Positions 1-64,000 are shown, counted from the first letter of the stretch. The stretch: 64,000 nucleotides of DNA from Dehalococcoides mccartyi 195 (GCF_000011905.1 NC_002936.3:868001-932000); one strand, 5' to 3'. Notes: generated by a model from the letters alone, not told the origin. Numbers and translations: made by a program.

Positions 1-697
1 ATGAGGCCGGAAAATTTGAAATAAGGTCATCTTTATAATCAAGAGGATAGCGGGCAATAAAACCCTTGGCGGTAGTGATAAGTGAACGGTGGCTGAGCAT
101 AGCCCCTTTCTGAAGGCCGGTTGTGCCGGAGGTGTAATAGATAAAGGCTATATCATCCGGCTTGGTAGCACCCAGCAGCTCTTCAAATAAGCCAGGGTGA
201 GCTTTTTCATATTCCTGCCCCAGCTTCACCACTTCTTTAAAGCTTATCAGCATGGGGTCATCGTAATTTTTAAGTCCTTTGGGGTCCCAGTAAATAATCT
301 TGGTAAGGTTTGGCAGTTCCGGCAGCAGCTCCAGAAATTTGTCAGCCTGTTCCTGGTCATTTACTACTGCTATTTTTACATCAGCATGACGGGCAATATA
401 TTTAACCTCGTCAGGGATAGAGTCCACATATATACCGGTGGGGATTGCACCTATGGCCTGGGCGGCAAATTCCGCCCAAAACCATTCGGGTTCGTTATCG
501 CCGATAATAGCCACCCGGTCAGCGGGTTTAGTCCCCAAACTGAGCAGCCCCAAACCGAAATACTTAACCGTACCGTAGTAATCACTCCAGGTATATTTCT
601 GCCATATACCCAGATTTTTCATACACATGGCGGGCTTATTGCCCCATTGCTCGGCGTTATTCTTTACCAGTTTGGGTATCGTGTCTACTTCGGCCAT
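1..697 (-). CDS. AMP-forming long-chain acyl-CoA synthetase, N-terminal part (cut by window edge)
   Basis: Reading the minus strand from an ATG at 697 gives 232 residues that run off the left edge. The protein opens with MAEVDTIPKLVKNNAEQWG, continues with a GDNEPEWFWAEFAAQAIGA stretch, and carries the adenylate-forming signature YYTSGTTGLQKGAMLSH, which binds ATP phosphate. This is the pattern of FadD-like acyl-CoA synthetases, which activate a carboxylic acid to its CoA thioester via an acyl-AMP. A GAGGGTG ribosome site lies just upstream. It is divergent from iorAB, whose products make or use aryl-acetyl-CoA, so an aryl or branched acid is a plausible substrate. Substrate specificity cannot be read from this fragment. 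Confidence 0.9.
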   Translation of the reverse strand, partial: MAEVDTIPKLVKNNAEQWGNKPAMCMKNLGIWQKYTWSDYYGTVKYFGLGLLSLGTKPADRVAIIGDNEPEWFWAEFAAQAIGAIPTGIYVDSIPDEVKYIARHADVKIAVVNDQEQADKFLELLPELPNLTKIIYWDPKGLKNYDDPMLISFKEVVKLGQEYEKAHPGLFEELLGATKPDDIAFIYYTSGTTGLQKGAMLSHRSLITTAKGFIARYPLDYKDDLISNFPAS

Positions 698-720
698 TGC
701 ACCCTCTTTATTTATCTGCC

Positions 721-915
721 AAAAAAACTTCACCTCCCGCTTGGGGGAGGTGAGCTTGTAAAACACTTTTGCTTATTTAAACCGGTCTACCTATTTTTAC
801 TTATCAACTGCCCCCGAAAGCGCACACAAAGTGCGCCCGGTAAACATGAAGTAAAAATAAGCATAGCCTGTGTATCTCATCGGCGTAGTGTAACACAGGT
901 ATAAATGTGTGTCAA
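721..915 (-). promoter_or_regulatory. Promoter and structured leader with intrinsic terminator (candidate attenuator) of the acyl-CoA synthetase
   Basis: On the minus strand TTGACA (910-915) and TACACT (887-892) are 17 bp apart. The transcript then has an 11-bp stem (849-859 with 792-802) enclosing a GCGCAC/GTGCGC hairpin (820-836), and then a 9-bp GC-rich hairpin (730-753) followed by seven U (721-727), only about 25 nt before the start codon. A 7-bp inverted repeat CCTGTGT/ACACAGG also straddles the -10 and +1 region. The terminator inside the leader implies attenuation. I do not recognise the aptamer class. Confidence 0.7.
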
Positions 916-971
916 ACCATAATATTTCCGCCGTACCTGAAAGCACACTCAAATATACATATCCCGCCTGA

Positions 972-1000
972 TTGACAAGCCGCAAGCTATTCATTATCCT
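972..1000 (+). promoter_or_regulatory. Sigma70-type promoter of iorAB
   Basis: TTGACA (972-977), a 17-bp spacer and TATCCT (995-1000) precede an AAGGGGAG ribosome site (1014-1021) and the TTG start at 1031. Confidence 0.75.
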
Positions 1001-1030
1001 AGAACTATTAGCCAAGGGGAGAACAAGGTC

Positions 1031-2827
1031 TTGAAAAAGCTATTATCCGGCAATGAAGCTTTAGCCTTAGGTGCATATAACGCAGGTCTTAAACTGGCTG
1101 CTGCCTATCCCGGCACCCCCAGTACCGAAATAATGGAAAATCTGGCCAGATTTCCGGATATAAATACCCAGTGGTCATCTAACGAAGCTGTAGCCGTAGA
1201 AGTGGCAACCGGCGCATCTTATACCGGGGTGAGGGCTTTGGCGGCTATGAAACATGTGGGCTTAAACGTAGCCGCAGATGCCTTTATGGCTGCATCCACC
1301 ACCGGGGTAAAGGGCGGCTTGGTCATAGTAGTAGCAGATGACCCCGGCATACACTCCTCCCAGAACGAACAGGATACCCGCCACTATGCCCGGCTTTCTA
1401 AAATGCCGGTGCTAGAGCCGTCAAACAGTCAGGAAGCCTATGATTTTATGGCTTTGGCTTTTGAACTGAGCGAACATTTTGATACGCCGGTAATTCTGCG
1501 CAGCACCACCCGTGTTTCCCATTCCAGCTCTCTGGTGGAAACTTCTGCTGAAAAACAACCCGCAGCCCAGGCTGCGTTTAAACATGATACCGCCAAACTG
1601 GTGATGGTACCCACCGCTGCCCGGGTACGCTGGCCGAAGGTGCTTAAAAGGGAAGAACTGATAGGCGAATATGCCGAAAACTGCCCTTGTAACCAGTACA
1701 TACCCGGAAATGCCAAACTGGGTATCATAAGCAGCGGCATTGCCTTTCAATATGCTAAAGAGGTTTTCCCTGAAGCTTCATTTTTAAAGCTGGGCATGAC
1801 CTACCCTTTACCTAAAAACCTTATAAAAGAGTTCAGCCAGAGTGTTGAAACTATATTTGTGGTGGAAGAACTGGATTCGGTTCTTGAAGATTCCCTGTGC
1901 CGCATGGGCATATCCGTAATAGGTAAAAAATACATACCCCGCAGCGGCGAACTTAACCCGGATATAATCTGGGCTGCGGCAATCAAAGCGGGCATACTGC
2001 CTGAGATTAAAGACACTCTGCCAAAAATAAATACCCCGGACTTTCCCAAGCGGCCGCCGCTTTTGTGTGCGGGCTGCCCGCATACCGGCATATTTTTTAC
2101 CCTCAGCACTCTGGGACAGCGTTCGGCTCTGCCCGGAAAGCCAAAGCGTGAACCCAAGCTGGTGCTTTCGGGTGACATAGGCTGCTATACCCTGGGGGCT
2201 TATCCGCCGCTTTCGGCCATGGATACCTGCGGCTGTATGGGCGGAAGTATCAGCCAGGCAGTGGGCATGGAAAAAGCCGGCCTTGGCGAACCCGTTATAG
2301 CCATTATCGGTGACTCCACCTTTATGCATTCCGGCATAAACGGTCTGATTAACGCCGTTTACAACCAGTCAAAGATAACCATACTGATACTGGATAACCG
2401 CACTACCGCCATGACCGGGCATCAGGGAAACCCCGGCTGCGGCATTGCGGCAAACGGCCAAACCGTTACCGAGGTAAATTTAGAAGAACTGGTCAGAGGT
2501 GCCGGGATAAAAAACCTGCAGGTCTTGCCCGCTTTTGACCTGAAAGCTTTGAGAAACGGGCTGAAAAATGCCATATCCAGCGGCGAGCTGAACGTGATAA
2601 TTGTACGCGGAGAGTGTAATGTCATCTGCCGGAAACGCTCCCTGCCAAATACCATAGACACCAGCCTGTGCAACAGGTGTGATGCCTGCCTGCTTTTAGG
2701 CTGTCCGGCTATACAGCGTGACGGTGACAAACTCTTTATAGACCCAGGCCTTTGCACCGGCAGTAATTGCAACCTGTGCTCCCAGGTCTGCCCCCAAAAA
2801 GCCATTAAAACCAATGAGGCGGCGTAA
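1031..2827 (+). CDS. iorA: Indolepyruvate:ferredoxin oxidoreductase, alpha subunit
   Basis: 598 residues, the usual length for IorA. The enzyme oxidatively decarboxylates aryl-pyruvates from aromatic amino acids to aryl-acetyl-CoA and reduces ferredoxin in the cytoplasm. The N-terminal pyrimidine-binding domain begins GNEALALGAYNAGLKLAAAY. The central thiamine-diphosphate domain has GDIGCYTLG and IIGDSTFMHSGINGLINA. The C-terminus holds two [4Fe-4S] motifs (CNRCDACLLLGCP and CTGSNCNLCSQVCP), as in ferredoxin-linked enzymes. The TTG start is chosen for its strong ribosome site 9 nt upstream. iorB follows immediately. Confidence 0.95.
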   Translation: MKKLLSGNEALALGAYNAGLKLAAAYPGTPSTEIMENLARFPDINTQWSSNEAVAVEVATGASYTGVRALAAMKHVGLNVAADAFMAASTTGVKGGLVIVVADDPGIHSSQNEQDTRHYARLSKMPVLEPSNSQEAYDFMALAFELSEHFDTPVILRSTTRVSHSSSLVETSAEKQPAAQAAFKHDTAKLVMVPTAARVRWPKVLKREELIGEYAENCPCNQYIPGNAKLGIISSGIAFQYAKEVFPEASFLKLGMTYPLPKNLIKEFSQSVETIFVVEELDSVLEDSLCRMGISVIGKKYIPRSGELNPDIIWAAAIKAGILPEIKDTLPKINTPDFPKRPPLLCAGCPHTGIFFTLSTLGQRSALPGKPKREPKLVLSGDIGCYTLGAYPPLSAMDTCGCMGGSISQAVGMEKAGLGEPVIAIIGDSTFMHSGINGLINAVYNQSKITILILDNRTTAMTGHQGNPGCGIAANGQTVTEVNLEELVRGAGIKNLQVLPAFDLKALRNGLKNAISSGELNVIIVRGECNVICRKRSLPNTIDTSLCNRCDACLLLGCPAIQRDGDKLFIDPGLCTGSNCNLCSQVCPQKAIKTNEAA

Positions 2828-2831
2828 ACTT

Positions 2832-3416
2832 ATGAAAAAGTTTGGTATATTGATTGTAGGCGTGGGCGGACAGGGGGTAATACTGGCCAGCAATATTCTG
2901 TGTGATGCGGCCATGGCTGCCGGTTATGATGTCAAAAAGACAGATACTTTGGGCATGGCACAACGCGGCGGGAGTGTAGTCAGCCACCTGCGTTTTGATA
3001 AAGAAGTATCCTCCCCCCTTATCCCGCAGGGACAGACTGATTTGATAATTGCCTTTGAAAAACTGGAGGCCGCCCGCTATATGGAGTATCTGGGCAAACA
3101 GACTAAAGCCGTTATCAATGATATGGCCATGCCCCCGGCCTCAATAAGCCTGGGCATTGCAGAATACCCTTCAGATGCCGAAATACTTGAGGGGTATAAA
3201 CAAATGGGCATAAAAGCAGATTTTATAGCCGCTAACCAGGCAGTCAAAGAGCTTGGGAATGCCAAAATGCTGAATATTTACCTGCTGGGATATGCCGCCA
3301 GTTATCTGCCCTTTGACCACGAGATACTAGCCGGGGCTATAAAAAAGCGTTTGCCCCCAAAGTTACTTGAGGGCAATTTGAAAGCATTTGCCGCCGGATA
3401 CGCGGCTTCACGCTAG
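2832..3416 (+). CDS. iorB: Indolepyruvate:ferredoxin oxidoreductase, beta subunit
   Basis: 195 residues from ATG 2832 (MKKFGILIVGVGGQGVILAS), the typical gamma/beta-fold start of 2-oxoacid:ferredoxin oxidoreductases with the GVGGQG motif. It forms the heterodimeric enzyme with IorA, probably binding CoA. An in-frame ATG at 2814 would overlap the iorA stop and add MRRRKL, a sequence not typical of the family; I prefer 2832, 4 nt after the iorA stop, by translational coupling. Convergent with the CBS-domain gene, 6 bp away. Confidence 0.93.
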   Translation: MKKFGILIVGVGGQGVILASNILCDAAMAAGYDVKKTDTLGMAQRGGSVVSHLRFDKEVSSPLIPQGQTDLIIAFEKLEAARYMEYLGKQTKAVINDMAMPPASISLGIAEYPSDAEILEGYKQMGIKADFIAANQAVKELGNAKMLNIYLLGYAASYLPFDHEILAGAIKKRLPPKLLEGNLKAFAAGYAASR

Positions 3417-3422
3417 GTAAAA

Positions 3423-3911
3423 CTAGTTTGTAGTGCAGGTATTATCAGATTCGGCGGTCTCAATATCCACCATCAGCTTGGAAAGCAAATCTGAAATCCT
3501 GAGTTCGCCCACCAGCTTGCCAGCGTCATCTACTACCGGTATTTCCACCATTTCCTTTTCGGCCATCAGGTTTACGGCATGGGCAATGGTATCGCCCTGC
3601 TTGACGCTGATAATTTCGGAAGTTATTTCTTTAATAGTGCATGACTGGCTGAGACGCAGCACCTCAAAGGCATCCGAGCGGGTAACAATGTGCTTTTCAG
3701 ACACGATATTCAGCTTCACTTTTACCCACTCAAGCAGCTGCTTAAGCTTAACAATCCCGGTCAAAACGCCATCTTTATTGACCACAAAAAGGACGTGGGT
3801 ATGGGTATGCGAAGCAAAAGCCTTTATGGCATACTCAATACCCATATCATCCCGGACCATCCGCTTCTCAGATATTTTTTCACACAGTTCACTGACTATA
3901 ACGTTTTCCAA
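3423..3911 (-). CDS. CBS-domain pair protein
   Basis: 162 residues from a TTG start preceded by GTGAGGGA. Two CBS modules make up almost the whole protein: one near residues 5-70 (VLFVVNKDGVLTGIVKLKQLL) and one near 90-150 (MVEIPVVDDAGKLVGELRISDLL). Such stand-alone pairs bind adenosine nucleotides and act as sensors for a partner. It is the last gene of the nifU-like/zinc-ribbon operon, 14 nt after its neighbour. No partner can be named. Confidence 0.85.
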   Translation of the reverse strand: MENVIVSELCEKISEKRMVRDDMGIEYAIKAFASHTHTHVLFVVNKDGVLTGIVKLKQLLEWVKVKLNIVSEKHIVTRSDAFEVLRLSQSCTIKEITSEIISVKQGDTIAHAVNLMAEKEMVEIPVVDDAGKLVGELRISDLLSKLMVDIETAESDNTCTTN

Positions 3912-3925
3912 AATCCCTCACCCGT

Positions 3926-4126
3926 CTATTTTTCTTTTTGTCCGGTCATCTCTGCCTGGCAATGGGGACAAAATGCTTCCCCCCGCCCGACCAACCCGCC
4001 ACAAGCCGGACAGTAAAAAAGTGACAGCTTGCAGGCCTTGCAGAAAGGCATACGCGCTTCCGCTTCGGTAGCAATATCACAGTATGGGCAAGCAGTCGGA
4101 TTTTTAGCAGAATTTGAATGTGTCAT
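3926..4126 (-). CDS. Small double zinc-ribbon protein
   Basis: 66 residues from ATG 4126, which follows the nifU-like stop by one base (TAATATG) and has an AGAGG ribosome site. Three CxxC pairs are seen: CPYC, FCKAC/YCPAC and FCPHC, giving two to three metal-binding knuckles of the DZANK/zinc-ribbon type. Function unknown. Coupling to a NifU-like scaffold suggests a role in Fe-S or metal handling, which is an inference. Confidence 0.8.
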   Translation of the reverse strand: MTHSNSAKNPTACPYCDIATEAEARMPFCKACKLSLFYCPACGGLVGRGEAFCPHCQAEMTGQKEK

Positions 4127-4127
4127 A

Positions 4128-4511
4128 TTAACCTCTGGCCTGAACTTTGCTTTTATAATCAGCAATAGCGCTGTGCAGGGCCTGGGGGCCCATCTGGGAA
4201 CAATGGCTGCGGTTCTGCGGCAGCCCCTTAATCTCAGCCTCTACTGCCTTGTTATCAATTTTCATAGCTTCTTCAATTGTTTTATCGGTAGCCATCAGGC
4301 TTACCAGACTGGATATAGCCACAGCTGCCCCGCAGCCGTAAGTTTTAAATTTCACTTCCACCAGACGGTTATCTTTTACCCTTATGTAAAATTCGGTAAC
4401 ATCTCCGCAAATGTCATTTCCGGCTCTGCCTATGCCGTCAGGATTTTCCATTTCACCCGAATTAAGAGGATTCACAAAGTATTCCATCACCTTTTCAAAG
4501 TAAAAAGCCAT
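4128..4511 (-). CDS. NifU/IscU-like iron-sulfur cluster scaffold
   Basis: 127 residues, the length of a one-domain IscU/NifU N-terminal scaffold. It has MEYFVNPLNSGEMENPDG and three cysteines in family positions: NDICGD, KTYGCGAAVA and RSHCSQMG. These with the aspartate in CGD assemble a transient [2Fe-2S] cluster. ATG 4511 follows AAGGGGATGG. First gene of an operon with the zinc-ribbon and CBS proteins. No IscS/NifS gene is beside it, so the sulfur donor must be elsewhere. Confidence 0.9.
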   Translation of the reverse strand: MAFYFEKVMEYFVNPLNSGEMENPDGIGRAGNDICGDVTEFYIRVKDNRLVEVKFKTYGCGAAVAISSLVSLMATDKTIEEAMKIDNKAVEAEIKGLPQNRSHCSQMGPQALHSAIADYKSKVQARG

Positions 4512-4540
4512 TTTCCATCCCCTTTTCCCCGGATACTACT

Positions 4541-4569
4541 AGGATAACAACTGAAAAGCCAAAAATCAA
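4541..4569 (-). promoter_or_regulatory. Promoter of the nifU-like operon
   Basis: On the minus strand TTGATT (4564-4569), a 17-bp spacer ending in TGT, and TATCCT (4541-4546): an extended -10 with the same -10 hexamer as the iorAB promoter. Confidence 0.6.
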
Positions 4570-4630
4570 AATCCCAGCCTTTATATAATTTTAACACATA
4601 CTTTTGGAGCTTAACAGTCAAATCTGAAAT

Positions 4631-4650
4631 CATATCTGATATGCTATAAT
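4631..4650 (+). promoter_or_regulatory. Extended -10 promoter with overlapping palindrome, upstream of the copper-ATPase operon
   Basis: TGC followed by TATAAT (4645-4650) forms an extended -10; no good -35 is present. The palindrome CATATC-T-GATATG (4631-4643) lies directly against the -10. Placement of a palindrome in the spacer of a metal-ATPase operon is typical of a metal-sensor operator (ArsR, CsoR or MerR class). Confidence 0.55.
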
Positions 4651-4690
4651 ATTATATGATATTAATAAATATGCCGAGGAGGCCAAAACC

Positions 4691-4933
4691 ATGATGTTTG
4701 ACTGGTCAAGTGCCGGCTGGGGCTGGATGTTTTTCGGCGGTATTTTCATGCTGATTTTCTGGTGCGCCATTATCGGCCTAATTATCTGGGGTATTGTTCA
4801 GCTTGTCCGGAAAGGGCAGCCCTCATCTTCAGCCACTAAAACCCATTACATGGAAACTTTGAAAGAACGCTACGCCAAAGGTGAAATAAGTAAAGAAGAG
4901 TTTGACCAAATGAAGAAAGACCTTTTGTCATAA
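4691..4933 (+). CDS. Small membrane protein with C-terminal SHOCT domain
   Basis: 80 residues. One hydrophobic segment spans about residues 10-39 ([20 protein letters not shown]), followed by a basic linker and a SHOCT motif near the end ([20 protein letters not shown]). SHOCT proteins are short oligomerising membrane proteins of unclear job. CGAGGAGG precedes the ATG. The stop is 11 nt before copA, so the two are probably co-transcribed and the protein may assist copper export. Confidence 0.85.
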
Positions 4934-4944
4934 GCTTAAAAATA

Positions 4945-7431
4945 ATGCCTGAAAAGAACCTGCCGGATACTTTGCCAAAGATAATCATGGGTATAAGCGG
5001 TATGTCATGTACCAGATGCGCCGCCAGTATAGAAGCGCGTTTGTCAAAAACAGACGGGATAACAGACCCCAAACTGAATTTTGCCTCCGCCAAACTTATA
5101 TTCAGCTATGACCCGGCCGTTATCAGCCTGGCAGATATTAAATCTATTATTTCGGGCTTGGGTTACGGCGTTATCAGCCGCAAATCCATTTTCCCCATAA
5201 AGGGCCTCCACTGTGCTTCCTGCGTAGCCAGAGCCGAAAAAGCCCTGAAGAACACAAACGGGGTTCTCAGTGCCAGTGTAAACCTGGCTAATCAGACTGC
5301 CAATGTGGAGTATCTGGATTTTATTTCCTACCGTGAACTCAGCCAAGCCATAAAAAACACCGGCTACGAACTGCTGTCGGAAGAAACACCCCAAAACGAG
5401 CTTAACAGCTCGGAAAATGCCGAAACCCGCAAACTGCAACAGGAACTTACAGTTGCTCTGGTGCTGGGAATAAGCCTTATGATTATAGGATTCCTGCCAG
5501 CCTTTGGCGGCAAGGAATTTATTATGTTCTTGCTGGCTACGCCCGTGCAGTTCTGGGCTGGGCTGCGTTTTTACCGCGGGGCATTTGCCGCCCTGAAAAA
5601 CCGCACCTCGGACATGAATACTCTTATCGCCCTGGGTACTTCTGCAGCTTACCTGTACAGCCTGACTGCTTTGGTATTCCCCTCAATATTTGATTCACCG
5701 CTGCTGGAAAAGCACCTTTACTTTGATACCTCCGCCATGATTATCGCCCTTATCCTGACCGGGCGTTTTCTGGAAGCCCGTGCCAAAGGGCGCACCTCTG
5801 ATGCCATCCGCCGTCTGGTCGGCCTTCAGCCAAGTACCGCTTCAATTATCCGGGACGGCAAGGAAATACTGGTGGGCATCAGCGAAGTGGTGGCTGGAGA
5901 TAAAATTGTTATCCGTCCGGGGGAACGGCTGCCGGTTGACGGGCTGATATTGGAAGGCTATTCCAGCCTGGACGAATCTATGGTAACCGGAGAGAGTATA
6001 CCGGCTGAAAAAAAAGCCGGGGATTATGTTATCGGCGGTACGTTTAATCAAACCGGCGCATTTACTTACGAAGCTCAAAAAGTAGGGGCGGATACCGCCC
6101 TGGCCAGGATAATCCGGCTGGTTGAGGAAGCTCAGGGAAGCAAAGCCCCTATCCAGCGTCTGGCGGACAAAATAGCCTCGGTATTTGTACCGGCGGTTAT
6201 CAGTATAGCCATACTGACCTTTGTGTTCTGGCTGGTATTCGGGCCAGAGCCATCTTTTACCTATGCCGCTTTAAATATGATAGCCGTACTTGTTATTGCC
6301 TGCCCGTGTGCTTTGGGGCTGGCCACACCCACCGCTTTAATTGTGGGTATGGGCAAAGGGGCTGAAAACGGAATACTTATCCGCAGTGCGGTGGCACTGG
6401 AGAAAATGCATAAACTGGATACAATTGTACTGGATAAAACGGGTACTCTTACCCGCGGCAAACCGGTGCTAAGCAATCTGGTAAGCCATACCATGGATAA
6501 AGATTCCTTCTTAACCCTGGTAGCCTCTGCCGAACAGTTTTCCGAACACCCTCTGGCCAAAGCAGTGGTAAAAGAGGCTGCGCGCAAAAAACTAAAGATT
6601 ACCTCCTCGTCAGAGTTTTCCGCCCTGCCCGGTGCGGGGTTAAAAGCCACTGTTAGCGGCAAACAAATACTCATCGGCAACGCAAACCTGATGCAGTCAA
6701 ACCGGATATCCCTTGCTGAATACCAATCTGAGGCTGACAAGCTCTGGGAAGCCGGGGAAAACCTTATTTTCGTGGCAGCGGACGGCAAACTTGAGGGTAT
6801 GGTGGCGGTACGGGATATATTAAAACGCGAATCCCAGGCGGTGGTAGCCGAACTCAAGGCAAATAAACTCCGCACTATTATGCTCACCGGTGACAACCAG
6901 AGGGCAGCCAAACGCATTGCAGACGAACTTGGCTTGGACCAGTATATATCTGAGGTAAAGCCTGAAGACAAATCAAGGCTGGTACAGGAACTGCAAGACC
7001 AAGGTCACTTTGTAGCTATGGTGGGAGACGGTATAAATGATGCCCCGGCACTGGCAAAGGCAGACGTAGGCATAGCCATAGGCACCGGCACTGATATAGC
7101 TATGGAAACCGGTGATATCACCCTTATCTCAGGTGATTTATTCGGTCTTACCAAAGCTATCGTCCTTAGCAAGGCAACTTTTAATACTATCCGCCAAAAT
7201 CTTTTCTGGGCTTTTTTCTACAATATTATCCTGATACCCGTGGCAGCCGGGGTACTCTACCTGTTTTTAAGCCACAGCGGTGTCCCCCAATCCCTTCATT
7301 TCTTCCTGGGAGAATACGGATTTTTAAACCCCATACTGGCAGCTCTGGCCATGGCCGTCAGCTCTCTGACTGTAGTCAGCAATTCCCTCCGCCTGCGCAG
7401 GGTAAAACTAAATACTTATCTAAAGCAATAA
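4945..7431 (+). CDS. copA: Copper-translocating P1B-type ATPase
   Basis: 828 residues. Two N-terminal heavy-metal domains carry [10 protein letters not shown] and [10 protein letters not shown]. The membrane ion site is CPC ([13 protein letters not shown]), the phosphorylated aspartate lies in [11 protein letters not shown], and the hinge is [20 protein letters not shown]. The CPC motif and HP loop ([10 protein letters not shown]) identify a Cu(I) exporter. There is no clear ribosome site before ATG 4945, so translation is likely coupled to the SHOCT gene. The palindrome at 4631 could make the operon copper-responsive. Confidence 0.95.
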
Positions 7432-7458
7432 CACACCCGTTATAAGTATTGATACGTA

Positions 7459-7488
7459 TTGAGACATTTTTACCGGCATGGCATACTT
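7459..7488 (+). promoter_or_regulatory. Possible hsp20 promoter
   Basis: TTGAGA (7459-7464) and ATACTT (7483-7488) are 18 bp apart, upstream of an AAAAGGAGG ribosome site. No CIRCE-type repeat is seen. Confidence 0.4.
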
Positions 7489-7526
7489 TTATATAAGGAG
7501 AGAGCGGGCGAAAAGGAGGTTTGATT

Positions 7527-8015
7527 ATGACTCTGGAAAGATGGCAACCGGGTTGGTCACTGCGTCCCTGGCGTCCTTTCCGAGAAATACTCAGTCCCGG
7601 CCTTTGGAGTATGCTAGCTAACGAACGTGACTGGCTGCCGGCTACCGAAATGCTGGAGCTTAAGGACAAATATCTGATAAAGGCAGAGATGCCCGGCATA
7701 AATGAAGAGGATATTGAAGTTTCGGTATCAGATAACGTACTTACCATCAAAGGCGAAAAAAAGTACACCAGCGAAGTATCTGAGGAAAATTATTACTTCA
7801 GTGAAAGAAGTTACGGCAGTTTCTCACGCTCTATGACCCTGCCCAACAATACCAGCATCCAGAATATTGCAGCCACGCTGGATAACGGCATCTTGGAAAT
7901 CAGCATACCCAAGGTATCCGAAGCTAAGGCTAAGAAGGTTTCGGTGACCAAGGCCGCCAAAACCAGAAAAGCCAACATAAATACCAAACCAGGCAATCCA
8001 AAAACCAAATCCTGA
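7527..8015 (+). CDS. Hsp20 small heat-shock protein
   Basis: 162 residues from ATG 7527, placed 7 nt after a very strong AAAAGGAGG; the TTG two codons upstream is rejected for spacing. The alpha-crystallin domain covers about residues 40-135, with KAEMPGINEEDIEVSVSDN and the C-terminal LDNGILEISIPK. The tail is lysine-rich. It is an ATP-independent holdase that keeps unfolded proteins soluble. It lies with ferritin-like and superoxide dismutase genes, suggesting a general stress block. Confidence 0.93.
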   Translation: MTLERWQPGWSLRPWRPFREILSPGLWSMLANERDWLPATEMLELKDKYLIKAEMPGINEEDIEVSVSDNVLTIKGEKKYTSEVSEENYYFSERSYGSFSRSMTLPNNTSIQNIAATLDNGILEISIPKVSEAKAKKVSVTKAAKTRKANINTKPGNPKTKS

Positions 8016-8069
8016 CCATACTTAGATAGACTGCCCGCTCTGAATAATACCGCTAAGAAAGGACTCCGG

Positions 8070-8897
8070 ATGGATAGACCCAAGATTATTGAGCTGCTTA
8101 ATAGAGATATGGAAGATGAACACGGAGCTATTATCCAGTATCTGGGTCATGCCTACGCTATAGGTGAAGGAGAGACAGCCTGCGAGATAGAAGCTATTGC
8201 CCGTGAAGAAATGCGCCATCTGGATTGGCTGGCAGAGGCCATTACAGATTTGGGCGGAGAACCCAGCTTCAAACGGGGCATGATGGATATGACCGGCCAA
8301 ACTGTATCCGAATGGATGCAGGCCAATATAGGGCTGGAGAACGGTGCTATCGCTCAGTACCGTGAACATATAAGGCTGATTGACGACCCTAAAATAAAGC
8401 GTTTGCTTATGCGTATCCTTTCGGACGAGGAATCCCATCAGAGGGACTTTAAACACTTTGCCGAGAAGACACTACGGGAAAAGATGGCCGACAAGCGCGG
8501 GAATGCCACCGGTACTACTGCTGAAAACCTGAGCTGGGGCATAAAACATGAATACACAGTTATCCTTCAGTATCTGCTCCAGTCTTATGCCGCCAAAAAT
8601 GAGGAAACCCGGAAAGAGCTCCAGGACCAGGCCATAAACGAAATGCAGCACATGGGCTGGCTTGCAGAAAAAATGATAGACAAAAAAGGTTTTCCGCATC
8701 TGGAACATGGTAAAATTGAACAAACCCTTGAACACAACAAGATGCTCAAGGCAGATATAGAACTGGAACACAAGGTGGCTGACAAATACGACCAATCCGC
8801 TATCCAGTCAACCGAAAGTGACGTAAAAGAATTATTCAAAAAACTTTCAGCCCATGAACGCTACCATGCCGAAGTATTTAAAGACCTGTTAGAATAA
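8070..8897 (+). CDS. Tandem ferritin-like (double four-helix bundle) protein
   Basis: 275 residues, about twice a bacterioferritin domain. Residues 1-140 and 150-275 are internal repeats: MEDEHGAIIQYLGHAYA matches IKHEYTVILQYLLQSYA, and AREEMRHLDWLAEAI matches AINEMQHMGWLAEKM. Each half keeps ExxH metal-ligand motifs (EMRH, DEESH; EMQH, HERYH). Ferritin-like bundles bind a di-iron centre for iron storage or oxidant removal. An AAAGGA site precedes the ATG. The sod gene is 29 nt downstream, supporting a role against reactive oxygen. Exact activity unknown. Confidence 0.88.
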   Translation: MDRPKIIELLNRDMEDEHGAIIQYLGHAYAIGEGETACEIEAIAREEMRHLDWLAEAITDLGGEPSFKRGMMDMTGQTVSEWMQANIGLENGAIAQYREHIRLIDDPKIKRLLMRILSDEESHQRDFKHFAEKTLREKMADKRGNATGTTAENLSWGIKHEYTVILQYLLQSYAAKNEETRKELQDQAINEMQHMGWLAEKMIDKKGFPHLEHGKIEQTLEHNKMLKADIELEHKVADKYDQSAIQSTESDVKELFKKLSAHERYHAEVFKDLLE

Positions 8898-8926
8898 AAT
8901 ATATTATTATTGCGGAGGGATTTGTT

Positions 8927-9505
8927 ATGTATACAGCTCATGATTATTCAGCCCTATTAGGACTTGAGGGATTCTCCGACACGCTACTCAAAAATCATTT
9001 CACTTTGTATCAGGGTTATGTGAACAACACCAATAAGCTTTCAGACACACTGAAAACTATGCTGGCCGAAGGCAAAACGGCTGCTCCGGAGTACGCTGAA
9101 CTTAAACGCCGCTTCGGATTTGAGTTTGACGGAATGCGCCTGCATGAATACTATTTTTCAAACCTGGGTAAATCCGCCCCCTTATCAAATACAGGCAAAC
9201 TTTACCAGGCTCTCTCAGCAGAGTTTGGCAGTTACCAGCTCTGGGAAACTGACTTTAAAGCCACCGCTTCTATGCGGGGTATAGGCTGGGTAATACTCTA
9301 CAAAGACTCCCAAACCGGGCGGCTGTTTAACCAATGGATAAATGAACACGAAACCGGGCATTTGGCAGGAATAACCCCGATACTGGTGATAGACATATTT
9401 GAACACGCCTTTATGACAGATTACGGACTTAAACGGGCGGATTATATTGCTGCTTTCCTTAAAAATATAAATTGGGACGAAGCTGAAAAACGATTTCAGA
9501 ACTAG
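8927..9505 (+). CDS. sodB: Fe/Mn superoxide dismutase
   Basis: 192 residues, the normal subunit length. The four metal ligands can be placed at H24 (KNHFTLYQGYV), H73 (LHEYYFSN), D156 and H160 (VIDIFEHAF). The tryptophan that usually follows the aspartate region in DVWEHA is phenylalanine here. It converts superoxide to peroxide and oxygen in the cytoplasm. The ribosome site is GCGGAGGGA. Probably co-transcribed with the ferritin-like gene. Fe versus Mn preference cannot be decided from sequence alone. Confidence 0.93.
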   Translation: MYTAHDYSALLGLEGFSDTLLKNHFTLYQGYVNNTNKLSDTLKTMLAEGKTAAPEYAELKRRFGFEFDGMRLHEYYFSNLGKSAPLSNTGKLYQALSAEFGSYQLWETDFKATASMRGIGWVILYKDSQTGRLFNQWINEHETGHLAGITPILVIDIFEHAFMTDYGLKRADYIAAFLKNINWDEAEKRFQN

Positions 9506-9518
9506 ACCAGATAGATAA

Positions 9519-9546
9519 AAAAGGGGGGCAGTTTTTTTACTGCCCC
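9519..9546. terminator. Bidirectional terminator after sod
   Basis: Stem GGGGCAG/CTGCCCC with an A-run on its left (a U-run when read on the minus strand). It closes the stress block and backs up the tRNA terminator from the other side. Confidence 0.7.
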
Positions 9547-9589
9547 ACAATTTAATTTTCATATATATTCAAAATAACTATTTTAACAA

Positions 9590-9623
9590 CAAAAAAGCCC
9601 CTGGCTTTTTACTGCCTGGGGCT
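9590..9623 (-). terminator. Terminator of the tRNA-His/tRNA-Arg unit
   Basis: On the minus strand AGCCCC...GGGGCT with an inner GGC/GCC pair is followed by six U, directly after the tRNA-Arg 3' end. Confidence 0.8.
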
Positions 9624-9641
9624 TATATTCAGCTTCAAATA

Positions 9642-9717
9642 TGGCGCGCCTAGAGGGATTCGAACCCACGACCCTCGGTTCCGAAGACCGATGCTCTATC
9701 CACTGAGCTATAGGCGC
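9642..9717 (-). tRNA. tRNA-Arg (anticodon TCG)
   Basis: Cloverleaf with acceptor GCGCCTA/TAGGCGC, anticodon stem TCGGT/ACCGA and loop CTTCGGA, so anticodon TCG (codons CGA/CGN). 3' CCA is encoded. The T stem has a T-T mismatch at its second pair. Confidence 0.93.
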
Positions 9718-9733
9718 AGGCCGTTTAAAAAAA

Positions 9734-9810
9734 TGGGGTGAGTGATGGGACTTGAACCCACGATCTCCAGGGCCACAACCTGGTGCCTTAACCGCTAGGC
9801 CACACTCACC
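9734..9810 (-). tRNA. tRNA-His (anticodon GTG)
   Basis: Acceptor GTGAGTG/CACTCAC with the extra 5' G (-1) typical of tRNA-His; anticodon loop TTGTGGC gives GTG. CCA is encoded. First of a two-tRNA unit with tRNA-Arg. Confidence 0.95.
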
Positions 9811-9821
9811 AAAACCACAGT

Positions 9822-9851
9822 ATTATAGCCAAAACCCACCTATCATTTCAA
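9822..9851 (-). promoter_or_regulatory. Promoter of the tRNA-His/tRNA-Arg unit
   Basis: Minus strand TTGAAA (9846-9851), an 18-bp spacer and a perfect TATAAT (9822-9827), 12 nt before tRNA-His. Confidence 0.65.
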
Positions 9852-9879
9852 TTTATTTGTGCAAAAGTCTTATGTGGCT

Positions 9880-10182
9880 TTAACGCCGCTCCAGGTAAGC
9901 GATAGTTACACCCGAACCGCCCTCCCCGTATTCACCCAAACGGTAAGACTGAACAAGGGGATGCCCCTTGAGCTCTTCCCAGACCAGCCCACGGATTACG
10001 CCGCCGCTTTTCCCGTGTATAATTTTTATAATCATATGCCCGGCCATAAACGCATCATTCAAATACTGCTTAAATGCCGGCAAAGCTTCATCAACAGTCA
10101 GGTGACGAAGGCTTATTTCATTTGGCACATTGTCAGGGCGGCTTCGCTTCAAATTGTACGGCACAAGATATCTTAACATCAT
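9880..10182 (-). CDS. Stand-alone Smr-domain protein
   Basis: 100 residues. From residue 22 it is an Smr domain: ISLRHLTVDEALPAFKQYLND, the HGKSGG nucleotide-binding/nuclease motif at 56-61, and a terminal EGGSGVTIAYLE. Smr domains are found at the C-terminus of MutS2 and alone, with DNA- or RNA-nicking activity in some members. Usual LDLRG is replaced by ISLRH. The start is uncertain: ATG 10182 or 10179, neither with a clear ribosome site. Confidence 0.75.
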   Translation of the reverse strand: MMLRYLVPYNLKRSRPDNVPNEISLRHLTVDEALPAFKQYLNDAFMAGHMIIKIIHGKSGGVIRGLVWEELKGHPLVQSYRLGEYGEGGSGVTIAYLERR

Positions 10183-10222
10183 AGCCGTATGCGGGCAATA
10201 TCAGGACAACTCCGCTTAACAC

Positions 10223-10250
10223 CTTTGAACCGCCAACTTTACTTTGAACC
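10223..10250. repeat. 9-bp direct repeat upstream of the Smr gene
   Basis: CTTTGAACC occurs at 10223-10231 and 10242-10250, 19 bp apart, in the 136-bp gap between the divergent Smr and hisF genes. It could be a regulator site; otherwise this gap shows no clear promoter. Confidence 0.3.
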
Positions 10251-10318
10251 TCCAAATAGCATACTATTCCCAAGTGCGCCAGTTTACATGCAAATGAATA
10301 AAAACTGATGGTGATAAG

Positions 10319-11101
10319 GTGAACCCTATCAAGATTATCCCCTGTTTAGATGTGAAGAATAACCGGGTAACCAAAGCAATAGAGTTTACCCGAATGGCAG
10401 ATTCCTATGACCAGGCTGAAGCCGCTTTGGCATATTCCGGACAGGGGGCGGACGAACTGGCCTTTTTGGATATGACTGCCATTCTGGAAGGAAGTGCTAT
10501 CCACACGGACTGGGTTAAAAAGATTATAGGGAATACAGATTTGCCGCTGCTTGCGGGCGGCGGTATCAGAGACCTGAGGGATATTAAAAGTTTGCTGTCT
10601 CTTGGTGTAAGCAGAGTTGCCCTAAATAACATTACACCCCAAAATCTGGGTTTTCTGGCGGAAGCGGCAGCCAGATTCGGCAGTGAACGTATAATTACGG
10701 CTATAGATGGGATTAAAAACCCGCCCGAAAGCGGGCTTCACCGTCTGGAGGCTATTATGCCCGATACAGACAATAAACATGGTTTGGAACTGGTGAGCTG
10801 GGTGAAACAGATTGAAAAGCAAGGAACAGGTGCTATTTTGCTTACCAGCCGGGATACTGACGGAACTAAAAGCGGCTATGACCTGGAGATGACCAAAGCA
10901 GTTGCCCAAGCAGTAAGTATACCGGTAATAGCTTCGGGCGGTGCCGGCAGTATGGAGGATATATATGCCGTAATAACCGGGGGCAAAGCCCAGGCGGTGC
11001 TTGCGGCTTCGGTATTTCATTCCGGCATGATAAATATAATGGAACTGAAAAAATATTTATACTCACGGGGTATACCGGTAAATATGCCGCCCCTCAGATA
11101 G
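10319..11101 (+). CDS. hisF: HisF-like imidazole glycerol phosphate synthase cyclase (divergent)
   Basis: 260 residues from a GTG start. The (beta/alpha)8 barrel has the HisF catalytic aspartates in IIPCLDVK and ITAIDG, phosphate-binding GGGIRD and IASGGAGS, and the HisF-specific LLTSRDTDGTKSGYDLE. HisF uses ammonia from HisH to form imidazole glycerol phosphate in histidine synthesis. Compared with Thermotoga HisF from memory, three of four ammonia-gate residues differ (R5 to K, K99 to R, E167 to A). No other his gene is nearby. It could be the only HisF or a repurposed paralogue. Confidence 0.78.
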   Translation: MNPIKIIPCLDVKNNRVTKAIEFTRMADSYDQAEAALAYSGQGADELAFLDMTAILEGSAIHTDWVKKIIGNTDLPLLAGGGIRDLRDIKSLLSLGVSRVALNNITPQNLGFLAEAAARFGSERIITAIDGIKNPPESGLHRLEAIMPDTDNKHGLELVSWVKQIEKQGTGAILLTSRDTDGTKSGYDLEMTKAVAQAVSIPVIASGGAGSMEDIYAVITGGKAQAVLAASVFHSGMINIMELKKYLYSRGIPVNMPPLR

Positions 11102-11151
11102 TTTCCCGTAAAATACGCCTGCCGCTGTCCGGCCGAACAAATATAAAAATC

Positions 11152-11178
11152 TTGCCCTGCATACGGCAAATTATTGCC
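11152..11178. promoter_or_regulatory. Candidate operator: three TTGCC/GGCAA half-sites before nrpR
   Basis: TTGCC (11152-11156), GGCAA (11165-11169) and TTGCC (11174-11178) form overlapping inverted repeats 24-50 bp before the nrpR start. They resemble, but do not match, the archaeal NrpR operator GGAA-N6-TTCC. Autoregulation is a guess. Confidence 0.3.
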
Positions 11179-11201
11179 TTATATGACGGGGCGCTGTTAC
11201 A

Positions 11202-12254
11202 ATGAATAAAAATCTTACACCGAGGATTAACTTGATAAAACAGGACGGACGCGAAGTAGAGCGCGAAAAATTAGCCATTTTGCGTGTTCTGGCCAGCTGC
11301 CAGACACCGCTTGGCAGTAAAATCATTGCCCGCCGCCTGAAGAATGAATACGGCATTGAGCTTTCGGAACGGGCAGTCCGCTATCACCTGATAATGCTGG
11401 ATGACAGAGGAATGACCTGCAAGATAAGCCGGCGTGACGGCCGGAGCATTACCCAGCTTGGTCTTGAGGAACTGGAAAATGCCCTGGTAACTGACAAAGT
11501 CGGCTTTGTTATTGACAAGATTGAGCGTCTGGCCTATCTGACAGATTTCAATCTGGACACCCTTAGCGGAATGGTGCCGGTAAATATATCCTTTTTTGCC
11601 AAAGAGCAGTTCAAACCGGCCCTCAGGGCTATGGCCCAGGCGTATAAAGCCAATTTGTGCGTAAGTGAGCTGGTGTGCATTGCCCATGAAGGAGACAAGA
11701 TTGCGGATATCAGCGTACCCGCCGGGCAGGTTGCTTTTGCCACTGTCTGTTCCATTGTAATAAACGGCACCCTGCTTAAGGCAGGTATTCCCATGGATTC
11801 CCGCTTCGGGGGTACTTTGCAGTTCCACCAGAATAAACCGCGGCGCTTTACGGATATGATTTACTATACAGGCTCTTCGCTTGACCCCTCTGAAATATTT
11901 ATTGCCAGCCGGATGACCAGCGTTTCAGAAGTAGCCCGAAGGGGTGAGGGCAAAGTATTATGTAATTTCCGCGAGATACCTGCCGCCAGTTTGCCGCTGG
12001 CCGAAAAGATAATAGCCAAACTGAGAAACGCCGGCATTAACGGGGTACTGGTTGTAGGTGAAGCCGGTAAATCAGTTTGCGAAATGCCGTCAGGACTGAA
12101 TAAAGTAGGTATGATAATGATGGGCGGGCTTAATCCGGTAGCGGCCGCTGTTGAAAACGATATACCGGCAGCCAGCCAGGCCATGAGCGGTCTGATACCC
12201 TACAGCAGCTTTAAAAATTACTGGGAAGCGGCAGGCCTTAAAAAACCTGCCTGA
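11202..12254 (+). CDS. nrpR: NrpR-type transcriptional repressor (winged helix + DUF128)
   Basis: 350 residues. Residues 20-90 are a winged helix (AILRVLASCQTPLGSKIIAR, ERAVRYHLIMLDDRGM), and about 100-340 form one NrpR/DUF128 domain (GVLVVGEAGKS, NKVGMIMMGGLNPVAAAVE). NrpR represses nitrogen-assimilation genes in methanogens and is released by 2-oxoglutarate. Archaeal proteins often carry two such domains; this has one. No nif, gln or amt gene is in the window, so its targets lie elsewhere. The ribosome site is weak. Confidence 0.85.
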   Translation: MNKNLTPRINLIKQDGREVEREKLAILRVLASCQTPLGSKIIARRLKNEYGIELSERAVRYHLIMLDDRGMTCKISRRDGRSITQLGLEELENALVTDKVGFVIDKIERLAYLTDFNLDTLSGMVPVNISFFAKEQFKPALRAMAQAYKANLCVSELVCIAHEGDKIADISVPAGQVAFATVCSIVINGTLLKAGIPMDSRFGGTLQFHQNKPRRFTDMIYYTGSSLDPSEIFIASRMTSVSEVARRGEGKVLCNFREIPAASLPLAEKIIAKLRNAGINGVLVVGEAGKSVCEMPSGLNKVGMIMMGGLNPVAAAVENDIPAASQAMSGLIPYSSFKNYWEAAGLKKPA

Positions 12255-12316
12255 CAGCTTTTACCTATCTTTATCTGCACATTTGCCTTAAACTGCCGTT
12301 TGGAAATAATATTATG

Positions 12317-13558
12317 TCATACTGTATCAGCGGCTAACATACCGTCAGCATAAATTTTAACCAATTTCACTTGTGAAATAGTATTAGTCGGCTGGCCGGA
12401 AAATCTGCCGTACACCCGTATATAGTCTGAAGTATAGCCAAACCAGAGGCCGTCCCGCATTTTATTCTCCCAGAGTACCTCTTTTCCCAAGCCTTTGCTC
12501 TGCCGGCGGTACTGCATACTGACACTTTTAGCCGCAGCCATCACCAGGGAAAGGCGTTTTTTTATAACGGACGGGTCTATTTTACCCTCCATGCCTGATG
12601 CCAGCGTACCCAGCCGCTCGGAATACGGAAAAGCATGCACCCGGGCAAACCCGGCCTGCTGTATATATTTCAGGCTCAAGGCAAAGTCTTCTTCGGTTTC
12701 TCCCGGAAAACCCACAATCAAGTCTGTAGTCACAGCCGCACCCGGAACCTGACTGCGGATTGCCTCTAATGCCCGGTTATAATCACCCAGACTATAAGGG
12801 CGGCGCATCAAAGCCAGTATGCAGTCACTGCCGCTCTGCAGGGCCATATGAAAATGGCGGCACAAGCGGGGGTTTTCCCAAAGAGCTAACAGCCGAGGGG
12901 TTATTTCACCTGGCTGCAAGGAAGACAAGCGCAAACGGGGTATTTGGGTATTGGCCAGGATAGCCTCAATCAACCCCGCAAGGTCAACCCCGCCTGAAGC
13001 ATACTCGCCGATTTCCGTGCCGGTAAGCACAATCTCCTGATACCCTTCAGCCTGCCGAAGGTTTATTTCGCTGATTATTTCGTCAACCCGGCGGCAGCTT
13101 TTATGCCGCCTGACAAACGGCACTATGCAATATGAACAAAAGTTATCACAGCCGTCCTGTATCTTGATAAAACTGCGTGTCCGGCCGTTTTCATACAGAG
13201 ATGGAGCAAGAGCTTCCGGCGGAAAAAGGCGGCTTATTTCAGCCGCTATACCGCTTTTACGGCAATTATCCAGTATCAAATCAGCATCCGGGCAGCTTAG
13301 CTTATCCCCGCCGTTTTGGGCATAACACCCCATGAGGCAGATAAACCCAGCCGGATTATGCCGGCGGGCAATACGTATCTGATAACGGGCTTTGCGGTCT
13401 GCCACGTGAGTAACCGTACAGCTGTTTAAAATATAAATATCCCAGTTATCCTGAGGGCTTACCAGACGGTAACCTGCCCGGGCAAATTCACGCCCGAAGG
13501 CCTCGGTCTCAGCCTGATTCAGCTTGCAGCCCAGTGTATCTAAAGCTATATTAAACAT
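12317..13558 (-). CDS. mtaB: tRNA t6A37 methylthiotransferase MtaB
   Basis: About 413 residues. N-terminal UPF0004 domain with TLGCKLNQAETEA and NSCTVT, plus CLMGCYAQ; radical-SAM motif CDNFCSYC near residue 140; C-terminal TRAM-like part. The TLGCKxNQ start and spacing fit MtaB rather than MiaB or RimO. It adds a methylthio group to t6A37 of tRNAs that read ANN codons. ATG 13558 is preferred over the adjacent TTG 13561. A TATAAT lies only 8 nt upstream of the ATG, so the leader must be very short. Confidence 0.9.
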   Translation of the reverse strand: MFNIALDTLGCKLNQAETEAFGREFARAGYRLVSPQDNWDIYILNSCTVTHVADRKARYQIRIARRHNPAGFICLMGCYAQNGGDKLSCPDADLILDNCRKSGIAAEISRLFPPEALAPSLYENGRTRSFIKIQDGCDNFCSYCIVPFVRRHKSCRRVDEIISEINLRQAEGYQEIVLTGTEIGEYASGGVDLAGLIEAILANTQIPRLRLSSLQPGEITPRLLALWENPRLCRHFHMALQSGSDCILALMRRPYSLGDYNRALEAIRSQVPGAAVTTDLIVGFPGETEEDFALSLKYIQQAGFARVHAFPYSERLGTLASGMEGKIDPSVIKKRLSLVMAAAKSVSMQYRRQSKGLGKEVLWENKMRDGLWFGYTSDYIRVYGRFSGQPTNTISQVKLVKIYADGMLAADTV

Positions 13559-13566
13559 CAAACCTG

Positions 13567-13618
13567 ATTATACCAAAGCCTCCCCAAACTTGCAGTTATA
13601 ATATGCCTGTGTTATAAA
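13567..13618. promoter_or_regulatory. Face-to-face mtaB and fabF promoters sharing a -35 hexamer
   Basis: Plus strand: TTGCAG (13590-13595), 17 bp, TATAAA (13613-13618) for fabF. Minus strand: the same hexamer read as CTGCAA, 17 bp, TATAAT (13567-13572) for mtaB. The two promoters cannot easily be occupied together. Confidence 0.5.
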
Positions 13619-13646
13619 TAGCCAATTTAACAACTGAGGTGAACAG

Positions 13647-14915
13647 ATGACTGATAACCAGCCCCAAAACAGGGTTGTCATAACCGGCATCGGCATTGTC
13701 AGCCCTCTTGGACTTGATACTCAAACCACCTGGGAAGGCCTGATAAACGGCCGTTCAGGTATAGACCATATCAGCCTCTTTGACGCATCAAATCTGGCTG
13801 TCCGCTTTGGCGGAGAGGTCAAAGATTTTGACCCGGCGAACTATATATCCCGCAAGGATATCCGCCGCATGGACCGTTTTGCCCAGCTGGCGGTAGCCGC
13901 CGGCAAACAGGCACTGGAAAATTCGGGACTGGGGGCAGATGAAAGCGTCCGGCAGGATATCGGGGTAATTGTAGGCAGCGGCATAGGCGGGCTTTCGGTT
14001 CTCTTTGAACAAATCAAAGTTTTCCTGGAACAAGGGCCGGACAGAGTCAGCCCTTTTTTAGTACCCATGATGATTGCAGACATGGCCGGAGCCCAGGTTT
14101 CTATCCAGCTGGGTCTTAAAGGGCCTAATTTCTGTACTACTTCGGCCTGTTCTTCTGGTTCAGACGCCATAGGCACAGCATTTGAAAAAATACGTTTTGG
14201 TTCGGCCAAGATTATCCTGGCGGGCGGTGCCGAATCTATTATGAACCCGGTTGGTTTTGCCGGTTTTTCAGCCTTAAAAGCCCTATCCACCCGCAATGAA
14301 GACCCCCAGACGGCTTCGCGCCCGTTTGATGCCAACCGGGACGGCTTTGTTATTGCGGAGGGTGCGGCGATTTTGGTTTTGGAAGAAATGGAGTCTGCCA
14401 AAGCCAGGGGAGCAAATATCATTGCCGAGATAATCGGTTACGGCGGCTCTTCAGACGCTTTTCACATAACCCAGCCGGTGGAATCCGGTGTAGAAGCCGC
14501 CCGGGCTATAAATATTGCCCTGAATACCGCCGGCATCAAACCGGAAGCGGTAGACTATATAAATGCCCACGGCACATCTACCCCCCTGAATGACAAGATG
14601 GAAACCAATGCTATTAAAGTGGCCTTCGGGGAACACGCCCGGAAACTGGCCATCAGCTCCACCAAATCCATGCTGGGGCATCTGATAGGCGGGGCCGGGG
14701 CTATTGAAGCCTCTATCTGCGCCCTGACTATTAAAAACGGCATTATACCGCCTACCATAAACTACACCACTCCTGACCCTGACTGTGATTTAGATTACAC
14801 CCCCAACACCGCCCGCAGAGCCAAGGTAAGGGTGGCGCTTAATAATTCATTCGGTTTCGGCGGGCATAATTCGGTGCTTATCCTCAGGGAAATGGGTGAT
14901 GAAAATATTGGCTAA
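13647..14915 (+). CDS. fabF: 3-oxoacyl-ACP synthase II
   Basis: 422 residues. The Cys-His-His triad is visible: TSACSSGSDA, NAHGTSTPLND and KSMLGHLIGGAGA, with the C-terminal NSFGFGGHNSVL. It extends acyl-ACP by two carbons with malonyl-ACP in fatty-acid synthesis. GAGGTGAACAG precedes the ATG. recJ starts inside its last codons and plsY follows, so lipid genes flank a repair gene in one operon. Confidence 0.95.
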   Translation: MTDNQPQNRVVITGIGIVSPLGLDTQTTWEGLINGRSGIDHISLFDASNLAVRFGGEVKDFDPANYISRKDIRRMDRFAQLAVAAGKQALENSGLGADESVRQDIGVIVGSGIGGLSVLFEQIKVFLEQGPDRVSPFLVPMMIADMAGAQVSIQLGLKGPNFCTTSACSSGSDAIGTAFEKIRFGSAKIILAGGAESIMNPVGFAGFSALKALSTRNEDPQTASRPFDANRDGFVIAEGAAILVLEEMESAKARGANIIAEIIGYGGSSDAFHITQPVESGVEAARAINIALNTAGIKPEAVDYINAHGTSTPLNDKMETNAIKVAFGEHARKLAISSTKSMLGHLIGGAGAIEASICALTIKNGIIPPTINYTTPDPDCDLDYTPNTARRAKVRVALNNSFGFGGHNSVLILREMGDENIG

Positions 14916-16599
14916 CTGCCTCTGGAAGCTAAAACCGGCGCCTCCGGAAGAGACCAGCCAGAATTTCCCTTATCCGCCCCTGATTACCAGTCTGCTTTAC
15001 AACCGGGGTATCAAAACCCCTGAAGAAGCTGATATGTTTCTGTCACCCGACAGACGTTTAGACCATGACCCGTTTTTATTTCCTGATATGGAAAAGGCGG
15101 TCAGCCGTATTTACAAAGCCCTGCTGACAGGTGAAAAAATGGTGGTATACGGTGATTTTGACGCTGACGGGCTGACGGCAACAGCCGTCCTGACTACGGG
15201 TATTGCCCGTCTAGGCGGAAATGTAGCCCCCTATATACCCCACCGCATCACCGAAGGTTACGGGCTGAAGATATCCGCCCTTGAAAAACACAAAGCCGAG
15301 GGTGCTTCACTTATCATCAGCACAGACTGCGGCATTACCGCCATACCCGAAATCAAACGGGCAAATAAAATAGGGCTGGACGTGATAGTTACCGACCATC
15401 ACACTCCGCTTGATGAACTGCCGCCTGCACATGCCATTATAAACCCCAAAGTACCCGGCTCAGCCTACCCGTTTAAAGAACTGGCCGGGGTGGGCGTGGC
15501 TTATAAAGTTATACAGGCTTTGTACCGCAATCTGGGGCGGGAAAGTGAAGCCAGAGACCTGCTGGACCTGGTAGCCATCGGCACGGTTGCGGATATTGTA
15601 CCCATTCTGGACGAAAACCGTTATCTGGTAAAGGAAGGCGTAAAACGCCTGAATGCAGAGCCGCGTCCCGGTATAGTAGAAATGGCCCAGCTGAGCCGCC
15701 TGCGTCTGGGGGAAATAGAGCCGGAAAGCATTTCCTGGATAATGGCGCCCCGCCTCAATGCCGCCGGGCGTCTGGAGCACGCTATGGCCGGGTACAAACT
15801 CTTAACCTCCACGGCTATAAGTGATTCCCAGGAACTGGCTCTCTGGCTGGAAAACAAGAACACCGAACGCCAGCAATTAACTGTCCGTTTTGTGGAAAAA
15901 GCCAGAGCCAGGCTGGACAGCCAATCACCTCCCTCCCTGCTGGTATACAGTGATGCCGAATGCCCCCAGGGTATCAGCGGGCTGGTGGCCGGCAGACTCT
16001 CAGACGAATACTACCGCCCGTCTATTGTCATCAAGACCAATGCGGACTTTGCCACCGGCAGCTGCCGGAGTATACCGGATTTCAATATTATTCAGGCACT
16101 CAGCCGCTTTGCCCCTTTGTTCAGCCATTTCGGCGGGCATGCCCAGGCAGCCGGCTTCACCTTGCCCACAGAACATCTGGATACGTTTATAAAGGGTATA
16201 TCCGCCTATGCCGAAGAAAGCCTAAGCGGGGTAGAGCTGAAACCCTTTATAGATATTGATATAGATACAGACCTAAGCCAGCTCTGTCCGGCTACCCTGC
16301 GCGAACTTGAACGGCTGGCCCCCTTCGGGGAAGCAAACCCCAAACCCGTATTCCTCAGCCGGGGGCTGAATATTACAGATTACCGCTCCATGGGCAGCAA
16401 CAACGAGCACCTGAAACTGCGGATAAAACATAAAGGTCGCTTCTGGGACGGAATAGCCTTCCGCCAGTTTAAGGAACTGAACGGTTTTCTCCAATCTCCG
16501 GTGGATATAGTGTATAATCTGGAACTGGATAAATGGTGCGGGACAGACACGCTCCGCTTAAAGATAATTGACATGGCCCCCGCAGGCACCAAGATTTAG
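14899..16599 (+). CDS. recJ: Single-strand-specific 5'-3' exonuclease RecJ
   Basis: About 566 residues. DHH phosphoesterase motifs: YGDFDADGLTAT, ISTDCGIT and VTDHHTPLDELP, then the DHHA1 motif FGGHAQAAGF and a C-terminal OB-like domain. RecJ degrades 5'-ended single strands in recombination, mismatch and base-excision repair, using Mn/Mg. The gene overlaps fabF by 17 bp; AGGGA at 14886 suits ATG 14899, with GTG 14896 as alternative. Confidence 0.93.
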   Translation: MKILANCLWKLKPAPPEETSQNFPYPPLITSLLYNRGIKTPEEADMFLSPDRRLDHDPFLFPDMEKAVSRIYKALLTGEKMVVYGDFDADGLTATAVLTTGIARLGGNVAPYIPHRITEGYGLKISALEKHKAEGASLIISTDCGITAIPEIKRANKIGLDVIVTDHHTPLDELPPAHAIINPKVPGSAYPFKELAGVGVAYKVIQALYRNLGRESEARDLLDLVAIGTVADIVPILDENRYLVKEGVKRLNAEPRPGIVEMAQLSRLRLGEIEPESISWIMAPRLNAAGRLEHAMAGYKLLTSTAISDSQELALWLENKNTERQQLTVRFVEKARARLDSQSPPSLLVYSDAECPQGISGLVAGRLSDEYYRPSIVIKTNADFATGSCRSIPDFNIIQALSRFAPLFSHFGGHAQAAGFTLPTEHLDTFIKGISAYAEESLSGVELKPFIDIDIDTDLSQLCPATLRELERLAPFGEANPKPVFLSRGLNITDYRSMGSNNEHLKLRIKHKGRFWDGIAFRQFKELNGFLQSPVDIVYNLELDKWCGTDTLRLKIIDMAPAGTKI

Positions 16600-16614
16600 T
16601 AAAAAGGTGAGCAA

Positions 16615-17247
16615 ATGAACAGCTTGATAATGGTTATAATCGCCCTCATTGCCGCATATTTTATCGGCTCTACTCCTGCCCCTTATCTGGCAGGGCGGAT
16701 TTTTAAAGGTATAGATATTCGCACCGTAGGCTCAAAAAACATGGGATCTATGAATGTTTTTTACAACGTGGGTTTCTGGCCGGGCATTCTGGTGCTGGCG
16801 GTAGATATAGGCAAAGGTGCTCTGGCTATGGCGGTTGCCAACTGGCTGGGTGAGGGGCTGGGTATCCAGATGCTGTGCGCCCTGATGGCTATAGCCGGTC
16901 ATAATTACCCGGTCTGGCTGAAATTCAAGGGCGGCAAGGGCGGCGCCACCGCCATTGGCATTCTGGCCTACCTTATGCCGGAGGGCATACCCATATATAT
17001 AGCCTGTTTTCTGGTGCTGATGGCTATTACCCGTTTCCCCACCCTTAGCTACGGCATATCTTTTTTAAGCTTCATACTGGTGGCCTGGCTGGGGCAGCAT
17101 GATTTGGGTAAAGTGCTTTTTTCCCTGCTGGTAGTTATGATACCCATAATTATGTACATACCCCGAATGAAAGAGATAAAAAACAAGGCCGGCTCCGGCA
17201 ATGCCAAGAGGGCTATTTTCCGTAAAAACCTTAAAGAACGGCTTTAG
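16615..17247 (+). CDS. plsY: Acyl-phosphate:glycerol-3-phosphate acyltransferase
   Basis: 210 residues with about five hydrophobic segments. PlsY signatures: GSKNMGSMNVFYNVG, then AGHNYPVWLKFKGGKGGAT. It makes lysophosphatidic acid from acyl-phosphate and glycerol-3-phosphate in the membrane, the first step of phospholipid synthesis. AAAAGGTGAG precedes ATG 16615. Last gene of the fabF operon; a terminator follows. Confidence 0.93.
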   Translation: MNSLIMVIIALIAAYFIGSTPAPYLAGRIFKGIDIRTVGSKNMGSMNVFYNVGFWPGILVLAVDIGKGALAMAVANWLGEGLGIQMLCALMAIAGHNYPVWLKFKGGKGGATAIGILAYLMPEGIPIYIACFLVLMAITRFPTLSYGISFLSFILVAWLGQHDLGKVLFSLLVVMIPIIMYIPRMKEIKNKAGSGNAKRAIFRKNLKERL

Positions 17248-17278
17248 TCAAACGTCATATCCGCAGTAAAAAGCAGAG

Positions 17279-17318
17279 GCGCTGCAAACTGGAATATACT
17301 TGCAGCGCCGTTTCTATT
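17279..17318 (+). terminator. Terminator after plsY
   Basis: A perfect 10-bp stem GGCGCTGCAA/TTGCAGCGCC (17279-17288, 17300-17309) followed by GTTTCTATTT. Confidence 0.75.
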
Positions 17319-17355
17319 TCAAACATAACCCATTTGGGGCATAAAAGTATCCTGA

Positions 17356-18138
17356 CTAAGTGTTCTTATCCGCCTCTTTTTGTTTCCTCTGGCGGTATAT
17401 AAAGAACGGAACAGCCAGGGCAATAAGTATCAGACCCACTACCTGGGCCTGTTCCAGCCCCAGAGCAAAATCATCATTCACCCGCACAAAACCAATAGCC
17501 ACTCTCCAGGCGGCATACAGGCTGATATACAGCAGAAAAAGCTGACCGTCCGGCCGCAGTTTTTTGGCTATAAACAAGCTGAAGGCAAAAAGACACAGCA
17601 AAAATATTATTTCGTAAGCCTGGGTAGGAACAACCTCCACCCCGTAAGGTGCGGCTGAGGCAGGGTTAGTATAAATCACACTGCAGCCGCTGCCGCCGTA
17701 TTCCCCGTAACAACACCCATTCAGCAAACACCCCACCCGGCCTATCGCCTGCCCCAGCAGTATGCCCGGAACAGCTACATCCAGCAGGTAACCCAGATTG
17801 AAATGGGAATAACGGCTGTAAATCCACAAGCCTATAGTTGCACCGATAATAGCCCCGAATATGGTTAAACCTTCACCGCTTAGAATAGCTCCTGGGTTAA
17901 GGCTGTAATATTCCCAGGCATCTATAACATGCAGGAGCTTTGAAAAAATAATGCCGGAGGGAATGGCGATAATAGCCGCAGTCAGCACCGTATCATAAGA
18001 AATATCAGCCCCGCGTTTAATCCGCCAGAATATCCAGGAAACCAGTGCTATCACACCCAGGGCCATCATGATTCCGTACCATTTGACCACCAGCGAACCG
18101 ATGCTGAAGGCTACCGGGTCTACATTTATTTCAAACAT
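17356..18138 (-). CDS. lgt: Prolipoprotein diacylglyceryl transferase
   Basis: 260 residues with about seven membrane segments. The Lgt signature region is GQAIGRVGCLLNGCCYGE, the cysteine-rich variant seen in several non-proteobacterial lineages, and VKWYGIMMALG opens the core. It transfers diacylglycerol from phosphatidylglycerol to the lipobox cysteine of prelipoproteins. ACAGGT lies 5 nt before the ATG. Stands alone, convergent with plsY. Confidence 0.92.
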   Translation of the reverse strand: MFEINVDPVAFSIGSLVVKWYGIMMALGVIALVSWIFWRIKRGADISYDTVLTAAIIAIPSGIIFSKLLHVIDAWEYYSLNPGAILSGEGLTIFGAIIGATIGLWIYSRYSHFNLGYLLDVAVPGILLGQAIGRVGCLLNGCCYGEYGGSGCSVIYTNPASAAPYGVEVVPTQAYEIIFLLCLFAFSLFIAKKLRPDGQLFLLYISLYAAWRVAIGFVRVNDDFALGLEQAQVVGLILIALAVPFFIYRQRKQKEADKNT

Positions 18139-18204
18139 AAATACCTGTCCTGTTTCAATTTTTAAAAAGTACTATATTAAAATTATACCCGAACAAATTC
18201 AGCA

Positions 18205-20499
18205 TCACAAACAGGCATTGCCCAGGCATCTTTCCAGTACGGCTTTAGCCCCGTTTTTATCCAGCGGTTTGTTATTATTGCCGCACTTGGGTGACTGAAC
18301 GCAACTGGGACAGCCGTCTATGCAGGTGCATTTTTCAATAAAGTTTCTGGCGGCTTCCCAAAGGTCTTTGATGACTTCATATCCCTTTTCGGCAATACCC
18401 ACCCCGCCGGGGTGTCCGTCATATATAAATATGGCCGGAGTACCGGTATCCGGGTGGAGCGGGGTAGAAACACCGCCGATATCTCCCCGGTCACACAGGG
18501 CAAATAAAGGCAGCAACCCGATAAGGGCGTGTTCGGCGGCGTGGATAGCCCCGTGAAAATCCATTTTAGTTTTTCCCATAGCGGAGACTATGTCAGAAGG
18601 CAGTTTAAACCAGACAGCTATAGTGGGAAAAGTCTGCGGCGGCAAATCCAGCTGCTCCTCGCTCAATACCTGCTCTGTAAACTGGGCTTTACGCCTGTAG
18701 CCGGTTACAGTTAAAGTAACATCAACCTTGCCCAGATATACGCTGATATCCCCCACCAGTTTGTTTTTGAGCACTTCAATTATGCTTATTTCGGTAAGGT
18801 CACGGGTAACCGTATAGTAGTCCAGTTTTTTCTTTTCCAGCAGGGCTATCTGGGAGTTAAGGTCAAAACGGCTTACCAGATAGCTTTCACCCTGATGCAG
18901 ATAGACCGCCCCCGGATAGGCCTGCAAAAAGGCGGTTTGAAAGTCCAGCGTCTCAATAATCTGTCCGCTTTCGGCATCTATCAGACAGAAATCCTTGCCC
19001 GAAGCCGAACGGATACTGATATCTCCGGCGGGATAAGAAATATCGGCTGACAGATAATAATTGTCCCTCCGCTTATTAAGCACTCTTTCCTGGGCAAGTG
19101 TATCCAGCTCCTCAATCAGGTTTTCACCGAACATATCCGTTTCACTGGCGTTTACCGGCATCTCCCAGGCGGCACATAAAAGATGAACCCGGTAGATATA
19201 TGGATTTTCCGGATTGATAAAAGTGCCTTCAAAACCGCTGTTAAACAGTTTTTCGGGGTTATTCATATAATACTGGTCAAGGGGGTTATCCAGCCCCAGC
19301 AAAAAGGAAAGGGAGTGTCCGCACCTTCGGCCGCTGCGCCCTGCCTGCTGAAAAGTGCTGGAGATACTGCCCGGAAAGCCGGTCAGTATGGTAGCCCCCA
19401 GGTCACCTATATCTATTCCCAGCTCAAGTGCATTAGTGGAAACCGCCCCAAGCAATCTGCCTGAGAAAAGCTCTTTTTCTATCTTGCGGCGGTCTTCGGC
19501 GGTATACCCTCCCCGATAAGGCTTGATGAGGTCTGCAAACTCCGGCTTTATGGCTATCAGGCGGTCACGCGAATATTTATAAATAAGCTCGGTCAGCCGT
19601 TTGGTACGGGTAAAGTCCAGGGTACGTATTTCGTGGCTGACCAGTTCGCTTAGAAGAAACGAAGACTCCGAGTTGGCGCTATGGCGTATGCCGTTAGCCG
19701 GGTCAATAATGGGCGGATTCCAAAAGACAAAATCTTTTTCTGACCTGGGAGCGCCGTCATTATCTACCACTGAAAAAGGCAGCCCGGTCAGACTTTGGGC
19801 ATGAACGCCGGGGCTGGCTATAGTAGCCGAACTGAGAATAAACTGCGGGGAACTGCCGTAGTAACGGCAAAGACGCCGAAGCCTGCGGATAATGTTTGCC
19901 AGATGCGAACCAAATACCCCCCGGTAAATATGGGCTTCGTCTATCACCACATATTCCAGGTGGCGTAAAAACCGCCCCCACTTCTGGTGAGACGGCAGTA
20001 TGGAAACATGGAGCATATCCGGGTTTGAAAGTATAATCCGGGCTTTCAGGCGTATATCCGCACGGCTGTTGCCGGGGGTATCGCCGTCATATACAGCTAT
20101 TTCCTCATCTGCCAGGAGTGAAGGCACTGCCAAAGATTTCAGGCTTCGCAGCTGGTCCTGTGCCAAAGCCTTAGCCGGGTAAAGGTATAAAGCTCTGGCA
20201 TTCGGGTCTGAGAGCAGTTTTTCCAGCACCGGCAGGTTATAGCACAAGCTTTTGCCGCTGGCCGCCGGGGTGGCCACGATAATATTCTTCCCCTGCCGGC
20301 TAAGGTTTACAGCATTTGCCTGATGGGTGTACAAGGGCAAAATCCGTTTTTTCCTGAGGCGTGCATCTATCCGGGGCAACAGCGGGGCGTCAGTTCTGGC
20401 ATATTCCGCCGGACGGTATGGCAGGCGTTCAATATGGGCTATCTGCTCCTGATAATCAGGCAGGGACGCAATGTAGGCTAAAAATTCGGTAGTTTCCAA
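18205..20499 (-). CDS. MrfA-type DEAD/DEAH helicase with DUF1998 zinc-binding domain
   Basis: 764 residues, the usual MrfA length. RecA-like domain 1 has the Q-motif region LYTHQANAVNLSRQGKNII, Walker A ATPAASGKS, Walker B DEAH and SSATI; domain 2 ends with QQAGRSGRR. The C-terminal DUF1998 part carries a four-cysteine cluster CTCIDGCPSCVQSPKCG. MrfA acts in repair of mitomycin-type DNA damage in Bacillus; that role here is by homology. It follows the DUF503 gene by 11 nt. Confidence 0.88.
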   Translation of the reverse strand: METTEFLAYIASLPDYQEQIAHIERLPYRPAEYARTDAPLLPRIDARLRKKRILPLYTHQANAVNLSRQGKNIIVATPAASGKSLCYNLPVLEKLLSDPNARALYLYPAKALAQDQLRSLKSLAVPSLLADEEIAVYDGDTPGNSRADIRLKARIILSNPDMLHVSILPSHQKWGRFLRHLEYVVIDEAHIYRGVFGSHLANIIRRLRRLCRYYGSSPQFILSSATIASPGVHAQSLTGLPFSVVDNDGAPRSEKDFVFWNPPIIDPANGIRHSANSESSFLLSELVSHEIRTLDFTRTKRLTELIYKYSRDRLIAIKPEFADLIKPYRGGYTAEDRRKIEKELFSGRLLGAVSTNALELGIDIGDLGATILTGFPGSISSTFQQAGRSGRRCGHSLSFLLGLDNPLDQYYMNNPEKLFNSGFEGTFINPENPYIYRVHLLCAAWEMPVNASETDMFGENLIEELDTLAQERVLNKRRDNYYLSADISYPAGDISIRSASGKDFCLIDAESGQIIETLDFQTAFLQAYPGAVYLHQGESYLVSRFDLNSQIALLEKKKLDYYTVTRDLTEISIIEVLKNKLVGDISVYLGKVDVTLTVTGYRRKAQFTEQVLSEEQLDLPPQTFPTIAVWFKLPSDIVSAMGKTKMDFHGAIHAAEHALIGLLPLFALCDRGDIGGVSTPLHPDTGTPAIFIYDGHPGGVGIAEKGYEVIKDLWEAARNFIEKCTCIDGCPSCVQSPKCGNNNKPLDKNGAKAVLERCLGNACL

Positions 20500-20510
20500 A
20501 AGCCTTTATC

Positions 20511-20807
20511 CTAAACCGCCATTATTTCAATCTGAAAATCACGTATAACCACATCAAACCCGCCATCAGTCACAAAAGCCAATACTTTATTCAGTAACTG
20601 GTCAGCCACCACAGCACTGTTGCTGATACAGCTTATACCAATAACCGCCGTCTTCCATCTGTCCATTTCTTCGGCTTCGGCTACCGAAAGATTAAAACGG
20701 TTTTGCAACTGCCTGATTAACGGCTGAATAATCTGGCGTTTGCCCTTCAGCGAGGTATTTTCAGGCAAGTCCAGCCACAGTTTTAATATACCGGCGTGCA
20801 AACTCAC
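20511..20807 (-). CDS. DUF503 (YlxP-like) protein
   Basis: 98 residues from a GTG start after GAGGTG. It matches the DUF503 pattern: HAGILKLWLDLPENTSLKGKR near the start and VAEAEEMDRWKTAVIGIS in the middle. Members often sit in the nusA-infB-rbfA operon and are linked to ribosome maturation; here it heads the helicase operon instead, although that operon is in the window at 33453-36979. Function unproven. Confidence 0.85.
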   Translation of the reverse strand: MSLHAGILKLWLDLPENTSLKGKRQIIQPLIRQLQNRFNLSVAEAEEMDRWKTAVIGISCISNSAVVADQLLNKVLAFVTDGGFDVVIRDFQIEIMAV

Positions 20808-20836
20808 CCAAACACCTCTTTTAAAGCCCTTAAATG

Positions 20837-20865
20837 AATATAGCGTTACCCATATATTACGTCAA
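20837..20865 (-). promoter_or_regulatory. Promoter of the DUF503-helicase operon
   Basis: Minus strand TTGACG (20860-20865), a 17-bp spacer and TATATT (20837-20842). Confidence 0.7.
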
Positions 20866-20916
20866 GTAAACACTTGCCGGAATATGGTATATTATACCTA
20901 AATATAGCGCATTTGT

Positions 20917-20945
20917 TTTACAACACAGGTACAGTGTGATATAAT
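20917..20945 (+). promoter_or_regulatory. Promoter of rpsO-pnp
   Basis: TTTACA (20917-20922), a 17-bp spacer and extended TGA-TATAAT (20937-20945). One of the strongest promoters in the window, as expected for a ribosomal-protein gene. Confidence 0.8.
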
Positions 20946-20986
20946 TTTGACTTTAAATTGAGTAGAATAACATAAGGGGAATAAGT

Positions 20987-21250
20987 TTGGACAAACAGGA
21001 AAAATCTCTGATTATCAACGAATTCAAAAAGAGCGAAAACGATACCGGCTCTACTGAAGTGCAGGTAGCCTTGCTCACTGCCCGTATTCACCAGTTAACC
21101 ACCCACATGATTGCTAATAAACATGACTTTCATACCAAGAGAAGCCTGCTTACTTTGGTTGGCCGCCGCCGCCGCTTGCTCTCATACATGCGCAACAATA
21201 ACGGGGCCGGTTATCAGGAGCTTATTGCCAATCTTGGCCTTAGAAAATAA
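20987..21250 (+). CDS. rpsO: Ribosomal protein S15
   Basis: 87 residues from a TTG start 7 nt after AAGGGGA. S15 features: NDTGSTEVQVALLTARI, LTTHMIANKHDFHTKRSL and LVGRRRRLLSYM. It binds 16S rRNA helices 20-22 early in 30S assembly. The rpsO-pnp pair is widely conserved. Confidence 0.97.
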   Translation: MDKQEKSLIINEFKKSENDTGSTEVQVALLTARIHQLTTHMIANKHDFHTKRSLLTLVGRRRRLLSYMRNNNGAGYQELIANLGLRK

Positions 21251-21291
21251 ATATTGCCAAAGGCAAATAACCCTGTAAGGAGATTACGTTA

Positions 21292-23454
21292 TTGATAACT
21301 GCCAACTCATTTGAACGAACTATTGGCGGCAGAAAACTTACTATAGAGAGCGGGAAAATGGCCCGCCTTGCAGATGCCGCAGTAACTATCCGCTATGCGG
21401 ATACCGAATTACTGGTAACACTTTGTGCTGCCAAAAAACCGCGCGAAGGGGTGGATTTCCTCCCCCTGACTATAGACTACGAAGAGCGGATGTATGCCGC
21501 AGGCAAAATCCCCGGCGGGTTTATCCGCCGCGAAGGACGCCCCAGTGAACAGGCTATTTTGGCCGGACGTCTGACAGACAGACCTCTCCGCCCCCTTCTC
21601 CCCAAGGAGTGGCGGAATGAACTTCAGATTATTATCACCGTAATTGCCTCAGACAAGGAAAATGACGCTGATATCTGGGGTGTGGTAGGTGCTTCAACCG
21701 TTCTTACCATGTCACAAATACCCTACGAAGGCCCGGTGGGAGCCAGCCGCGTAGGTTATACAAACGGCGAATTCGTGCTTAACCCCACCTTTGCCCAGCT
21801 GGAACAAAGCCAGATGGATTTGGTGGTAGTCAGCACCCGTAAAGCCGTAGTTATGATTGAAGCCGGGTCTAAGGAAATTCCCGAAGACCTTATGATTAAA
21901 GCGATTGAGTTTGCCCATCAGGCAAATCAGGAGCTTATTGACCTGCAGGATGAAATCCGCGCCAAGCTGGGCAAGGAAAAACTGCCGGTGCCGGTGCTGG
22001 AAATACCCGAAGAAGTCAAAGCAGCGGTAGCCGCCTTTGTAAAAGGGCGAGTAAACGAAGCCCTGAGCCATCAGGATAAAACCCTCCGTGAAAATGCGGT
22101 TGAAGCCCTTCAGAGCGAACTGGTTGAAGCTTTGGCAGAGACATATGCCGAAGGCGATATTCTGGCCGCTTATGATAAAGAAATCAAAAAGGCTATCCGC
22201 TCAACTATACTTGAAAAAGATATCAGGGTAAACGGACGGGGTATTAAGCAGCTCCGCCAGCTGGACGCTGAAACAGGTATTCTGCCCCGCGTTCACGGTT
22301 CAGCTTTGTTCACCCGGGGTGATACCCAGGTTATGGCCATTACCACACTGGGTTCTTTGCAGGAAGCCCAGCAGCTGGACGGCTTGAGTGCCGAAGATAC
22401 CAAGCGTTTTATGCTTCACTATAATTTTGCCCCCTTCTCTACCGGTGAAGTTAAGCGTTCCGGCTCCCCCGGACGGCGTGAAATCGGTCATGGTGCTTTA
22501 GCTGAAAGGGCTTTGGTGCCTGTCCTGCCCACTCCCGAAGAATTTCCCTATACCATTCGTATGGTAGCTGACGTAGTCGGTTCATCAGGCTCTACTTCTA
22601 TGGGCAGTGTCTGTTCGTCCAGTTTGTCACTTATGGATGCAGGTGTACCAGTTAAAAAAGCTGTTGCCGGTATTTCCATCGGCCTTATTACCGGTGAAAA
22701 TGATACCTACTGCACCATTACTGATATTGAAGGTATTGAAGATAACTACGGCGATATGGATTTCAAAGTTGCCGGTACCCGTGACGGCATAACCGCCATA
22801 CAGGTGGATATGAAAGTCAAGGGTATCAGCTTTGACGTTATCCGTGACGCTATCTACCAGGCCAAAGAAGCCCGCTATACCATACTGGAAGTAATGGACA
22901 AGGCTCTTGCCCAGCCCAAGACCGAGCTTAGCCCTTACGCCCCCAGAATGTACAAGATAAGCATTGACCCCTCCAAGATTGGCAGTGTTATCGGCAGCGG
23001 CGGCAAGACCATCCGCTCTATTATTGAGCAGACCAATACCACCGTTGATATTGAAAATGACGGCACAGTGGTCATCGGTGCTACTGACGAAGCTTCGGCC
23101 CAAAAAGCTATAAAGATAATTGAAGACCTGACCAAAGATGTAGAAGCCGGCAGTGTTTATACCGGTAAAGTTACCCGGATAATGACCTTTGGTGCTTTTG
23201 TTGAAATCCTGCCCGGCAAAGAGGGCATGGTACACATAAGCGAACTGGCCGACCACAGAGTGGAAAAAGTGGAAGACGTAGTTAAAGTGGGTGACGAAAT
23301 AACAGTAAAGGTAACTGAGATTGATTCACAGGGCAGAATAAACCTGTCACGCCGGGTCATTCTCAATCCCAATGCTGTTCCCATCTCCCGCAACCGTGAT
23401 TCCCAGCCGCGCCGTTCCGGGCCTTTCCGCCCTCAAGACCGGTCTAACTCATAA
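21292..23454 (+). CDS. pnp: Polynucleotide phosphorylase
   Basis: 720 residues from TTG 21292 with a GTAAGGAG site. Two RNase PH domains (the second with GTSGxxS-like GSSGSTSMGSVCSSSLSLMD and the FAPFSTGEV loop), a KH domain (IGSVIGSGGKTIRSIIEQT) and an S1 domain (GKVTRIMTFGAFVEILPG). It degrades RNA 3' to 5' with phosphate. The dapB start follows 16 nt after its stop. Confidence 0.97.
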   Translation: MITANSFERTIGGRKLTIESGKMARLADAAVTIRYADTELLVTLCAAKKPREGVDFLPLTIDYEERMYAAGKIPGGFIRREGRPSEQAILAGRLTDRPLRPLLPKEWRNELQIIITVIASDKENDADIWGVVGASTVLTMSQIPYEGPVGASRVGYTNGEFVLNPTFAQLEQSQMDLVVVSTRKAVVMIEAGSKEIPEDLMIKAIEFAHQANQELIDLQDEIRAKLGKEKLPVPVLEIPEEVKAAVAAFVKGRVNEALSHQDKTLRENAVEALQSELVEALAETYAEGDILAAYDKEIKKAIRSTILEKDIRVNGRGIKQLRQLDAETGILPRVHGSALFTRGDTQVMAITTLGSLQEAQQLDGLSAEDTKRFMLHYNFAPFSTGEVKRSGSPGRREIGHGALAERALVPVLPTPEEFPYTIRMVADVVGSSGSTSMGSVCSSSLSLMDAGVPVKKAVAGISIGLITGENDTYCTITDIEGIEDNYGDMDFKVAGTRDGITAIQVDMKVKGISFDVIRDAIYQAKEARYTILEVMDKALAQPKTELSPYAPRMYKISIDPSKIGSVIGSGGKTIRSIIEQTNTTVDIENDGTVVIGATDEASAQKAIKIIEDLTKDVEAGSVYTGKVTRIMTFGAFVEILPGKEGMVHISELADHRVEKVEDVVKVGDEITVKVTEIDSQGRINLSRRVILNPNAVPISRNRDSQPRRSGPFRPQDRSNS

Positions 23455-23470
23455 TATATTAGGAGGCGCT

Positions 23471-24262
23471 ATGACACCTATAAAGGTTGTAGTTCACGGT
23501 GCCTCAGGCAAAATGGGCCAGGAGGTCTTAAAGACCCTGTGCCAGGAAAATAACCTTCTTCCGGTGGGAGCAGTGGACATACGGGCAAAAAGCCCTGCCC
23601 TGCCCCTGCCGGACGGAAGCGGCTCTATCCCCTATTCGGCAGACCTCTCTTCCGTTCTTTCGCAGACCAAGCCGGATGTAATGGTAGATTTTACTATTGC
23701 CAAAGCTTCCATGCCTGCTATCCGCATTGCCGCCGCCCACAAGGTTAATCTGGTTATAGGCACTACCGGCTTTTCGCCTGAGGAAATATCAGAAATTGAA
23801 CAGCTGGCTAAAACTAATGATATCGGCATTATAGTTGCACCCAACTTTGCCCTTGGTGCTATAATAATGGTTCACTTGGCACAGGAAGCATCACGTTTCC
23901 TTGCCAGCGCCGAAGTGATAGAGCTGCATCACGATAAGAAACTGGACTCACCTTCCGGTACTGCGCTGGCTACAGCAGCCGCCATGCTTAAAACCCGGGG
24001 TGAAGCCTTTAACAAACCGGCTAAGGAAAATATGTCAGATGCCCGCGGACAGGAACATGACGGCATCCGGGTGCACAGTGTGCGCCTGCCGGGTTTGCTG
24101 GCCCATCAGGAAGTTATTTTCGGAGCGGCCGGTCAATCTTTGACTATACGGCATGATGCCTTCAGCCGCGAATGTTATATGCCCGGTGTGGTACTGGCGA
24201 TAAAAGAAATAGTCCAAACCAAAGGTTTTGTTTTCGGTCTGGACAAACTGCTTAAGCTTTAG
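23471..24262 (+). CDS. dapB: 4-hydroxy-tetrahydrodipicolinate reductase
   Basis: 263 residues from ATG 23471, preceded by AGGAGG at 23461. NAD(P)-binding VHGASGKMGQ, substrate loop ELHHDKKLDSPSGTA and the FGAAGQSLTIRHDA C-terminus are typical. It reduces hydroxy-tetrahydrodipicolinate in lysine and diaminopimelate synthesis. An upstream in-frame reading inside pnp is not used. Operon dapB-asd-dapA. Confidence 0.95.
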   Translation: MTPIKVVVHGASGKMGQEVLKTLCQENNLLPVGAVDIRAKSPALPLPDGSGSIPYSADLSSVLSQTKPDVMVDFTIAKASMPAIRIAAAHKVNLVIGTTGFSPEEISEIEQLAKTNDIGIIVAPNFALGAIIMVHLAQEASRFLASAEVIELHHDKKLDSPSGTALATAAAMLKTRGEAFNKPAKENMSDARGQEHDGIRVHSVRLPGLLAHQEVIFGAAGQSLTIRHDAFSRECYMPGVVLAIKEIVQTKGFVFGLDKLLKL

Positions 24263-24272
24263 GAGGCAGTCC

Positions 24273-25289
24273 ATGGGTTACAGAGTGGCCATAGTAGGTG
24301 CTACCGGAATGGTAGGTCAGGAATTTATAAAAGTACTGGAGAAACGGGATTTTCCTATGGATACCGTTTCACTCCTGGCGTCAGACCGCTCTGCGGGCAA
24401 GAAAATGATGGTCAAAGGCGAGGAAATAGAGGTCAGGGAGACCGCCTATGATTCGTTTAATAACGTGGATATAGCTTTGTTCTCTGCCGGGGCGGATATT
24501 TCACGCCATTTTGCCCCCATTGCCGCCCAGCACAAAGCAATAGTAGTAGATAACAGTGCCGCTTTCCGCATGGACCCCAAAGTCCCCCTGGTAGTACCGG
24601 AAGTGAATATTGAAGATATTACCAGGCATAAAGGGATTATTGCCAACCCCAATTGCTCTACCATTCAGATGGTAGTCGCCCTGTACCCTCTGCACAAGGT
24701 AAATCCAATTAAACGTATTGTGGTAACTACCTTTCAGGCTGTGTCCGGCACGGGCGTAAACGCGGTAGATGAGCTGCAAACCCAAACCCGCCAGCTCCTT
24801 GACGGACAGAAAGCGGTTGCCCATGTATATTCCCACCAGATTGCCTTTAATGTGCTGCCGGAGATTGACGTTTTTCTGGACAGCGGCTATACCAAGGAAG
24901 AATGGAAAATGCTGGAAGAAACCCGCAAGATTATGCATGCTGACAACATACAGCTTTCAGCTACCTGCGTAAGAGTACCGGTTATCACCGGCCATTCTGA
25001 AGCTGTAACTATAGAATTTGAACGTCCCATGGAGCCGGAACAGGCCCGGGATATACTCCTTCGGTCACCGGGTATAAAAGTACTGGACGAACCGGCTGTC
25101 AAACTTTATCCGCACCCCTGGCTGGCCACCGGTACAGACGAGGTATTTGTGGGACGGATACGCAAAGACATTTCCAACCCCAATGGTTTGGTTATGTGGG
25201 TGGTGGCGGACAATGTCCGGAAAGGCGCGGCCCTAAACGCCGTCCAGATTGCCGAAGAACTGGTCAACCGCGGCATGATAGGAGGTTAA
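24273..25289 (+). CDS. asd: Aspartate-semialdehyde dehydrogenase
   Basis: 338 residues from ATG 24273 after AGGAGG. NADP-binding VAIVGATGMVGQEF and the catalytic cysteine in NPNCSTIQMV are clear, with the HIS/ARG site RVPVITGHSEAV. It makes aspartate semialdehyde, the branch point to lysine, threonine and methionine. dapA starts one base after its stop. Confidence 0.96.
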   Translation: MGYRVAIVGATGMVGQEFIKVLEKRDFPMDTVSLLASDRSAGKKMMVKGEEIEVRETAYDSFNNVDIALFSAGADISRHFAPIAAQHKAIVVDNSAAFRMDPKVPLVVPEVNIEDITRHKGIIANPNCSTIQMVVALYPLHKVNPIKRIVVTTFQAVSGTGVNAVDELQTQTRQLLDGQKAVAHVYSHQIAFNVLPEIDVFLDSGYTKEEWKMLEETRKIMHADNIQLSATCVRVPVITGHSEAVTIEFERPMEPEQARDILLRSPGIKVLDEPAVKLYPHPWLATGTDEVFVGRIRKDISNPNGLVMWVVADNVRKGAALNAVQIAEELVNRGMIGG

Positions 25290-25290
25290 G

Positions 25291-26184
25291 ATGAAAGAAT
25301 TAGGCAGGCTGATTACGGCCATGGTAACCCCGTTTAAAAAAGACGGGACAGTAGATTATGCCCAGGCTCAGAAACTGGCTCTGGGACTTCTTGATTCAGG
25401 CAGTGACGGGCTGGTGGTAGTTGGCACTACCGGCGAATCACCTACCGTTACCTGGGAAGAAGAACACGCCCTGTTTGCAGCTGTAAAATCTGCGGTCGGC
25501 AACCGGGGAAAGGTTATTGCCGGAACAGGTGCTAACAGCACCCAGGAAGCCCTGGAAAATACTCTCAAAGCGGAGAAGATTGGGGTAGATGCCTGTTTGC
25601 TGGTAGTGCCCTATTACAATAAACCCACCCAGGAGGGGTTGTACCTTCATTTCAAGACTATTGCCGAGGCTACCAAGCTTCCCTGCATACTTTATAATGT
25701 ACCCTCACGCACCATCACCCACATGAGTCCGGAAACAGTAATCCGCCTGAGCCAGATACCCAATATTGTGGGTGTCAAGGAAGCCAGCGGCAAACTGGAT
25801 GATATAGCCCAGATAATAAACAATGTCCGCCCTGATTTCACTGTCTGGAGCGGTAATGACAGTGATACCCTGCCCATGCTGGCCATGGGGGCTTACGGCG
25901 TTATCTCGGTAGCTTCCCACATAGTGGGCAAGCAAATAAAGGAGATGATAACCAGTTTTGTTTCGGGCAATACGGATAACGCAGCCGCTATTCACCGCCA
26001 CCTGACCCCGCTGATACGCTCACTTTTTGTAGTATCCAATCCCATACCTATCAAATACGCCCTGAATTACCTGGGGTTTGAAGTAGGCGGGCTTAGACTG
26101 CCCATGACCGAAGCAGATGAAAAAACTGCTGCCCTGATACGCGAAAGTCTGAAGGGCTATACTATAGACCTGCCCATAAAATAA
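25291..26184 (+). CDS. dapA: 4-hydroxy-tetrahydrodipicolinate synthase
   Basis: 297 residues. The Schiff-base lysine is in NIVGVKEASG; GTTGESPT binds pyruvate; VVPYYNKPTQEG and LYNVPSRT supply the catalytic tyrosines. It condenses pyruvate with aspartate semialdehyde. GGAGG before the ATG overlaps the asd end. With dapB and asd it forms a compact lysine/diaminopimelate operon. Confidence 0.96.
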   Translation: MKELGRLITAMVTPFKKDGTVDYAQAQKLALGLLDSGSDGLVVVGTTGESPTVTWEEEHALFAAVKSAVGNRGKVIAGTGANSTQEALENTLKAEKIGVDACLLVVPYYNKPTQEGLYLHFKTIAEATKLPCILYNVPSRTITHMSPETVIRLSQIPNIVGVKEASGKLDDIAQIINNVRPDFTVWSGNDSDTLPMLAMGAYGVISVASHIVGKQIKEMITSFVSGNTDNAAAIHRHLTPLIRSLFVVSNPIPIKYALNYLGFEVGGLRLPMTEADEKTAALIRESLKGYTIDLPIK

Positions 26185-26186
26185 AA

Positions 26187-26810
26187 ATGATACAGTCTGA
26201 CAATGGTCTCTACCGTTTGGAAAAAACGGATATAAAACGTCTTGCCTATGTAACTGCCGAAGCCTTCAAAGATGACCAGCTTACTTCGTACCTCCTGCAG
26301 GGAGATACCCGGAAAATTAAGCGGTTACCGGTTGTTTTTGAATACTATGCCGCACTGGGCATAAAATACGGGCAGGCTTATGCCTCTTCGCCTGATATGG
26401 AGGCAGTGTCCGTTTGGTTTGACGCCCCGGTGCATATTTCTCTCTGGCAGCTGATAAGCTGCGGCTTTCCCGTAAAAAACATGTGGTGCGGGTTTAATTA
26501 CTTTCAGCAGGATATGCATCTGAACAGCCTGTGTGACAAAATGAGAAACCAGCTATACCCTTTCCCCAACAAATATCTTGCCCTGCTGGCAGTTGCCCCC
26601 AAATACCGCTCCAGGGGATTTGCCAGTAAAGTAGTACGCCCTATTCTAGCCGAACTTGACCAAAGTAACACTGCGTCTTATCTTGAAACCCAAAACCAGA
26701 CAAATGTAAGTATGTACCGCCACTGGGGGTATGAAGAAATAGGCCAGTTTGGTATCCCGCTTGCCAATATTTCACTGCACGCCATGCTCAGGAAAAACAG
26801 AAAGGACTAA
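26187..26810 (+). CDS. GNAT-family N-acetyltransferase, copy 1
   Basis: 207 residues. The acetyl-CoA loop is LLAVAPKYRSRGFASKVV near residues 131-148; NTASYLETQNQTNVSMYRHWGYE follows (fold strand 5 and helix). It starts 2 nt after dapA, so it is in the lysine operon. It is paralogous to the next gene (shared GQAYASS and SYLETQ/CYLETQ positions). Substrate unknown; an aminoglycoside- or small-amine-type acceptor is possible. Confidence 0.85.
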   Translation: MIQSDNGLYRLEKTDIKRLAYVTAEAFKDDQLTSYLLQGDTRKIKRLPVVFEYYAALGIKYGQAYASSPDMEAVSVWFDAPVHISLWQLISCGFPVKNMWCGFNYFQQDMHLNSLCDKMRNQLYPFPNKYLALLAVAPKYRSRGFASKVVRPILAELDQSNTASYLETQNQTNVSMYRHWGYEEIGQFGIPLANISLHAMLRKNRKD

Positions 26811-26811
26811 C

Positions 26812-27441
26812 ATGGAGGAAATTCCTCTTCAATATCTTTACAAGCTGAATAAATCAGATATAACCAAAGCCGCCGAAGTTTGTGCCCGGGCTTTTCAAAA
26901 TGACCCGGTCATAAGGGAGATTGCCAAAGAAAAAGCCAGCCCGGACGCTCTCTACCAGATTTTTGAATATATACTGAAAAGCCAGATGGAAAACGGACAG
27001 GCTTATGCCAGTTCGGCTAACTTAGAGGGGATAGCCCTCTGGGAACCCAATGATGTCCGCAAACCGCTAGGCCAGCGCCTCAGGCATCTATACTATCTGT
27101 TTCAAATACGAAGCCAACTGCCCCTTCTGAATGAAATATCCAGAATAGATAAAGTCAGCCAGAACCTGCGGGCCAAATACGCCCCGCCTGTATATTTTTA
27201 TCTGGCGCTTTTAGCGGTTGACCCTAAGTATCAGGGCAACGGGATTGCCGGGCATCTGATACGCCCCATGCTGGACTTCATGAACGAAACCGGTATACCG
27301 TGCTATCTGGAAACTCAAAGCAGCCAGAATGTAGCTATGTATGAGCATATGGGGTTCAAACTACTAGCCAGCCAGGGGCTTCCAGGTACTGAACAGACCA
27401 TATACGGTATGCTGAAAAACTCTGACGGCAAAGTATCCTAA
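26812..27441 (+). CDS. GNAT-family N-acetyltransferase, copy 2
   Basis: 209 residues from ATG 26812, one base after the stop of copy 1, with AGAAAGGA upstream. The acetyl-CoA loop is LLAVDPKYQGNGIAGHLI, followed by CYLETQSSQNVAMYEHMGF. Tandem duplicate of the preceding gene, now well diverged. Last gene of the rpsO-to-dapA run. Substrate unknown. Confidence 0.85.
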   Translation: MEEIPLQYLYKLNKSDITKAAEVCARAFQNDPVIREIAKEKASPDALYQIFEYILKSQMENGQAYASSANLEGIALWEPNDVRKPLGQRLRHLYYLFQIRSQLPLLNEISRIDKVSQNLRAKYAPPVYFYLALLAVDPKYQGNGIAGHLIRPMLDFMNETGIPCYLETQSSQNVAMYEHMGFKLLASQGLPGTEQTIYGMLKNSDGKVS

Positions 27442-27465
27442 GCTTTATAAAGCGGATATTATAAA

Positions 27466-27491
27466 TATAAAAAGGGGGCTTAAAAGCCCCC
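27466..27491. terminator. Terminator between the acetyltransferase operon and purA
   Basis: GGGGGCTT/AAGCCCCC (27474-27481, 27484-27491) with a U-run on the minus strand. It serves purA and, as a hairpin, may also stop plus-strand transcripts. Confidence 0.75.
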
Positions 27492-27516
27492 TTCGGTATT
27501 TAGAGAAATATCAGGT

Positions 27517-28815
27517 TTATTTGTAGATAGTCTGTTCGCGTGAAGGGCCAATACAAACTGCACTCATCTGGCAGCCGATAAGCTCTTCAATCCGGCAGAT
27601 ATAATTTTTGGCTGCCAATGGCAAATCATCATAGCAGCGAACCTCTTTGGTAGAGCAAAGCCAGCCGGGCATTTCCTCATAAACAGGCTTGCACTTGGCA
27701 AGTTCACCTGAGTTCGCCGGAAAATATTTTATTATCTTGCCGTTAAGCTCATAAGCCGTACAAATGGATATGGCAGGCAGAATATCCATAATGTCTAAAC
27801 GGGTCATAATGGCAGTGGTCATGCCGTTTATCTGGCAGCTGAACCGCCCTGCCACCGCATCAAACCAGCCTATCCGTCTGGGACGGCCGGTAGTTGTGCC
27901 ATATTCGTGGGCTTCATCACGTATGATATCCCCGGTTTTATCCAAAAGCTCAGTAGGCATAGGCCCGCCGCCAACCCTGGTACTGTAAGCCTTGAAAACA
28001 CCCAGGGTAGCACTGACTGAAGCCGGCCCTATGCCTATTCCCAAGCAACCGCCAGCCGCCAGAGGCGAGCTGGAAGTGCCGTAAGGATAAGTGCCGAAAT
28101 CAGGGTCAAGCAAAGCCCCCTGCGCACCTTCCATTATTATCTTTTTATCCTGACTGATAGCCTCTTCAATAATATGAGTTGTTTCTTTTATATTGGGGGC
28201 TAACTCTTTACCCCATTTAAGGCAGGTTTCATAAATCTCGTCCAGAGAAATGGGTGCCGCATCATAAACCTTGGTCAGAATCTGGTTTTTACATTCCAGC
28301 ACATATTCCAGCCGCTCATGCAGATATTCGGGCAGAAGCAAATCACCCACCCGGATACCCATGCGGGCATATTTGTCTACGAAAGCCGGCCCGATGCCCC
28401 TGCGGGTAGTACCCAGTGACTTATTGCCCCTGGCCTCTTCTTCAAGCCCGTCCAGCAAAATATGATAAGGCAATACCAGATGAGCCCGGTCACTTATAAA
28501 AACATTTTTTACATCTACGCCCCGGCTGATAAGCTCATTGCGTTCGCGGATAAAAACATCAGGGTTTATAACCACCCCGTTGCCGATAATGCACTTGACA
28601 CCGGGATAAAAAACACCTGAAGGTATAATGTGAAGTTTAAACTCACCCATAGGGTTTATAACCGTATGGCCTGCGTTATCGCCCCCGGAAAAACGCACTA
28701 CATAGTCAGCCTCCTGGGCCAGCATATCTACAACTTTGCCCTTACCTTCATCCCCCCACTGTCCACCTACTATTGCTGTAACAGGCATAACTCCCCCAAT
28801 TTTGGCTTCAAACAT
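27517..28815 (-). CDS. purA: Adenylosuccinate synthetase
   Basis: 432 residues. GTP-binding GGQWGDEGKGK, NAGHTV and the TTTGRPRRIGWFD loop are diagnostic. It joins IMP and aspartate with GTP, the first committed step to AMP. ATG 28815 has a good GAGGGGA site and is chosen; the conventional start MPVTAIVGG would be ATG 28788, with GGGGGAG too close. The ribosome site at 28815 lies in a hairpin (28823-28852). Confidence 0.95.
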   Translation of the reverse strand: MFEAKIGGVMPVTAIVGGQWGDEGKGKVVDMLAQEADYVVRFSGGDNAGHTVINPMGEFKLHIIPSGVFYPGVKCIIGNGVVINPDVFIRERNELISRGVDVKNVFISDRAHLVLPYHILLDGLEEEARGNKSLGTTRRGIGPAFVDKYARMGIRVGDLLLPEYLHERLEYVLECKNQILTKVYDAAPISLDEIYETCLKWGKELAPNIKETTHIIEEAISQDKKIIMEGAQGALLDPDFGTYPYGTSSSPLAAGGCLGIGIGPASVSATLGVFKAYSTRVGGGPMPTELLDKTGDIIRDEAHEYGTTTGRPRRIGWFDAVAGRFSCQINGMTTAIMTRLDIMDILPAISICTAYELNGKIIKYFPANSGELAKCKPVYEEMPGWLCSTKEVRCYDDLPLAAKNYICRIEELIGCQMSAVCIGPSREQTIYK

Positions 28816-28822
28816 ATTTTAT

Positions 28823-28852
28823 CCCCTCACCCAACTACCAGTTGCTGAGGGG
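28823..28852 (-). promoter_or_regulatory. Hairpin that buries the purA ribosome site
   Basis: Minus strand CCCCTCA (28846-28852) pairs with TGAGGGG (28823-28829), with an inner AACT/AGTT stem. The 3' arm contains the GAGGGG ribosome site, 7 nt before ATG 28815, and no U-run follows. This fits translational control rather than termination. Confidence 0.6.
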
Positions 28853-28893
28853 AAACCGCTAAAGTTTAACAGATTAGACGAATAAAGTCACTA

Positions 28894-29475
28894 TTATTTG
28901 GTCTGGCGGTAAACATTGGCAAGCCGCTGGATAACAGTTATTAAACTAAGCACGCTTACCAGCACCAGCACCGGCACAAGTATGTTAAACATCATGCCAA
29001 TGGCCAGGGCAACCACCCGTTCAGGCCGGGTAAAAAACCCTTCCTTACCCTCAAGCCCCATAGCCTCAGCTCTGGCACGTATATAGCTGACCAGCAGGGA
29101 AAGAGTAAGGGTAACCACCGCCAGCACCACTGCGGGTGTCTGCCCGCTCTGAGAGTAAAAAGCACATACCCCGATAAGTATTGCCGCTTCCGAAACCCTG
29201 TCCAGAGTGGAATCCAGCACCGCTCCGAAGCGGGTAACCTTGCCGGTGCGTCTGGCCAGCGCCCCGTCCAGCATGTCAAATACACCTGCCAGCAGCATAA
29301 CAATCCCTGCAAGCAACAGATTTCCGTTCACTATAATCCCGGCGGCTACCAGGGTAACAATAAAACCGGTTACCGTAACCATATTGGGGGTAAGACCGGT
29401 TTTAGCTAAAAGGTTTATAATGGGATTGGTGACTTTTAGGGCTATTTCCTTACGTAAGTTTGCCATACCAGACAT
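28894..29475 (-). CDS. CDP-alcohol phosphatidyltransferase, phosphatidylinositol-phosphate synthase type
   Basis: 193 residues with about five to six membrane segments. The CDP-alcohol motif DxxDGxxAR...GxxxDxxxD is complete (FDMLDGALARR, FGAVLDSTLDR, residues 66-93). The later FTRPERVVALAIG stretch is typical of the inositol-phosphate branch of the family (mycobacterial PgsA1, archaeal AIP synthase). With inositol-phosphate synthase and a PimA-like enzyme in the same operon, CDP-diacylglycerol plus inositol-phosphate is the likely reaction. Weak ribosome site. Confidence 0.82.
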   Translation of the reverse strand: MSGMANLRKEIALKVTNPIINLLAKTGLTPNMVTVTGFIVTLVAAGIIVNGNLLLAGIVMLLAGVFDMLDGALARRTGKVTRFGAVLDSTLDRVSEAAILIGVCAFYSQSGQTPAVVLAVVTLTLSLLVSYIRARAEAMGLEGKEGFFTRPERVVALAIGMMFNILVPVLVLVSVLSLITVIQRLANVYRQTK

Positions 29476-29520
29476 GATATTCAGACTCTTTTCTGCCCTG
29501 AGTTAAAGGCAACAGCCAGG

Positions 29521-30669
29521 CTATTTACCTTCGGGACCATGGTGATTTTTGCTTAACACCAAATGGTAGTACTCTTCAACTTTTTTAGCAACTCTTTTCC
29601 AACTGTACTGCTGAACCGTTTTTAGTCCACCGGCGCTGAGTTCAGAACGCAAATCAGGCTGGGCAATCAGTTTCAAAAGAGCTTCTGCCAGTTTATCAGA
29701 GTTTTTGGGCGGTACTAACAGACCTTCTTTATTATCCGTCAGTACACACTGGTATCCCTCTATTTGTGAAGCCACAATCGGCACACCCAAAGCCATAGCT
29801 TCCAGAAGTACAATGCCGAAACTTTCCTGACCGGTAGCCGGGGAGCAGTAAATATGGGCTGTCTTGTAATACCGCGGCAGCTCATTACAGGCAACCCCGC
29901 CGGTAAAAACCACATCTGAAAGCCCATGCCGTTTTACCTTGCTGCGATAATGGCTCATTTGCCTGGGAGTACCCGGCCCCACTACCAGAAGCCTGGTCTG
30001 GGGGCACAGGGGCTTAATCTGGGCGTATGCATCAATCAGATAGTCCAAACCCTTTCGGCTCTCCATACGCCCCACAAAAAGGATATTCAGCTTGTCATCC
30101 AGATACTCCGGCACAGGCTGAACTTCGGTATTAAATAAATCCAGGTCTATACCGTTGGGCACAATAGTATAGTCACCGGGGATATATTTGGAGGCAAAAC
30201 GCAGAGCCGCTTTGGAAACCGCCATATGCCCGTGAAGATTACGCCTGCGCCTTCTCAGGAATATGCGGGTAAAAGGCCAGCCCAAATTATAACCGGGCTT
30301 GCCCTGACTGGCGTGGAAAGTAGCTACATTGCAGGTTTTGGAAAACCGGAGCATGGCACTGCACAGCATTATCATAAAAGGCTCATGCAGGTGGATAACG
30401 TCAAACTTTTCGGTTTCCAAAACCTGTTTAATACGGTTTTTAAGATTGACCGAAAGGCTGATGCGAACCACTGTGCCGGAGATAGCCAGAGGGCGGGGCT
30501 TGCCCATCCTGATAAAATCAGTACCGTATTCTGCCGGAGACTTTGATGCTGGAGCAATAATGCGAACATCATGCCCCAGCATCTTAAGTTCTTTATAAAG
30601 CGAGCTAACGTGGTTAACTACGCCACCCGGATAGGCAAAATCATAAGGACAGACTAAAACTATCTTCAC
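29521..30669 (-). CDS. GT4 glycosyltransferase, PimA-like
   Basis: 382 residues, GT-B fold. N-terminal IVLVCPYDFAYPGGVVNHVSS, NGIDLDLF in the linker, FVGRMESRKGLDYLIDA, and the donor-site ESFGIVLLEAMALGVPIVAS. The opening CPYDxxxPGGV is characteristic of PimA, the mannosyltransferase acting on phosphatidylinositol. It sits between the inositol-phosphate synthase and the CDP-alcohol transferase, which supports a glycosyl-phosphatidylinositol lipid product at the inner membrane face. Donor sugar not proven. Confidence 0.82.
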   Translation of the reverse strand: MKIVLVCPYDFAYPGGVVNHVSSLYKELKMLGHDVRIIAPASKSPAEYGTDFIRMGKPRPLAISGTVVRISLSVNLKNRIKQVLETEKFDVIHLHEPFMIMLCSAMLRFSKTCNVATFHASQGKPGYNLGWPFTRIFLRRRRRNLHGHMAVSKAALRFASKYIPGDYTIVPNGIDLDLFNTEVQPVPEYLDDKLNILFVGRMESRKGLDYLIDAYAQIKPLCPQTRLLVVGPGTPRQMSHYRSKVKRHGLSDVVFTGGVACNELPRYYKTAHIYCSPATGQESFGIVLLEAMALGVPIVASQIEGYQCVLTDNKEGLLVPPKNSDKLAEALLKLIAQPDLRSELSAGGLKTVQQYSWKRVAKKVEEYYHLVLSKNHHGPEGK

Positions 30670-30712
30670 TGTTAACCGCCACTAACCTATAGTGCTACTA
30701 AGGAAGTCCGGG

Positions 30713-31825
30713 TTATTTTTCTGCCTTTTTTTCAGCCTCGGCCATTTTTTTAGCAGAGGTCTTCTTTATAAACTCAGCCGTCATAGCGTGAGCAGCATCG
30801 TCAGTATACTGAACGGGAGGTGATTTCATAAAATATGAAGAAGGTTCGTTCAGTGAACCTGACATACCGTTATCCATAGCTAATTTACAGCAGCGGATAG
30901 CATCAATGACTACACCGGCGGAGTTGGGGCTGTCCCAAACTTCCAGCTTCATCTCCAAATTCAAGGGGACATCACCGAAAGTCCGGCCTTCCATGCGGAT
31001 ATGGCAGAACTTGCGGTCTTCAAGCCACGGCACGTAGTCACTGGGGCCTACATGAACGCAATCAGGATCAAGCTTGTAATCAAGCTGGGAGGTAACTGCG
31101 TTGGTCTTGGAAATCTTCTTTGATTCCAAACGCTCACGTTCAAGCATATTCATAAAGTCAGTGTTGCCGCCGAAGTTCAGCTGATAAGTCTTCTCCAGCT
31201 TTACACCGCGGTCACAGAAGAGTCTGGTCAGTACGCGGTGGGTAATAGTAGCACCCACCTGTGACTTGATATCATCACCGATAATAGGTACACCGGCAGT
31301 GACAAAACGCTGCTGCCAATATTTTTCCCGGGCAATAAATACCGGTATGCAGTTAACCATACCGCAGCCGGCTTCCAAAATCTGCTCTACATACCACTTG
31401 GTGGCTTCTTCGGAACCCACCGGCAGATAGTTGATAACAACATCTGTTTTGGTCTCTTTGAGGATTTTTACAATGTCAGCGGTAGAGCCGGGAGCCTTCT
31501 GAATAATCTGGGAAAGATACTTTCCCAGACCGTCATGGGTCATGCCGCGCTCAACCTTAACACCGGTTGCCGGAACATCAGTAAACTTAAAAGTATTGTT
31601 GGGCTTGGTAAAAATAGCTTCACTAATATCTTTGCCGACTTTGTTCTTGTCTACATCAAAGGCAGCGGTGAAATTAATGTCGCTGATGTGATAACCGCCA
31701 AGATTTACATGCATAAGACCGGGAACGAACTCAGTATCCTTAGCTTTGCGGTAATAGTGAACACCCTGTACCAGGGACGAAGCACAGTTACCAACACCGA
31801 TAATGGCAACATTGATTTTACCCAA
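30713..31825 (-). CDS. ino1: myo-Inositol-1-phosphate synthase
   Basis: 370 residues from a TTG start. NAD-binding [20 protein letters not shown] and [16 protein letters not shown], with GGNTDFMNM, match the short bacterial/archaeal form of Ino1. It converts glucose-6-phosphate to inositol-phosphate. The GGAAGGAG site is about 14 nt upstream, rather far. First gene of the operon with the PimA-like and CDP-alcohol enzymes; it could also feed the MshA-like enzyme at 46564. Confidence 0.93.
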
Positions 31826-31971
31826 TTTTTTCCGTTTTCTCCTTCCAACAGAAGAGGCTACCCTGAAACGTCACTAACCCTTCAGAAGATAACCTCTGAA
31901 TAATTTGATACCATCTTTAAGCCCATCCGGGCATTTTTAAAGCCATTTCCCAGGATAAACTAAGCTTAACC

Positions 31972-32109
31972 CTAGCCTATTCTGTAAACCTTCCCGCCGC
32001 AAACAGGGCAGGTACCTTGCCAGGCTCCGCGACCATTTTTCAGAGTAACTCTCTTGGCATCTTTGACGTCAATCTTCTTGCGATCCTTGACACAATAAGC
32101 CTGTACCAT
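31972..32109 (-). CDS. Small DUF5679-like zinc-binding protein
   Basis: 45 residues: MVQAYCVKDRKKIDVKDAKR then TLKNGRGAWQGTCPVCGGKV and a YRIG end. AAGGAGACC precedes the ATG. The family binds a metal with two CxxC pairs; here the second, CPVC, is intact but the first reads CVKD, so one cysteine is aspartate. Own promoter at 32141-32169. Function unknown. Confidence 0.8.
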   Translation of the reverse strand: MVQAYCVKDRKKIDVKDAKRVTLKNGRGAWQGTCPVCGGKVYRIG

Positions 32110-32140
32110 GGCCGGTCTCCTTTCGGGTATTTTGGAATAT

Positions 32141-32169
32141 ATCATCTACTATTAGAGGCGCATTGTCAA
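32141..32169 (-). promoter_or_regulatory. Promoter of the DUF5679-like gene
   Basis: Minus strand TTGACA (32164-32169), a 17-bp spacer and GATGAT (32141-32146). Confidence 0.55.
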
Positions 32170-32191
32170 GCATTATAAGTATAATTTTAAG

Positions 32192-33094
32192 CTAATCCGC
32201 ATTCTTTTTAGGGCATGGGCTCAGGAAGACTTTGGCAGGGTGCCAGCTGCCGTCAGTTTCAGGGCGGATTACAGCCGCAAAGCGGTTTTCAGCGCTATAC
32301 ACCGCCATAGCTTCCGGCTGCCCGGTCATTTCCAGCCTTATTTCCAACCCGTTTACCAGCCGGGTTATACTTTCATCATCAAGGGTTATACGCGGCAAAT
32401 GCCCTACGGCGGCTTCCGGCGGCAGCAGAATATCTGCCAGCCTTCCTTTATTTTCAGCCGCTTCAAGGTCAGCCAAATCAAGTGAAGTTGTAAGGTGGAA
32501 TGGGCCGTAAGATTCCCTGACCAGGGTTTTCAAATATGCCCCGCAGCCCAGTTTCCTGCCTAAATCAAAGGCTATAGAACGTATATACGTACCGTGTCCG
32601 CACTCTATCCGCAAACGCAGCACAGGTGAAGCAAAACCGAGGAATTCAATGCCGTAAATCGCAGCTTTACGCGGGTTTCTTTCAACCTCTATCCCCTGCC
32701 TGGCCAGGTTATACAGGCGAACCCCGCGGTGTTTTACCGCACTGTACATGGGGGGAATCTGGGTTATCTCACCCAGAAAATCCGGCAAAGCATTACGCAC
32801 CATATCAGCAGTAATATGTTCACAGCTCTTTCGGGAAGTAATCTCCCCTTCGCTATCGTAGCTATCTGTCTCCGTACCCAGCTCTATTTCAGCCAGATAG
32901 GTTTTGCGGACTGAAGAAAGGTACTCTATCAGGCGGGTTGCGCTTCCCAGAAAAACAGGTATAACCCCGGTGGCACTCGGGTCAAGCATACCGCCATGCC
33001 CTACCTTTTTCTGGGAGTAAATATGCCTTACTTTTGAGACCACCCCGAAAGAGGTCAAACCTGGAGGTTTGTTGATATTCAAGATGCCATTCAT
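32192..33094 (-). CDS. truB: tRNA pseudouridine-55 synthase
   Basis: 300 residues. INKPPGLTSFGVVSKVR opens the protein and the catalytic aspartate is in GHGGMLDPSATGV; the common T in GTLDP is M here. It makes pseudouridine 55 in the T loop of tRNAs. Starts 2 nt after rbfA; end of the nusA operon. Confidence 0.94.
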   Translation of the reverse strand: MNGILNINKPPGLTSFGVVSKVRHIYSQKKVGHGGMLDPSATGVIPVFLGSATRLIEYLSSVRKTYLAEIELGTETDSYDSEGEITSRKSCEHITADMVRNALPDFLGEITQIPPMYSAVKHRGVRLYNLARQGIEVERNPRKAAIYGIEFLGFASPVLRLRIECGHGTYIRSIAFDLGRKLGCGAYLKTLVRESYGPFHLTTSLDLADLEAAENKGRLADILLPPEAAVGHLPRITLDDESITRLVNGLEIRLEMTGQPEAMAVYSAENRFAAVIRPETDGSWHPAKVFLSPCPKKNAD

Positions 33095-33096
33095 GG

Positions 33097-33453
33097 CTAA
33101 TCTTCAGGCTGGTGTTGAGTAACCCGGTCAATAAGGGTATTCAGGCGAACACCCCTTTCAATAGTATCATCCCAGATAAAATTGAAAACCGGCATATAGC
33201 GTATATCAGTCTTTTTAGCTATTTCGGTGCGGAAAAAACCGGCCGCTGCGTTTAAAGCGGCCAGTATTTCATCTTTATGTTCATCACCGGCCAGATGGCT
33301 CACATATACAGTGGCATGGCGCATATCTTCAGATACATCTACCTCGTTTACAGACAAAAGCGTATCCAGACGCGGGTCACGAACCTCTTTTTGAAGGAGA
33401 GCGCTTATATCTGCCCGGAACAGCTGGTTAAGTTTTTTTACCCGCCGTGACAT
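33097..33453 (-). CDS. rbfA: Ribosome-binding factor A
   Basis: 118 residues with the RbfA KH-like pattern: LLQKEVRDPRL, VDVSEDMRHATVYVS, and the C-terminal IRYMPVFNFIWDDTIERG. It aids late 16S 5'-end maturation of 30S subunits. Its start overlaps the infB stop by one base. Confidence 0.94.
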   Translation of the reverse strand: MSRRVKKLNQLFRADISALLQKEVRDPRLDTLLSVNEVDVSEDMRHATVYVSHLAGDEHKDEILAALNAAAGFFRTEIAKKTDIRYMPVFNFIWDDTIERGVRLNTLIDRVTQHQPED

Positions 33454-35234
33454 CAGCGTGATTTTTCCTTATGATAAAATTCCAAAATATCACTCTTCTG
33501 GAAATCATTGAAATCTTTCAAGCCTACGCCGCACTCATAACCGGCCACCACTTCTTTAACATCATCCTTAAAGCGGCGGAGACTGTTGCTGGGGGCATCT
33601 ACAATCACTTCGCCGCCCCTAAGCAGCCTTACCTGAGAATTCTTTAGAACCTTGCCTTCCAGTACCATACAACCGGCAATGCTGAGCTTTTTAGTGCTTT
33701 CAAAGACTGCCCGCACTTCAGCCCGGCCGTCAATAACTTCTTTAATAGTGGGTTCAAGCAGACCCTGAACAGCTTTCTCCACATCTTCTACCAGTTTATA
33801 AATAATGTCATAATGCCGGATATCAATATCTTCGGCATCCGCCAGACGCTGGGCATTGGTTTCTATACCAGTGCTGAAGCCGATAATCAAGCCACCCGAA
33901 GCCATAGCCAGCATAACATCACTCTCGGTTATGTTACCGACACCGCTGCGGTTTATGTTTATCTTTATCTTATCGGTACTCAGTTTTTCCAGTGAATCTT
34001 TAATGGGTTCAAGGCTGCCTTGAACATCAGTTTTAAGTATTATGTTAAGCTCTTTGATATTGCCCTTGCTAACCTGGTCATACACATTAGTCAGGCTGAC
34101 TGCGTTTGTTTTACGGGTAACCTGGCTGTTTTCATTAACCATATCCCTGGCCTGTTTTTCGGTGGCCACGGCTATAATCTTGTCACCTACCTGAGGCACA
34201 CTTTCCATACCCAGCAAGGCCACCGGAGTGGAGGGTTCAGCCTTTTTGATGCGTTTACCCACATCATTAAACATAGCTTTTACCCGCCCCCAGGTAGTGC
34301 CGGCAACCACAGTGTCTCCCAGTTTCAGAGTACCGCTCTGGACCAGAACAGTAGCCATAGGGCCTCTGTTCTTATCCATTTCAGCTTCAATAACCACACC
34401 GCTGGCAGGCTGATTGGGGTCAGCCCGCAAATCTTCAAGTTCGGCAATCAGCAAGACTGCTTCCAGCAGTTCATTTATACCCTTCTTTTCACGGGCAGAA
34501 GTGGGAATGGCCAGAGTATCACCACCCCATTCCTCAACTACCAGCCCGGCCTCAGCCAGCTGCTGTTTGACCCTGTCCGGATTAGCTTCGGGTTTGTCCA
34601 TCTTGTTTATAGCCAAAATAATGGGCACACCGGCGGCTTTGGCATGGTCAAGCGCTTCCAGCGTCTGCGGCATAACGCCGTCATCAGCGGCAACTACCAG
34701 AATAGTAATATCGGTAGCCTGAGCACCCCGGGCGCGCATGGCAGTAAAAGCTTCATGGCCGGGGGTATCCAGAAAAGTTATCTTTTGGCCTTTGATTTCC
34801 ACCTGATAAGCCCCAATATGCTGGGTAATGCCGCCCGCTTCTTTTTCCATAACATTGGTGGAGCGTATAGCATCAAGCAGACGGGTTTTACCATGGTCTA
34901 CATGGCCCATAATGGTTACTACCGGCGGACGAAGGGGGAAATTACTCAGTTTTTCTTTAGCGGGAGAGACCTTTTTGGCGGCGCTTTTCTTAAGAACCTT
35001 AAGCCTAGCCTCAAAACCAGCCGCCTCTACAATACCCTTGGCAACCTCAAACTCTATAACCTGATTTATATTAGCCATAATGCCCTTGCGCATAAGGGCC
35101 TTAATAACTTCAACCGGATTTGTATCCAGACTATCAGCCAGCTCTTTTACCGACACCGCCGCCCCAAGTTCAATAACCTTAGCCGGAGGGGCAACTTCAG
35201 TCTTGGCGCTTGATTTACTTGTCTTCTCTACCAT
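33453..35234 (-). CDS. infB: Translation initiation factor IF-2 (short form)
   Basis: 593 residues, lacking the long N-terminal extension of many IF-2 proteins. A short IF2_N region ([20 protein letters not shown]) precedes the G domain (G1 [21 protein letters not shown]) and domains II-IV. It brings initiator fMet-tRNA to the 30S subunit. GTGAAGGAAA precedes the ATG, which overlaps the ylxR end by 20 bp. Confidence 0.96.
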
Positions 35235-35529
35235 TTTCCTTCACCTCACACACTTCGCGCCCATATTTCAACAATTCTTCGCGGTTCTCCGGAGTAATGG
35301 CAATCTTCAAAGCGTGGGTAATATAACTGCCCTTCAGCCCGGATTCCCAGCAGGCCATATCTCTGCACAAATAGGCTCCGCGTCCTTCCAGACGCCCGCT
35401 ATGGTCTACCCTTACGTCATTATCTTCTGTTCTTACCAGCCGGATAAGCTCTTGTTTAGCCTTTTCGGTACGGCAGGCGATACAAGTCCGCATGGGCACA
35501 AATTTAGAAGTCGATTTCCTCTGATTCAT
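35215..35529 (-). CDS. ylxR: YlxR (DUF448) RNA-binding protein
   Basis: 104 residues. [20 protein letters not shown] and [14 protein letters not shown] are the YlxR signature, with CxxC and C...C positions. The usual place is between nusA and infB, as here, overlapping both. A nucleoid/RNA-binding regulator in Bacillus. Confidence 0.92.
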
Positions 35530-36979
35530 AATCCGTTACATTCCGCCGTTTTTTGCCCTTCAGCTTGATACCATCTTCAGCGGTATCTTTGCCTTTGACG
35601 GTCTTTTTCTTGTTTTTACCCTTGTTTTTATCATCTATGACTATTTCACGCCGGGGCAGCAAATCTTCTGCAAAACGCAGTTTGACTGTATCACCCTCAG
35701 CCACTTTATCCAGCACATTAAGGGGTACCACCACACCCTGTTCTTCAGGCACGGCTTCAGTCTTGGCAGGTGTTTCCTTCACCGCCGGTTCGGCTATTAT
35801 AGCCTCAGGCATGACCGGCTCAATAGGTTCTGCTTCGGCCTTGGCAGCAGGTGCAGCGGCAGGCTGTTTTTCAATAACCTTTTCGGTTATGGCAGGCTTT
35901 TCAGTTTCCCCCTGCTTGCGGGCAGTTTCTTCCGCCCGTTCCACCTCTTCATCAGAGGCACTCTTAATATCAATCCGCCAGCCGGTCAGCTTAACCGCCA
36001 GACGCACATTCTGTCCTTCTTTACCAATACCCAAACTCAGCTGGCGGTCAGGTATGACCACAATAGCAGATTTTTCAGCTTCGTTCAGAATAACTTTTGT
36101 AACCTGAGCCGGGCTAAGTGAATTGGCAATAAAATTAGCTATTTCACTATCCCAGGCCACCACATCTATCTTTTCGCCGTTCAGCTCACTGACAATATTC
36201 TGAATGCGGATACCCCGCAAACCCACACAGCAACCCACCGGGTCAATCCCCGGCTGTAAAGCGCCTACCGCTACTTTAGAGCGTGAACCGGCTTCACGGG
36301 CAACCGCCTTTATCTCTACCAGCTGGTTAAAAACCTCCGGCACTTCCATTTCAAACAGACGCCGTACCAAACCGGGGTGAGAACGCGAAACAATAACAGC
36401 CGGGCCTTTGGCTGTTTTAGCCACATCCACTACATACACCTTTATACGCTGCCCGGCCCGATACCTTTCACCGTATGCCTGTTCGCTGGCGGGCATTATG
36501 GCTTCCACCCGGCCTATATCAACAGTAATCTGCTTGGGCTCTATACGCTGAACCACGCCTACCAGGGTGTCACCCGCCTTGGAGGCATATTCGTCAAAAA
36601 TAGCCGTATTTTCCGCTTCATGCAGACGCTGCAGGATAACCTGCTTGGCAGTTTGGGCAGCAATACGCCCGGCATCAGCCGGAGTATCTTCAACCATCAT
36701 AAGGTCGCCTATCTTGGCATCAGCTTTCAGCCGTTTGGCCTCAAGCAAACGCATTTCCTGGCGGCTGTCAGTCACTTTTTCAACTACCAGCTTTTCGGCC
36801 ATGACCTTTACCTTGCCAGTCAGCTGGTCTATCTTCACCGCGATATTCTGGTTTGGAGCAAAGCTCTCTTTACGATAAGCCGATACCAAAGCCGACTCAA
36901 CGGTAGCAAGTACTACTTCCTTTGGCAGATTCTTTTCTGCCGAGAGCTGGGTGATAGCGAGCAAAAAGTCGCTTTTCAT
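35504..36979 (-). CDS. nusA: Transcription termination/antitermination protein NusA
   Basis: 491 residues. N-terminal RNAP-binding domain (1-130), S1 domain ([21 protein letters not shown]), two KH domains ([44 protein letters not shown]), then an alanine/proline/glutamate linker and a lysine-rich tail ([14 protein letters not shown]) replacing the acidic repeats of E. coli. It modulates pausing and termination. No rimP gene precedes it, unlike most bacteria. A terminator hairpin lies in its leader. Confidence 0.95.
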
Positions 36980-37017
36980 CTCGGTTATGTATCCTCCTCA
37001 GTTTATCCCGATACAAC

Positions 37018-37040
37018 AAAAAAGTGGGTTTGAACCCACC
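37018..37040 (-). terminator. Intrinsic terminator in the nusA leader
   Basis: Minus strand GTGGGTT/AACCCAC (37024-37030, 37033-37039) followed by six U (37018-37023), between the promoter and nusA. Likely an attenuator that NusA itself could influence. Confidence 0.75.
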
Positions 37041-37067
37041 TCAACAACGTGATTTAGCTTTTACAGC

Positions 37068-37096
37068 AGTATAACACAAACCCCATGCCTTAGCAA
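37068..37096 (-). promoter_or_regulatory. Promoter of the nusA operon
   Basis: Minus strand TTGCTA (37091-37096), 17-bp spacer, extended TGT-TATACT (-10 at 37068-37073). Transcript starts about 22 nt before the leader hairpin. Confidence 0.7.
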
Positions 37097-37131
37097 TACA
37101 CAGCCGTTCAAAAACTGCCATGCATATCCCG

Positions 37132-37160
37132 TTGACACCCCCTGTGCTTAACGCTAACAT
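37132..37160 (+). promoter_or_regulatory. Promoter of comM, placed for a leaderless mRNA
   Basis: TTGACA (37132-37137), 17-bp spacer, TAACAT (37155-37160). The expected start near 37167 is about 2 nt from ATG 37169, and no ribosome site exists. Confidence 0.65.
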
Positions 37161-37168
37161 TAACTATT

Positions 37169-38692
37169 ATGCTTGCCAAAGTATCAAGTTGTGCAATTAT
37201 CGGACTGGAAGGCACTATTGTTGAAGTAGAAGCCGATATCTCGGCCGGGCTGCCCTCATTTACCATTGTAGGGCTGCCTGATACCGCCATTCAGGAGGCC
37301 CGCGAACGGGTAAGGGCTGCAATTAGAAACTCCGGTTTCACCTTTCCGGTAAAGCGAATTGTGGCCAATCTGGCACCGGCTGATTTCAAGAAAGCCGGCC
37401 CGGCATATGACCTTTCCATTGCACTGGCTATCCTTATAAGTTCCGAACAGTTAAAAGCAGCAGATGTTTCCAACACAGTGTTTCTGGGGGAACTCTCCCT
37501 TGACGGCAGCCTGCGCCATACCGCCGGCATACTGCCTATGTCAGCCCTGGCTTTTCAAAAAGGATACCGCAATATAATTGTACCCGCCTGTGATGCCGCT
37601 GAAGCCTCGCTGGTAGAGGGGGCTAACATATTACCCTTTACAACCCTGGCGGAACTGGCGGAATACCTGCAAGGTAACCGCCCGGCACCCGAAGTAACTA
37701 AATCTAAAGAAAAACTGAAAAACGATATTCCGGCAAATTATGTTGACCTGTCTTTTATAAAAGGGCAGGAAAATGTAAAACGGGCACTGGAAGTAGCCGC
37801 CGCCGGCGGGCACAATATGGTAATGACCGGTCCGCCCGGCAGCGGTAAAACCATGCTGGCAAGGGCACTGGTTTCAATACTTCCGCCCATGACCAGTGCC
37901 GAATCTCTGGAAATAACCAAGATATACAGCGTGGCCGGGCTGCTGCCGCCTGATACCCCTTTAATACATAACCGCCCCATCCGCTCCCCCCATTACACCA
38001 TTTCTTCAGCCGGGCTGGTCGGCGGAGGCACTTTCCCCAAACCGGGGGAAATCAGCTTAAGCCACCGCGGGGTTCTTTTTCTGGATGAACTGCCGGAATT
38101 CGGTCACAGCCTGCTTGAGCTTCTCCGCCAGCCTTTAGAAGACAAAACCGTGACCATCAGCCGGGCACAGGGAAGTGTCAGCTTTCCGGCTAACTTTATG
38201 CTGGTGGGTGCCATGAATCCCTGTCCCTGCGGGTTTTATGGTGATAATACCAAGCACTGTACCTGCCCGCCGGGTTCGGTAATACGTTACCAACGGCGGA
38301 TAAGCGGGCCGTTTTTAGACAGGATAGATATAGTTATAGACGTACCCCGCATAGAGTACGAAAAGCTTTCCAGCGAACATCTGGCTGAAACATCTGAAAC
38401 AGTCCGTCAAAGAGTAGCAAGCTGCAGGATTATCCAGCTTGAGCGTTTTCGCGGCAGCAAAATACTTTCCAATGCCGAAATGACACCGGCGGAGATACGG
38501 CGTTTTTGCACACTGGAAGGGGATGCCCAGAATCTGCTTCGTTCGGCAACCAAACAGCTGTTTCTTTCGGCCAGAGCCTACCACCGCATATTAAAATTAG
38601 CCCGCACCATTGCTGACCTTGAAAATAATGATATAATCAAATCACATCATGTGGCCGAGGCAATCCAGTATCGGCCGCGCTGGCAGGTATAA
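37169..38692 (+). CDS. comM: ComM/YifB family AAA+ ATPase (Mg-chelatase-like)
   Basis: 507 residues. N-terminal Lon-type fold (GLPSFTIVGLPDTAIQEARER), Walker A GPPGSGKTMLAR, Walker B LFLDELPEF, the cysteine-bearing NPCPCGFYGD loop and a C-terminal HTH-like ChlI region. ComM is a helicase promoting branch migration during natural transformation. Whether this organism takes up DNA is not shown. Its mRNA appears leaderless. Confidence 0.92.
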   Translation: MLAKVSSCAIIGLEGTIVEVEADISAGLPSFTIVGLPDTAIQEARERVRAAIRNSGFTFPVKRIVANLAPADFKKAGPAYDLSIALAILISSEQLKAADVSNTVFLGELSLDGSLRHTAGILPMSALAFQKGYRNIIVPACDAAEASLVEGANILPFTTLAELAEYLQGNRPAPEVTKSKEKLKNDIPANYVDLSFIKGQENVKRALEVAAAGGHNMVMTGPPGSGKTMLARALVSILPPMTSAESLEITKIYSVAGLLPPDTPLIHNRPIRSPHYTISSAGLVGGGTFPKPGEISLSHRGVLFLDELPEFGHSLLELLRQPLEDKTVTISRAQGSVSFPANFMLVGAMNPCPCGFYGDNTKHCTCPPGSVIRYQRRISGPFLDRIDIVIDVPRIEYEKLSSEHLAETSETVRQRVASCRIIQLERFRGSKILSNAEMTPAEIRRFCTLEGDAQNLLRSATKQLFLSARAYHRILKLARTIADLENNDIIKSHHVAEAIQYRPRWQV

Positions 38693-38693
38693 A

Positions 38694-39560
38694 ATGAAAG
38701 AACCATTAGTTCTTCAAACCCCCCGTCTGGAATTGATACCGGCAAATTCGGACATGCTTAACTGCGAAATTCAAGATACAAAACAGCTGGGGCAGTTACT
38801 TGGGGCAGAAATCCCGACCAGCTGGCCGCCGGAAGGCTACGGCTGTGAAACCCTGAAGCGGTTACTGACAAAGTATGATGTAAAAACAGGCTATCTCAAC
38901 TGGTATATCATACTTAACCAATCCGGCATTCACCGCCAGCTTATCGGTCAGGCCGGATTTAAAGGGGAACCTACCGCCGAAGGCCGCATGGAAATAGACT
39001 ACTCCATATTAGAGCATTACCAGCACCACGGATACGCTATGGAAGCAGTTCACAGCCTTATCGGCTGGATACTTGGTGACCAAAGCGTCAGAGAGATTAT
39101 TGCCCAGACATATCCGGAATCTATAGCCGCCCAGAAACTTCTGGTAAAAATAGGCTTCAGCGCTTCCGGTAAAGGCGCAGAGCCGGGTACAATTCTTTTT
39201 ACCCTCCCGCGCGAAGACTATAAAACCGAACTGCCGCCCATATCTGAAGGAGATAAAACTATGAAAGAAGATTTAAAAGCTAATTCCCGCAAGGCTGCTG
39301 AGAGTTTCGGAGAGATGCTGGCCGCTTTCGGAAGCGCCGTCAGCGAAATATTTAATGACCCCTCGTTAAAAGAGAAGGCCAAAGAATTTGGGCGGAGTGT
39401 CTCAAATTCGGCCGGAGCTGTCACAGACCGTTTTAAAGACGAGGAGGTAAAGGTAAAATTTAAAGAAGTGGGTGACGCTGCCCAGAGTTTCGGCAAGAAC
39501 GTGAGCAATATCTTCAAGGACGACAAAAAAGAACCCAAAAAGCCGGATACCGAAACTTAG
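38694..39560 (+). CDS. GNAT acetyltransferase fused to a charged helical (YtxH-like) tail
   Basis: 288 residues from ATG 38694, 1 nt after comM. Residues 1-175 are a RimJ/RimL-type GNAT domain (TPRLELIPANSDML, IDYSILEHYQHHGYAMEAV). The last 99 residues are a charged, Ala/Phe/Lys-rich helical segment with two related blocks (SLKEKAKEFGRSVSNSAG and VKVKFKEVGDAAQSFGKNVS). Met 190 (39261) has its own perfect ribosome site, so the tail may also be made alone. Substrate unknown. Confidence 0.8.
   Translation: MKEPLVLQTPRLELIPANSDMLNCEIQDTKQLGQLLGAEIPTSWPPEGYGCETLKRLLTKYDVKTGYLNWYIILNQSGIHRQLIGQAGFKGEPTAEGRMEIDYSILEHYQHHGYAMEAVHSLIGWILGDQSVREIIAQTYPESIAAQKLLVKIGFSASGKGAEPGTILFTLPREDYKTELPPISEGDKTMKEDLKANSRKAAESFGEMLAAFGSAVSEIFNDPSLKEKAKEFGRSVSNSAGAVTDRFKDEEVKVKFKEVGDAAQSFGKNVSNIFKDDKKEPKKPDTET
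39261..39560 (+). other. Possible internal in-frame translation start making the 99-residue tail alone
   Basis: AAGGAG (39247-39252) lies 8 nt before ATG 39261 inside the GNAT-fusion gene, the best ribosome site in the locus. The product would be MKEDLKANSRKAAESFGEML and onward, a small charged helical protein of the YtxH/stress type. Confidence 0.5.
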
Positions 39561-39604
39561 ATTATTTAGCAGATAGTTCACAAAATGAAACCCGGCCTGG
39601 GTAC

Positions 39605-40033
39605 TTACAGGCGGAGATACATCTGAATATGCTCTATGCCGTCTTCCATGAAGGTATCCCCCTGGGAGGTATAACCCAAACTGGCATAGAAACCGGCCGC
39701 ACTTGTCTGGGCATGCACCACCACCCTGTCTGCCTGTTCAGTTTTCAGCAGTTCGGCCGCATATTCCATAATCTTCCGCCCCAGGCCGAATTTGCGGTGG
39801 TCTCTGTCCACCGCCACTCTTTCAATCTTGGCAAGGTTTTTATCCAGCAATCTTATGCGGCAGCAGGCTAGTGCCCGTTCTCCATCATGGATAACCAGAT
39901 GGCGGGCACTTTTATCATGCTGGTCATATTCGGTATCAGGGTCAATCCCCTGTTCAGTCACAAACACCCGGTACCGAAGGTCAAAAACCATCTTCAAAAT
40001 ATTTTCATCTGCAACTAAACAAACTTGATACAT
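39605..40033 (-). CDS. GNAT-family N-acetyltransferase (ElaA/YjcF-like)
   Basis: 142 residues from ATG 40033 (MYQVCLVADENIL). RYRVFVTEQGIDPDTEYDQHD and the acetyl-CoA loop VAVDRDHRKFGLGRKIME are typical of the ElaA/YjcF group. ATG 40039 is in frame but lies upstream of the predicted transcription start, so 40033 is chosen. Substrate unknown. Confidence 0.82.
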   Translation of the reverse strand: MYQVCLVADENILKMVFDLRYRVFVTEQGIDPDTEYDQHDKSARHLVIHDGERALACCRIRLLDKNLAKIERVAVDRDHRKFGLGRKIMEYAAELLKTEQADRVVVHAQTSAAGFYASLGYTSQGDTFMEDGIEHIQMYLRL

Positions 40034-40042
40034 AATCATGGT

Positions 40043-40071
40043 ATTATATTTAAACTGCAGAGGGCATTCAA
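40043..40071 (-). promoter_or_regulatory. Promoter placed for a leaderless acetyltransferase mRNA
   Basis: Minus strand TTGAAT (40066-40071), 17-bp spacer, perfect TATAAT (40043-40048). The start is expected near 40036, 2-3 nt before ATG 40033. Confidence 0.6.
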
Positions 40072-40143
40072 ATTAAAAATAATATATTCTTTTTGCCCTT
40101 TACTGCTAGAATATATAAAACCATATGCACCCGGAGGTCAAAT

Positions 40144-40788
40144 ATGTCATCATCCAATAATCAGGCCCTGAAAACACTGAGAAACCGCTTTTTGACCGGG
40201 CTGGCCTTTGTCTTACCCATAGGGGCGGCTCTGGGATTGCTGATTTGGGTATTTAACATTATAGACGGGCTACTAAAGCCGGTTATAGAGTTTTTCTTTA
40301 ACTGGTACTTCCCCGGCCTGGGTCTTCTGGTAACCCTGGTCCTGATATATCTGGTGGGTCTGATTTTAAGCAACTATTTTGGTAAACAAATACTGGGCTG
40401 GGTTGATAAAATACTAGTCAAAGTACCCATTTTCAATCAGGTATATAACAGTGCCAAGCAGGTTATAGAAACGCTGGGAGTAAGCAATAAGGTCTCTTTC
40501 AAAGAGGCGGTAATGGTGGAATTTCCCCGCACCGGAATGCACAGTCTGGCGTTTATCACCAATGAAACCACAAATTCGGCTGGTGAAAAATTGTATCTGG
40601 TATACGTGCCCGGCTCTCCAAACCCCACCAGCGGTTTTTTGGAACTCCTCAGGGAGAACCAGATTGAACGGGTAAATGTTTCGGTTGAAGATGCCATGAA
40701 AACCCTTATTTCCTGCGGTCTGGTATTTCCGGATAATGTTCAGGCGATTGATGTCGGCAAAGGGGATTTGCACCCCAATAAACTCTAG
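40144..40788 (+). CDS. DUF502 family membrane protein
   Basis: 214 residues from ATG 40144 with CGGAGGT upstream. Two hydrophobic segments (about 15-40 and 52-75) precede the DUF502 core: LVKVPIFNQVYNSAKQVIE, VMVEFPRTGMHSLAFITNE and VYVPGSPNPTSGFLE. Function unknown; plant relatives (COV1) act in membrane trafficking, which may not apply here. Confidence 0.9.
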   Translation: MSSSNNQALKTLRNRFLTGLAFVLPIGAALGLLIWVFNIIDGLLKPVIEFFFNWYFPGLGLLVTLVLIYLVGLILSNYFGKQILGWVDKILVKVPIFNQVYNSAKQVIETLGVSNKVSFKEAVMVEFPRTGMHSLAFITNETTNSAGEKLYLVYVPGSPNPTSGFLELLRENQIERVNVSVEDAMKTLISCGLVFPDNVQAIDVGKGDLHPNKL

Positions 40789-40811
40789 GACACCAGTTTT
40801 CGGGCATAAAG

Positions 40812-40845
40812 AAGGGCGGGATTTAAACCCCGCCCTTTGTTTTTG
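40812..40845. terminator. Bidirectional terminator between DUF502 gene and rplL
   Basis: Stem AAGGGCGGG/CCCGCCCTT (40812-40820, 40829-40837) followed by TGTTTTTG. It ends the rplJL transcript from the other side, so rpoB does not follow rplL. Confidence 0.8.
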
Positions 40846-40863
40846 ATTTCAGCTAACAGTAAT

Positions 40864-41238
40864 TTATTTGATTTCTATGGTAGCGCCAGCGGCCTCAAGA
40901 GCCTTCTTGGCGGCGTCAGCTTCTTCCTTGCTGACATTCTCTTTAACAGCCTTAGGAGCGGCCTCAACCATATCCTTGGCTTCTTTAAGACCCAGGCTGG
41001 TAAGTTCGCGGACAGCCTTGATTACGTTAATCTTGTTGGCGCCGACATCTTTAAGGATTACATTGAATTCGGTCTTTTCTTCTTCAGCAGCAGCGGCAAC
41101 AGCGGCACCACCAGCAGCGGGGGCGGCTACGGCAACAGCAGCGCTTACACCAAATTCCTTTTCAAGGGCCTTTACCAGTTCGGACAGTTCAATAACGGTC
41201 ATGCCCTTAATGGCACTCATCATTTCGTCAATAGTCAT
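40864..41238 (-). CDS. rplL: Ribosomal protein L7/L12
   Basis: 124 residues. N-terminal dimer domain ([18 protein letters not shown]), Ala-rich hinge, and the C-terminal factor-binding domain ([38 protein letters not shown]). Forms the ribosome stalk. Last gene of the cluster. Confidence 0.97.
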
Positions 41239-41273
41239 GAAAATAACTCCTTATTATATTTTTATTACTTTAT

Positions 41274-41804
41274 TTAGCCTTCAAGCTGTTTCATACGGGC
41301 TTGAAGTACCACGGCCAAACCACGGGCAGGGCCATTGAGAACCATTGCCAAACCGGCAATAGGACTCTGCATACCAGCCAAAACCTTGCTGATAAGCACT
41401 TCGCGAGACGGCAACTTGGCAAGTTCGGCTACTTCTTCAACGGAAATAAGCTTGTTGCTGAGATAACCGCCGGTTACTTTCAAAGTAGACTTGGAGCCAG
41501 CCAGATAGTCCATCAGGACTTTAGCCGGGGCAACCACATCACTTGAAGAGTAAGCCATAGCCACCGGACCTTCAAACGCACTCTTGATATTTGCATGGTC
41601 AGTGTTGTCAGCTGCGCGCCGGGCCAGGGTATTTTTAAGTACACGGTAACCTACACCAGCTTCACGCAGCTTCATGCGTATTGTAGTCAGCTCTGATGTA
41701 CTGATACCGCGGTAATCGGTAAAAACCGCAGACTGGGCAACAGCTAAAGCGTCAGTTAACTCATCAACTGCTATCTTTTTCTTTTCACGTATCTTTTTTA
41801 CCAA
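41274..41804 (-). CDS. rplJ: Ribosomal protein L10
   Basis: 176 residues: [20 protein letters not shown] and [14 protein letters not shown] in the rRNA-binding domain, then the C-terminal L12-binding helix. It anchors the stalk. The leader upstream has an attenuator-like hairpin. Confidence 0.96.
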
Positions 41805-41822
41805 ACCGCACCTCCTTTTCTA

Positions 41823-41856
41823 AAAAAATAAAGTCCTTATGCCAAAGCACAAGGAC
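41823..41856 (-). terminator. Attenuator/terminator in the rplJ leader
   Basis: Minus strand GTCCTT/AAGGAC (41851-41856, 41833-41838) followed by a U-rich run (41823-41832), within the 157-nt rplA-rplJ gap. This is the place of the L10 leader; the L10 binding fold itself was not resolved. Confidence 0.65.
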
Positions 41857-41961
41857 TCAAGAAAACCCTTAGTAAAAAGTCTTGTATCCTCAGCAGGCAG
41901 CGTATTAAGCCCGAAGGCACCCACGTCTCAGGAAATATTCAGTTATAAAACCAGGGCTGAC

Positions 41962-42675
41962 TTATGCGCCACCCATGGCGGAAACAGCCCGAAGGTCCAT
42001 CTTAACACCAGGCCCCATGGTAGTAGCCAGGTAAGCACTCTTGATATACTGCCCCTTAGCACCGGTTGGCTTTGAGCGGATAATAGCATCTACCACAGAA
42101 GTCATATTCTCCAGCAGGGCCTGACCTTCAAAACTGGCCTTGCCCAGTATAATATGCACAATGCCGGAACGGTCTAACTTGAATTCCACCCGCCCCTTGC
42201 GGGCTTCCTCGATAACCTGTTTGAAATCTTCGGCCGGTACCACAGTACCGCTCTTGGGGTTAGGCATAAGGCCGCGCCGGCCCAGAACTTTACCCAGTTT
42301 ACCAACCTTGCTCATCATGTCAGGGGTGGATATAGCCACATCAAAATCAAGGAAACCGGCTTCAACCTTCTTTATTAGTTCGTCGCCGCCGTATACATCA
42401 GCACCGGCTGCCTGGGCCGCTTTTTCAGCTTCACCCTGAGCAAACACCAGTACACGCACAGTCTTACCCAATCCATGAGGCAGCACAGCCACGCCGCGCA
42501 ACTGCTGGGTAGCATTTTTAGGATCAAGGCCCATCTTCAGATGCATCTCAACGGTTTCATCAAACTTGGCAGCGGCCATTTTTTTGGCCACATCAATAGC
42601 TTCAGCCGGAGCGTAAGCCAGACTCTGGTCAAGCAGTTTTATTGCGTCCTGATATTTTTTACCGCGTGTTACCAT
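41962..42675 (-). CDS. rplA: Ribosomal protein L1
   Basis: 237 residues: VEMHLKMGLDPKNATQQLRG, VFAQGEAEKAAQAAGAD and GLMPNPKSGTV are L1 landmarks. Binds 23S rRNA at the E-site stalk. Three nt after rplK. Confidence 0.97.
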   Translation of the reverse strand: MVTRGKKYQDAIKLLDQSLAYAPAEAIDVAKKMAAAKFDETVEMHLKMGLDPKNATQQLRGVAVLPHGLGKTVRVLVFAQGEAEKAAQAAGADVYGGDELIKKVEAGFLDFDVAISTPDMMSKVGKLGKVLGRRGLMPNPKSGTVVPAEDFKQVIEEARKGRVEFKLDRSGIVHIILGKASFEGQALLENMTSVVDAIIRSKPTGAKGQYIKSAYLATTMGPGVKMDLRAVSAMGGA

Positions 42676-42678
42676 CTG

Positions 42679-43101
42679 TTATTCCACCTTAATGCCCATG
42701 CTGCGGGCAGTACCTTCAATAATTCTCTCAGCACCCTCAATATTAACCGCATTCAGGTCTTTCATCTTGACCGAAGCAATTTCCCTGAGCTGCCCCTTTG
42801 AGATAACGGCAACTACGCTCTTGCTGGGAGTACCCGAACCTGCCTCAACACCAGCCGCCTTTTTCAAAAGGTCAGCCGCCGGAGGGGTCTTGGTAATAAA
42901 GGTAAAAGAGCGGTCATCATAAATGGTTATCTCAGCAGGTACAATAGTGCCCGCCATAGAGGCTGTGCGGTCATTATATTCCTTACAGAACCCCATGATA
43001 TTGATACCGTGCTGACCCAGCGCCGGACCAATGGGAGGAGCAGGATTAGCTTTACCTGCGGGTATCTGTAACTTTACAATTGCCTTTACTTTTTTTGCCA
43101 C
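42679..43101 (-). CDS. rplK: Ribosomal protein L11
   Basis: 140 residues: [20 protein letters not shown] and the C-terminal [20 protein letters not shown]. Binds the GTPase centre of 23S rRNA. Confidence 0.97.
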
Positions 43102-43119
43102 GTATGTCTCCTAAAGCCT

Positions 43120-43653
43120 CTAGAGCTTTTCGACCTGCAAAAAGTCAAGCTCTACCGGAGTTTCCCGCCCGAACAGGGAGAGAAGCACCTTAACCTTGCC
43201 TTTTTCAGTATTAATTTCGTCTACCATGCCGATAAAATCAACAAACGGTCCGTCAATAACCCTAACACTCTGCCCCTTGCGGAAACCGACCTTAACCCTG
43301 GGTGATTCGGCTTCCATCTGGTCCAGAATGCGGCTGACTTCTTCAGGCGGCAAATTGGTAGGCTTGCCCTCTGACCCTACAAAGCCGGTCACACCGGGAG
43401 TATTGCGGACTATAGTCCAGCTTTTATCGTTCATGTTCATCTGCACCAGCACATAGCCGGGCAGTATCTTTTTCCTTATGGTACGCCGCAGACCGTTTTT
43501 GACTTCAACTTCTTCTTCGGTAGGCAGTACAACCCGCTCTATATCATCCTCGGCATCCATAGATTTAATCCGCTCTTCAAGACCTTTGCGGACTCTCTCT
43601 TCGTGCCCGGAGTAGGTATGCACTACATACCAGTTCTTCTGTTTAACAATCAT
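43120..43653 (-). CDS. nusG: Transcription antitermination factor NusG
   Basis: 177 residues. NGN domain (WYVVHTYSGHEERV, PGYVLVQMNMND, NTPGVTGFVG) and a KOW domain (FRKGQSVRVIDGPFVDFIG). Couples RNA polymerase with Rho or the ribosome. Usual neighbours secE and rplK. Confidence 0.96.
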   Translation of the reverse strand: MIVKQKNWYVVHTYSGHEERVRKGLEERIKSMDAEDDIERVVLPTEEEVEVKNGLRRTIRKKILPGYVLVQMNMNDKSWTIVRNTPGVTGFVGSEGKPTNLPPEEVSRILDQMEAESPRVKVGFRKGQSVRVIDGPFVDFIGMVDEINTEKGKVKVLLSLFGRETPVELDFLQVEKL

Positions 43654-43698
43654 AAAATCTCACCCGTCAGTTGGCAACCCATAACATTTCTAAACGTA

Positions 43699-43917
43699 CT
43701 ATTTCACAAATACGTTATCAATAAACCAGCTAAAGCCGTAATCTACAACGCCCAGTAAAATACCAACCGCTATAGCAACCACCAAAACCATGGTAGTAAG
43801 CTTTATCACGTCTGGCCGTGAAGGCCAGACTACTTTTTTCAATTCGGCAACAAGGTTGGAAAAGAAACCAGGTTTCTTACCAGCCGCCTTGGCAGTTTGC
43901 TGTGCGGAAGGACACAT
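43699..43917 (-). CDS. secE: Preprotein translocase subunit SecE
   Basis: 72 residues with one membrane helix (TTMVLVVAIAVGILLGVVDY) after the conserved amphipathic FFSNLVAELKKVVWPSRPDV. Stabilises SecYE. GGAGGAG upstream of the ATG. Confidence 0.95.
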   Translation of the reverse strand: MCPSAQQTAKAAGKKPGFFSNLVAELKKVVWPSRPDVIKLTTMVLVVAIAVGILLGVVDYGFSWFIDNVFVK

Positions 43918-43940
43918 ATTACCTAGCTCTCCTCCTCAAA

Positions 43941-44108
43941 TTACTTGGTCTCGCGATGCACCTTTGCCTCACGGCAGCGCGGGCAGTACTTGTTAAGCTC
44001 TATACGCCTGGGATCGTTGCGCTTGTTCTTTTCAGTGGTGTAGTTTCTTTCACCACAGTCAGTACAAGCCATATTTATCACAATTCTTGTGTCAGTTTTT
44101 TTGGCCAT
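43941..44108 (-). CDS. rpmG: Ribosomal protein L33
   Basis: 55 residues from ATG 44108 ([20 protein letters not shown]), overlapping the tuf stop region as TAATATG. Zinc-type L33 with CTDC and CPRC pairs. In-frame sequence upstream lies in tuf and is not used. Confidence 0.94.
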
Positions 44109-44109
44109 A

Positions 44110-45312
44110 TTACGACAATACCTGAGAGATGGCACCCGCACCAACGGTTTTACCGCCTTCGCGGATGGCAAAACGCATACCCTTTTCCATAGCTACCGGA
44201 TAGATAGTGGAAATCTTCATTTTTACATGGTCTCCGGGTACAACCATCTCAACGCCTTCGGGAAGATGAATTTCGCCGGTTACATCAGTAGTACCAAAGA
44301 AGAACTGGGGCTTGTAGCCATTGAAGAAAGGAGTATGGCGGCCGCCCTCGTCCTTGCTGAGTACATAAACTTCAGCTTCGGCATTAATATGGGGCTTGAT
44401 AGAGCCGGGTTTGGCAAGTACCATACCGCGCTCGATATCTTCACGCTCAACACCGCGGAGAAGCAACCCGACAGCATCGCCAGGTTCAGCGGAGTCAAGA
44501 ATCTTATGGAACATCTCCAAGCTGGTAACAACAATCTTGCGGGGTTCATGATGCAGACCAACCAGGTCAACTTCATCGCCGCCTTTAATAATACCGCGTT
44601 CAACACGGCCGGTAGCAACAGTACCGCGTCCCTTGATGCTGAATACGTCTTCAACCTTCATCAGGAAGGGCTTGTCAACCGGGCGGGGAGGAATGGGTAT
44701 GTAGGAATCAACAGCATCCATCAGCTTCCAGATTCTGCCGCACCATTCACATTCACGTTTGCCGCAGCCGCATTCAAGGGCTTTAATGGCACTTACCCGT
44801 ACAATCGGTATTTCATCACCGGGGAAAGAGTTTTTGGTAAGAAGTTCACGAACCTCAAGCTCAACCAGCTCAAGCAGTTCTTCATCATCCATCATGTCAC
44901 ATTTGTTAAGGGCTACTACTACAGCAGGCACTTCTACCTGGTGAATCAGCAGCACGTGTTCGCGGGTCTGGGGCATGGGGCCGTCAGGCGCGGAAACTAC
45001 CAGAATAGCGCCGTCCATCTGGGCAGCACCGGTAATCATATTCTTGATATAGTCAGCATGTCCAGGGCAGTCAATATGGGCATAATGCCTGGTCTCGGTC
45101 TGATATTCAATATGAGAAATAGCAATAGTCAGACCTCTAGCTTTTTCCTCAGGAGCGTTATCAATCTGGTCATAGGCGCGGAAATCAGCCCAGCCCTTGG
45201 TTGAAAGGGTTCGGGTAATAGCCGCTGTCAAGGTAGTTTTGCCATGGTCTACATGCCCAATAGTGCCTACATTACAATGAGGCTTAGAGCGGTCAAACTT
45301 TTGCTTTGCCAT
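44110..45312 (-). CDS. tuf: Elongation factor Tu with a cysteine-rich insertion
   Basis: 400 residues. G motifs [13 protein letters not shown] and NKCD; delivers aminoacyl-tRNA to the ribosome. Between SAIKALE and [10 protein letters not shown] the G domain carries C181-x-C183-x4-C188-x2-C191, a CxC/CxxC metal-knuckle pattern where E. coli EF-Tu has GDAEWEAKI. Downstream of three tRNA genes and upstream of rpmG-secE-nusG, as in the E. coli tufB region. Confidence 0.97.
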
Positions 45313-45340
45313 TTCTTTTAATTATTCCCCCTTATTATTA

Positions 45341-45416
45341 TGGAGCCCACAATCAGATTCGAACTGATGACCCCGTTCTTACCAAGAACGTGCTCTACCT
45401 ACTGAGCTATGTGGGC
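45341..45416 (-). tRNA. tRNA-Thr (anticodon GGT)
   Basis: Acceptor GCCCACA/TGTGGGC, anticodon stem CGTTC/GAACG, loop TTGGTAA giving GGT. CCA encoded. Directly upstream of tuf. Confidence 0.95.
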
Positions 45417-45478
45417 AACGCTTACATTATATTTATTTTAATACCCACTGTCTAGCCCGACGGGGTCATAAAATACTC

Positions 45479-45562
45479 TGGAGAGGGCAGGGTTCGAACC
45501 TGCGTAGCCCTTAGGGCGGCAGATTTACAGTCTGCTCCGATTAACCACTCCGGCACCTCTCC
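45479..45562 (-). tRNA. tRNA-Tyr (anticodon GTA)
   Basis: Class II tRNA with long variable arm; acceptor GGAGAGG/CCTCTCC; anticodon loop CTGTAAA giving GTA. CCA is not encoded. Confidence 0.94.
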
Positions 45563-45602
45563 ATGATGCTGTTAAAAAAGCCCAAAAAAAAGTTAGCGGC
45601 TC

Positions 45603-45675
45603 AGCCCGAGAGGGGATTCGAACCCGCTAACCTACCGATTACAAGTCGGTTGCGCTTCCTTTGCGCCACTCGGGC
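45603..45675 (-). tRNA. tRNA-Thr (anticodon TGT)
   Basis: Acceptor GCCCGAG/CTCGGGC; anticodon stem ACCGA/TCGGT, loop CTTGTAA giving TGT. CCA is not encoded. The T stem has a C-C mismatch in its second pair. Confidence 0.93.
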
Positions 45676-45722
45676 AATATTTTTATCACGTTTCAGGCTG
45701 ATTGTCAAACAATCAAAGTGAG

Positions 45723-45751
45723 ATTATACGTAAATAAAGCTCCAAAGTCAA
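45723..45751 (-). promoter_or_regulatory. Promoter of the tRNA-tuf operon
   Basis: Minus strand TTGACT (45746-45751), 17-bp spacer, perfect TATAAT (45723-45728), about 47 nt before the first tRNA. Confidence 0.75.
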
Positions 45752-45837
45752 GCAAAATCAGCTGTTTTCGTATCTATTTTCGCAGACAGGTCAGAGCCAC
45801 GGCTATTTTAGCCAAATACCCCAAATACGGCTGTCCG

Positions 45838-46551
45838 TTACCACCACATATCCACCCGGTGAAATGACTCGGTTCTTATATACTTTTCGGCATCAGGGTA
45901 CATCTCAGCGTATGCGCTGATATCGCTCTTACCGCTTAAGGCCGAAATAACCTCGTCCATCCGGCCTCCGCCCTGGCTTTTATGGCAGGAAATGGATTTA
46001 AGTTTAAGTATGGCCGTCTGGCTTATATCAACCTCATAGTTAGGCTCCTGGGGGTTTGAAAGCAAAAGCTCACTCACTTTATGCGGCTCCAAACCTTCGG
46101 CAATAAGGTCAGGGTAAGCCAAATGGTCACGCGAATACGGGAAAATAGCGTCCATCACGGCTTCTCCGCACTGGCGGTGGTCTCTATGCCACCACATATA
46201 ACGCTGATACGGGTCTGTAGTAATAACCGTAAACGGTTTGAAAGTGCGTATCTGGCGTACCAGTTCTTTGCGCAGTTCAGGCGTATTTTCAAGCCCCTGG
46301 TCAGGTTTGCCCAGGAAAACTACCCTGCCAACCCCCAGTACGGCTGCCGCCTGACGCTGCTCTTCTTCACGTATCTTTATCAGCTCCGACGGTATCATAT
46401 TGCGGTCAGAAGTGCCTTTATCCCCATTGGTACAGACTACATAAGCCACTTTTTTACCTTCGGCGGTCATTTTGGCAATAGTACCGCCTGCCCCGAATTC
46501 GGCATCATCCGGATGAGGCATGATAACCAACACATCAGCTTTGAAAGACAT
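45838..46551 (-). CDS. LmbE/PIG-L family deacetylase (MshB/BshB-like)
   Basis: 237 residues. Zinc-site motif PHPDDAEFGAGGTIAKM near residue 12 and a later HRDHRQCGEAV, with CTNGDKG. Enzymes of this family remove acetyl from GlcNAc-inositol (MshB) or GlcNAc-malate (BshB). GGAGGGG precedes the ATG. Last of three genes with a MshA-like glycosyltransferase and a FemAB-like acyltransferase, which points to deacetylation of a GlcNAc-type conjugate. Substrate not proven. Confidence 0.85.
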   Translation of the reverse strand: MSFKADVLVIMPHPDDAEFGAGGTIAKMTAEGKKVAYVVCTNGDKGTSDRNMIPSELIKIREEEQRQAAAVLGVGRVVFLGKPDQGLENTPELRKELVRQIRTFKPFTVITTDPYQRYMWWHRDHRQCGEAVMDAIFPYSRDHLAYPDLIAEGLEPHKVSELLLSNPQEPNYEVDISQTAILKLKSISCHKSQGGGRMDEVISALSGKSDISAYAEMYPDAEKYIRTESFHRVDMWW

Positions 46552-46563
46552 AACCCCTCCGTT

Positions 46564-47781
46564 CTAAATAATCTCTGCTGTTTTGGCAGATAAAATAGCA
46601 TAATACACAGACTCTACCTGAGCCGATACAGATTGCCAGGCGTATTTACCGGCTATTTCCCTTATAGCTTTGCGGTCAATTTCTTTTTGATAAAGCCATT
46701 CCTTCATACAACCAGCCAGCTGTTCCGGCTGATTGCCGGGGGTAAGACAGCCATTTACGCCTGGGCAAATTATGTCAGGCGCAACCCCCACCCTGCCGCT
46801 AATCACCGGAGTGCCGCAGGCCATAGCTTCCAGGATAACCATGCCGAAACTCTCATAATAAGAGGGAACTACGCAAACTCTGGCGGCATTATAATAACCT
46901 GCCAGCATATCCTGCCTGACCGCCCCGTAAAATTTCACTTTATCCGAGATGCCAAGTTCTCCGGACAGAGCTTCCAGCCGGTTTCTTTCCCCCTGGCTGT
47001 ATTCGTCACCGCCCACCACCATAAGCTCCATATCACTATCAATCAGGGCAACCGCCCTCAGCAGATTATCCAGCCCCTTCAGCTTCTCCAGCCGCCCCAC
47101 AAATAATGCCTTAGGCACTTGGGAAAGCCCCAGGACTGCTTCAGATTCGGCGCGGTTGGCCAGAGAGAAAAGATTGGTATTTACCCCACAGGGAATTACC
47201 CGTATTTTATCCGCTGACGCCTGATACAAAGATATCAGGTCTTCTTTTTCATTTTGGGTAGAGGCTATTATCAGGTCGGTTTCCTGGACTATATTCTGCT
47301 CGGCATCCAAGCGGAGCTGAGGGTCAACCTGGGCCTGCATCAAACGGTTTTTAACCTTCCCCAGAGTGTGAAACATAACCAGATGGGGTACATTCCAGTG
47401 CTTACTTAAAACCAGCCCGGCTCTGGCAGACAGCCAGTAATGGCTGTGGATAAGGTCATATGTAATACCCTCGTGTTTACGGAATTTTTCCAGCCCGCAG
47501 ACAAAGCTCTCCAGATGCTCATACTGGGCCAGCTTGCCCATATCCTCTACCGGCCCGGCCTGAATATGAATAAGCCGCACGTTCGGGGCTAAAAATTCCC
47601 AGACGTCATCACGGGGGTCATGGGCGCGGGTATAAATATCAACCTGGTGCCCTAAACGGCCTAAAGTCCGGGCCAGTTCGCAGATATACACATTCATACC
47701 GCCGGTATCCCGTCCGCCGGGCTGCCCCAGAGGACAGCTGTGCAAGCTGATAAGTGCAATACGTAATTTTTTTCTGGCCAA
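46564..47781 (-). CDS. GT4 glycosyltransferase, MshA-like
   Basis: 405 residues from TTG 47781 with an AGGT site. GT-B fold with DTGGMNVYICELARTLG near residue 25, YDLIHSHYWLSARAG, FHTLGKVKN, FVGRLEKLKGLDNLL and donor motif ESFGMVILEAMACGTPVI. The GGMNVY and HSHYWLS pattern is that of MshA (UDP-GlcNAc:inositol-phosphate) and of sucrose-phosphate synthases. A deacetylase 12 nt downstream favours a MshA-like role. Acceptor unknown; inositol-phosphate, malate or another acid are options. Confidence 0.85.
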   Translation of the reverse strand: MARKKLRIALISLHSCPLGQPGGRDTGGMNVYICELARTLGRLGHQVDIYTRAHDPRDDVWEFLAPNVRLIHIQAGPVEDMGKLAQYEHLESFVCGLEKFRKHEGITYDLIHSHYWLSARAGLVLSKHWNVPHLVMFHTLGKVKNRLMQAQVDPQLRLDAEQNIVQETDLIIASTQNEKEDLISLYQASADKIRVIPCGVNTNLFSLANRAESEAVLGLSQVPKALFVGRLEKLKGLDNLLRAVALIDSDMELMVVGGDEYSQGERNRLEALSGELGISDKVKFYGAVRQDMLAGYYNAARVCVVPSYYESFGMVILEAMACGTPVISGRVGVAPDIICPGVNGCLTPGNQPEQLAGCMKEWLYQKEIDRKAIREIAGKYAWQSVSAQVESVYYAILSAKTAEII

Positions 47782-47784
47782 AGT

Positions 47785-48762
47785 TTATACCTGACTATCC
47801 AGAGTTATGCAGCAGCGGTAAACCGGCTGGGATTTCCCGCCCAGATGAAATTTATATTTTTCCTCTCCGCGCAGAAAATCAAAGGCATCATAGCCTTTTT
47901 CAATAGAATCCTTAATAGCCAGCATTTTGGAAAGCACGCCCACACTAAGGTGGGAATACTCCGGATTGTAGCCGCTGTTATACAAGTATCTTATATTATT
48001 ATAATCAAAGCAAAACAGACTTGCCAAAACAGTCTCCCCGGTTTTGAGAAAAACAAGACGCAGATAGCCCTGACTGCCAAGCCAGTCTGCCAGCTGCTTA
48101 AAATAGCAGCGCATTTCCGGATTAAGGAAAATTGCTTTCTCAAGGTGGCTGAGCTCCATCTGGTCAAGCAAAATATCTATATCACCAGGGCTGGTCACTA
48201 CTTCCAGCCGGGGTGTCAGAGTTTCCTCAAGACGGCGTAATTTGCGTTTAAGTTCGTGGCGCTGGTGCTTTTCCAGCCCTGCCAGGTATTTTTCAAAGTC
48301 AGCCGGCAGCTCAAGCAGCGGAGAAACGTCTGCCTGTTCGCAAACTACCAAAATACCTTTTTCTTTCGCCAGCGGCAGCAGAACGTCATAAGCCTGGGAA
48401 CGGGCTGTAAGCCCCTCCAGTTCCAGCACCTCAACCTGGTTTTGCTTCAAAAGCTTAAGCAGCAGCTCAAAATATCCGGCCTGATGGCCGGGTTTTACCG
48501 CAAAATCCAGATAATCAAAAACATTTCCGTCAGCTATAAAACGGGCAACCCCGCTGTCTATCCGCAAGGCTATAAGCCCCACCGTCTCAGACCCCAAAGT
48601 CACCAGCCCGCAAACTTGCCTGCCGGGCGGAGAAAAACACTTCTGCCAGACAGACTGCCAGCCGGGGTGCAAAAAGGGATAAACAAAATTAAGCCCGTTT
48701 TGGCCGGAGGCAAAATCAGAGCTTAATTCCTCAAGGCTGAGTTCCTTAAAAACATATACCAT
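47785..48762 (-). CDS. FemAB/BioF2-like GNAT acyltransferase
   Basis: 325 residues, a double-GNAT protein. The second half has the BioF2-like LFCFDYNNIRYLYNSGYNPE and YDAFDFLRGEEKYKFHLGG. Relatives join amino acids (from aminoacyl-tRNA) or acyl groups to amines. It heads the operon and overlaps neither partner (3-nt gap). In mycothiol or bacillithiol pathways a cysteine ligase would act at this point. Promoter spacing implies a leaderless mRNA. Donor unknown. Confidence 0.78.
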   Translation of the reverse strand: MVYVFKELSLEELSSDFASGQNGLNFVYPFLHPGWQSVWQKCFSPPGRQVCGLVTLGSETVGLIALRIDSGVARFIADGNVFDYLDFAVKPGHQAGYFELLLKLLKQNQVEVLELEGLTARSQAYDVLLPLAKEKGILVVCEQADVSPLLELPADFEKYLAGLEKHQRHELKRKLRRLEETLTPRLEVVTSPGDIDILLDQMELSHLEKAIFLNPEMRCYFKQLADWLGSQGYLRLVFLKTGETVLASLFCFDYNNIRYLYNSGYNPEYSHLSVGVLSKMLAIKDSIEKGYDAFDFLRGEEKYKFHLGGKSQPVYRCCITLDSQV

Positions 48763-48768
48763 CTTTAA

Positions 48769-48797
48769 AGCATAGCACCTGCCCGTTTTTAAGACAA
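48769..48797 (-). promoter_or_regulatory. Promoter of the acyltransferase/MshA-like/deacetylase operon
   Basis: Minus strand TTGTCT (48792-48797), 17-bp spacer, TATGCT (48769-48774); only 6 nt separate the -10 from ATG 48762. Confidence 0.6.
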
Positions 48798-48824
48798 TTT
48801 TGGGTATGCAGGCCTGATATGTAT

Positions 48825-48879
48825 TTGACAGCCCTGCCGAATAGTTTTAATATATTCTTATATGCTAATATACGCATAT
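48825..48879 (+). promoter_or_regulatory. arsR promoter and operator
   Basis: TTGACA (48825-48830), 17-bp spacer, TAATAT (48848-48853). The inverted repeat ATATGC-N8-GCATAT (48860-48879) covers the expected transcription start, a classic ArsR/SmtB operator for autorepression. Confidence 0.75.
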
Positions 48880-48888
48880 GGGGGTTTT

Positions 48889-49227
48889 ATGGAAAAATAT
48901 GCATCCATTTTTAAAGCGCTGGCAGATGAATACCGTCTGCGGATACTGAGTTTACTTTTCAAACAGGAATGCTGTGTCTGTGAAATCCAGCAGGCACTGG
49001 GCATAAGCCAGACTTCTGCTTCCCGTCACCTGCAAAACCTGCATCAGGCCGGGCTGATAAAACTCCGCCGTGATGGTTTATGGGCACTGTATTCGGTAAA
49101 CTGGGCTGAATTTGCACCTGACCTTAAAAAGGTCATGCAGAGCGTATCAGCCATGCTGGAACAAAACCCGCAGGCAGACACAGATTTCGGGCAGCTAAAA
49201 TCCAGCTGCAGACGAAGCAACGGCTAA
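48889..49227 (+). CDS. arsR: ArsR-family metal(loid)-sensing repressor
   Basis: 112 residues from ATG 48889. Winged helix with CEIQQALGISQTSASRHLQN; the alpha-3 sensor site reads ECCVCEIQ (C28, C29, C31), the CxC type of arsenic/antimony sensors. Release of the metalloid-bound repressor would open the permease/thioredoxin-like operon. Stop overlaps the permease start (TAATG). Confidence 0.9.
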   Translation: MEKYASIFKALADEYRLRILSLLFKQECCVCEIQQALGISQTSASRHLQNLHQAGLIKLRRDGLWALYSVNWAEFAPDLKKVMQSVSAMLEQNPQADTDFGQLKSSCRRSNG

Positions 49228-50258
49228 TGGACTTTATCCTGAGTTTGCTGGCGGGCGGCTTTTCCGCCCTGCTGGAATACCTTTCCGCCCACGTGATAGC
49301 CTGTCTGGTTCCGGCATTTTTTATTGCCGGGGCTATTTCGGTTTTCCTTGACCCGTACATAGTCACCAAATATTTCGGCAGTAAAGTAAACCCGTTTGTC
49401 TCATACAGCATTGCCTCTATTTCAGGGTTTATACTGGCCGTATGCTCCTGCACTGTTTTGCCGCTTTTTGCCGGTATTTACAAACGCGGCGGAGGTATCG
49501 GCCCGGCAGTCACCTTTCTTTATTCCGGCCCGGCCATAAGTATTCTGGCTGTCTCACTGTCTGCCGGGGTACTTGGCTACGATATCGGTATTGCCAGAGC
49601 TATCTTTGCCATCATATTTTCTATACTAATCGGGCTTATTATGGCCTACCTGTTCCGCAAAGATAAGCCGGATACCGCCCAGCAGATAACCAGCCTGCCC
49701 GCAGATACGGCCGCCAAACGCCCCCTATACCAGACCTTGATTTATTTCGGCAGTCTGATTGCCATACTTATATTCGCATCCGCCAAAAATATACCCGTAT
49801 TCCTGCTGGCACTTTTAGTATTGCTCTTCTGCCTGTGGCGGTTTTTCAATATGTCTCAGATAAAAGAATGGCTTTCCGAAACATGGCGTTTTGTGAAGCT
49901 TATTTTCCCGTGGCTGGTAGGCGGCATTTTTATAGCCGGGGTTTTAAAAACCCTGATTCCGGCTGATTTTATCACCAGCTACGTGGGCAGCAATAACCCT
50001 GTTTCAAACCTTATAGCCTCGCTTTCGGGGGCGTTACTCTATTTTGCCACCCTGACCGAAGTCCCTATAGTCAAGGCATTTGTTGATTTAGGTATGGCCA
50101 AAGGCCCGGCACTGGCTCTGCTGCTGGCAGGACCGGCTGTTTCTTTACCCGGTTTCCTGGTTATCCGCAAAATACTGGGTAACCGCAAAGCCCTCACTTA
50201 TATAGGGCTGGTAATCATTAGTTCAAGTTTAGCCGGGTTTATATTCGGCATATTCTAA
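49227..50258 (+). CDS. DUF318/ArsP-type permease
   Basis: 343 residues with about eight membrane segments. VCSCTVLPLFAGIYKRGGG is the conserved cysteine motif of the ArsP/SO_0444 permease family, repeated in weaker form near TLTEVPIVKAFVDLGMAKGP. Family members export organoarsenicals or handle metals. Between an ArsR repressor and a small thioredoxin-like protein, arsenical efflux is the best inference. Confidence 0.87.
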   Translation: MDFILSLLAGGFSALLEYLSAHVIACLVPAFFIAGAISVFLDPYIVTKYFGSKVNPFVSYSIASISGFILAVCSCTVLPLFAGIYKRGGGIGPAVTFLYSGPAISILAVSLSAGVLGYDIGIARAIFAIIFSILIGLIMAYLFRKDKPDTAQQITSLPADTAAKRPLYQTLIYFGSLIAILIFASAKNIPVFLLALLVLLFCLWRFFNMSQIKEWLSETWRFVKLIFPWLVGGIFIAGVLKTLIPADFITSYVGSNNPVSNLIASLSGALLYFATLTEVPIVKAFVDLGMAKGPALALLLAGPAVSLPGFLVIRKILGNRKALTYIGLVIISSSLAGFIFGIF

Positions 50259-50277
50259 TATTAAATGGAGAAAAGAC

Positions 50278-50520
50278 ATGATAATCAAAGTACTGGGCAC
50301 AGGATGCACCAAGTGCAACAAACTGGAAGAAATGACCAAGGAAGCCGTACTGGAACTGGGTTTGTCAGCCCAGATTGTAAAAGTAAAAGATATAGACAAA
50401 ATATCAGCCTATCCCGTACTGATGACCCCGGCGCTGGTCATAAATGAAGAGGTGGTTGTATCTGGCAAACTGCCCACCAAAGAGGAAATGCAAAAACTCC
50501 TGCTTTCCAAAGCCAGCTAA
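50278..50520 (+). CDS. Small thioredoxin-like redox protein (CTKC)
   Basis: 80 residues with the active-site pair C10-T-K-C13 (LGTGCTKCNKLEEM) and cis-proline region MTPALVINEEVV. Matches the redox-active disulfide protein 2/thioredoxin_3 family commonly encoded next to DUF318 permeases. It may reduce the permease cysteines or substrate. GGAGAAAAG upstream. Confidence 0.9.
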   Translation: MIIKVLGTGCTKCNKLEEMTKEAVLELGLSAQIVKVKDIDKISAYPVLMTPALVINEEVVVSGKLPTKEEMQKLLLSKAS

Positions 50521-50531
50521 ACACAAATAAA

Positions 50532-50579
50532 AAGGCCGGCACACCGGGGCTTAATTTCCCTTCAAACTGTGCCGGCCAC
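50532..50579. terminator. Terminator between the ars module and the DivIVA-like gene
   Basis: Long stem GGCCGGCACA/TGTGCCGGCC with a U-run on the minus strand (50528-50533 region). Confidence 0.75.
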
Positions 50580-50593
50580 TCCCTTAGAATGTT

Positions 50594-51406
50594 TTACTTA
50601 ACGGCGTTGGCCGCCAGAGATATTTCGTACTTACGCCGTACAATCCCGCTCCCGTTGGGGCTGGCCGGAATTTCATTTACCTTGCCTACCATGCTCAGTT
50701 TCCTAAGTACATCCAGCAGGCTGTTGGGCTTATTTTCATATACTATAATCACCGGGTGATTGGGGCGGGGTATCAGCTCTACCACCTCAACCTCACTGGC
50801 GTTTTCCAGCTGGTCCATTATTTTAGTTATTTTCACCGCATCTACCGGCGGCAGTATCTCCAGCTCTATTTCCTTGTCACGTACAATCAATTCCCGGGTA
50901 TCCGATTCCAGAATATCCGAGGTGTCCACTGCCTTAGCCATAAAGTCACTTTGTTCACGCACAGGTGTTTCTTTAACCGGGGCGGTCATTACAGGCTCAG
51001 CCGTGACCGCTGCCCCCTCAGACTTAAAATCAAAATCCTTGTCCAGGCTGTTTACCTGCTGCTTCAGGGTGTTCAGCTGGCGGTAAATCTGTTCGTACAC
51101 TTTCCTGGCTTTTTCCTCAGCCTTTGCAATCAGGCTGTCTGACTCTGCTTTAGCTTTAGCCACAGCCTCTTCTTTAAGCCTCGCCGCCAGCTTATCAGCC
51201 TCCATAACCGTGGCATCTGCCAGTTTCTTCAGGGAATCCAGATGCTCAGCCTGCTCTTTCATTCTGGCAAGTTCGGCCGTATAGCGGCTGTTTTCCTCAA
51301 GCAGTTTTTCTATAAATACCTTAACCTGTTCGGGGTCAAGCCCTTTTTGGGTTATGTTAAATTCGTGGTCATTTATGGTGAATATATTGGGGTTATTGCC
51401 TGCCAT
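50594..51406 (-). CDS. DivIVA-like coiled-coil protein with a C-terminal domain of unknown type
   Basis: 270 residues from ATG 51406 after GGAGGG. The N-terminus resembles the DivIVA lipid-binding start (HEFNITQKGLDPEQVKVFIE), followed by an Ala/Glu/Lys coiled coil (about 30-130), an acidic proline-containing linker and an unrecognised globular end (VELIPRPNHPVIIVYENKPN). DivIVA proteins mark curved membrane and recruit division or envelope factors. The role here is inferred only from the N-terminus. Confidence 0.65.
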   Translation of the reverse strand: MAGNNPNIFTINDHEFNITQKGLDPEQVKVFIEKLLEENSRYTAELARMKEQAEHLDSLKKLADATVMEADKLAARLKEEAVAKAKAESDSLIAKAEEKARKVYEQIYRQLNTLKQQVNSLDKDFDFKSEGAAVTAEPVMTAPVKETPVREQSDFMAKAVDTSDILESDTRELIVRDKEIELEILPPVDAVKITKIMDQLENASEVEVVELIPRPNHPVIIVYENKPNSLLDVLRKLSMVGKVNEIPASPNGSGIVRRKYEISLAANAVK

Positions 51407-51619
51407 TTCTATACCCTCCAATCAGTATGCCTTAAAAGCATAGTTGTTTATCTGAGTATAGTTAAATAGCCAGATAGTAACTTTTAGATAGTTACCTAAG
51501 TACCATAAATATTTAACCGGAGCCGAATAAAACTAAAGCAATCAATGCCGCATTTAGCAGGCCCAAACCCACCTGAACACTCGTCATCAGACCGTCAACT
51601 ATGCCACCTTATCTACCCT

Positions 51620-51647
51620 AACTATACCCCAACTATACCAAACTATA
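51620..51647. repeat. Three helically phased AACTATA repeats
   Basis: AACTATA at 51620-51626, 51631-51637 and 51641-51647 (steps of 11 and 10 bp). Same-face phasing is typical of a cooperative regulator site. Related copies: TATAGTT at about 51457 and AACTATA at about 59888. The rest of the 254-bp gap 51407-51660 shows no clear gene. Confidence 0.5.
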
Positions 51648-51660
51648 GTACGGTATTCAG

Positions 51661-51873
51661 GTGCCGATACCAGAGCGGGACTGTCCGCAGGGGCTGACCG
51701 TTTGGCGTAGCACTTTCCCTTACAGATGTGTACGCTGCGGAGAGTGCCTGAAACGCTGTACCAAAAATGCGGTTGAACTCAGCCACTTCCCGCCTTCAGG
51801 CATAGAGGATATACCGGCTAAAATGAGACCCGGCCGGTTATGGCCAGCCAGGAGTTCAGGCCAGATCTTTTAA
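51661..51873 (+). pseudogene. Small ferredoxin-like ORF or gene remnant
   Basis: 70 residues from a GTG start; a stop lies 5 codons upstream in frame. It contains one full [4Fe-4S] motif CVRCGECLKRCTKNAVEL (CxxCxxCxxxC, T in place of the usual P) and no second cluster. The rest matches nothing I know, and the end overlaps the HPP gene by 18 bp. No ribosome site. Either a leaderless mini-ferredoxin or a remnant. Confidence 0.4.
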
Positions 51874-52365
51874 AAAACCCTTCATCCGGCTTTGAGCCAT
51901 AGACAGCACCAGAGCACTGGTAACCACCGCAATCAATACCCCGGGGCTAAAGCCTGTTATGGCAACACCCAGAGCTGTACCCGCCGCCGGAGCGTGTTTT
52001 AAATCCATAATCATCATCAAAAAAATGCAAAGCCCCACTGCCAGAGCGTAAACCAGGGCATCAGTCAGCATATATTGGTGAGGTATCAAATTTACCAGAC
52101 ACCCAATACAAAATCCCAGTACGTGCCCCCAGAAAATACGGCGCGGCACAGCCGGGGGTGAACTGGGCTGAGTAAAAACAATGAAGGCCGTGGAAGCAAT
52201 AGACGCAATAACGACCGCATTTTCAATACTAAGTGTCAGGGCAATTATAAAAAGTACAAGGGTGGCCAGAAAGCTTTGAAAAAGATATAGTTTCCAGTGT
52301 ATTTTGAGCTCACGTATCCGTTTCAGCAGATAACGGTATGCTTTTCTCAAATAACCTAGATGCAT
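51856..52365 (-). CDS. HPP-family membrane protein
   Basis: 169 residues with four membrane segments. The family signature appears as FTQPSSPPAVPRRIFWGH (with the HPP-like SPPA) and the KHAPAAGTALGVAITGF region. Some HPP proteins act in nitrite transport in chloroplasts; bacterial roles are poorly known. Nothing nearby fixes the substrate. Confidence 0.85.
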   Translation of the reverse strand: MHLGYLRKAYRYLLKRIRELKIHWKLYLFQSFLATLVLFIIALTLSIENAVVIASIASTAFIVFTQPSSPPAVPRRIFWGHVLGFCIGCLVNLIPHQYMLTDALVYALAVGLCIFLMMIMDLKHAPAAGTALGVAITGFSPGVLIAVVTSALVLSMAQSRMKGFLKDLA

Positions 52366-52403
52366 TTAAATTCTCAAGTACTCCCGGCCACCCCGGCCAT
52401 TTT

Positions 52404-52640
52404 CTAAGCTAAATACATATCCTGTGTGGAAGCTATAAACTCATTGTGGCAAATGGGGCAGTAAAATGCGGCCTTTTCCACTGACATCGTAGTAGTATCA
52501 TGTTTCTCTACCCTTGAAACCTGGGCTTCAAACCCGTCTTTGGGGCATTTGGCACAAATATAGCGCTTATAGCCAGACTCAGTTTCGGTAAAGACTTTGG
52601 CATCAGCCAGCAGTTCACAAATAAGCTCAGTCTCAGACAT
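52404..52640 (-). CDS. Small protein with two CxxC pairs
   Basis: 78 residues, start ATG 52640 after a strong CCGGAGGG. YICAKCPKDGF and FYCPICHNEFI form a four-cysteine zinc site. Family not recognised. A TATAAT lies about 35 nt upstream. Confidence 0.7.
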   Translation of the reverse strand: MSETELICELLADAKVFTETESGYKRYICAKCPKDGFEAQVSRVEKHDTTTMSVEKAAFYCPICHNEFIASTQDMYLA

Positions 52641-52832
52641 GCAAACCCTCCGGATAGTATTATTTTTTTATTATACCCTAAAACTGTTTTTTTTAAATCC
52701 CGGCTCCAAATATATAGAGTTACCCATAGCTGATAATGGGCGTATTTTGCTCATTTTCCGCCTCAAAACGCACTAAAAACAGTGTTATCTCAAGTCTTAA
52801 AGCAAATGAAGGCGATTATTTTTTAAAATAAA
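52641..52832. other. Intergenic region, no gene seen
   Basis: AT-rich gap between the CxxC protein and a terminator. Apart from the minus-strand TATAAT near 52670, no gene or RNA structure was identified. Confidence 0.5.
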
Positions 52833-52857
52833 AAACCGGCTCCTTTGGGGGGAGCCG
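52833..52857 (-). terminator. Terminator after the Ala-rich coiled-coil gene
   Basis: GGCTCC/GGAGCC stem followed by a U-run on the minus strand. Confidence 0.75.
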
Positions 52858-52891
52858 GGTAGCTTTCTATTTCAGCTTTGGGATAACCGTA

Positions 52892-53143
52892 TTATTTCTG
52901 GGGTTTGTTTTCGTGAGTGGCAAGCTCTGTAGTAATGTCTTCCACCATTTTGTTAAAGACGTTGCGGATCTTCTTCATAACAGCCTCAGCGGCTTCTTCG
53001 CCAGCCCTGCGCGCTTCTTCAGCGGCCTTTCTGGCATCTGCGGCGGCCTGTTCTGCCCGGATAATACTGCCGTCGATTTCGTCCAGTATCTGGGGCAGGG
53101 GCTTGCTTAAGATCTCGTGACTGCCTTTTGTTGGTTGGTTCAC
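52892..53143 (-). CDS. Alanine/glutamate-rich coiled-coil protein
   Basis: 83 residues from GTG 53143 with GGAGGAGGAAA upstream. Residues 25-60 (AEQAAADARKAAEEARRAGE) predict a continuous helix or coiled coil. No membrane segment and no known domain; it may bind a partner. A TATAAT lies about 25 nt upstream of the ribosome site. Confidence 0.7.
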   Translation of the reverse strand: MNQPTKGSHEILSKPLPQILDEIDGSIIRAEQAAADARKAAEEARRAGEEAAEAVMKKIRNVFNKMVEDITTELATHENKPQK

Positions 53144-53280
53144 TGCTTTCCTCCTCCTCTAGCACATCCTGAAAGTATTATACAATTTATAAATATTTAT
53201 TTTTTAAGCTACCTATAGCTAAGGCCAAAATAATTTTTATTATGTAAATTTATCTGCCGGCATTCCCCATCTAAAACAAA

Positions 53281-53304
53281 TATCCCACCCCCAAAGGGGT
53301 GGGA
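53281..53304 (-). terminator. Terminator of the paaK-ACT operon
   Basis: TCCCACCCC/GGGGTGGGA hairpin with ATATTTGTTTT downstream on the minus strand. Confidence 0.65.
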
Positions 53305-53343
53305 CACTCAGACATGATACAACCTATAATTTTATAACCGGCT

Positions 53344-53733
53344 TCAGCCTAAGATAGTTTCAGCTTTCTCAGGGTTGCTCACCTTCAGTACTATCCTGGC
53401 CCGGCCCGGTGTAGAATCCAAAAAGGCATAGAAATAATCTATATTGATATCAGCCTTGCCAAGCGGTTCAACTACTGTCTTCAAAAGCCCGCTGGGAATA
53501 TCCGGGATTTCAGCCGTAACCATCATATCCGTACGGCTGGTAAAACCGGCTTTTTTAAGTGCCTCTGCCCCGTCATCAGGATTATCTAAAATCATGCGGA
53601 CAATACCGAATTCGGCGGTTTCACTAACAGATAAGGCCCGGATATTTATTTTTGACTTATCCATAGCCTGCAAGATTGCAGACAAACGCCCGGGTTTATT
53701 TTCCACAAAAACGGAAACCTGTTTTATCATCAT
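53344..53733 (-). CDS. Tandem ACT-domain protein
   Basis: 129 residues with two ACT folds: QVSVFVENKPGRLSAILQAM at 5-24 and LLKTVVEPLGKADINIDYFY near 83-102. ACT pairs bind amino acids. It follows paaK by 20 nt with GGAGGAAGAGG before the ATG, an arrangement common for aryl-acetate CoA ligases linked to amino-acid breakdown, so it may sense an aromatic amino acid. Confidence 0.87.
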   Translation of the reverse strand: MMIKQVSVFVENKPGRLSAILQAMDKSKINIRALSVSETAEFGIVRMILDNPDDGAEALKKAGFTSRTDMMVTAEIPDIPSGLLKTVVEPLGKADINIDYFYAFLDSTPGRARIVLKVSNPEKAETILG

Positions 53734-53753
53734 TTTCCTCTTCCTCCTGGTTG

Positions 53754-55073
53754 CTACCTGTTTTCAGGTAATTCGGAACGGTCAATAACCCTTTTTGCCT
53801 TGCCCTCAGTCCGGGCCAGACTGCGCGGTTCTACCAGCTTGATTTTGGCGCGTATACCCAGTACGCTATCCAGTTCGGCCTGAAGTTTTTTCTGAAGGGC
53901 ATTCAAACCGGCCATTTCGTCAGAGAAAATGCCTTCGGACACTTCCACCCATATTTCCAGCTCATCTGAGGCAAAAGCATTGTGCCTGTCTACTATTATC
54001 TGGTAATGGGGTTCAATACCCTCTACGGTAAGGAGGACACTTTCAATCTGTGAGGGGAACACCGAAACGCCCCTTACCCGTATCATATCATCACTCCGGC
54101 CGGATATCTGAGCCATACGCACCATAGTCCGCCCGCAGCCACACTTTTCAGGCATCAGGCTGGTAATGTCTTTAGTCCGGAAACGCAGTACCGGCTGGGC
54201 CTGTTTGTTTATGGTGGTAATTACCAGTTCCCCTTTTTGGCCGTAAGGAAGTACTTCACCCGTTTCAGGGTTTATTATCTCCACCAGGAAATTATCCTCC
54301 CAGATATGCAGGCCGCATTTCTGGGGACATTCCATAGCCACACCCGGCCCGGTTATTTCGGTCAGACCGTATATATTAAGGGCGGTTATACCCAGCTTGG
54401 CTTCTATTTCGCGGCGCATATTTTCGCTCCACGGCTCGGCACCCATAATGCCCAGCTTGAGCGAAGAATTATGAAAATCCAGACCCATTTCCTTGCCGGC
54501 TTCATACATTATCAGGGAGTAAGACGGGGTACAGCTAATGACCGTAGTACCCAAATCCTGCAGCAGCATCAGCTGGCGTTTGGTGTTGCCGGTAGAGGCC
54601 GGCACTACCGCCACCCCCAGTTTTTCCGCCCCGTAATGAAGCCCCAGCCCGCCGGTAAAAAGCCCGTAACCGTAAGCGTTCTGCAAAATATCTTCAGGCA
54701 CTACCCCGGCACAGCTTAAGGAACGGGCTATCAGTTCAGCCCAGGTATCCACATCCTTGGCGGTATAGGGAGCAATAACAGGCTTGCCTGTAGTACCGGA
54801 CGAAGACTGTATGCGGGATATTTCATTTTTAGGCACACAGCATAACCCGAAGGGATAGTTCTGCCGGAAATCTTCCTTGCTGGTAAAGGGAAGGCGGGCT
54901 ATGTCTTTTAAGGTTTTTATATCGGCGGGTTTTACCCCCAGTTTATCCATACTCTGGCGGTAAAAAGGGTTTCGCTCATAGATATAAGAGACTGTCTCCT
55001 GAAGTCTTTTCAGCTGCAACGCTTCCAGCTGCGGCCGGGGAAGGGTTTCATATTCGGGGCTACGTATAACCAC
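53754..55073 (-). CDS. paaK: Phenylacetate-CoA ligase
   Basis: 439 residues from GTG 55073 with AGGAGGAG upstream. ATP-binding SSSGTTGKPVIAPYT, PFTSKEDFRQNYPFG and the YGLTEITGPGVA motif are characteristic of PaaK. It makes phenylacetyl-CoA from phenylacetate, ATP and CoA. With IorAB (1031-3416) it would interconvert aryl-acetates and aryl-acetyl-CoA; the direction in vivo is not known. Confidence 0.92.
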   Translation of the reverse strand: MVIRSPEYETLPRPQLEALQLKRLQETVSYIYERNPFYRQSMDKLGVKPADIKTLKDIARLPFTSKEDFRQNYPFGLCCVPKNEISRIQSSSGTTGKPVIAPYTAKDVDTWAELIARSLSCAGVVPEDILQNAYGYGLFTGGLGLHYGAEKLGVAVVPASTGNTKRQLMLLQDLGTTVISCTPSYSLIMYEAGKEMGLDFHNSSLKLGIMGAEPWSENMRREIEAKLGITALNIYGLTEITGPGVAMECPQKCGLHIWEDNFLVEIINPETGEVLPYGQKGELVITTINKQAQPVLRFRTKDITSLMPEKCGCGRTMVRMAQISGRSDDMIRVRGVSVFPSQIESVLLTVEGIEPHYQIIVDRHNAFASDELEIWVEVSEGIFSDEMAGLNALQKKLQAELDSVLGIRAKIKLVEPRSLARTEGKAKRVIDRSELPENR

Positions 55074-55263
55074 TGGCTCCTCCTAATATAATGACAACTA
55101 TATAACAGGGTAAACGGAATTACCCTGGCAAATACTGCCGGCAAAAAGTATAACAGGGAATATTTTACCCCTTTTTCTCTAATGAGGAAATAGCTTTTAT
55201 TTATATCTTTCCAAAGTAAGCGGAATAAATTTCCAGGGGTTTCAGGCCGAAGGGGAATAGCAA

Positions 55264-55289
55264 AACAGCCGCCGATATCAGTTTGGCTG
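55264..55289 (-). terminator. Terminator overlapping the kinase stop codon
   Basis: Minus strand CAGCC/GGCTG hairpin then TTTT, with the TGA stop (55278-55280) inside the loop. Confidence 0.5.
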
Positions 55290-58200
55290 TGAAAGTATCT
55301 TAAGCAGGGTGTCTTTCAAAACTGCTATATTAAAAGGCTTGTTTATACAGGGTATATCATTGGCAACCATAAGCTTGCCGGAGGTATCACCGGTAATAAA
55401 AATCACCCGTTTTGCCATCTTGGGCCATTTAGCGGTTATTGCTGAATAAAGCTCCAGGCCGCTCATGCCGGGCATGCGTATATCCAGAAGAATAGCATCA
55501 TATTTATTTTTAGAAATCATTTCCATAGCTTCCTGGGGGGCTTCGCATTCATCTACTTGATAGCCATCTTGGGTAAGCACAATCCGTATCAGTGACCGGA
55601 TAGCCGGCTCATCATCAACTGCCAGTATAGATGCTTTTTTAGCTAGCTCTATAGCCATGCTATCCTGATTGCTGATAGCAGATTTTTCATTGGAAAGCTT
55701 TATGGGCAATTCCACAATAAATTCAGCCCCTTCACCGGGGATACTTTCTCCCCGGATAGTGCCATCATGTTCCAGTATGATACCGTGAGACAAACTGAGC
55801 CCCAAGCCCGAACCTTCACCTGGCTCTTTGGTGGTAAAGAATGGCTGAAAGAGTTTACCCAGTGTCTCGGCGGACATACCCATACCATTATCACGGAAAG
55901 ACATTCTGATTCTATCCCCCGTCCGGCTGACGGTAATAGTCAGTGTGCCTTTTTCATGGGCTTTTTTCATGGAATATTCGGCATTTAGAATCAGATTCAG
56001 AATAACCTGCTGGATTTGGCCGGAATCAACAGTCAGCAGCGGCAGCCCGGGTTCATAATGCCTGACTACATCTATGTTGGCTGTTTTCAGCACGTAACTG
56101 CGTAATTCCAAAGTATTATCAATAAGTTCGGTAATATTTATACTGCTCCTGACCGGTTTGGATTGGCGGGCAAATGTAAGCATCCGCTTTACAATCTCCA
56201 CTACCCTTTGACTGCCGGAATTGATTATCTGCAGCTGCTCCATAGCATCAGGCGGCAAATCTTCCCTATCCATAAGGATAGAAGCAAAACCGATTACCCC
56301 CGTCAGAGGGTTATTTATCTCATGGGCAATTCCGGCGGCCATTTCGCCTATTGCCGCCAGACGGCTGGACATTTCAGATTGGTGACGCAGTTTTTTCTGT
56401 TCTTCCTCCAGCCTCTTGCGTTCGCTTATATCCCTGGCAAGGGTAATAACCGTATGCTTGCCCCCAAACTCAAACATACGCGAGTGCAGTTCAACCGGTA
56501 TGGTTTCACCTGATTTCGTCTTTAGCGTTTGCTCAGCTACCAGTTCAGAATTTTTTTCTGCCTGACGCATGGTATCTGTAAATACATTAACCGTGGGTAT
56601 TCCTTTTGAAACCACATCCAGCGGGTTCATCTGCAGCATTTCCTGGCGGCTGTACCCCAGCATAGCCACCGCAGCATCATTCATCTCTATAAATTTGCCG
56701 GGGGAATAATCCGCCTCCGGCTGATACACCAGAATGGCATCGGTAACGCTATTAAAAAGCACTTGATAACTCTGCAGGCTTTCGCTCAAGGCTTTTTCGG
56801 CCTGTTTGCGCTCTGTAGTATCCCGGATAATATTTATCAGGGTGGTTGTCCCTTCAATATCTGCTCCCCGTGAGCTGACTTCCACCGGGAAAGTGCTGCC
56901 GTCTTTACGGCGGTGCATGGTTTCAAAAAGCATGCCATGAGCATAGGCTTGCTCAAACTCAGAGTCACTAAGTATCCTGGCTTGCGGGGCACGCAAATCT
57001 TGTATTCTCATTGACAAAAGCTGTTTACGGCTATATCCGTAGGACTTTACAGCCGCGGTATTAGCTTCCAGCAATCGCCCGGTTTGCCTGTCCAGGAACA
57101 GGATAATATCCCGGCTGTCTTCGGCAATCAGTTTGTATTTCTGGAGGGCATCTTCGGCTTCTTTACGGGCTGTAATATCTACAATCATAGCCAGATAGTA
57201 AAGCAGATTCCCTCCGGCATCCCGGATACCGGCCACGGACAGATGCACCCAGAATACACTGCCGCTTTTGTGAATATATCTCTTATCCGTTTCATAACGG
57301 CTGATTTCCCTGTTTTTCAGCTGATTCAGATGAATTAAATCTTTAGGCCAATCATCCGGGTGGGTAATATCCCTGACTGACAGATTAGTCAGCTCGTCAT
57401 CAGAATAATCTAACATTTTGCAGAATTTATCATTGACCTGCCGGTATTTGAAGCCCAAATCATATATGGCAGCACCTATAGGAGACTGGTCAAAAGTTGA
57501 ACGGAATCTGGCTTCGCTTTCACGGAGTAATTCTTCGGCCTGCTTTCTCTTGGTAATATCCTGAATTGTACCGAACACCAAATTCCGCTTGGCATCATAC
57601 TCTGCTATAGAGTGTACATACAAAACAGCTCCGTCGGTAGGCCGTTTTATTTTAAACTCAATATCATACGGGATATTATGCTTTATCAGGTCATTCATGG
57701 CTTTATCCAGGTCAGACCTGTATTCGGAAAGAGGTATCTGCTGGACAAAAGGAATAGTGATACTCTCGCTCTCTAAGCCATATATTTCTCTGGCACCGGC
57801 AGAGGGATATACCAGCCCATTGGCTAAATCAAATTCCCAATAACCGAATCCGGCTACCTGTTCGGCTTTTACCAAACGGCTATGACTTTGCTCAAGTTCA
57901 CGGGCGGCCTCTTTACGGCTGGTTATATCCCGGGCCAGAGTAAGCACCGCCGGCTTGCCCTGCAAGTCAAATAAATGGAATGTCATTTCCACCGGAATAG
58001 CCTGACCGCATTTGTGCCGCAGTCTGGACTCACGGGTTATTACCTTATGACGGTAAAGCTTATCGGTGGTCTCTTCCAAGATAAGGTCTGACGGCAAACT
58101 AAAAAACAGCTCCTTTACTGACATTGACAAGAGCTGTTCATGGGTATAGCCGAGCATATCCGAAGCCACTTTATTCAGTTCAATAAACTCATCCGCCCAC

Positions 58201-59054
58201 TTATGGTCATCAATATAACAGACAAAAGCCGCATCACCTATGCTTTCAAAAAGGGCCTGATATTTCCGCTGGCTTTCCCTGATAGCTTCTTCTGCCAAAT
58301 GCCTCTGGGTAATATCCTGCAATGTGCAATGGGTTTGTTTAAAATTACCCTTAGTATCACGGGCTATTTTCCCGCTGAATGCTATCAGCACCACTGACCC
58401 GTCTTTGCGGTTCATATAAAATTCGGTAGCGGCAGTACCAGTATTTTTGAAAACAGCAAAGCGTTTCTTGAAAAGGTCTATCTGGTCAGGCCGCAAAAAA
58501 TCACCGAACCAGCGGCCGGCAACTTCTTCTTTGGTGTATCCCATTTCATCCAGCCAGACCTGATTGACCTCTATCAGACGGCCTTCGGAATCCAGTGACT
58601 GGTAACCGATGGGGGATTTCTGGTAGAACTCCCGGTAACGTTCTTCAGTTTTGCGCAGCTCTTCTTCTGCCAGCTTGCGCTCGGTAATATCCCGTATATT
58701 GCACTGGAGGATTTTATCCTCACCGACATAATAGGTATTGCTGGTAAATTCCGCCTGGCGTATTTGGCCGCTTTTTGTCTCAAGGTATACGTCTTCGTGG
58801 CGAATACCGCTTTTAGCCTGCAGAACTTCAAATGCCTTGCGGTTGGAAACTATATGATGGAATAGACCAATTTCCCAGAGTTTTTTACCGATAATAGCGT
58901 CTGTATCATAACCCAGCATCTCGAACAAAAAGGGGTTGGCATCAGTTATTTTGCCGGATTCGGCATCAATAATGAGAATACCGTCTTGAGCCGTTTCGAA
59001 AAGGCGGCGATATCGCAGTTCTGAAACTTCCGGATTCGGCCTTTTGTTATTCAT
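55278..59054 (-). CDS. Soluble hybrid histidine kinase: seven PAS, HisKA, HATPase, receiver
   Basis: 1258 residues, no membrane segment. Seven PAS blocks each start with a (R/K/S)Y/F motif and end at a DITxRK linker (about 10-880). The phospho-acceptor H-box is GEMAAGIAHEINNPLTGVIG, the ATP-binding N and G boxes are NLILNAEYSM and GEGSGLGLSLS, and the C-terminal receiver has VDDEPAIRSLI, LLDIRMPGMSG and a distal lysine in CINKPFN. A cytoplasmic sensor of redox, gas or ligand; no response regulator gene adjoins. PAS ligand unknown. Confidence 0.92.
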   Translation of the reverse strand: MNNKRPNPEVSELRYRRLFETAQDGILIIDAESGKITDANPFLFEMLGYDTDAIIGKKLWEIGLFHHIVSNRKAFEVLQAKSGIRHEDVYLETKSGQIRQAEFTSNTYYVGEDKILQCNIRDITERKLAEEELRKTEERYREFYQKSPIGYQSLDSEGRLIEVNQVWLDEMGYTKEEVAGRWFGDFLRPDQIDLFKKRFAVFKNTGTAATEFYMNRKDGSVVLIAFSGKIARDTKGNFKQTHCTLQDITQRHLAEEAIRESQRKYQALFESIGDAAFVCYIDDHKWADEFIELNKVASDMLGYTHEQLLSMSVKELFFSLPSDLILEETTDKLYRHKVITRESRLRHKCGQAIPVEMTFHLFDLQGKPAVLTLARDITSRKEAARELEQSHSRLVKAEQVAGFGYWEFDLANGLVYPSAGAREIYGLESESITIPFVQQIPLSEYRSDLDKAMNDLIKHNIPYDIEFKIKRPTDGAVLYVHSIAEYDAKRNLVFGTIQDITKRKQAEELLRESEARFRSTFDQSPIGAAIYDLGFKYRQVNDKFCKMLDYSDDELTNLSVRDITHPDDWPKDLIHLNQLKNREISRYETDKRYIHKSGSVFWVHLSVAGIRDAGGNLLYYLAMIVDITARKEAEDALQKYKLIAEDSRDIILFLDRQTGRLLEANTAAVKSYGYSRKQLLSMRIQDLRAPQARILSDSEFEQAYAHGMLFETMHRRKDGSTFPVEVSSRGADIEGTTTLINIIRDTTERKQAEKALSESLQSYQVLFNSVTDAILVYQPEADYSPGKFIEMNDAAVAMLGYSRQEMLQMNPLDVVSKGIPTVNVFTDTMRQAEKNSELVAEQTLKTKSGETIPVELHSRMFEFGGKHTVITLARDISERKRLEEEQKKLRHQSEMSSRLAAIGEMAAGIAHEINNPLTGVIGFASILMDREDLPPDAMEQLQIINSGSQRVVEIVKRMLTFARQSKPVRSSINITELIDNTLELRSYVLKTANIDVVRHYEPGLPLLTVDSGQIQQVILNLILNAEYSMKKAHEKGTLTITVSRTGDRIRMSFRDNGMGMSAETLGKLFQPFFTTKEPGEGSGLGLSLSHGIILEHDGTIRGESIPGEGAEFIVELPIKLSNEKSAISNQDSMAIELAKKASILAVDDEPAIRSLIRIVLTQDGYQVDECEAPQEAMEMISKNKYDAILLDIRMPGMSGLELYSAITAKWPKMAKRVIFITGDTSGKLMVANDIPCINKPFNIAVLKDTLLKILSQPN

Positions 59055-59223
59055 TTATACCCACCCTACCCGCAGGAATATAGGATCTGATGATTTATGG
59101 TAACTCCAAAGGCGTTTATACCCGCCGCCACACTATACTCCATCTTCACAGTATTACTTTACCCTGTAACATTTCCGCTGTCCATGAAAATTATATCTTC
59201 CTTTCCGGCCAAACGGATAACAC

Positions 59224-59793
59224 CTAAACCCTAAGCAACCCCCTGAATCCTCTGGAGGCATACCATGAGATTGCGCCGTTATGAAACACAAACACATGGC
59301 CGTAACGGCAATCAGCAAAAATAGCCCCGCCCAGTTTCCGGATATCCGCCGGGGTTTTTAACCAGCTGTCAGTCTTGGTATCAAAACTGCCGGATTTTTG
59401 CAATGTACGGTACTGCTCCTCGGTTAAAAGTTCAATCCCCATCTCATTGGCCATATCAACAGCATTCCCGCCCGGTGCCGGCCGCTTCTCTGCCGCCGCA
59501 CGGTCATAACACGCTCTTCGGCGTCCTTCCGGGCTTTGGGGCGAACAATCATAGAATAAATATTCACCTGTACTTTTGTCATAATCAATCACATCCGGCT
59601 CACCGCCGGTTTTTTCCATCTCACCCAATGACCACAATTTAAGGGTATCTGCCTTAAGCTTTTCTTGCACCTTAGCCCAAACAATGCCCTCGTGGCGGTG
59701 TATATTTTGCTCAAAACGCCCTTTAAGCAGGCCAAGTAATTTAGCCTGTTCTTCCGGAGATAATACTTTTTCTGAACCTTCATTACTTATCAT
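59224..59793 (-). CDS. DUF4256 family protein
   Basis: 189 residues. Typical DUF4256 features: LLGLLKGRFEQNIHRHEGI near residue 20, LWSLGEMEKTGGEPDVI, FYDCSPQSPEGRRRACYD and the C-terminal ADIRKLGGAIFADCRYGHVF. Soluble, function unknown. Stand-alone, behind the sensor kinase and upstream of the 16S operon terminator. Confidence 0.87.
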   Translation of the reverse strand: MISNEGSEKVLSPEEQAKLLGLLKGRFEQNIHRHEGIVWAKVQEKLKADTLKLWSLGEMEKTGGEPDVIDYDKSTGEYLFYDCSPQSPEGRRRACYDRAAAEKRPAPGGNAVDMANEMGIELLTEEQYRTLQKSGSFDTKTDSWLKTPADIRKLGGAIFADCRYGHVFVFHNGAISWYASRGFRGLLRV

Positions 59794-59876
59794 ACTGTTA
59801 TATTACCTCCGGCAATCAGTCTTTTTAAAGTAAATATTTTCATTTCACAAAGATTTTTTTGCCCGCCCAATAACCC

Positions 59877-59920
59877 GGTGAATACTAAACTATACCAATT
59901 TGCAGCGCAGGTTATTCACC
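59877..59920. repeat. 8-bp inverted repeat upstream of the DUF4256 gene
   Basis: GGTGAATA (59877-59884) and TATTCACC (59913-59920) flank a 28-bp centre that contains AACTATA, the motif repeated at 51620. Confidence 0.35.
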
Positions 59921-59960
59921 TAAAATGAAATAATAGACATTATCTTCCTGCTTCTTTATA

Positions 59961-59991
59961 AAAAAACCGGTTCTCTCGCGAAAAACCGGTT
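59961..59991 (-). terminator. Terminator of the 16S-tRNA-Ile operon
   Basis: AACCGGTT repeated in hairpin form (59965-59972, 59984-59991) with a U-run on the minus strand, downstream of tRNA-Ile. Confidence 0.8.
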
Positions 59992-60039
59992 AATCAGCAG
60001 GTATTTTTATTCGTTTGATTATGCTAAGTTTTAGCTTTA

Positions 60040-60116
60040 TGGTGGGCCATCTTGGTCTCGAACCAAGGACCTCAGTCTTATCAGGACTGCGCTCTAACCA
60101 GCTGAGCTAATGGCCC
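60040..60116 (-). tRNA. tRNA-Ile (anticodon GAT)
   Basis: Acceptor GGGCCAT/ATGGCCC, anticodon loop CTGATAA giving GAT; CCA encoded. It lies 3' of the 16S gene, the usual spacer tRNA, but no 23S follows. Confidence 0.96.
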
Positions 60117-60308
60117 GATTGATAACAACAGACAGATTGGGTATCTTCGAAATACTACCCGAAAAACGTCAATATAATATAGCAAACAGGACGCTTAGCG
60201 CAAGTCCTTCAGCCCAAAATGCCTAACAAAACCTACATGAGTTTCAAAGCGGGATAGATACAGGTTAGCAATCAGGAGAAAGTAATTTTTATCCCCTTAT
60301 AACACTAA

Positions 60309-60339
60309 CACCTTAACCCCTGGATAGCGGAAAGAAAAG
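60309..60339 (-). repeat. 3' half of the pre-16S RNase III processing stem
   Basis: CACCTTAAC (60309-60317) and a 20-base block (60320-60339) are exact complements, in the transcript, of 61932-61962. They would form a nearly continuous stem closing off 16S rRNA. Confidence 0.8.
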
Positions 60340-60394
60340 AGAAGTATCCGTTTTAAGTCGGATATCGACCTAGGTTAATAGGCACGAGGCCAAT

Positions 60395-61900
<1,506 letters not shown>

Positions 61901-61931
61901 CAATAATAATTACTAGTGTATTGTTTTAAAA

Positions 61932-61962
61932 CTTTTCTTTCCGCTATCCAGTTGTTAAGGTG
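61932..61962 (-). repeat. 5' half of the pre-16S RNase III processing stem
   Basis: 20-base block at 61932-61951 plus GTTAAGGTG (61954-61962) on the plus strand; pairs with 60309-60339 in the precursor. Confidence 0.8.
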
Positions 61963-61984
61963 CATTAGTTCCAGACAAAAAGAG

Positions 61985-62014
61985 ATAGTATCACATTTCG
62001 TTACTCTCTGTCAA
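61985..62014 (-). promoter_or_regulatory. Promoter of the 16S operon
   Basis: Minus strand TTGACA (62009-62014), 18-bp spacer, TACTAT (61985-61990); the alternative -10 GATACT has a 16-bp spacer. About 85 nt upstream of mature 16S. Confidence 0.7.
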
Positions 62015-62448
62015 GGAAAAACCCCAGCCTGTTGAAGGCTTTTATGGAGTTGTTTACCGTGTAACCTGTCTTTTAAAGTGGCCGTTTTTATTCGGCAATC
62101 AATTTCAACGTGGGAGAGTATATCATAGGGTTTAGGGGAAAGCAAATCCCTTTTTAGCTTTGGAGGGGGGTATTTTTTAAAATATTTGGCATATTTTTTG
62201 TTATTTTTGCCCATCTGTCATATAACCTGGCATACATATGCTGGTCACGCAGTGCACCCTTAAAGATTTCTTTGGTGTGACGTGGCTTGTTTAAACCCCA
62301 AAATTTATAAAAGTTATTTTTTGACTGATTTAAAAAATAAGCTCGGGCTGCACTTATTAAATAAGAAACTCAAAAAGGCAGAAAGTTACTTTTATTCCGG
62401 CACCTTACCTTGGCTTTAAATACTAAATAAAAGCAAACAGGTAAAAAT
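62015..62448. other. Intergenic region upstream of the 16S operon, no gene seen
   Basis: AT-rich. A 67-codon minus-strand reading frame (62011-62214) overlaps the rRNA promoter and has no ribosome site; I do not accept it. No other feature found. Confidence 0.5.
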
Positions 62449-62489
62449 AAAGCCCTCTTCAAAACTTTTCAGCTTTGCAAAAGGGCTTT
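62449..62489 (-). terminator. Terminator of the tRNA-Gln/tRNA-Glu unit
   Basis: Minus strand AAAGCCCT/AGGGCTTT hairpin followed by ATTTTTACC. Confidence 0.7.
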
Positions 62490-62499
62490 AAATACCTAT

Positions 62500-62576
62500 T
62501 GGTAGCGCATACCGGATTCGAACCGGTGATCTCGTCCTTGAGAGGGACGCGTCCTGGGCCGCTAGACGAATGCGCC
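62500..62576 (-). tRNA. tRNA-Glu (anticodon CTC)
   Basis: Acceptor GGCGCAT/ATGCGCT (one G-U), anticodon loop CTCTCAA giving CTC; CCA encoded. Confidence 0.94.
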
Positions 62577-62589
62577 GTAAAGAACGAAA

Positions 62590-62663
62590 TGGCTGGGGAA
62601 GAAGGATTCGAACCTTCCCATACGGATTCAGAGTCCGCTGTCCTACCGCTAGACGATTCCCCA
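62590..62663 (-). tRNA. tRNA-Gln (anticodon CTG)
   Basis: Acceptor TGGGGAA/TTCCCCA, anticodon loop CTCTGAA giving CTG; CCA encoded. First of the two-tRNA unit. Confidence 0.94.
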
Positions 62664-62675
62664 ACATGCACACGG

Positions 62676-62704
62676 ATTATACAGTGAACCAAGCTGCAAA
62701 ACAA
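62676..62704 (-). promoter_or_regulatory. Promoter of the tRNA-Gln/tRNA-Glu unit
   Basis: Minus strand TTGTTT (62699-62704), 17-bp spacer, perfect TATAAT (62676-62681). The -35 lies within the inverted repeat at 62695-62742. Confidence 0.65.
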
Positions 62705-62742
62705 TGCCGCATCAATATTAAAAGGTGCGGCATTGTTTTGCA
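62695..62742. repeat. Perfect 17-bp inverted repeat
   Basis: TGCAAAACAATGCCGCA (62695-62711) and its complement (62726-62742) around a 14-nt loop. It follows the 43-residue ORF (stop at 62752) on the minus strand and could terminate it, with U-rich stem end. Confidence 0.7.
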
Positions 62743-62751
62743 AAAACTATC

Positions 62752-62883
62752 TTATGAAATAGGGGTAATTGCAGGAGGCATATAAAGGAAGCCATAGAAA
62801 ATAACTAAACTTATGCCAAAGCAACAAAACAGGAAGGCTAAGATGAAAGCTATGACGCCGGCATTCTCTAATAGTTTACTCAT
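62752..62883 (-). CDS. 43-residue membrane protein
   Basis: MSKLLENAGVIAFILAFLFC followed by CFGISLVIFYGFLYMPPAIT and PIS. One long hydrophobic helix (about residues 9-34) with two adjacent cysteines. A TAGGAGATAGGA site precedes the ATG, and a well-formed promoter (62924-62952) and an inverted-repeat terminator flank it. No homologue recognised. The complete gene architecture is the main evidence that it is real. Confidence 0.6.
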   Translation of the reverse strand: MSKLLENAGVIAFILAFLFCCFGISLVIFYGFLYMPPAITPIS

Positions 62884-62923
62884 TCCGTTTCCTATCTCCT
62901 ATATACATTTTTATATCAGGACT

Positions 62924-62952
62924 ATCATAAATGCTTTTTAATTTTAAGTCAA
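62924..62952 (-). promoter_or_regulatory. Promoter of the 43-residue membrane protein
   Basis: Minus strand TTGACT (62947-62952), 17-bp spacer, TATGAT (62924-62929). Confidence 0.65.
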
Positions 62953-62975
62953 GAAAACCCTGCATTTGTTCCTGC

Positions 62976-63003
62976 TTGACATGTATTTGCCGAATGGCAT
63001 AAT
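62976..63003 (+). promoter_or_regulatory. Promoter of rnc, placed for a near-leaderless mRNA
   Basis: TTGACA (62976-62981), 16-bp spacer, CATAAT (62998-63003). The start is expected near 63010, about 4 nt before ATG 63014. Confidence 0.65.
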
Positions 63004-63013
63004 CTTATCTGAA

Positions 63014-63727
63014 ATGTTAGATTTAACTGAACTTGAAAAATCCCTGGGAGTAAAGTTTGAAAATCTGTCCCTTTTGGAGCAGGCGCTCATACATACTTCA
63101 TGGGTAAACGAAAACCCAAACCACTTAAGCGGCTCTAACGAAAGAATGGAATTTCTGGGTGATGCCGTACTGGGTGTAATATTTGCAGACCGGCTTTACC
63201 ATGATTTCCCTGATATTCAGGAAGGTGACCTGACCCGTTTCCGTTCCCTGCTGGTGCGGCGGGAAAGTCTGGTAAGAGTAGCTTTGGGCATCAATCTTGG
63301 CAAATACCTCTATCTGGGGCGGGGTGAAGATGCCTCCAAGGGGCGTTTTAAGCCGGCCAATCTGGCGGGTGCATTTGAAGCCGTGCTGGCAGCCATATAT
63401 CTGGATAAAGGGATAGATGCAACCAGGGAAGTTATCTTCCGCCTTTTTAAGACCGAAATGGAACGGGTGCAAACCCTGAGTTCCAACATTGATTACAAAT
63501 CACGCCTGCAGGAGCTTGTGCAAGCCCAATTTCAGCTTACACCCCGCTACCGTATTATAGATTTCAGCGGGCCGGAACATAACCATCTGTTTATAGCCGA
63601 AGTCTATACCGAAGACAAAGTGCTGGCGGAAGGTTCGGGGCGCAGCAAAAAAGAAGCCGAAACCAGCGCCGCTAAAGAAGCCTTGCAGCAGTTTGAAAAC
63701 AGCTTTACAGCCGAAGATAACATTTGA
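63014..63727 (+). CDS. rnc: Ribonuclease III
   Basis: 237 residues from ATG 63014; an in-frame ATG further upstream (62966) precedes the promoter and is rejected. RNase III signature ERMEFLGDAVLG holds E46 and D50. The second acidic pair is altered: the family's LADxFEA reads LAGAFEA, so the aspartate equivalent to E. coli D114 is G119 while the essential glutamate (E122) remains. A C-terminal double-stranded-RNA-binding domain follows (DYKSRLQELVQAQF, GSGRSKKEAETSAAKEAL). Processes rRNA, including the stem around 16S. Confidence 0.92.
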   Translation: MLDLTELEKSLGVKFENLSLLEQALIHTSWVNENPNHLSGSNERMEFLGDAVLGVIFADRLYHDFPDIQEGDLTRFRSLLVRRESLVRVALGINLGKYLYLGRGEDASKGRFKPANLAGAFEAVLAAIYLDKGIDATREVIFRLFKTEMERVQTLSSNIDYKSRLQELVQAQFQLTPRYRIIDFSGPEHNHLFIAEVYTEDKVLAEGSGRSKKEAETSAAKEALQQFENSFTAEDNI

Positions 63728-63756
63728 TAAACTTTTAGCATTGTAGGAGGACACGT

Positions 63757-63897
63757 ATGGGTGGCAGAGATTTTCAATCACGCGAGACCAAAAAACAGAA
63801 GAAAGATTCCAAAAAACCGGCAGTTTCGGGTGAGTTTTTCCAGCCGAATGTAGAACCGGAAGTAGTCCGCAAAAAGAAGAAAAACAAGGATATATAA
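63757..63897 (+). CDS. Small basic protein (46 residues)
   Basis: MGGRDFQSRETKKQKKDSKK, then PAVSGEFFQPNVEPEVVRKK and a KKKNKDI end. TAGGAGGACACGT precedes the ATG, 29 nt after rnc. Highly charged, probably disordered, possibly RNA-binding. No family recognised. Confidence 0.65.
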   Translation: MGGRDFQSRETKKQKKDSKKPAVSGEFFQPNVEPEVVRKKKKNKDI

Positions 63898-63918
63898 CTT
63901 GGGATACGGGGTTCAGGC

Positions 63919-64000
63919 GTGCATTGTCTGAAAGCGGTTGTCAAAGGGAAAGTTCAGGGAGTTTACTTCAGGGATTTTACCCGGACACAAGCCATACGTC
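63919..64000 (+). CDS. Acylphosphatase, N-terminal part (cut by window edge)
   Basis: From GTG 63919: MHCLKAVVKGKVQGVYFRDF then TRTQAIR, where the window ends. GxVQGVxFR with its arginine is the acylphosphatase active-site loop. It hydrolyses acyl-phosphates. The start is tentative, with no strong ribosome site. Follows rnc and the small basic gene. Confidence 0.85.
   Translation, partial: MHCLKAVVKGKVQGVYFRDFTRTQAIR

Follow-up and report, generated by a model that had tools for sequence, protein, structure and literature searches.

On the minus strand of the window, by which we mean the whole 64,000-nucleotide stretch of the Dehalococcoides mccartyi 195 genome analysed here, lies a compact operon of three co-directional genes. 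The first encodes a FemAB-like double-GNAT protein of family PF13480 (FEM; 47785-48762, 325 aa, ATG start), for which we propose tRNA-dependent cysteinyl (aminoacyl) transfer onto GlcN-inositol; it is followed by an MshA-like GT4 glycosyltransferase (GT; 46564-47781, 405 aa, TTG start), a proposed UDP-GlcNAc:inositol-3-phosphate GlcNAc transferase, and by a PIG-L/LmbE zinc deacetylase (PIG-L; 45838-46551, 237 aa, ATG start), a proposed MshB-equivalent that would make free GlcN. ORF calls bear out the coordinates and tight spacing that an initial annotation had claimed for these genes (intergenic gaps of 3 and 12 nt), and the motifs that it quoted (DTGGMNVY, HSHYWLS, FHTLGKVKN and PHPDDAEFG) are all present.

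Across a comparison set of 148 genomes of the class Dehalococcoidia, FEM is encoded in 102. Of 40 loci from the class, each spanning some 20 kb, 37 have GT as the next gene downstream of FEM and 30 show the full order FEM, GT, PIG-L; furthermore, GT adjoins FEM in 73 of the 77 loci with room for it among 80 named loci fetched independently. This order is kept across Dehalococcoidia, SAR202 included, and is not a product of chance. The named relatives in the genome collection, which was scanned with a six-sequence alignment (an earlier, diverse alignment being too divergent), all belong to Chloroflexota, many of them to Dehalococcoidia or SAR202, and no FEM relatives were found on viral contigs. 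Relatives also exist outside the class, often alone and with GT often missing nearby, suggesting that the tight linkage of the triad is mainly a trait of Dehalococcoidia. In a few relatives' loci, a glyoxalase-II-like MBL gene adjoins the operon.

Among curated NCBIfam models, GT is matched best by MshA (TIGR03449, 349.4 bits), with the next best family at 130 bits; as the equivalog cutoff of 462.5 is missed, we do not file GT as MshA itself. When the GT family profile is searched against solved structures, the C. glutamicum MshA entries score best (414 bits). The inositol-phosphate ligands of that enzyme, which we take to be K78, Y110, T134 and R154, all have their counterparts in GT (K83, Y115, T139 and R157), the last three being present in 27 of 27 GT relatives and K83 in 23 of 27. 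We consider it very likely that GT converts UDP-GlcNAc and inositol-3-phosphate to GlcNAc-Ins-P. A different role, in which GT would be a sucrose-phosphate-synthase-like or other GT4 enzyme with some other sugar phosphate or a surface glycan as its substrate and the operon would decorate a glycan, appears distinctly improbable. Tll1590, a solved GT4 that presumably lies near the sucrose phosphate synthases, comes almost as near as MshA in the profile search (second, at 383 bits) and has the same Y, H and R in its pocket, but it carries R in place of K83 and S in place of T139, both of which are MshA-like in GT, and the curated models split clearly (MshA 349 vs sucrose phosphate synthase 116 bits). 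Nor are lipid, polymerase, flippase or export genes consistently found near the triad in the class loci neighbourhoods. Likewise, the GT scores speak against a bacillithiol-like variant in which malate would replace inositol as the acceptor, a reading that we judge very improbable: the BshA model (TIGR03999) gives 80 bits, below its cutoff of 273.7 and against 349 for MshA, and the inositol-phosphate ligands are kept.

What favours malate comes from PIG-L, a PF02585 protein whose best NCBIfam model is BshB1 (TIGR04001, 109 bits, below the cutoff of 182.5). PIG-L is not MshB-like in particular; the MshB model (TIGR03445) gives 37 bits against a cutoff of 224. Its zinc motifs, HPDD and HRDHR, are intact, with little or no variation across 22 relatives. 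Among solved structures, diacetylchitobiose deacetylases are its closest kin, a resemblance that fits the decoration of a glycan. The family placement of PIG-L does not separate inositol from malate. That PIG-L would deacetylate a pathway intermediate is nevertheless the step that we propose with the highest confidence. Tandem PIG-L genes were also weighed as possible Mca, and the curated models gave no separation.

The window also contains an inositol-phosphate synthase (Ino1; 30713-31825) at the position where the initial annotation had placed it, scoring over the cutoff for PF01658 and at 536 bits against 638 for the NCBIfam model mycothiol_INO1. Its operon (28894-31825) is a separate one, shared with a GT4 and a CDP-alcohol transferase that resembles PI-phosphate synthase, and 142 of the 148 genomes of the class encode Ino1. 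Being near-universal and part of a PI-lipid operon, Ino1 indicates the availability of inositol-3-phosphate only, is useless as a co-occurrence signal, and lends weak support to the pathway for which it had been cited.

The proposal that a FemAB-like enzyme stands in place of MshC or BshC has fared better. In the D. mccartyi 195 genome (one contig of 1,469,720 bases), the suggested search for these ligases returned no match to BshC (PF10079), and the MshC model picked up nothing but the canonical CysRS (319 bits vs a cutoff of 485), whose C-terminal region is full-length, with 194 residues after KMSKS. A hidden MshC ORF in this genome was ruled out, the lone match being that CysRS. Within the class, GT was counted as present at 350 bits or above (at least 350) in 109 genomes, 92 of which have FEM. 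Indeed, 16 of the remaining 17 carry a second, short CysRS paralog of the MshC type, the lone exception being a 63% complete genome (G057), while no such paralog was found in the 35 genomes without GT. Score alone fails to split MshC-type paralogs from CysRS, and length, signature and tree were all required. The short paralogs end about 120-140 residues after KMSKS (vs about 190 or more in canonical CysRS) and bear signatures, e.g., GITPYDVGHLGHA or GVTPYDTTHLGHA, that resemble the GITPYDATHLGHA of MshC; in a maximum-likelihood tree, they split from canonical CysRS together with M. smegmatis MshC (3c8z) with support of 100/99, the MshC branch being long. Two further proteins, L177 and L172 (the latter truncated where its contig stops), are short by length, fall among canonical CysRS and were excluded from the MshC-type count.

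FEM-less genomes mostly keep the neighbourhood thrC (threonine synthase)-folE-GT-PIGL, with FEM alone missing. The complementarity between FEM and the MshC-type ligase gives a Fisher p of 3e-11, a value that overstates the independence of events because the FEM-less set comprises few lineages (about six lineages or families, with 9 of the 16 genomes from one family). Eleven genomes were scored as having both (9 read, 2 inferred from paired full-length matches), such that the two are not strictly exclusive. Such complementarity is the pattern expected from one ligase replacing another, and it is the strongest new evidence of this study. It bears on the alternatives above as well: an MshC-type ligase in FEM-less relatives argues against glycan decoration, and both its type and the failure to find BshC in D. 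mccartyi 195 argue against malate as the acceptor.

FEM itself has PF13480 (Acetyltransf_6) as its sole Pfam match (105 bits vs a gathering score of 22, E 5e-30); PF02388, the Pfam FemAB family, matched neither FEM nor any other part of the D. mccartyi 195 genome. A sequence search of FEM against the PDB gave no meaningful matches, leaving fold comparison as the sole informative structural route. An AlphaFold2 model built from 34 relatives (pLDDT 95.4) confirms the Fem fold expected of the BioF2/FemAB-like double-GNAT acyltransferase described at first, and the comparison with FemX that had been put forward as a check places S. aureus FemX among the closest structures (VIA-align Z 20.8, rmsd 4.3, 293 residues). 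Tied with it are Sbb17 and Sba18 (Z 20.5 and 20.2, range 20.1-20.5; rmsd 3.4-3.5), aminoacyl-tRNA-dependent peptide synthases, of which Sba18 and one Sbb17 entry were solved with streptothrisamine; this amino-sugar intermediate is glycylated from Gly-tRNA by Orf11 of the BD-12 pathway (PMC12945691). Tyr303-Lys304 of FEM (47851-47856, minus strand), a candidate catalytic Lys motif (F/Y-K), is invariant in the 34 relatives and maps, indirectly and in two steps, to FemX: profile alignment sets it on the FK motif in a FemAB homologue, which in turn aligns with the FK of S. aureus FemX (6snr), the site at which the catalytic Lys305 of Weissella FemX sits (PMC4964394, PMC12945691). Furthermore, a strongly basic helix (residues 165-181, EKHQRHELKRKLRRLEE; 48220-48270, minus strand) with invariant E170, R173 and K174 is a candidate tRNA-acceptor-stem helix by comparison with the FemX tRNA helix (PMC12945691).

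In the model, then, FEM resembles FemX and Orf11 by fold and active-site pattern while standing outside Pfam FemAB. It is likely that FEM transfers an amino acid to an amine and, a little less firmly, probable that its donor is a tRNA over another activated form. FEM could instead be an acyl-CoA-dependent N-acyltransferase, with a glucosaminyl-inositol bearing an acyl group or a GPI-like glycolipid as the product of the operon; PF13480 is a broad, general acyltransferase-like family, the separate Ino1/PI-phosphate-synthase-like/GT4 operon of D. mccartyi 195 serves inositol lipids, and PIG-L enzymes act on GlcNAc-PI too. We consider this quite unlikely, however, as the FEM fold lies closer to the aminoacyl-tRNA transferases (Z 20) than to acetyl-CoA GNATs, MshD included (VIA-align Z 13-15), the FemX-type Lys is kept, lipid and export genes are not consistently linked to the triad, and FEM is complementary to an MshC-type ligase.

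With aminoacyl transfer from tRNA as the preferred activity, the amino acid itself has to be considered. The sequence of FEM gives no clue to it, and for the known enzymes FemX, Orf11, VlmA and DhpH the tRNA donors are those of Gly, Ala, Ser or Leu, with Cys not among them (PMC12945691); were FEM to move one of these four, the product would be an aminoacyl-GlcN-inositol and not a thiol. We regard that outcome as unlikely. FEM-less relatives carry a CysRS-derived MshC-type ligase instead, and because this ligase stands in for FEM, cysteine is favoured over other amino acids and is a reasonably probable substrate.

MshD-like and DinB_2 genes, which co-occur with the operon, also speak against a substrate other than cysteine. 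Many relatives have, between GT and PIG-L and on the opposite strand, a tandem GNAT gene that scores best with MshD among curated families (98-111 bits, below the cutoff of 163). Of the 80 named loci, 25 have this gene next to the operon, and the best sub-cutoff matches to TIGR03448 in the class are mostly beside FEM; in the D. mccartyi 195 genome, no match to MshD (TIGR03448) was found. A model of the MshD-like protein (pLDDT 94) is fitted best by MAB_4324, another tandem GNAT (Z 33.3), and MshD bound to des-acetyl-mycothiol (Z 28.9, 22% identity) comes second, tied with a Sphaerobacter GNAT; the modelled fold is consistent with MshD without singling it out, and is not decisive. The DinB_2 superfamily includes mycothiol and bacillithiol S-transferases. 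DinB_2 genes occur in 104 of 119 pathway-positive vs 7 of 29 negative genomes and, among genomes below 2 Mb, in 38 of 50 vs 4 of 23, all counts that ignore kinship; none was found in the D. mccartyi 195 genome. The placement of a bacillithiol S-transferase within the DinB superfamily has been reported (PMC5815605).

Taken together, we propose that the operon directs the synthesis of a mycothiol-type low-molecular-weight thiol. GT would join the GlcNAc of UDP-GlcNAc to inositol-3-phosphate, an inferred phosphatase would strip the phosphate from GlcNAc-Ins-P, and deacetylation by PIG-L would yield GlcN-Ins. The amine of the glucosamine would then receive cysteine from FEM, most probably with Cys-tRNA(Cys) as the donor in a FemX-type mechanism, to give Cys-GlcN-Ins (des-acetyl-mycothiol). 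Where relatives carry the MshD-like gene, N-acetylation of Cys-GlcN-Ins to mycothiol would follow; in Dehalococcoides, which lacks that gene, the pathway would end with the amine left free, as in bacillithiol. For the whole chain, a mycothiol-type pathway with its cysteine step carried out by FEM, probably from Cys-tRNA, we put the chances at somewhat better than even, a figure set by judgement because the steps support one another. That GT, PIG-L and the MshD-like proteins all fall below curated equivalog cutoffs counts against the pathway assignment. So do the lack of MshD-like and DinB_2 genes in D. mccartyi 195, the breadth of PF13480, the genomes scored with both FEM and an MshC-type ligase, the better fit of MAB_4324 to the MshD-like model, and the many FEM relatives beyond the class that have no GT close by. 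The chances are evenly balanced that, in Dehalococcoidia and SAR202, a FemAB-type Cys-tRNA-dependent transferase is a non-orthologous replacement of MshC. Of the original hypothesis of a glucosamine conjugate capped by a different route, the coherent pathway of MshA-like, deacetylase and FemAB-like enzymes stands; the new thiol does not, since the product with the best support, Cys-GlcN-Ins, is a known mycothiol intermediate. The novelty would sit in the route, and this is the best reading of what is a well-supported genomic prediction of a variant of mycothiol-type biosynthesis.

In a 2018 survey, complete mshA-D sets were confined to Actinobacteria (PMC6282198), and a SAR202 genome paper annotates a mycothiol-type maleylpyruvate isomerase (PMC6123686); our literature search, with most subscription journals outside its scope, turned up no paper describing this pathway in Dehalococcoides or in SAR202. 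If true, the proposal would describe the first case in which a redox thiol of low molecular weight is made with a tRNA-dependent step. It would also add obligately anaerobic organohalide-respiring organisms and the abundant bacteria of the deep ocean to the groups with mycothiol-type thiols. The same sugar-inositol scaffold would receive its cysteine from an enzyme class fed by the tRNA pool of protein synthesis, offering a clean case of a gene replaced by an unrelated gene and linking primary redox metabolism to the aminoacylation of amino sugars familiar from antibiotics. The proposal would also name enzymes for the study of how these organisms withstand oxygen, metals or reactive halogenated compounds.

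Compared with known systems, the operon is most readily set beside the mycothiol pathway, with which it shares an MshA-like GT with an inositol-phosphate pocket, a PIG-L deacetylase and an inositol-3-phosphate synthase in the genome and, in relatives, the MshD-like tandem GNAT and an MshC-type ligase where FEM is missing. Unlike that pathway, D. mccartyi 195 has neither MshC nor an MshD-like gene, has a FemAB-type protein in the operon and belongs to the phylum Chloroflexota; with MshC and MshD absent and the MshA and MshB cutoffs missed, we do not file the operon as a canonical mycothiol member. Orf11, Sbb17 and Sba18 share the double-GNAT Fem-like fold with FEM, and Orf11 aminoacylates an amino-sugar intermediate (PMC12945691), whereas their identity to FEM is about 15% and they belong to Streptomyces secondary metabolism, with Gly-tRNA and no thiol link. 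The FemABX peptidoglycan aminoacyl transferases resemble FEM in fold, in the basic helix of domain 2 and in the F/Y-K catalytic motif; in contrast, FEM lies outside PF02388 and is linked to GT and PIG-L, not to cell-wall genes. Finally, the bacillithiol pathway (BshA-BshB-BshC) differs in its BshC, which D. mccartyi 195 lacks, and in a BshA-like rather than MshA-like GT, while its combination of a GT4, an LmbE deacetylase and a cysteine-adding step is mirrored here, as is the free-amine Cys-GlcN product that we predict.

Directly upstream of the operon that encodes the FemAB-like protein (FEM), the MshA-like glycosyltransferase (GT) and the PIG-L deacetylase lies a divergent pair of genes for an ArsR-family regulator and an ArsP_1 permease (window 48862-50258, plus strand), an arrangement shared with both same-genus relatives and not seen in relatives from other families. 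One Dehalococcoidales chromosome (CP070645.1) carries two FEM-GT copies (loci L274 and L281), with an MshD-like gene accompanying one and absent from the other. Outside the class Dehalococcoidia, FEM relatives at L133 (9431-10435) and L147 (9695-10711) are each immediately preceded and overlapped by a peptide deformylase-like gene, with neither GT nor PIG-L nearby.

Elsewhere in the window, a minus-strand operon (28894-31825) combines an inositol-3-phosphate synthase of the mycothiol_INO1 type with a CDP-alcohol transferase resembling PI-phosphate synthases and a GT4 glycosyltransferase that looks PimA-like on visual inspection; this operon suggests inositol phospholipids in D. mccartyi 195. 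The second PIG-L protein of this genome (L002, G000:C1 around 209526-209876) is probably a cell-surface glycan deacetylase. It has a hydrophobic N-terminal segment, and a flippase-like gene adjoins.

Among relatives, a glyoxalase-II-like metallo-beta-lactamase-fold gene, whose product could act on thiol conjugates, lies near the operon at L042, L043, L044, L052, L054 and L240. One genome (G078; L075, 1-558 and 1444-2622) places an MshC-type ligase ~0.9 kb from a DinB_2 (S-transferase-like) gene. MshD exceeds the curated TIGR03448 cutoff in two genomes, G085 and G051 (L078, L079), where its neighbours are a peroxiredoxin-like and an OsmC-like gene.
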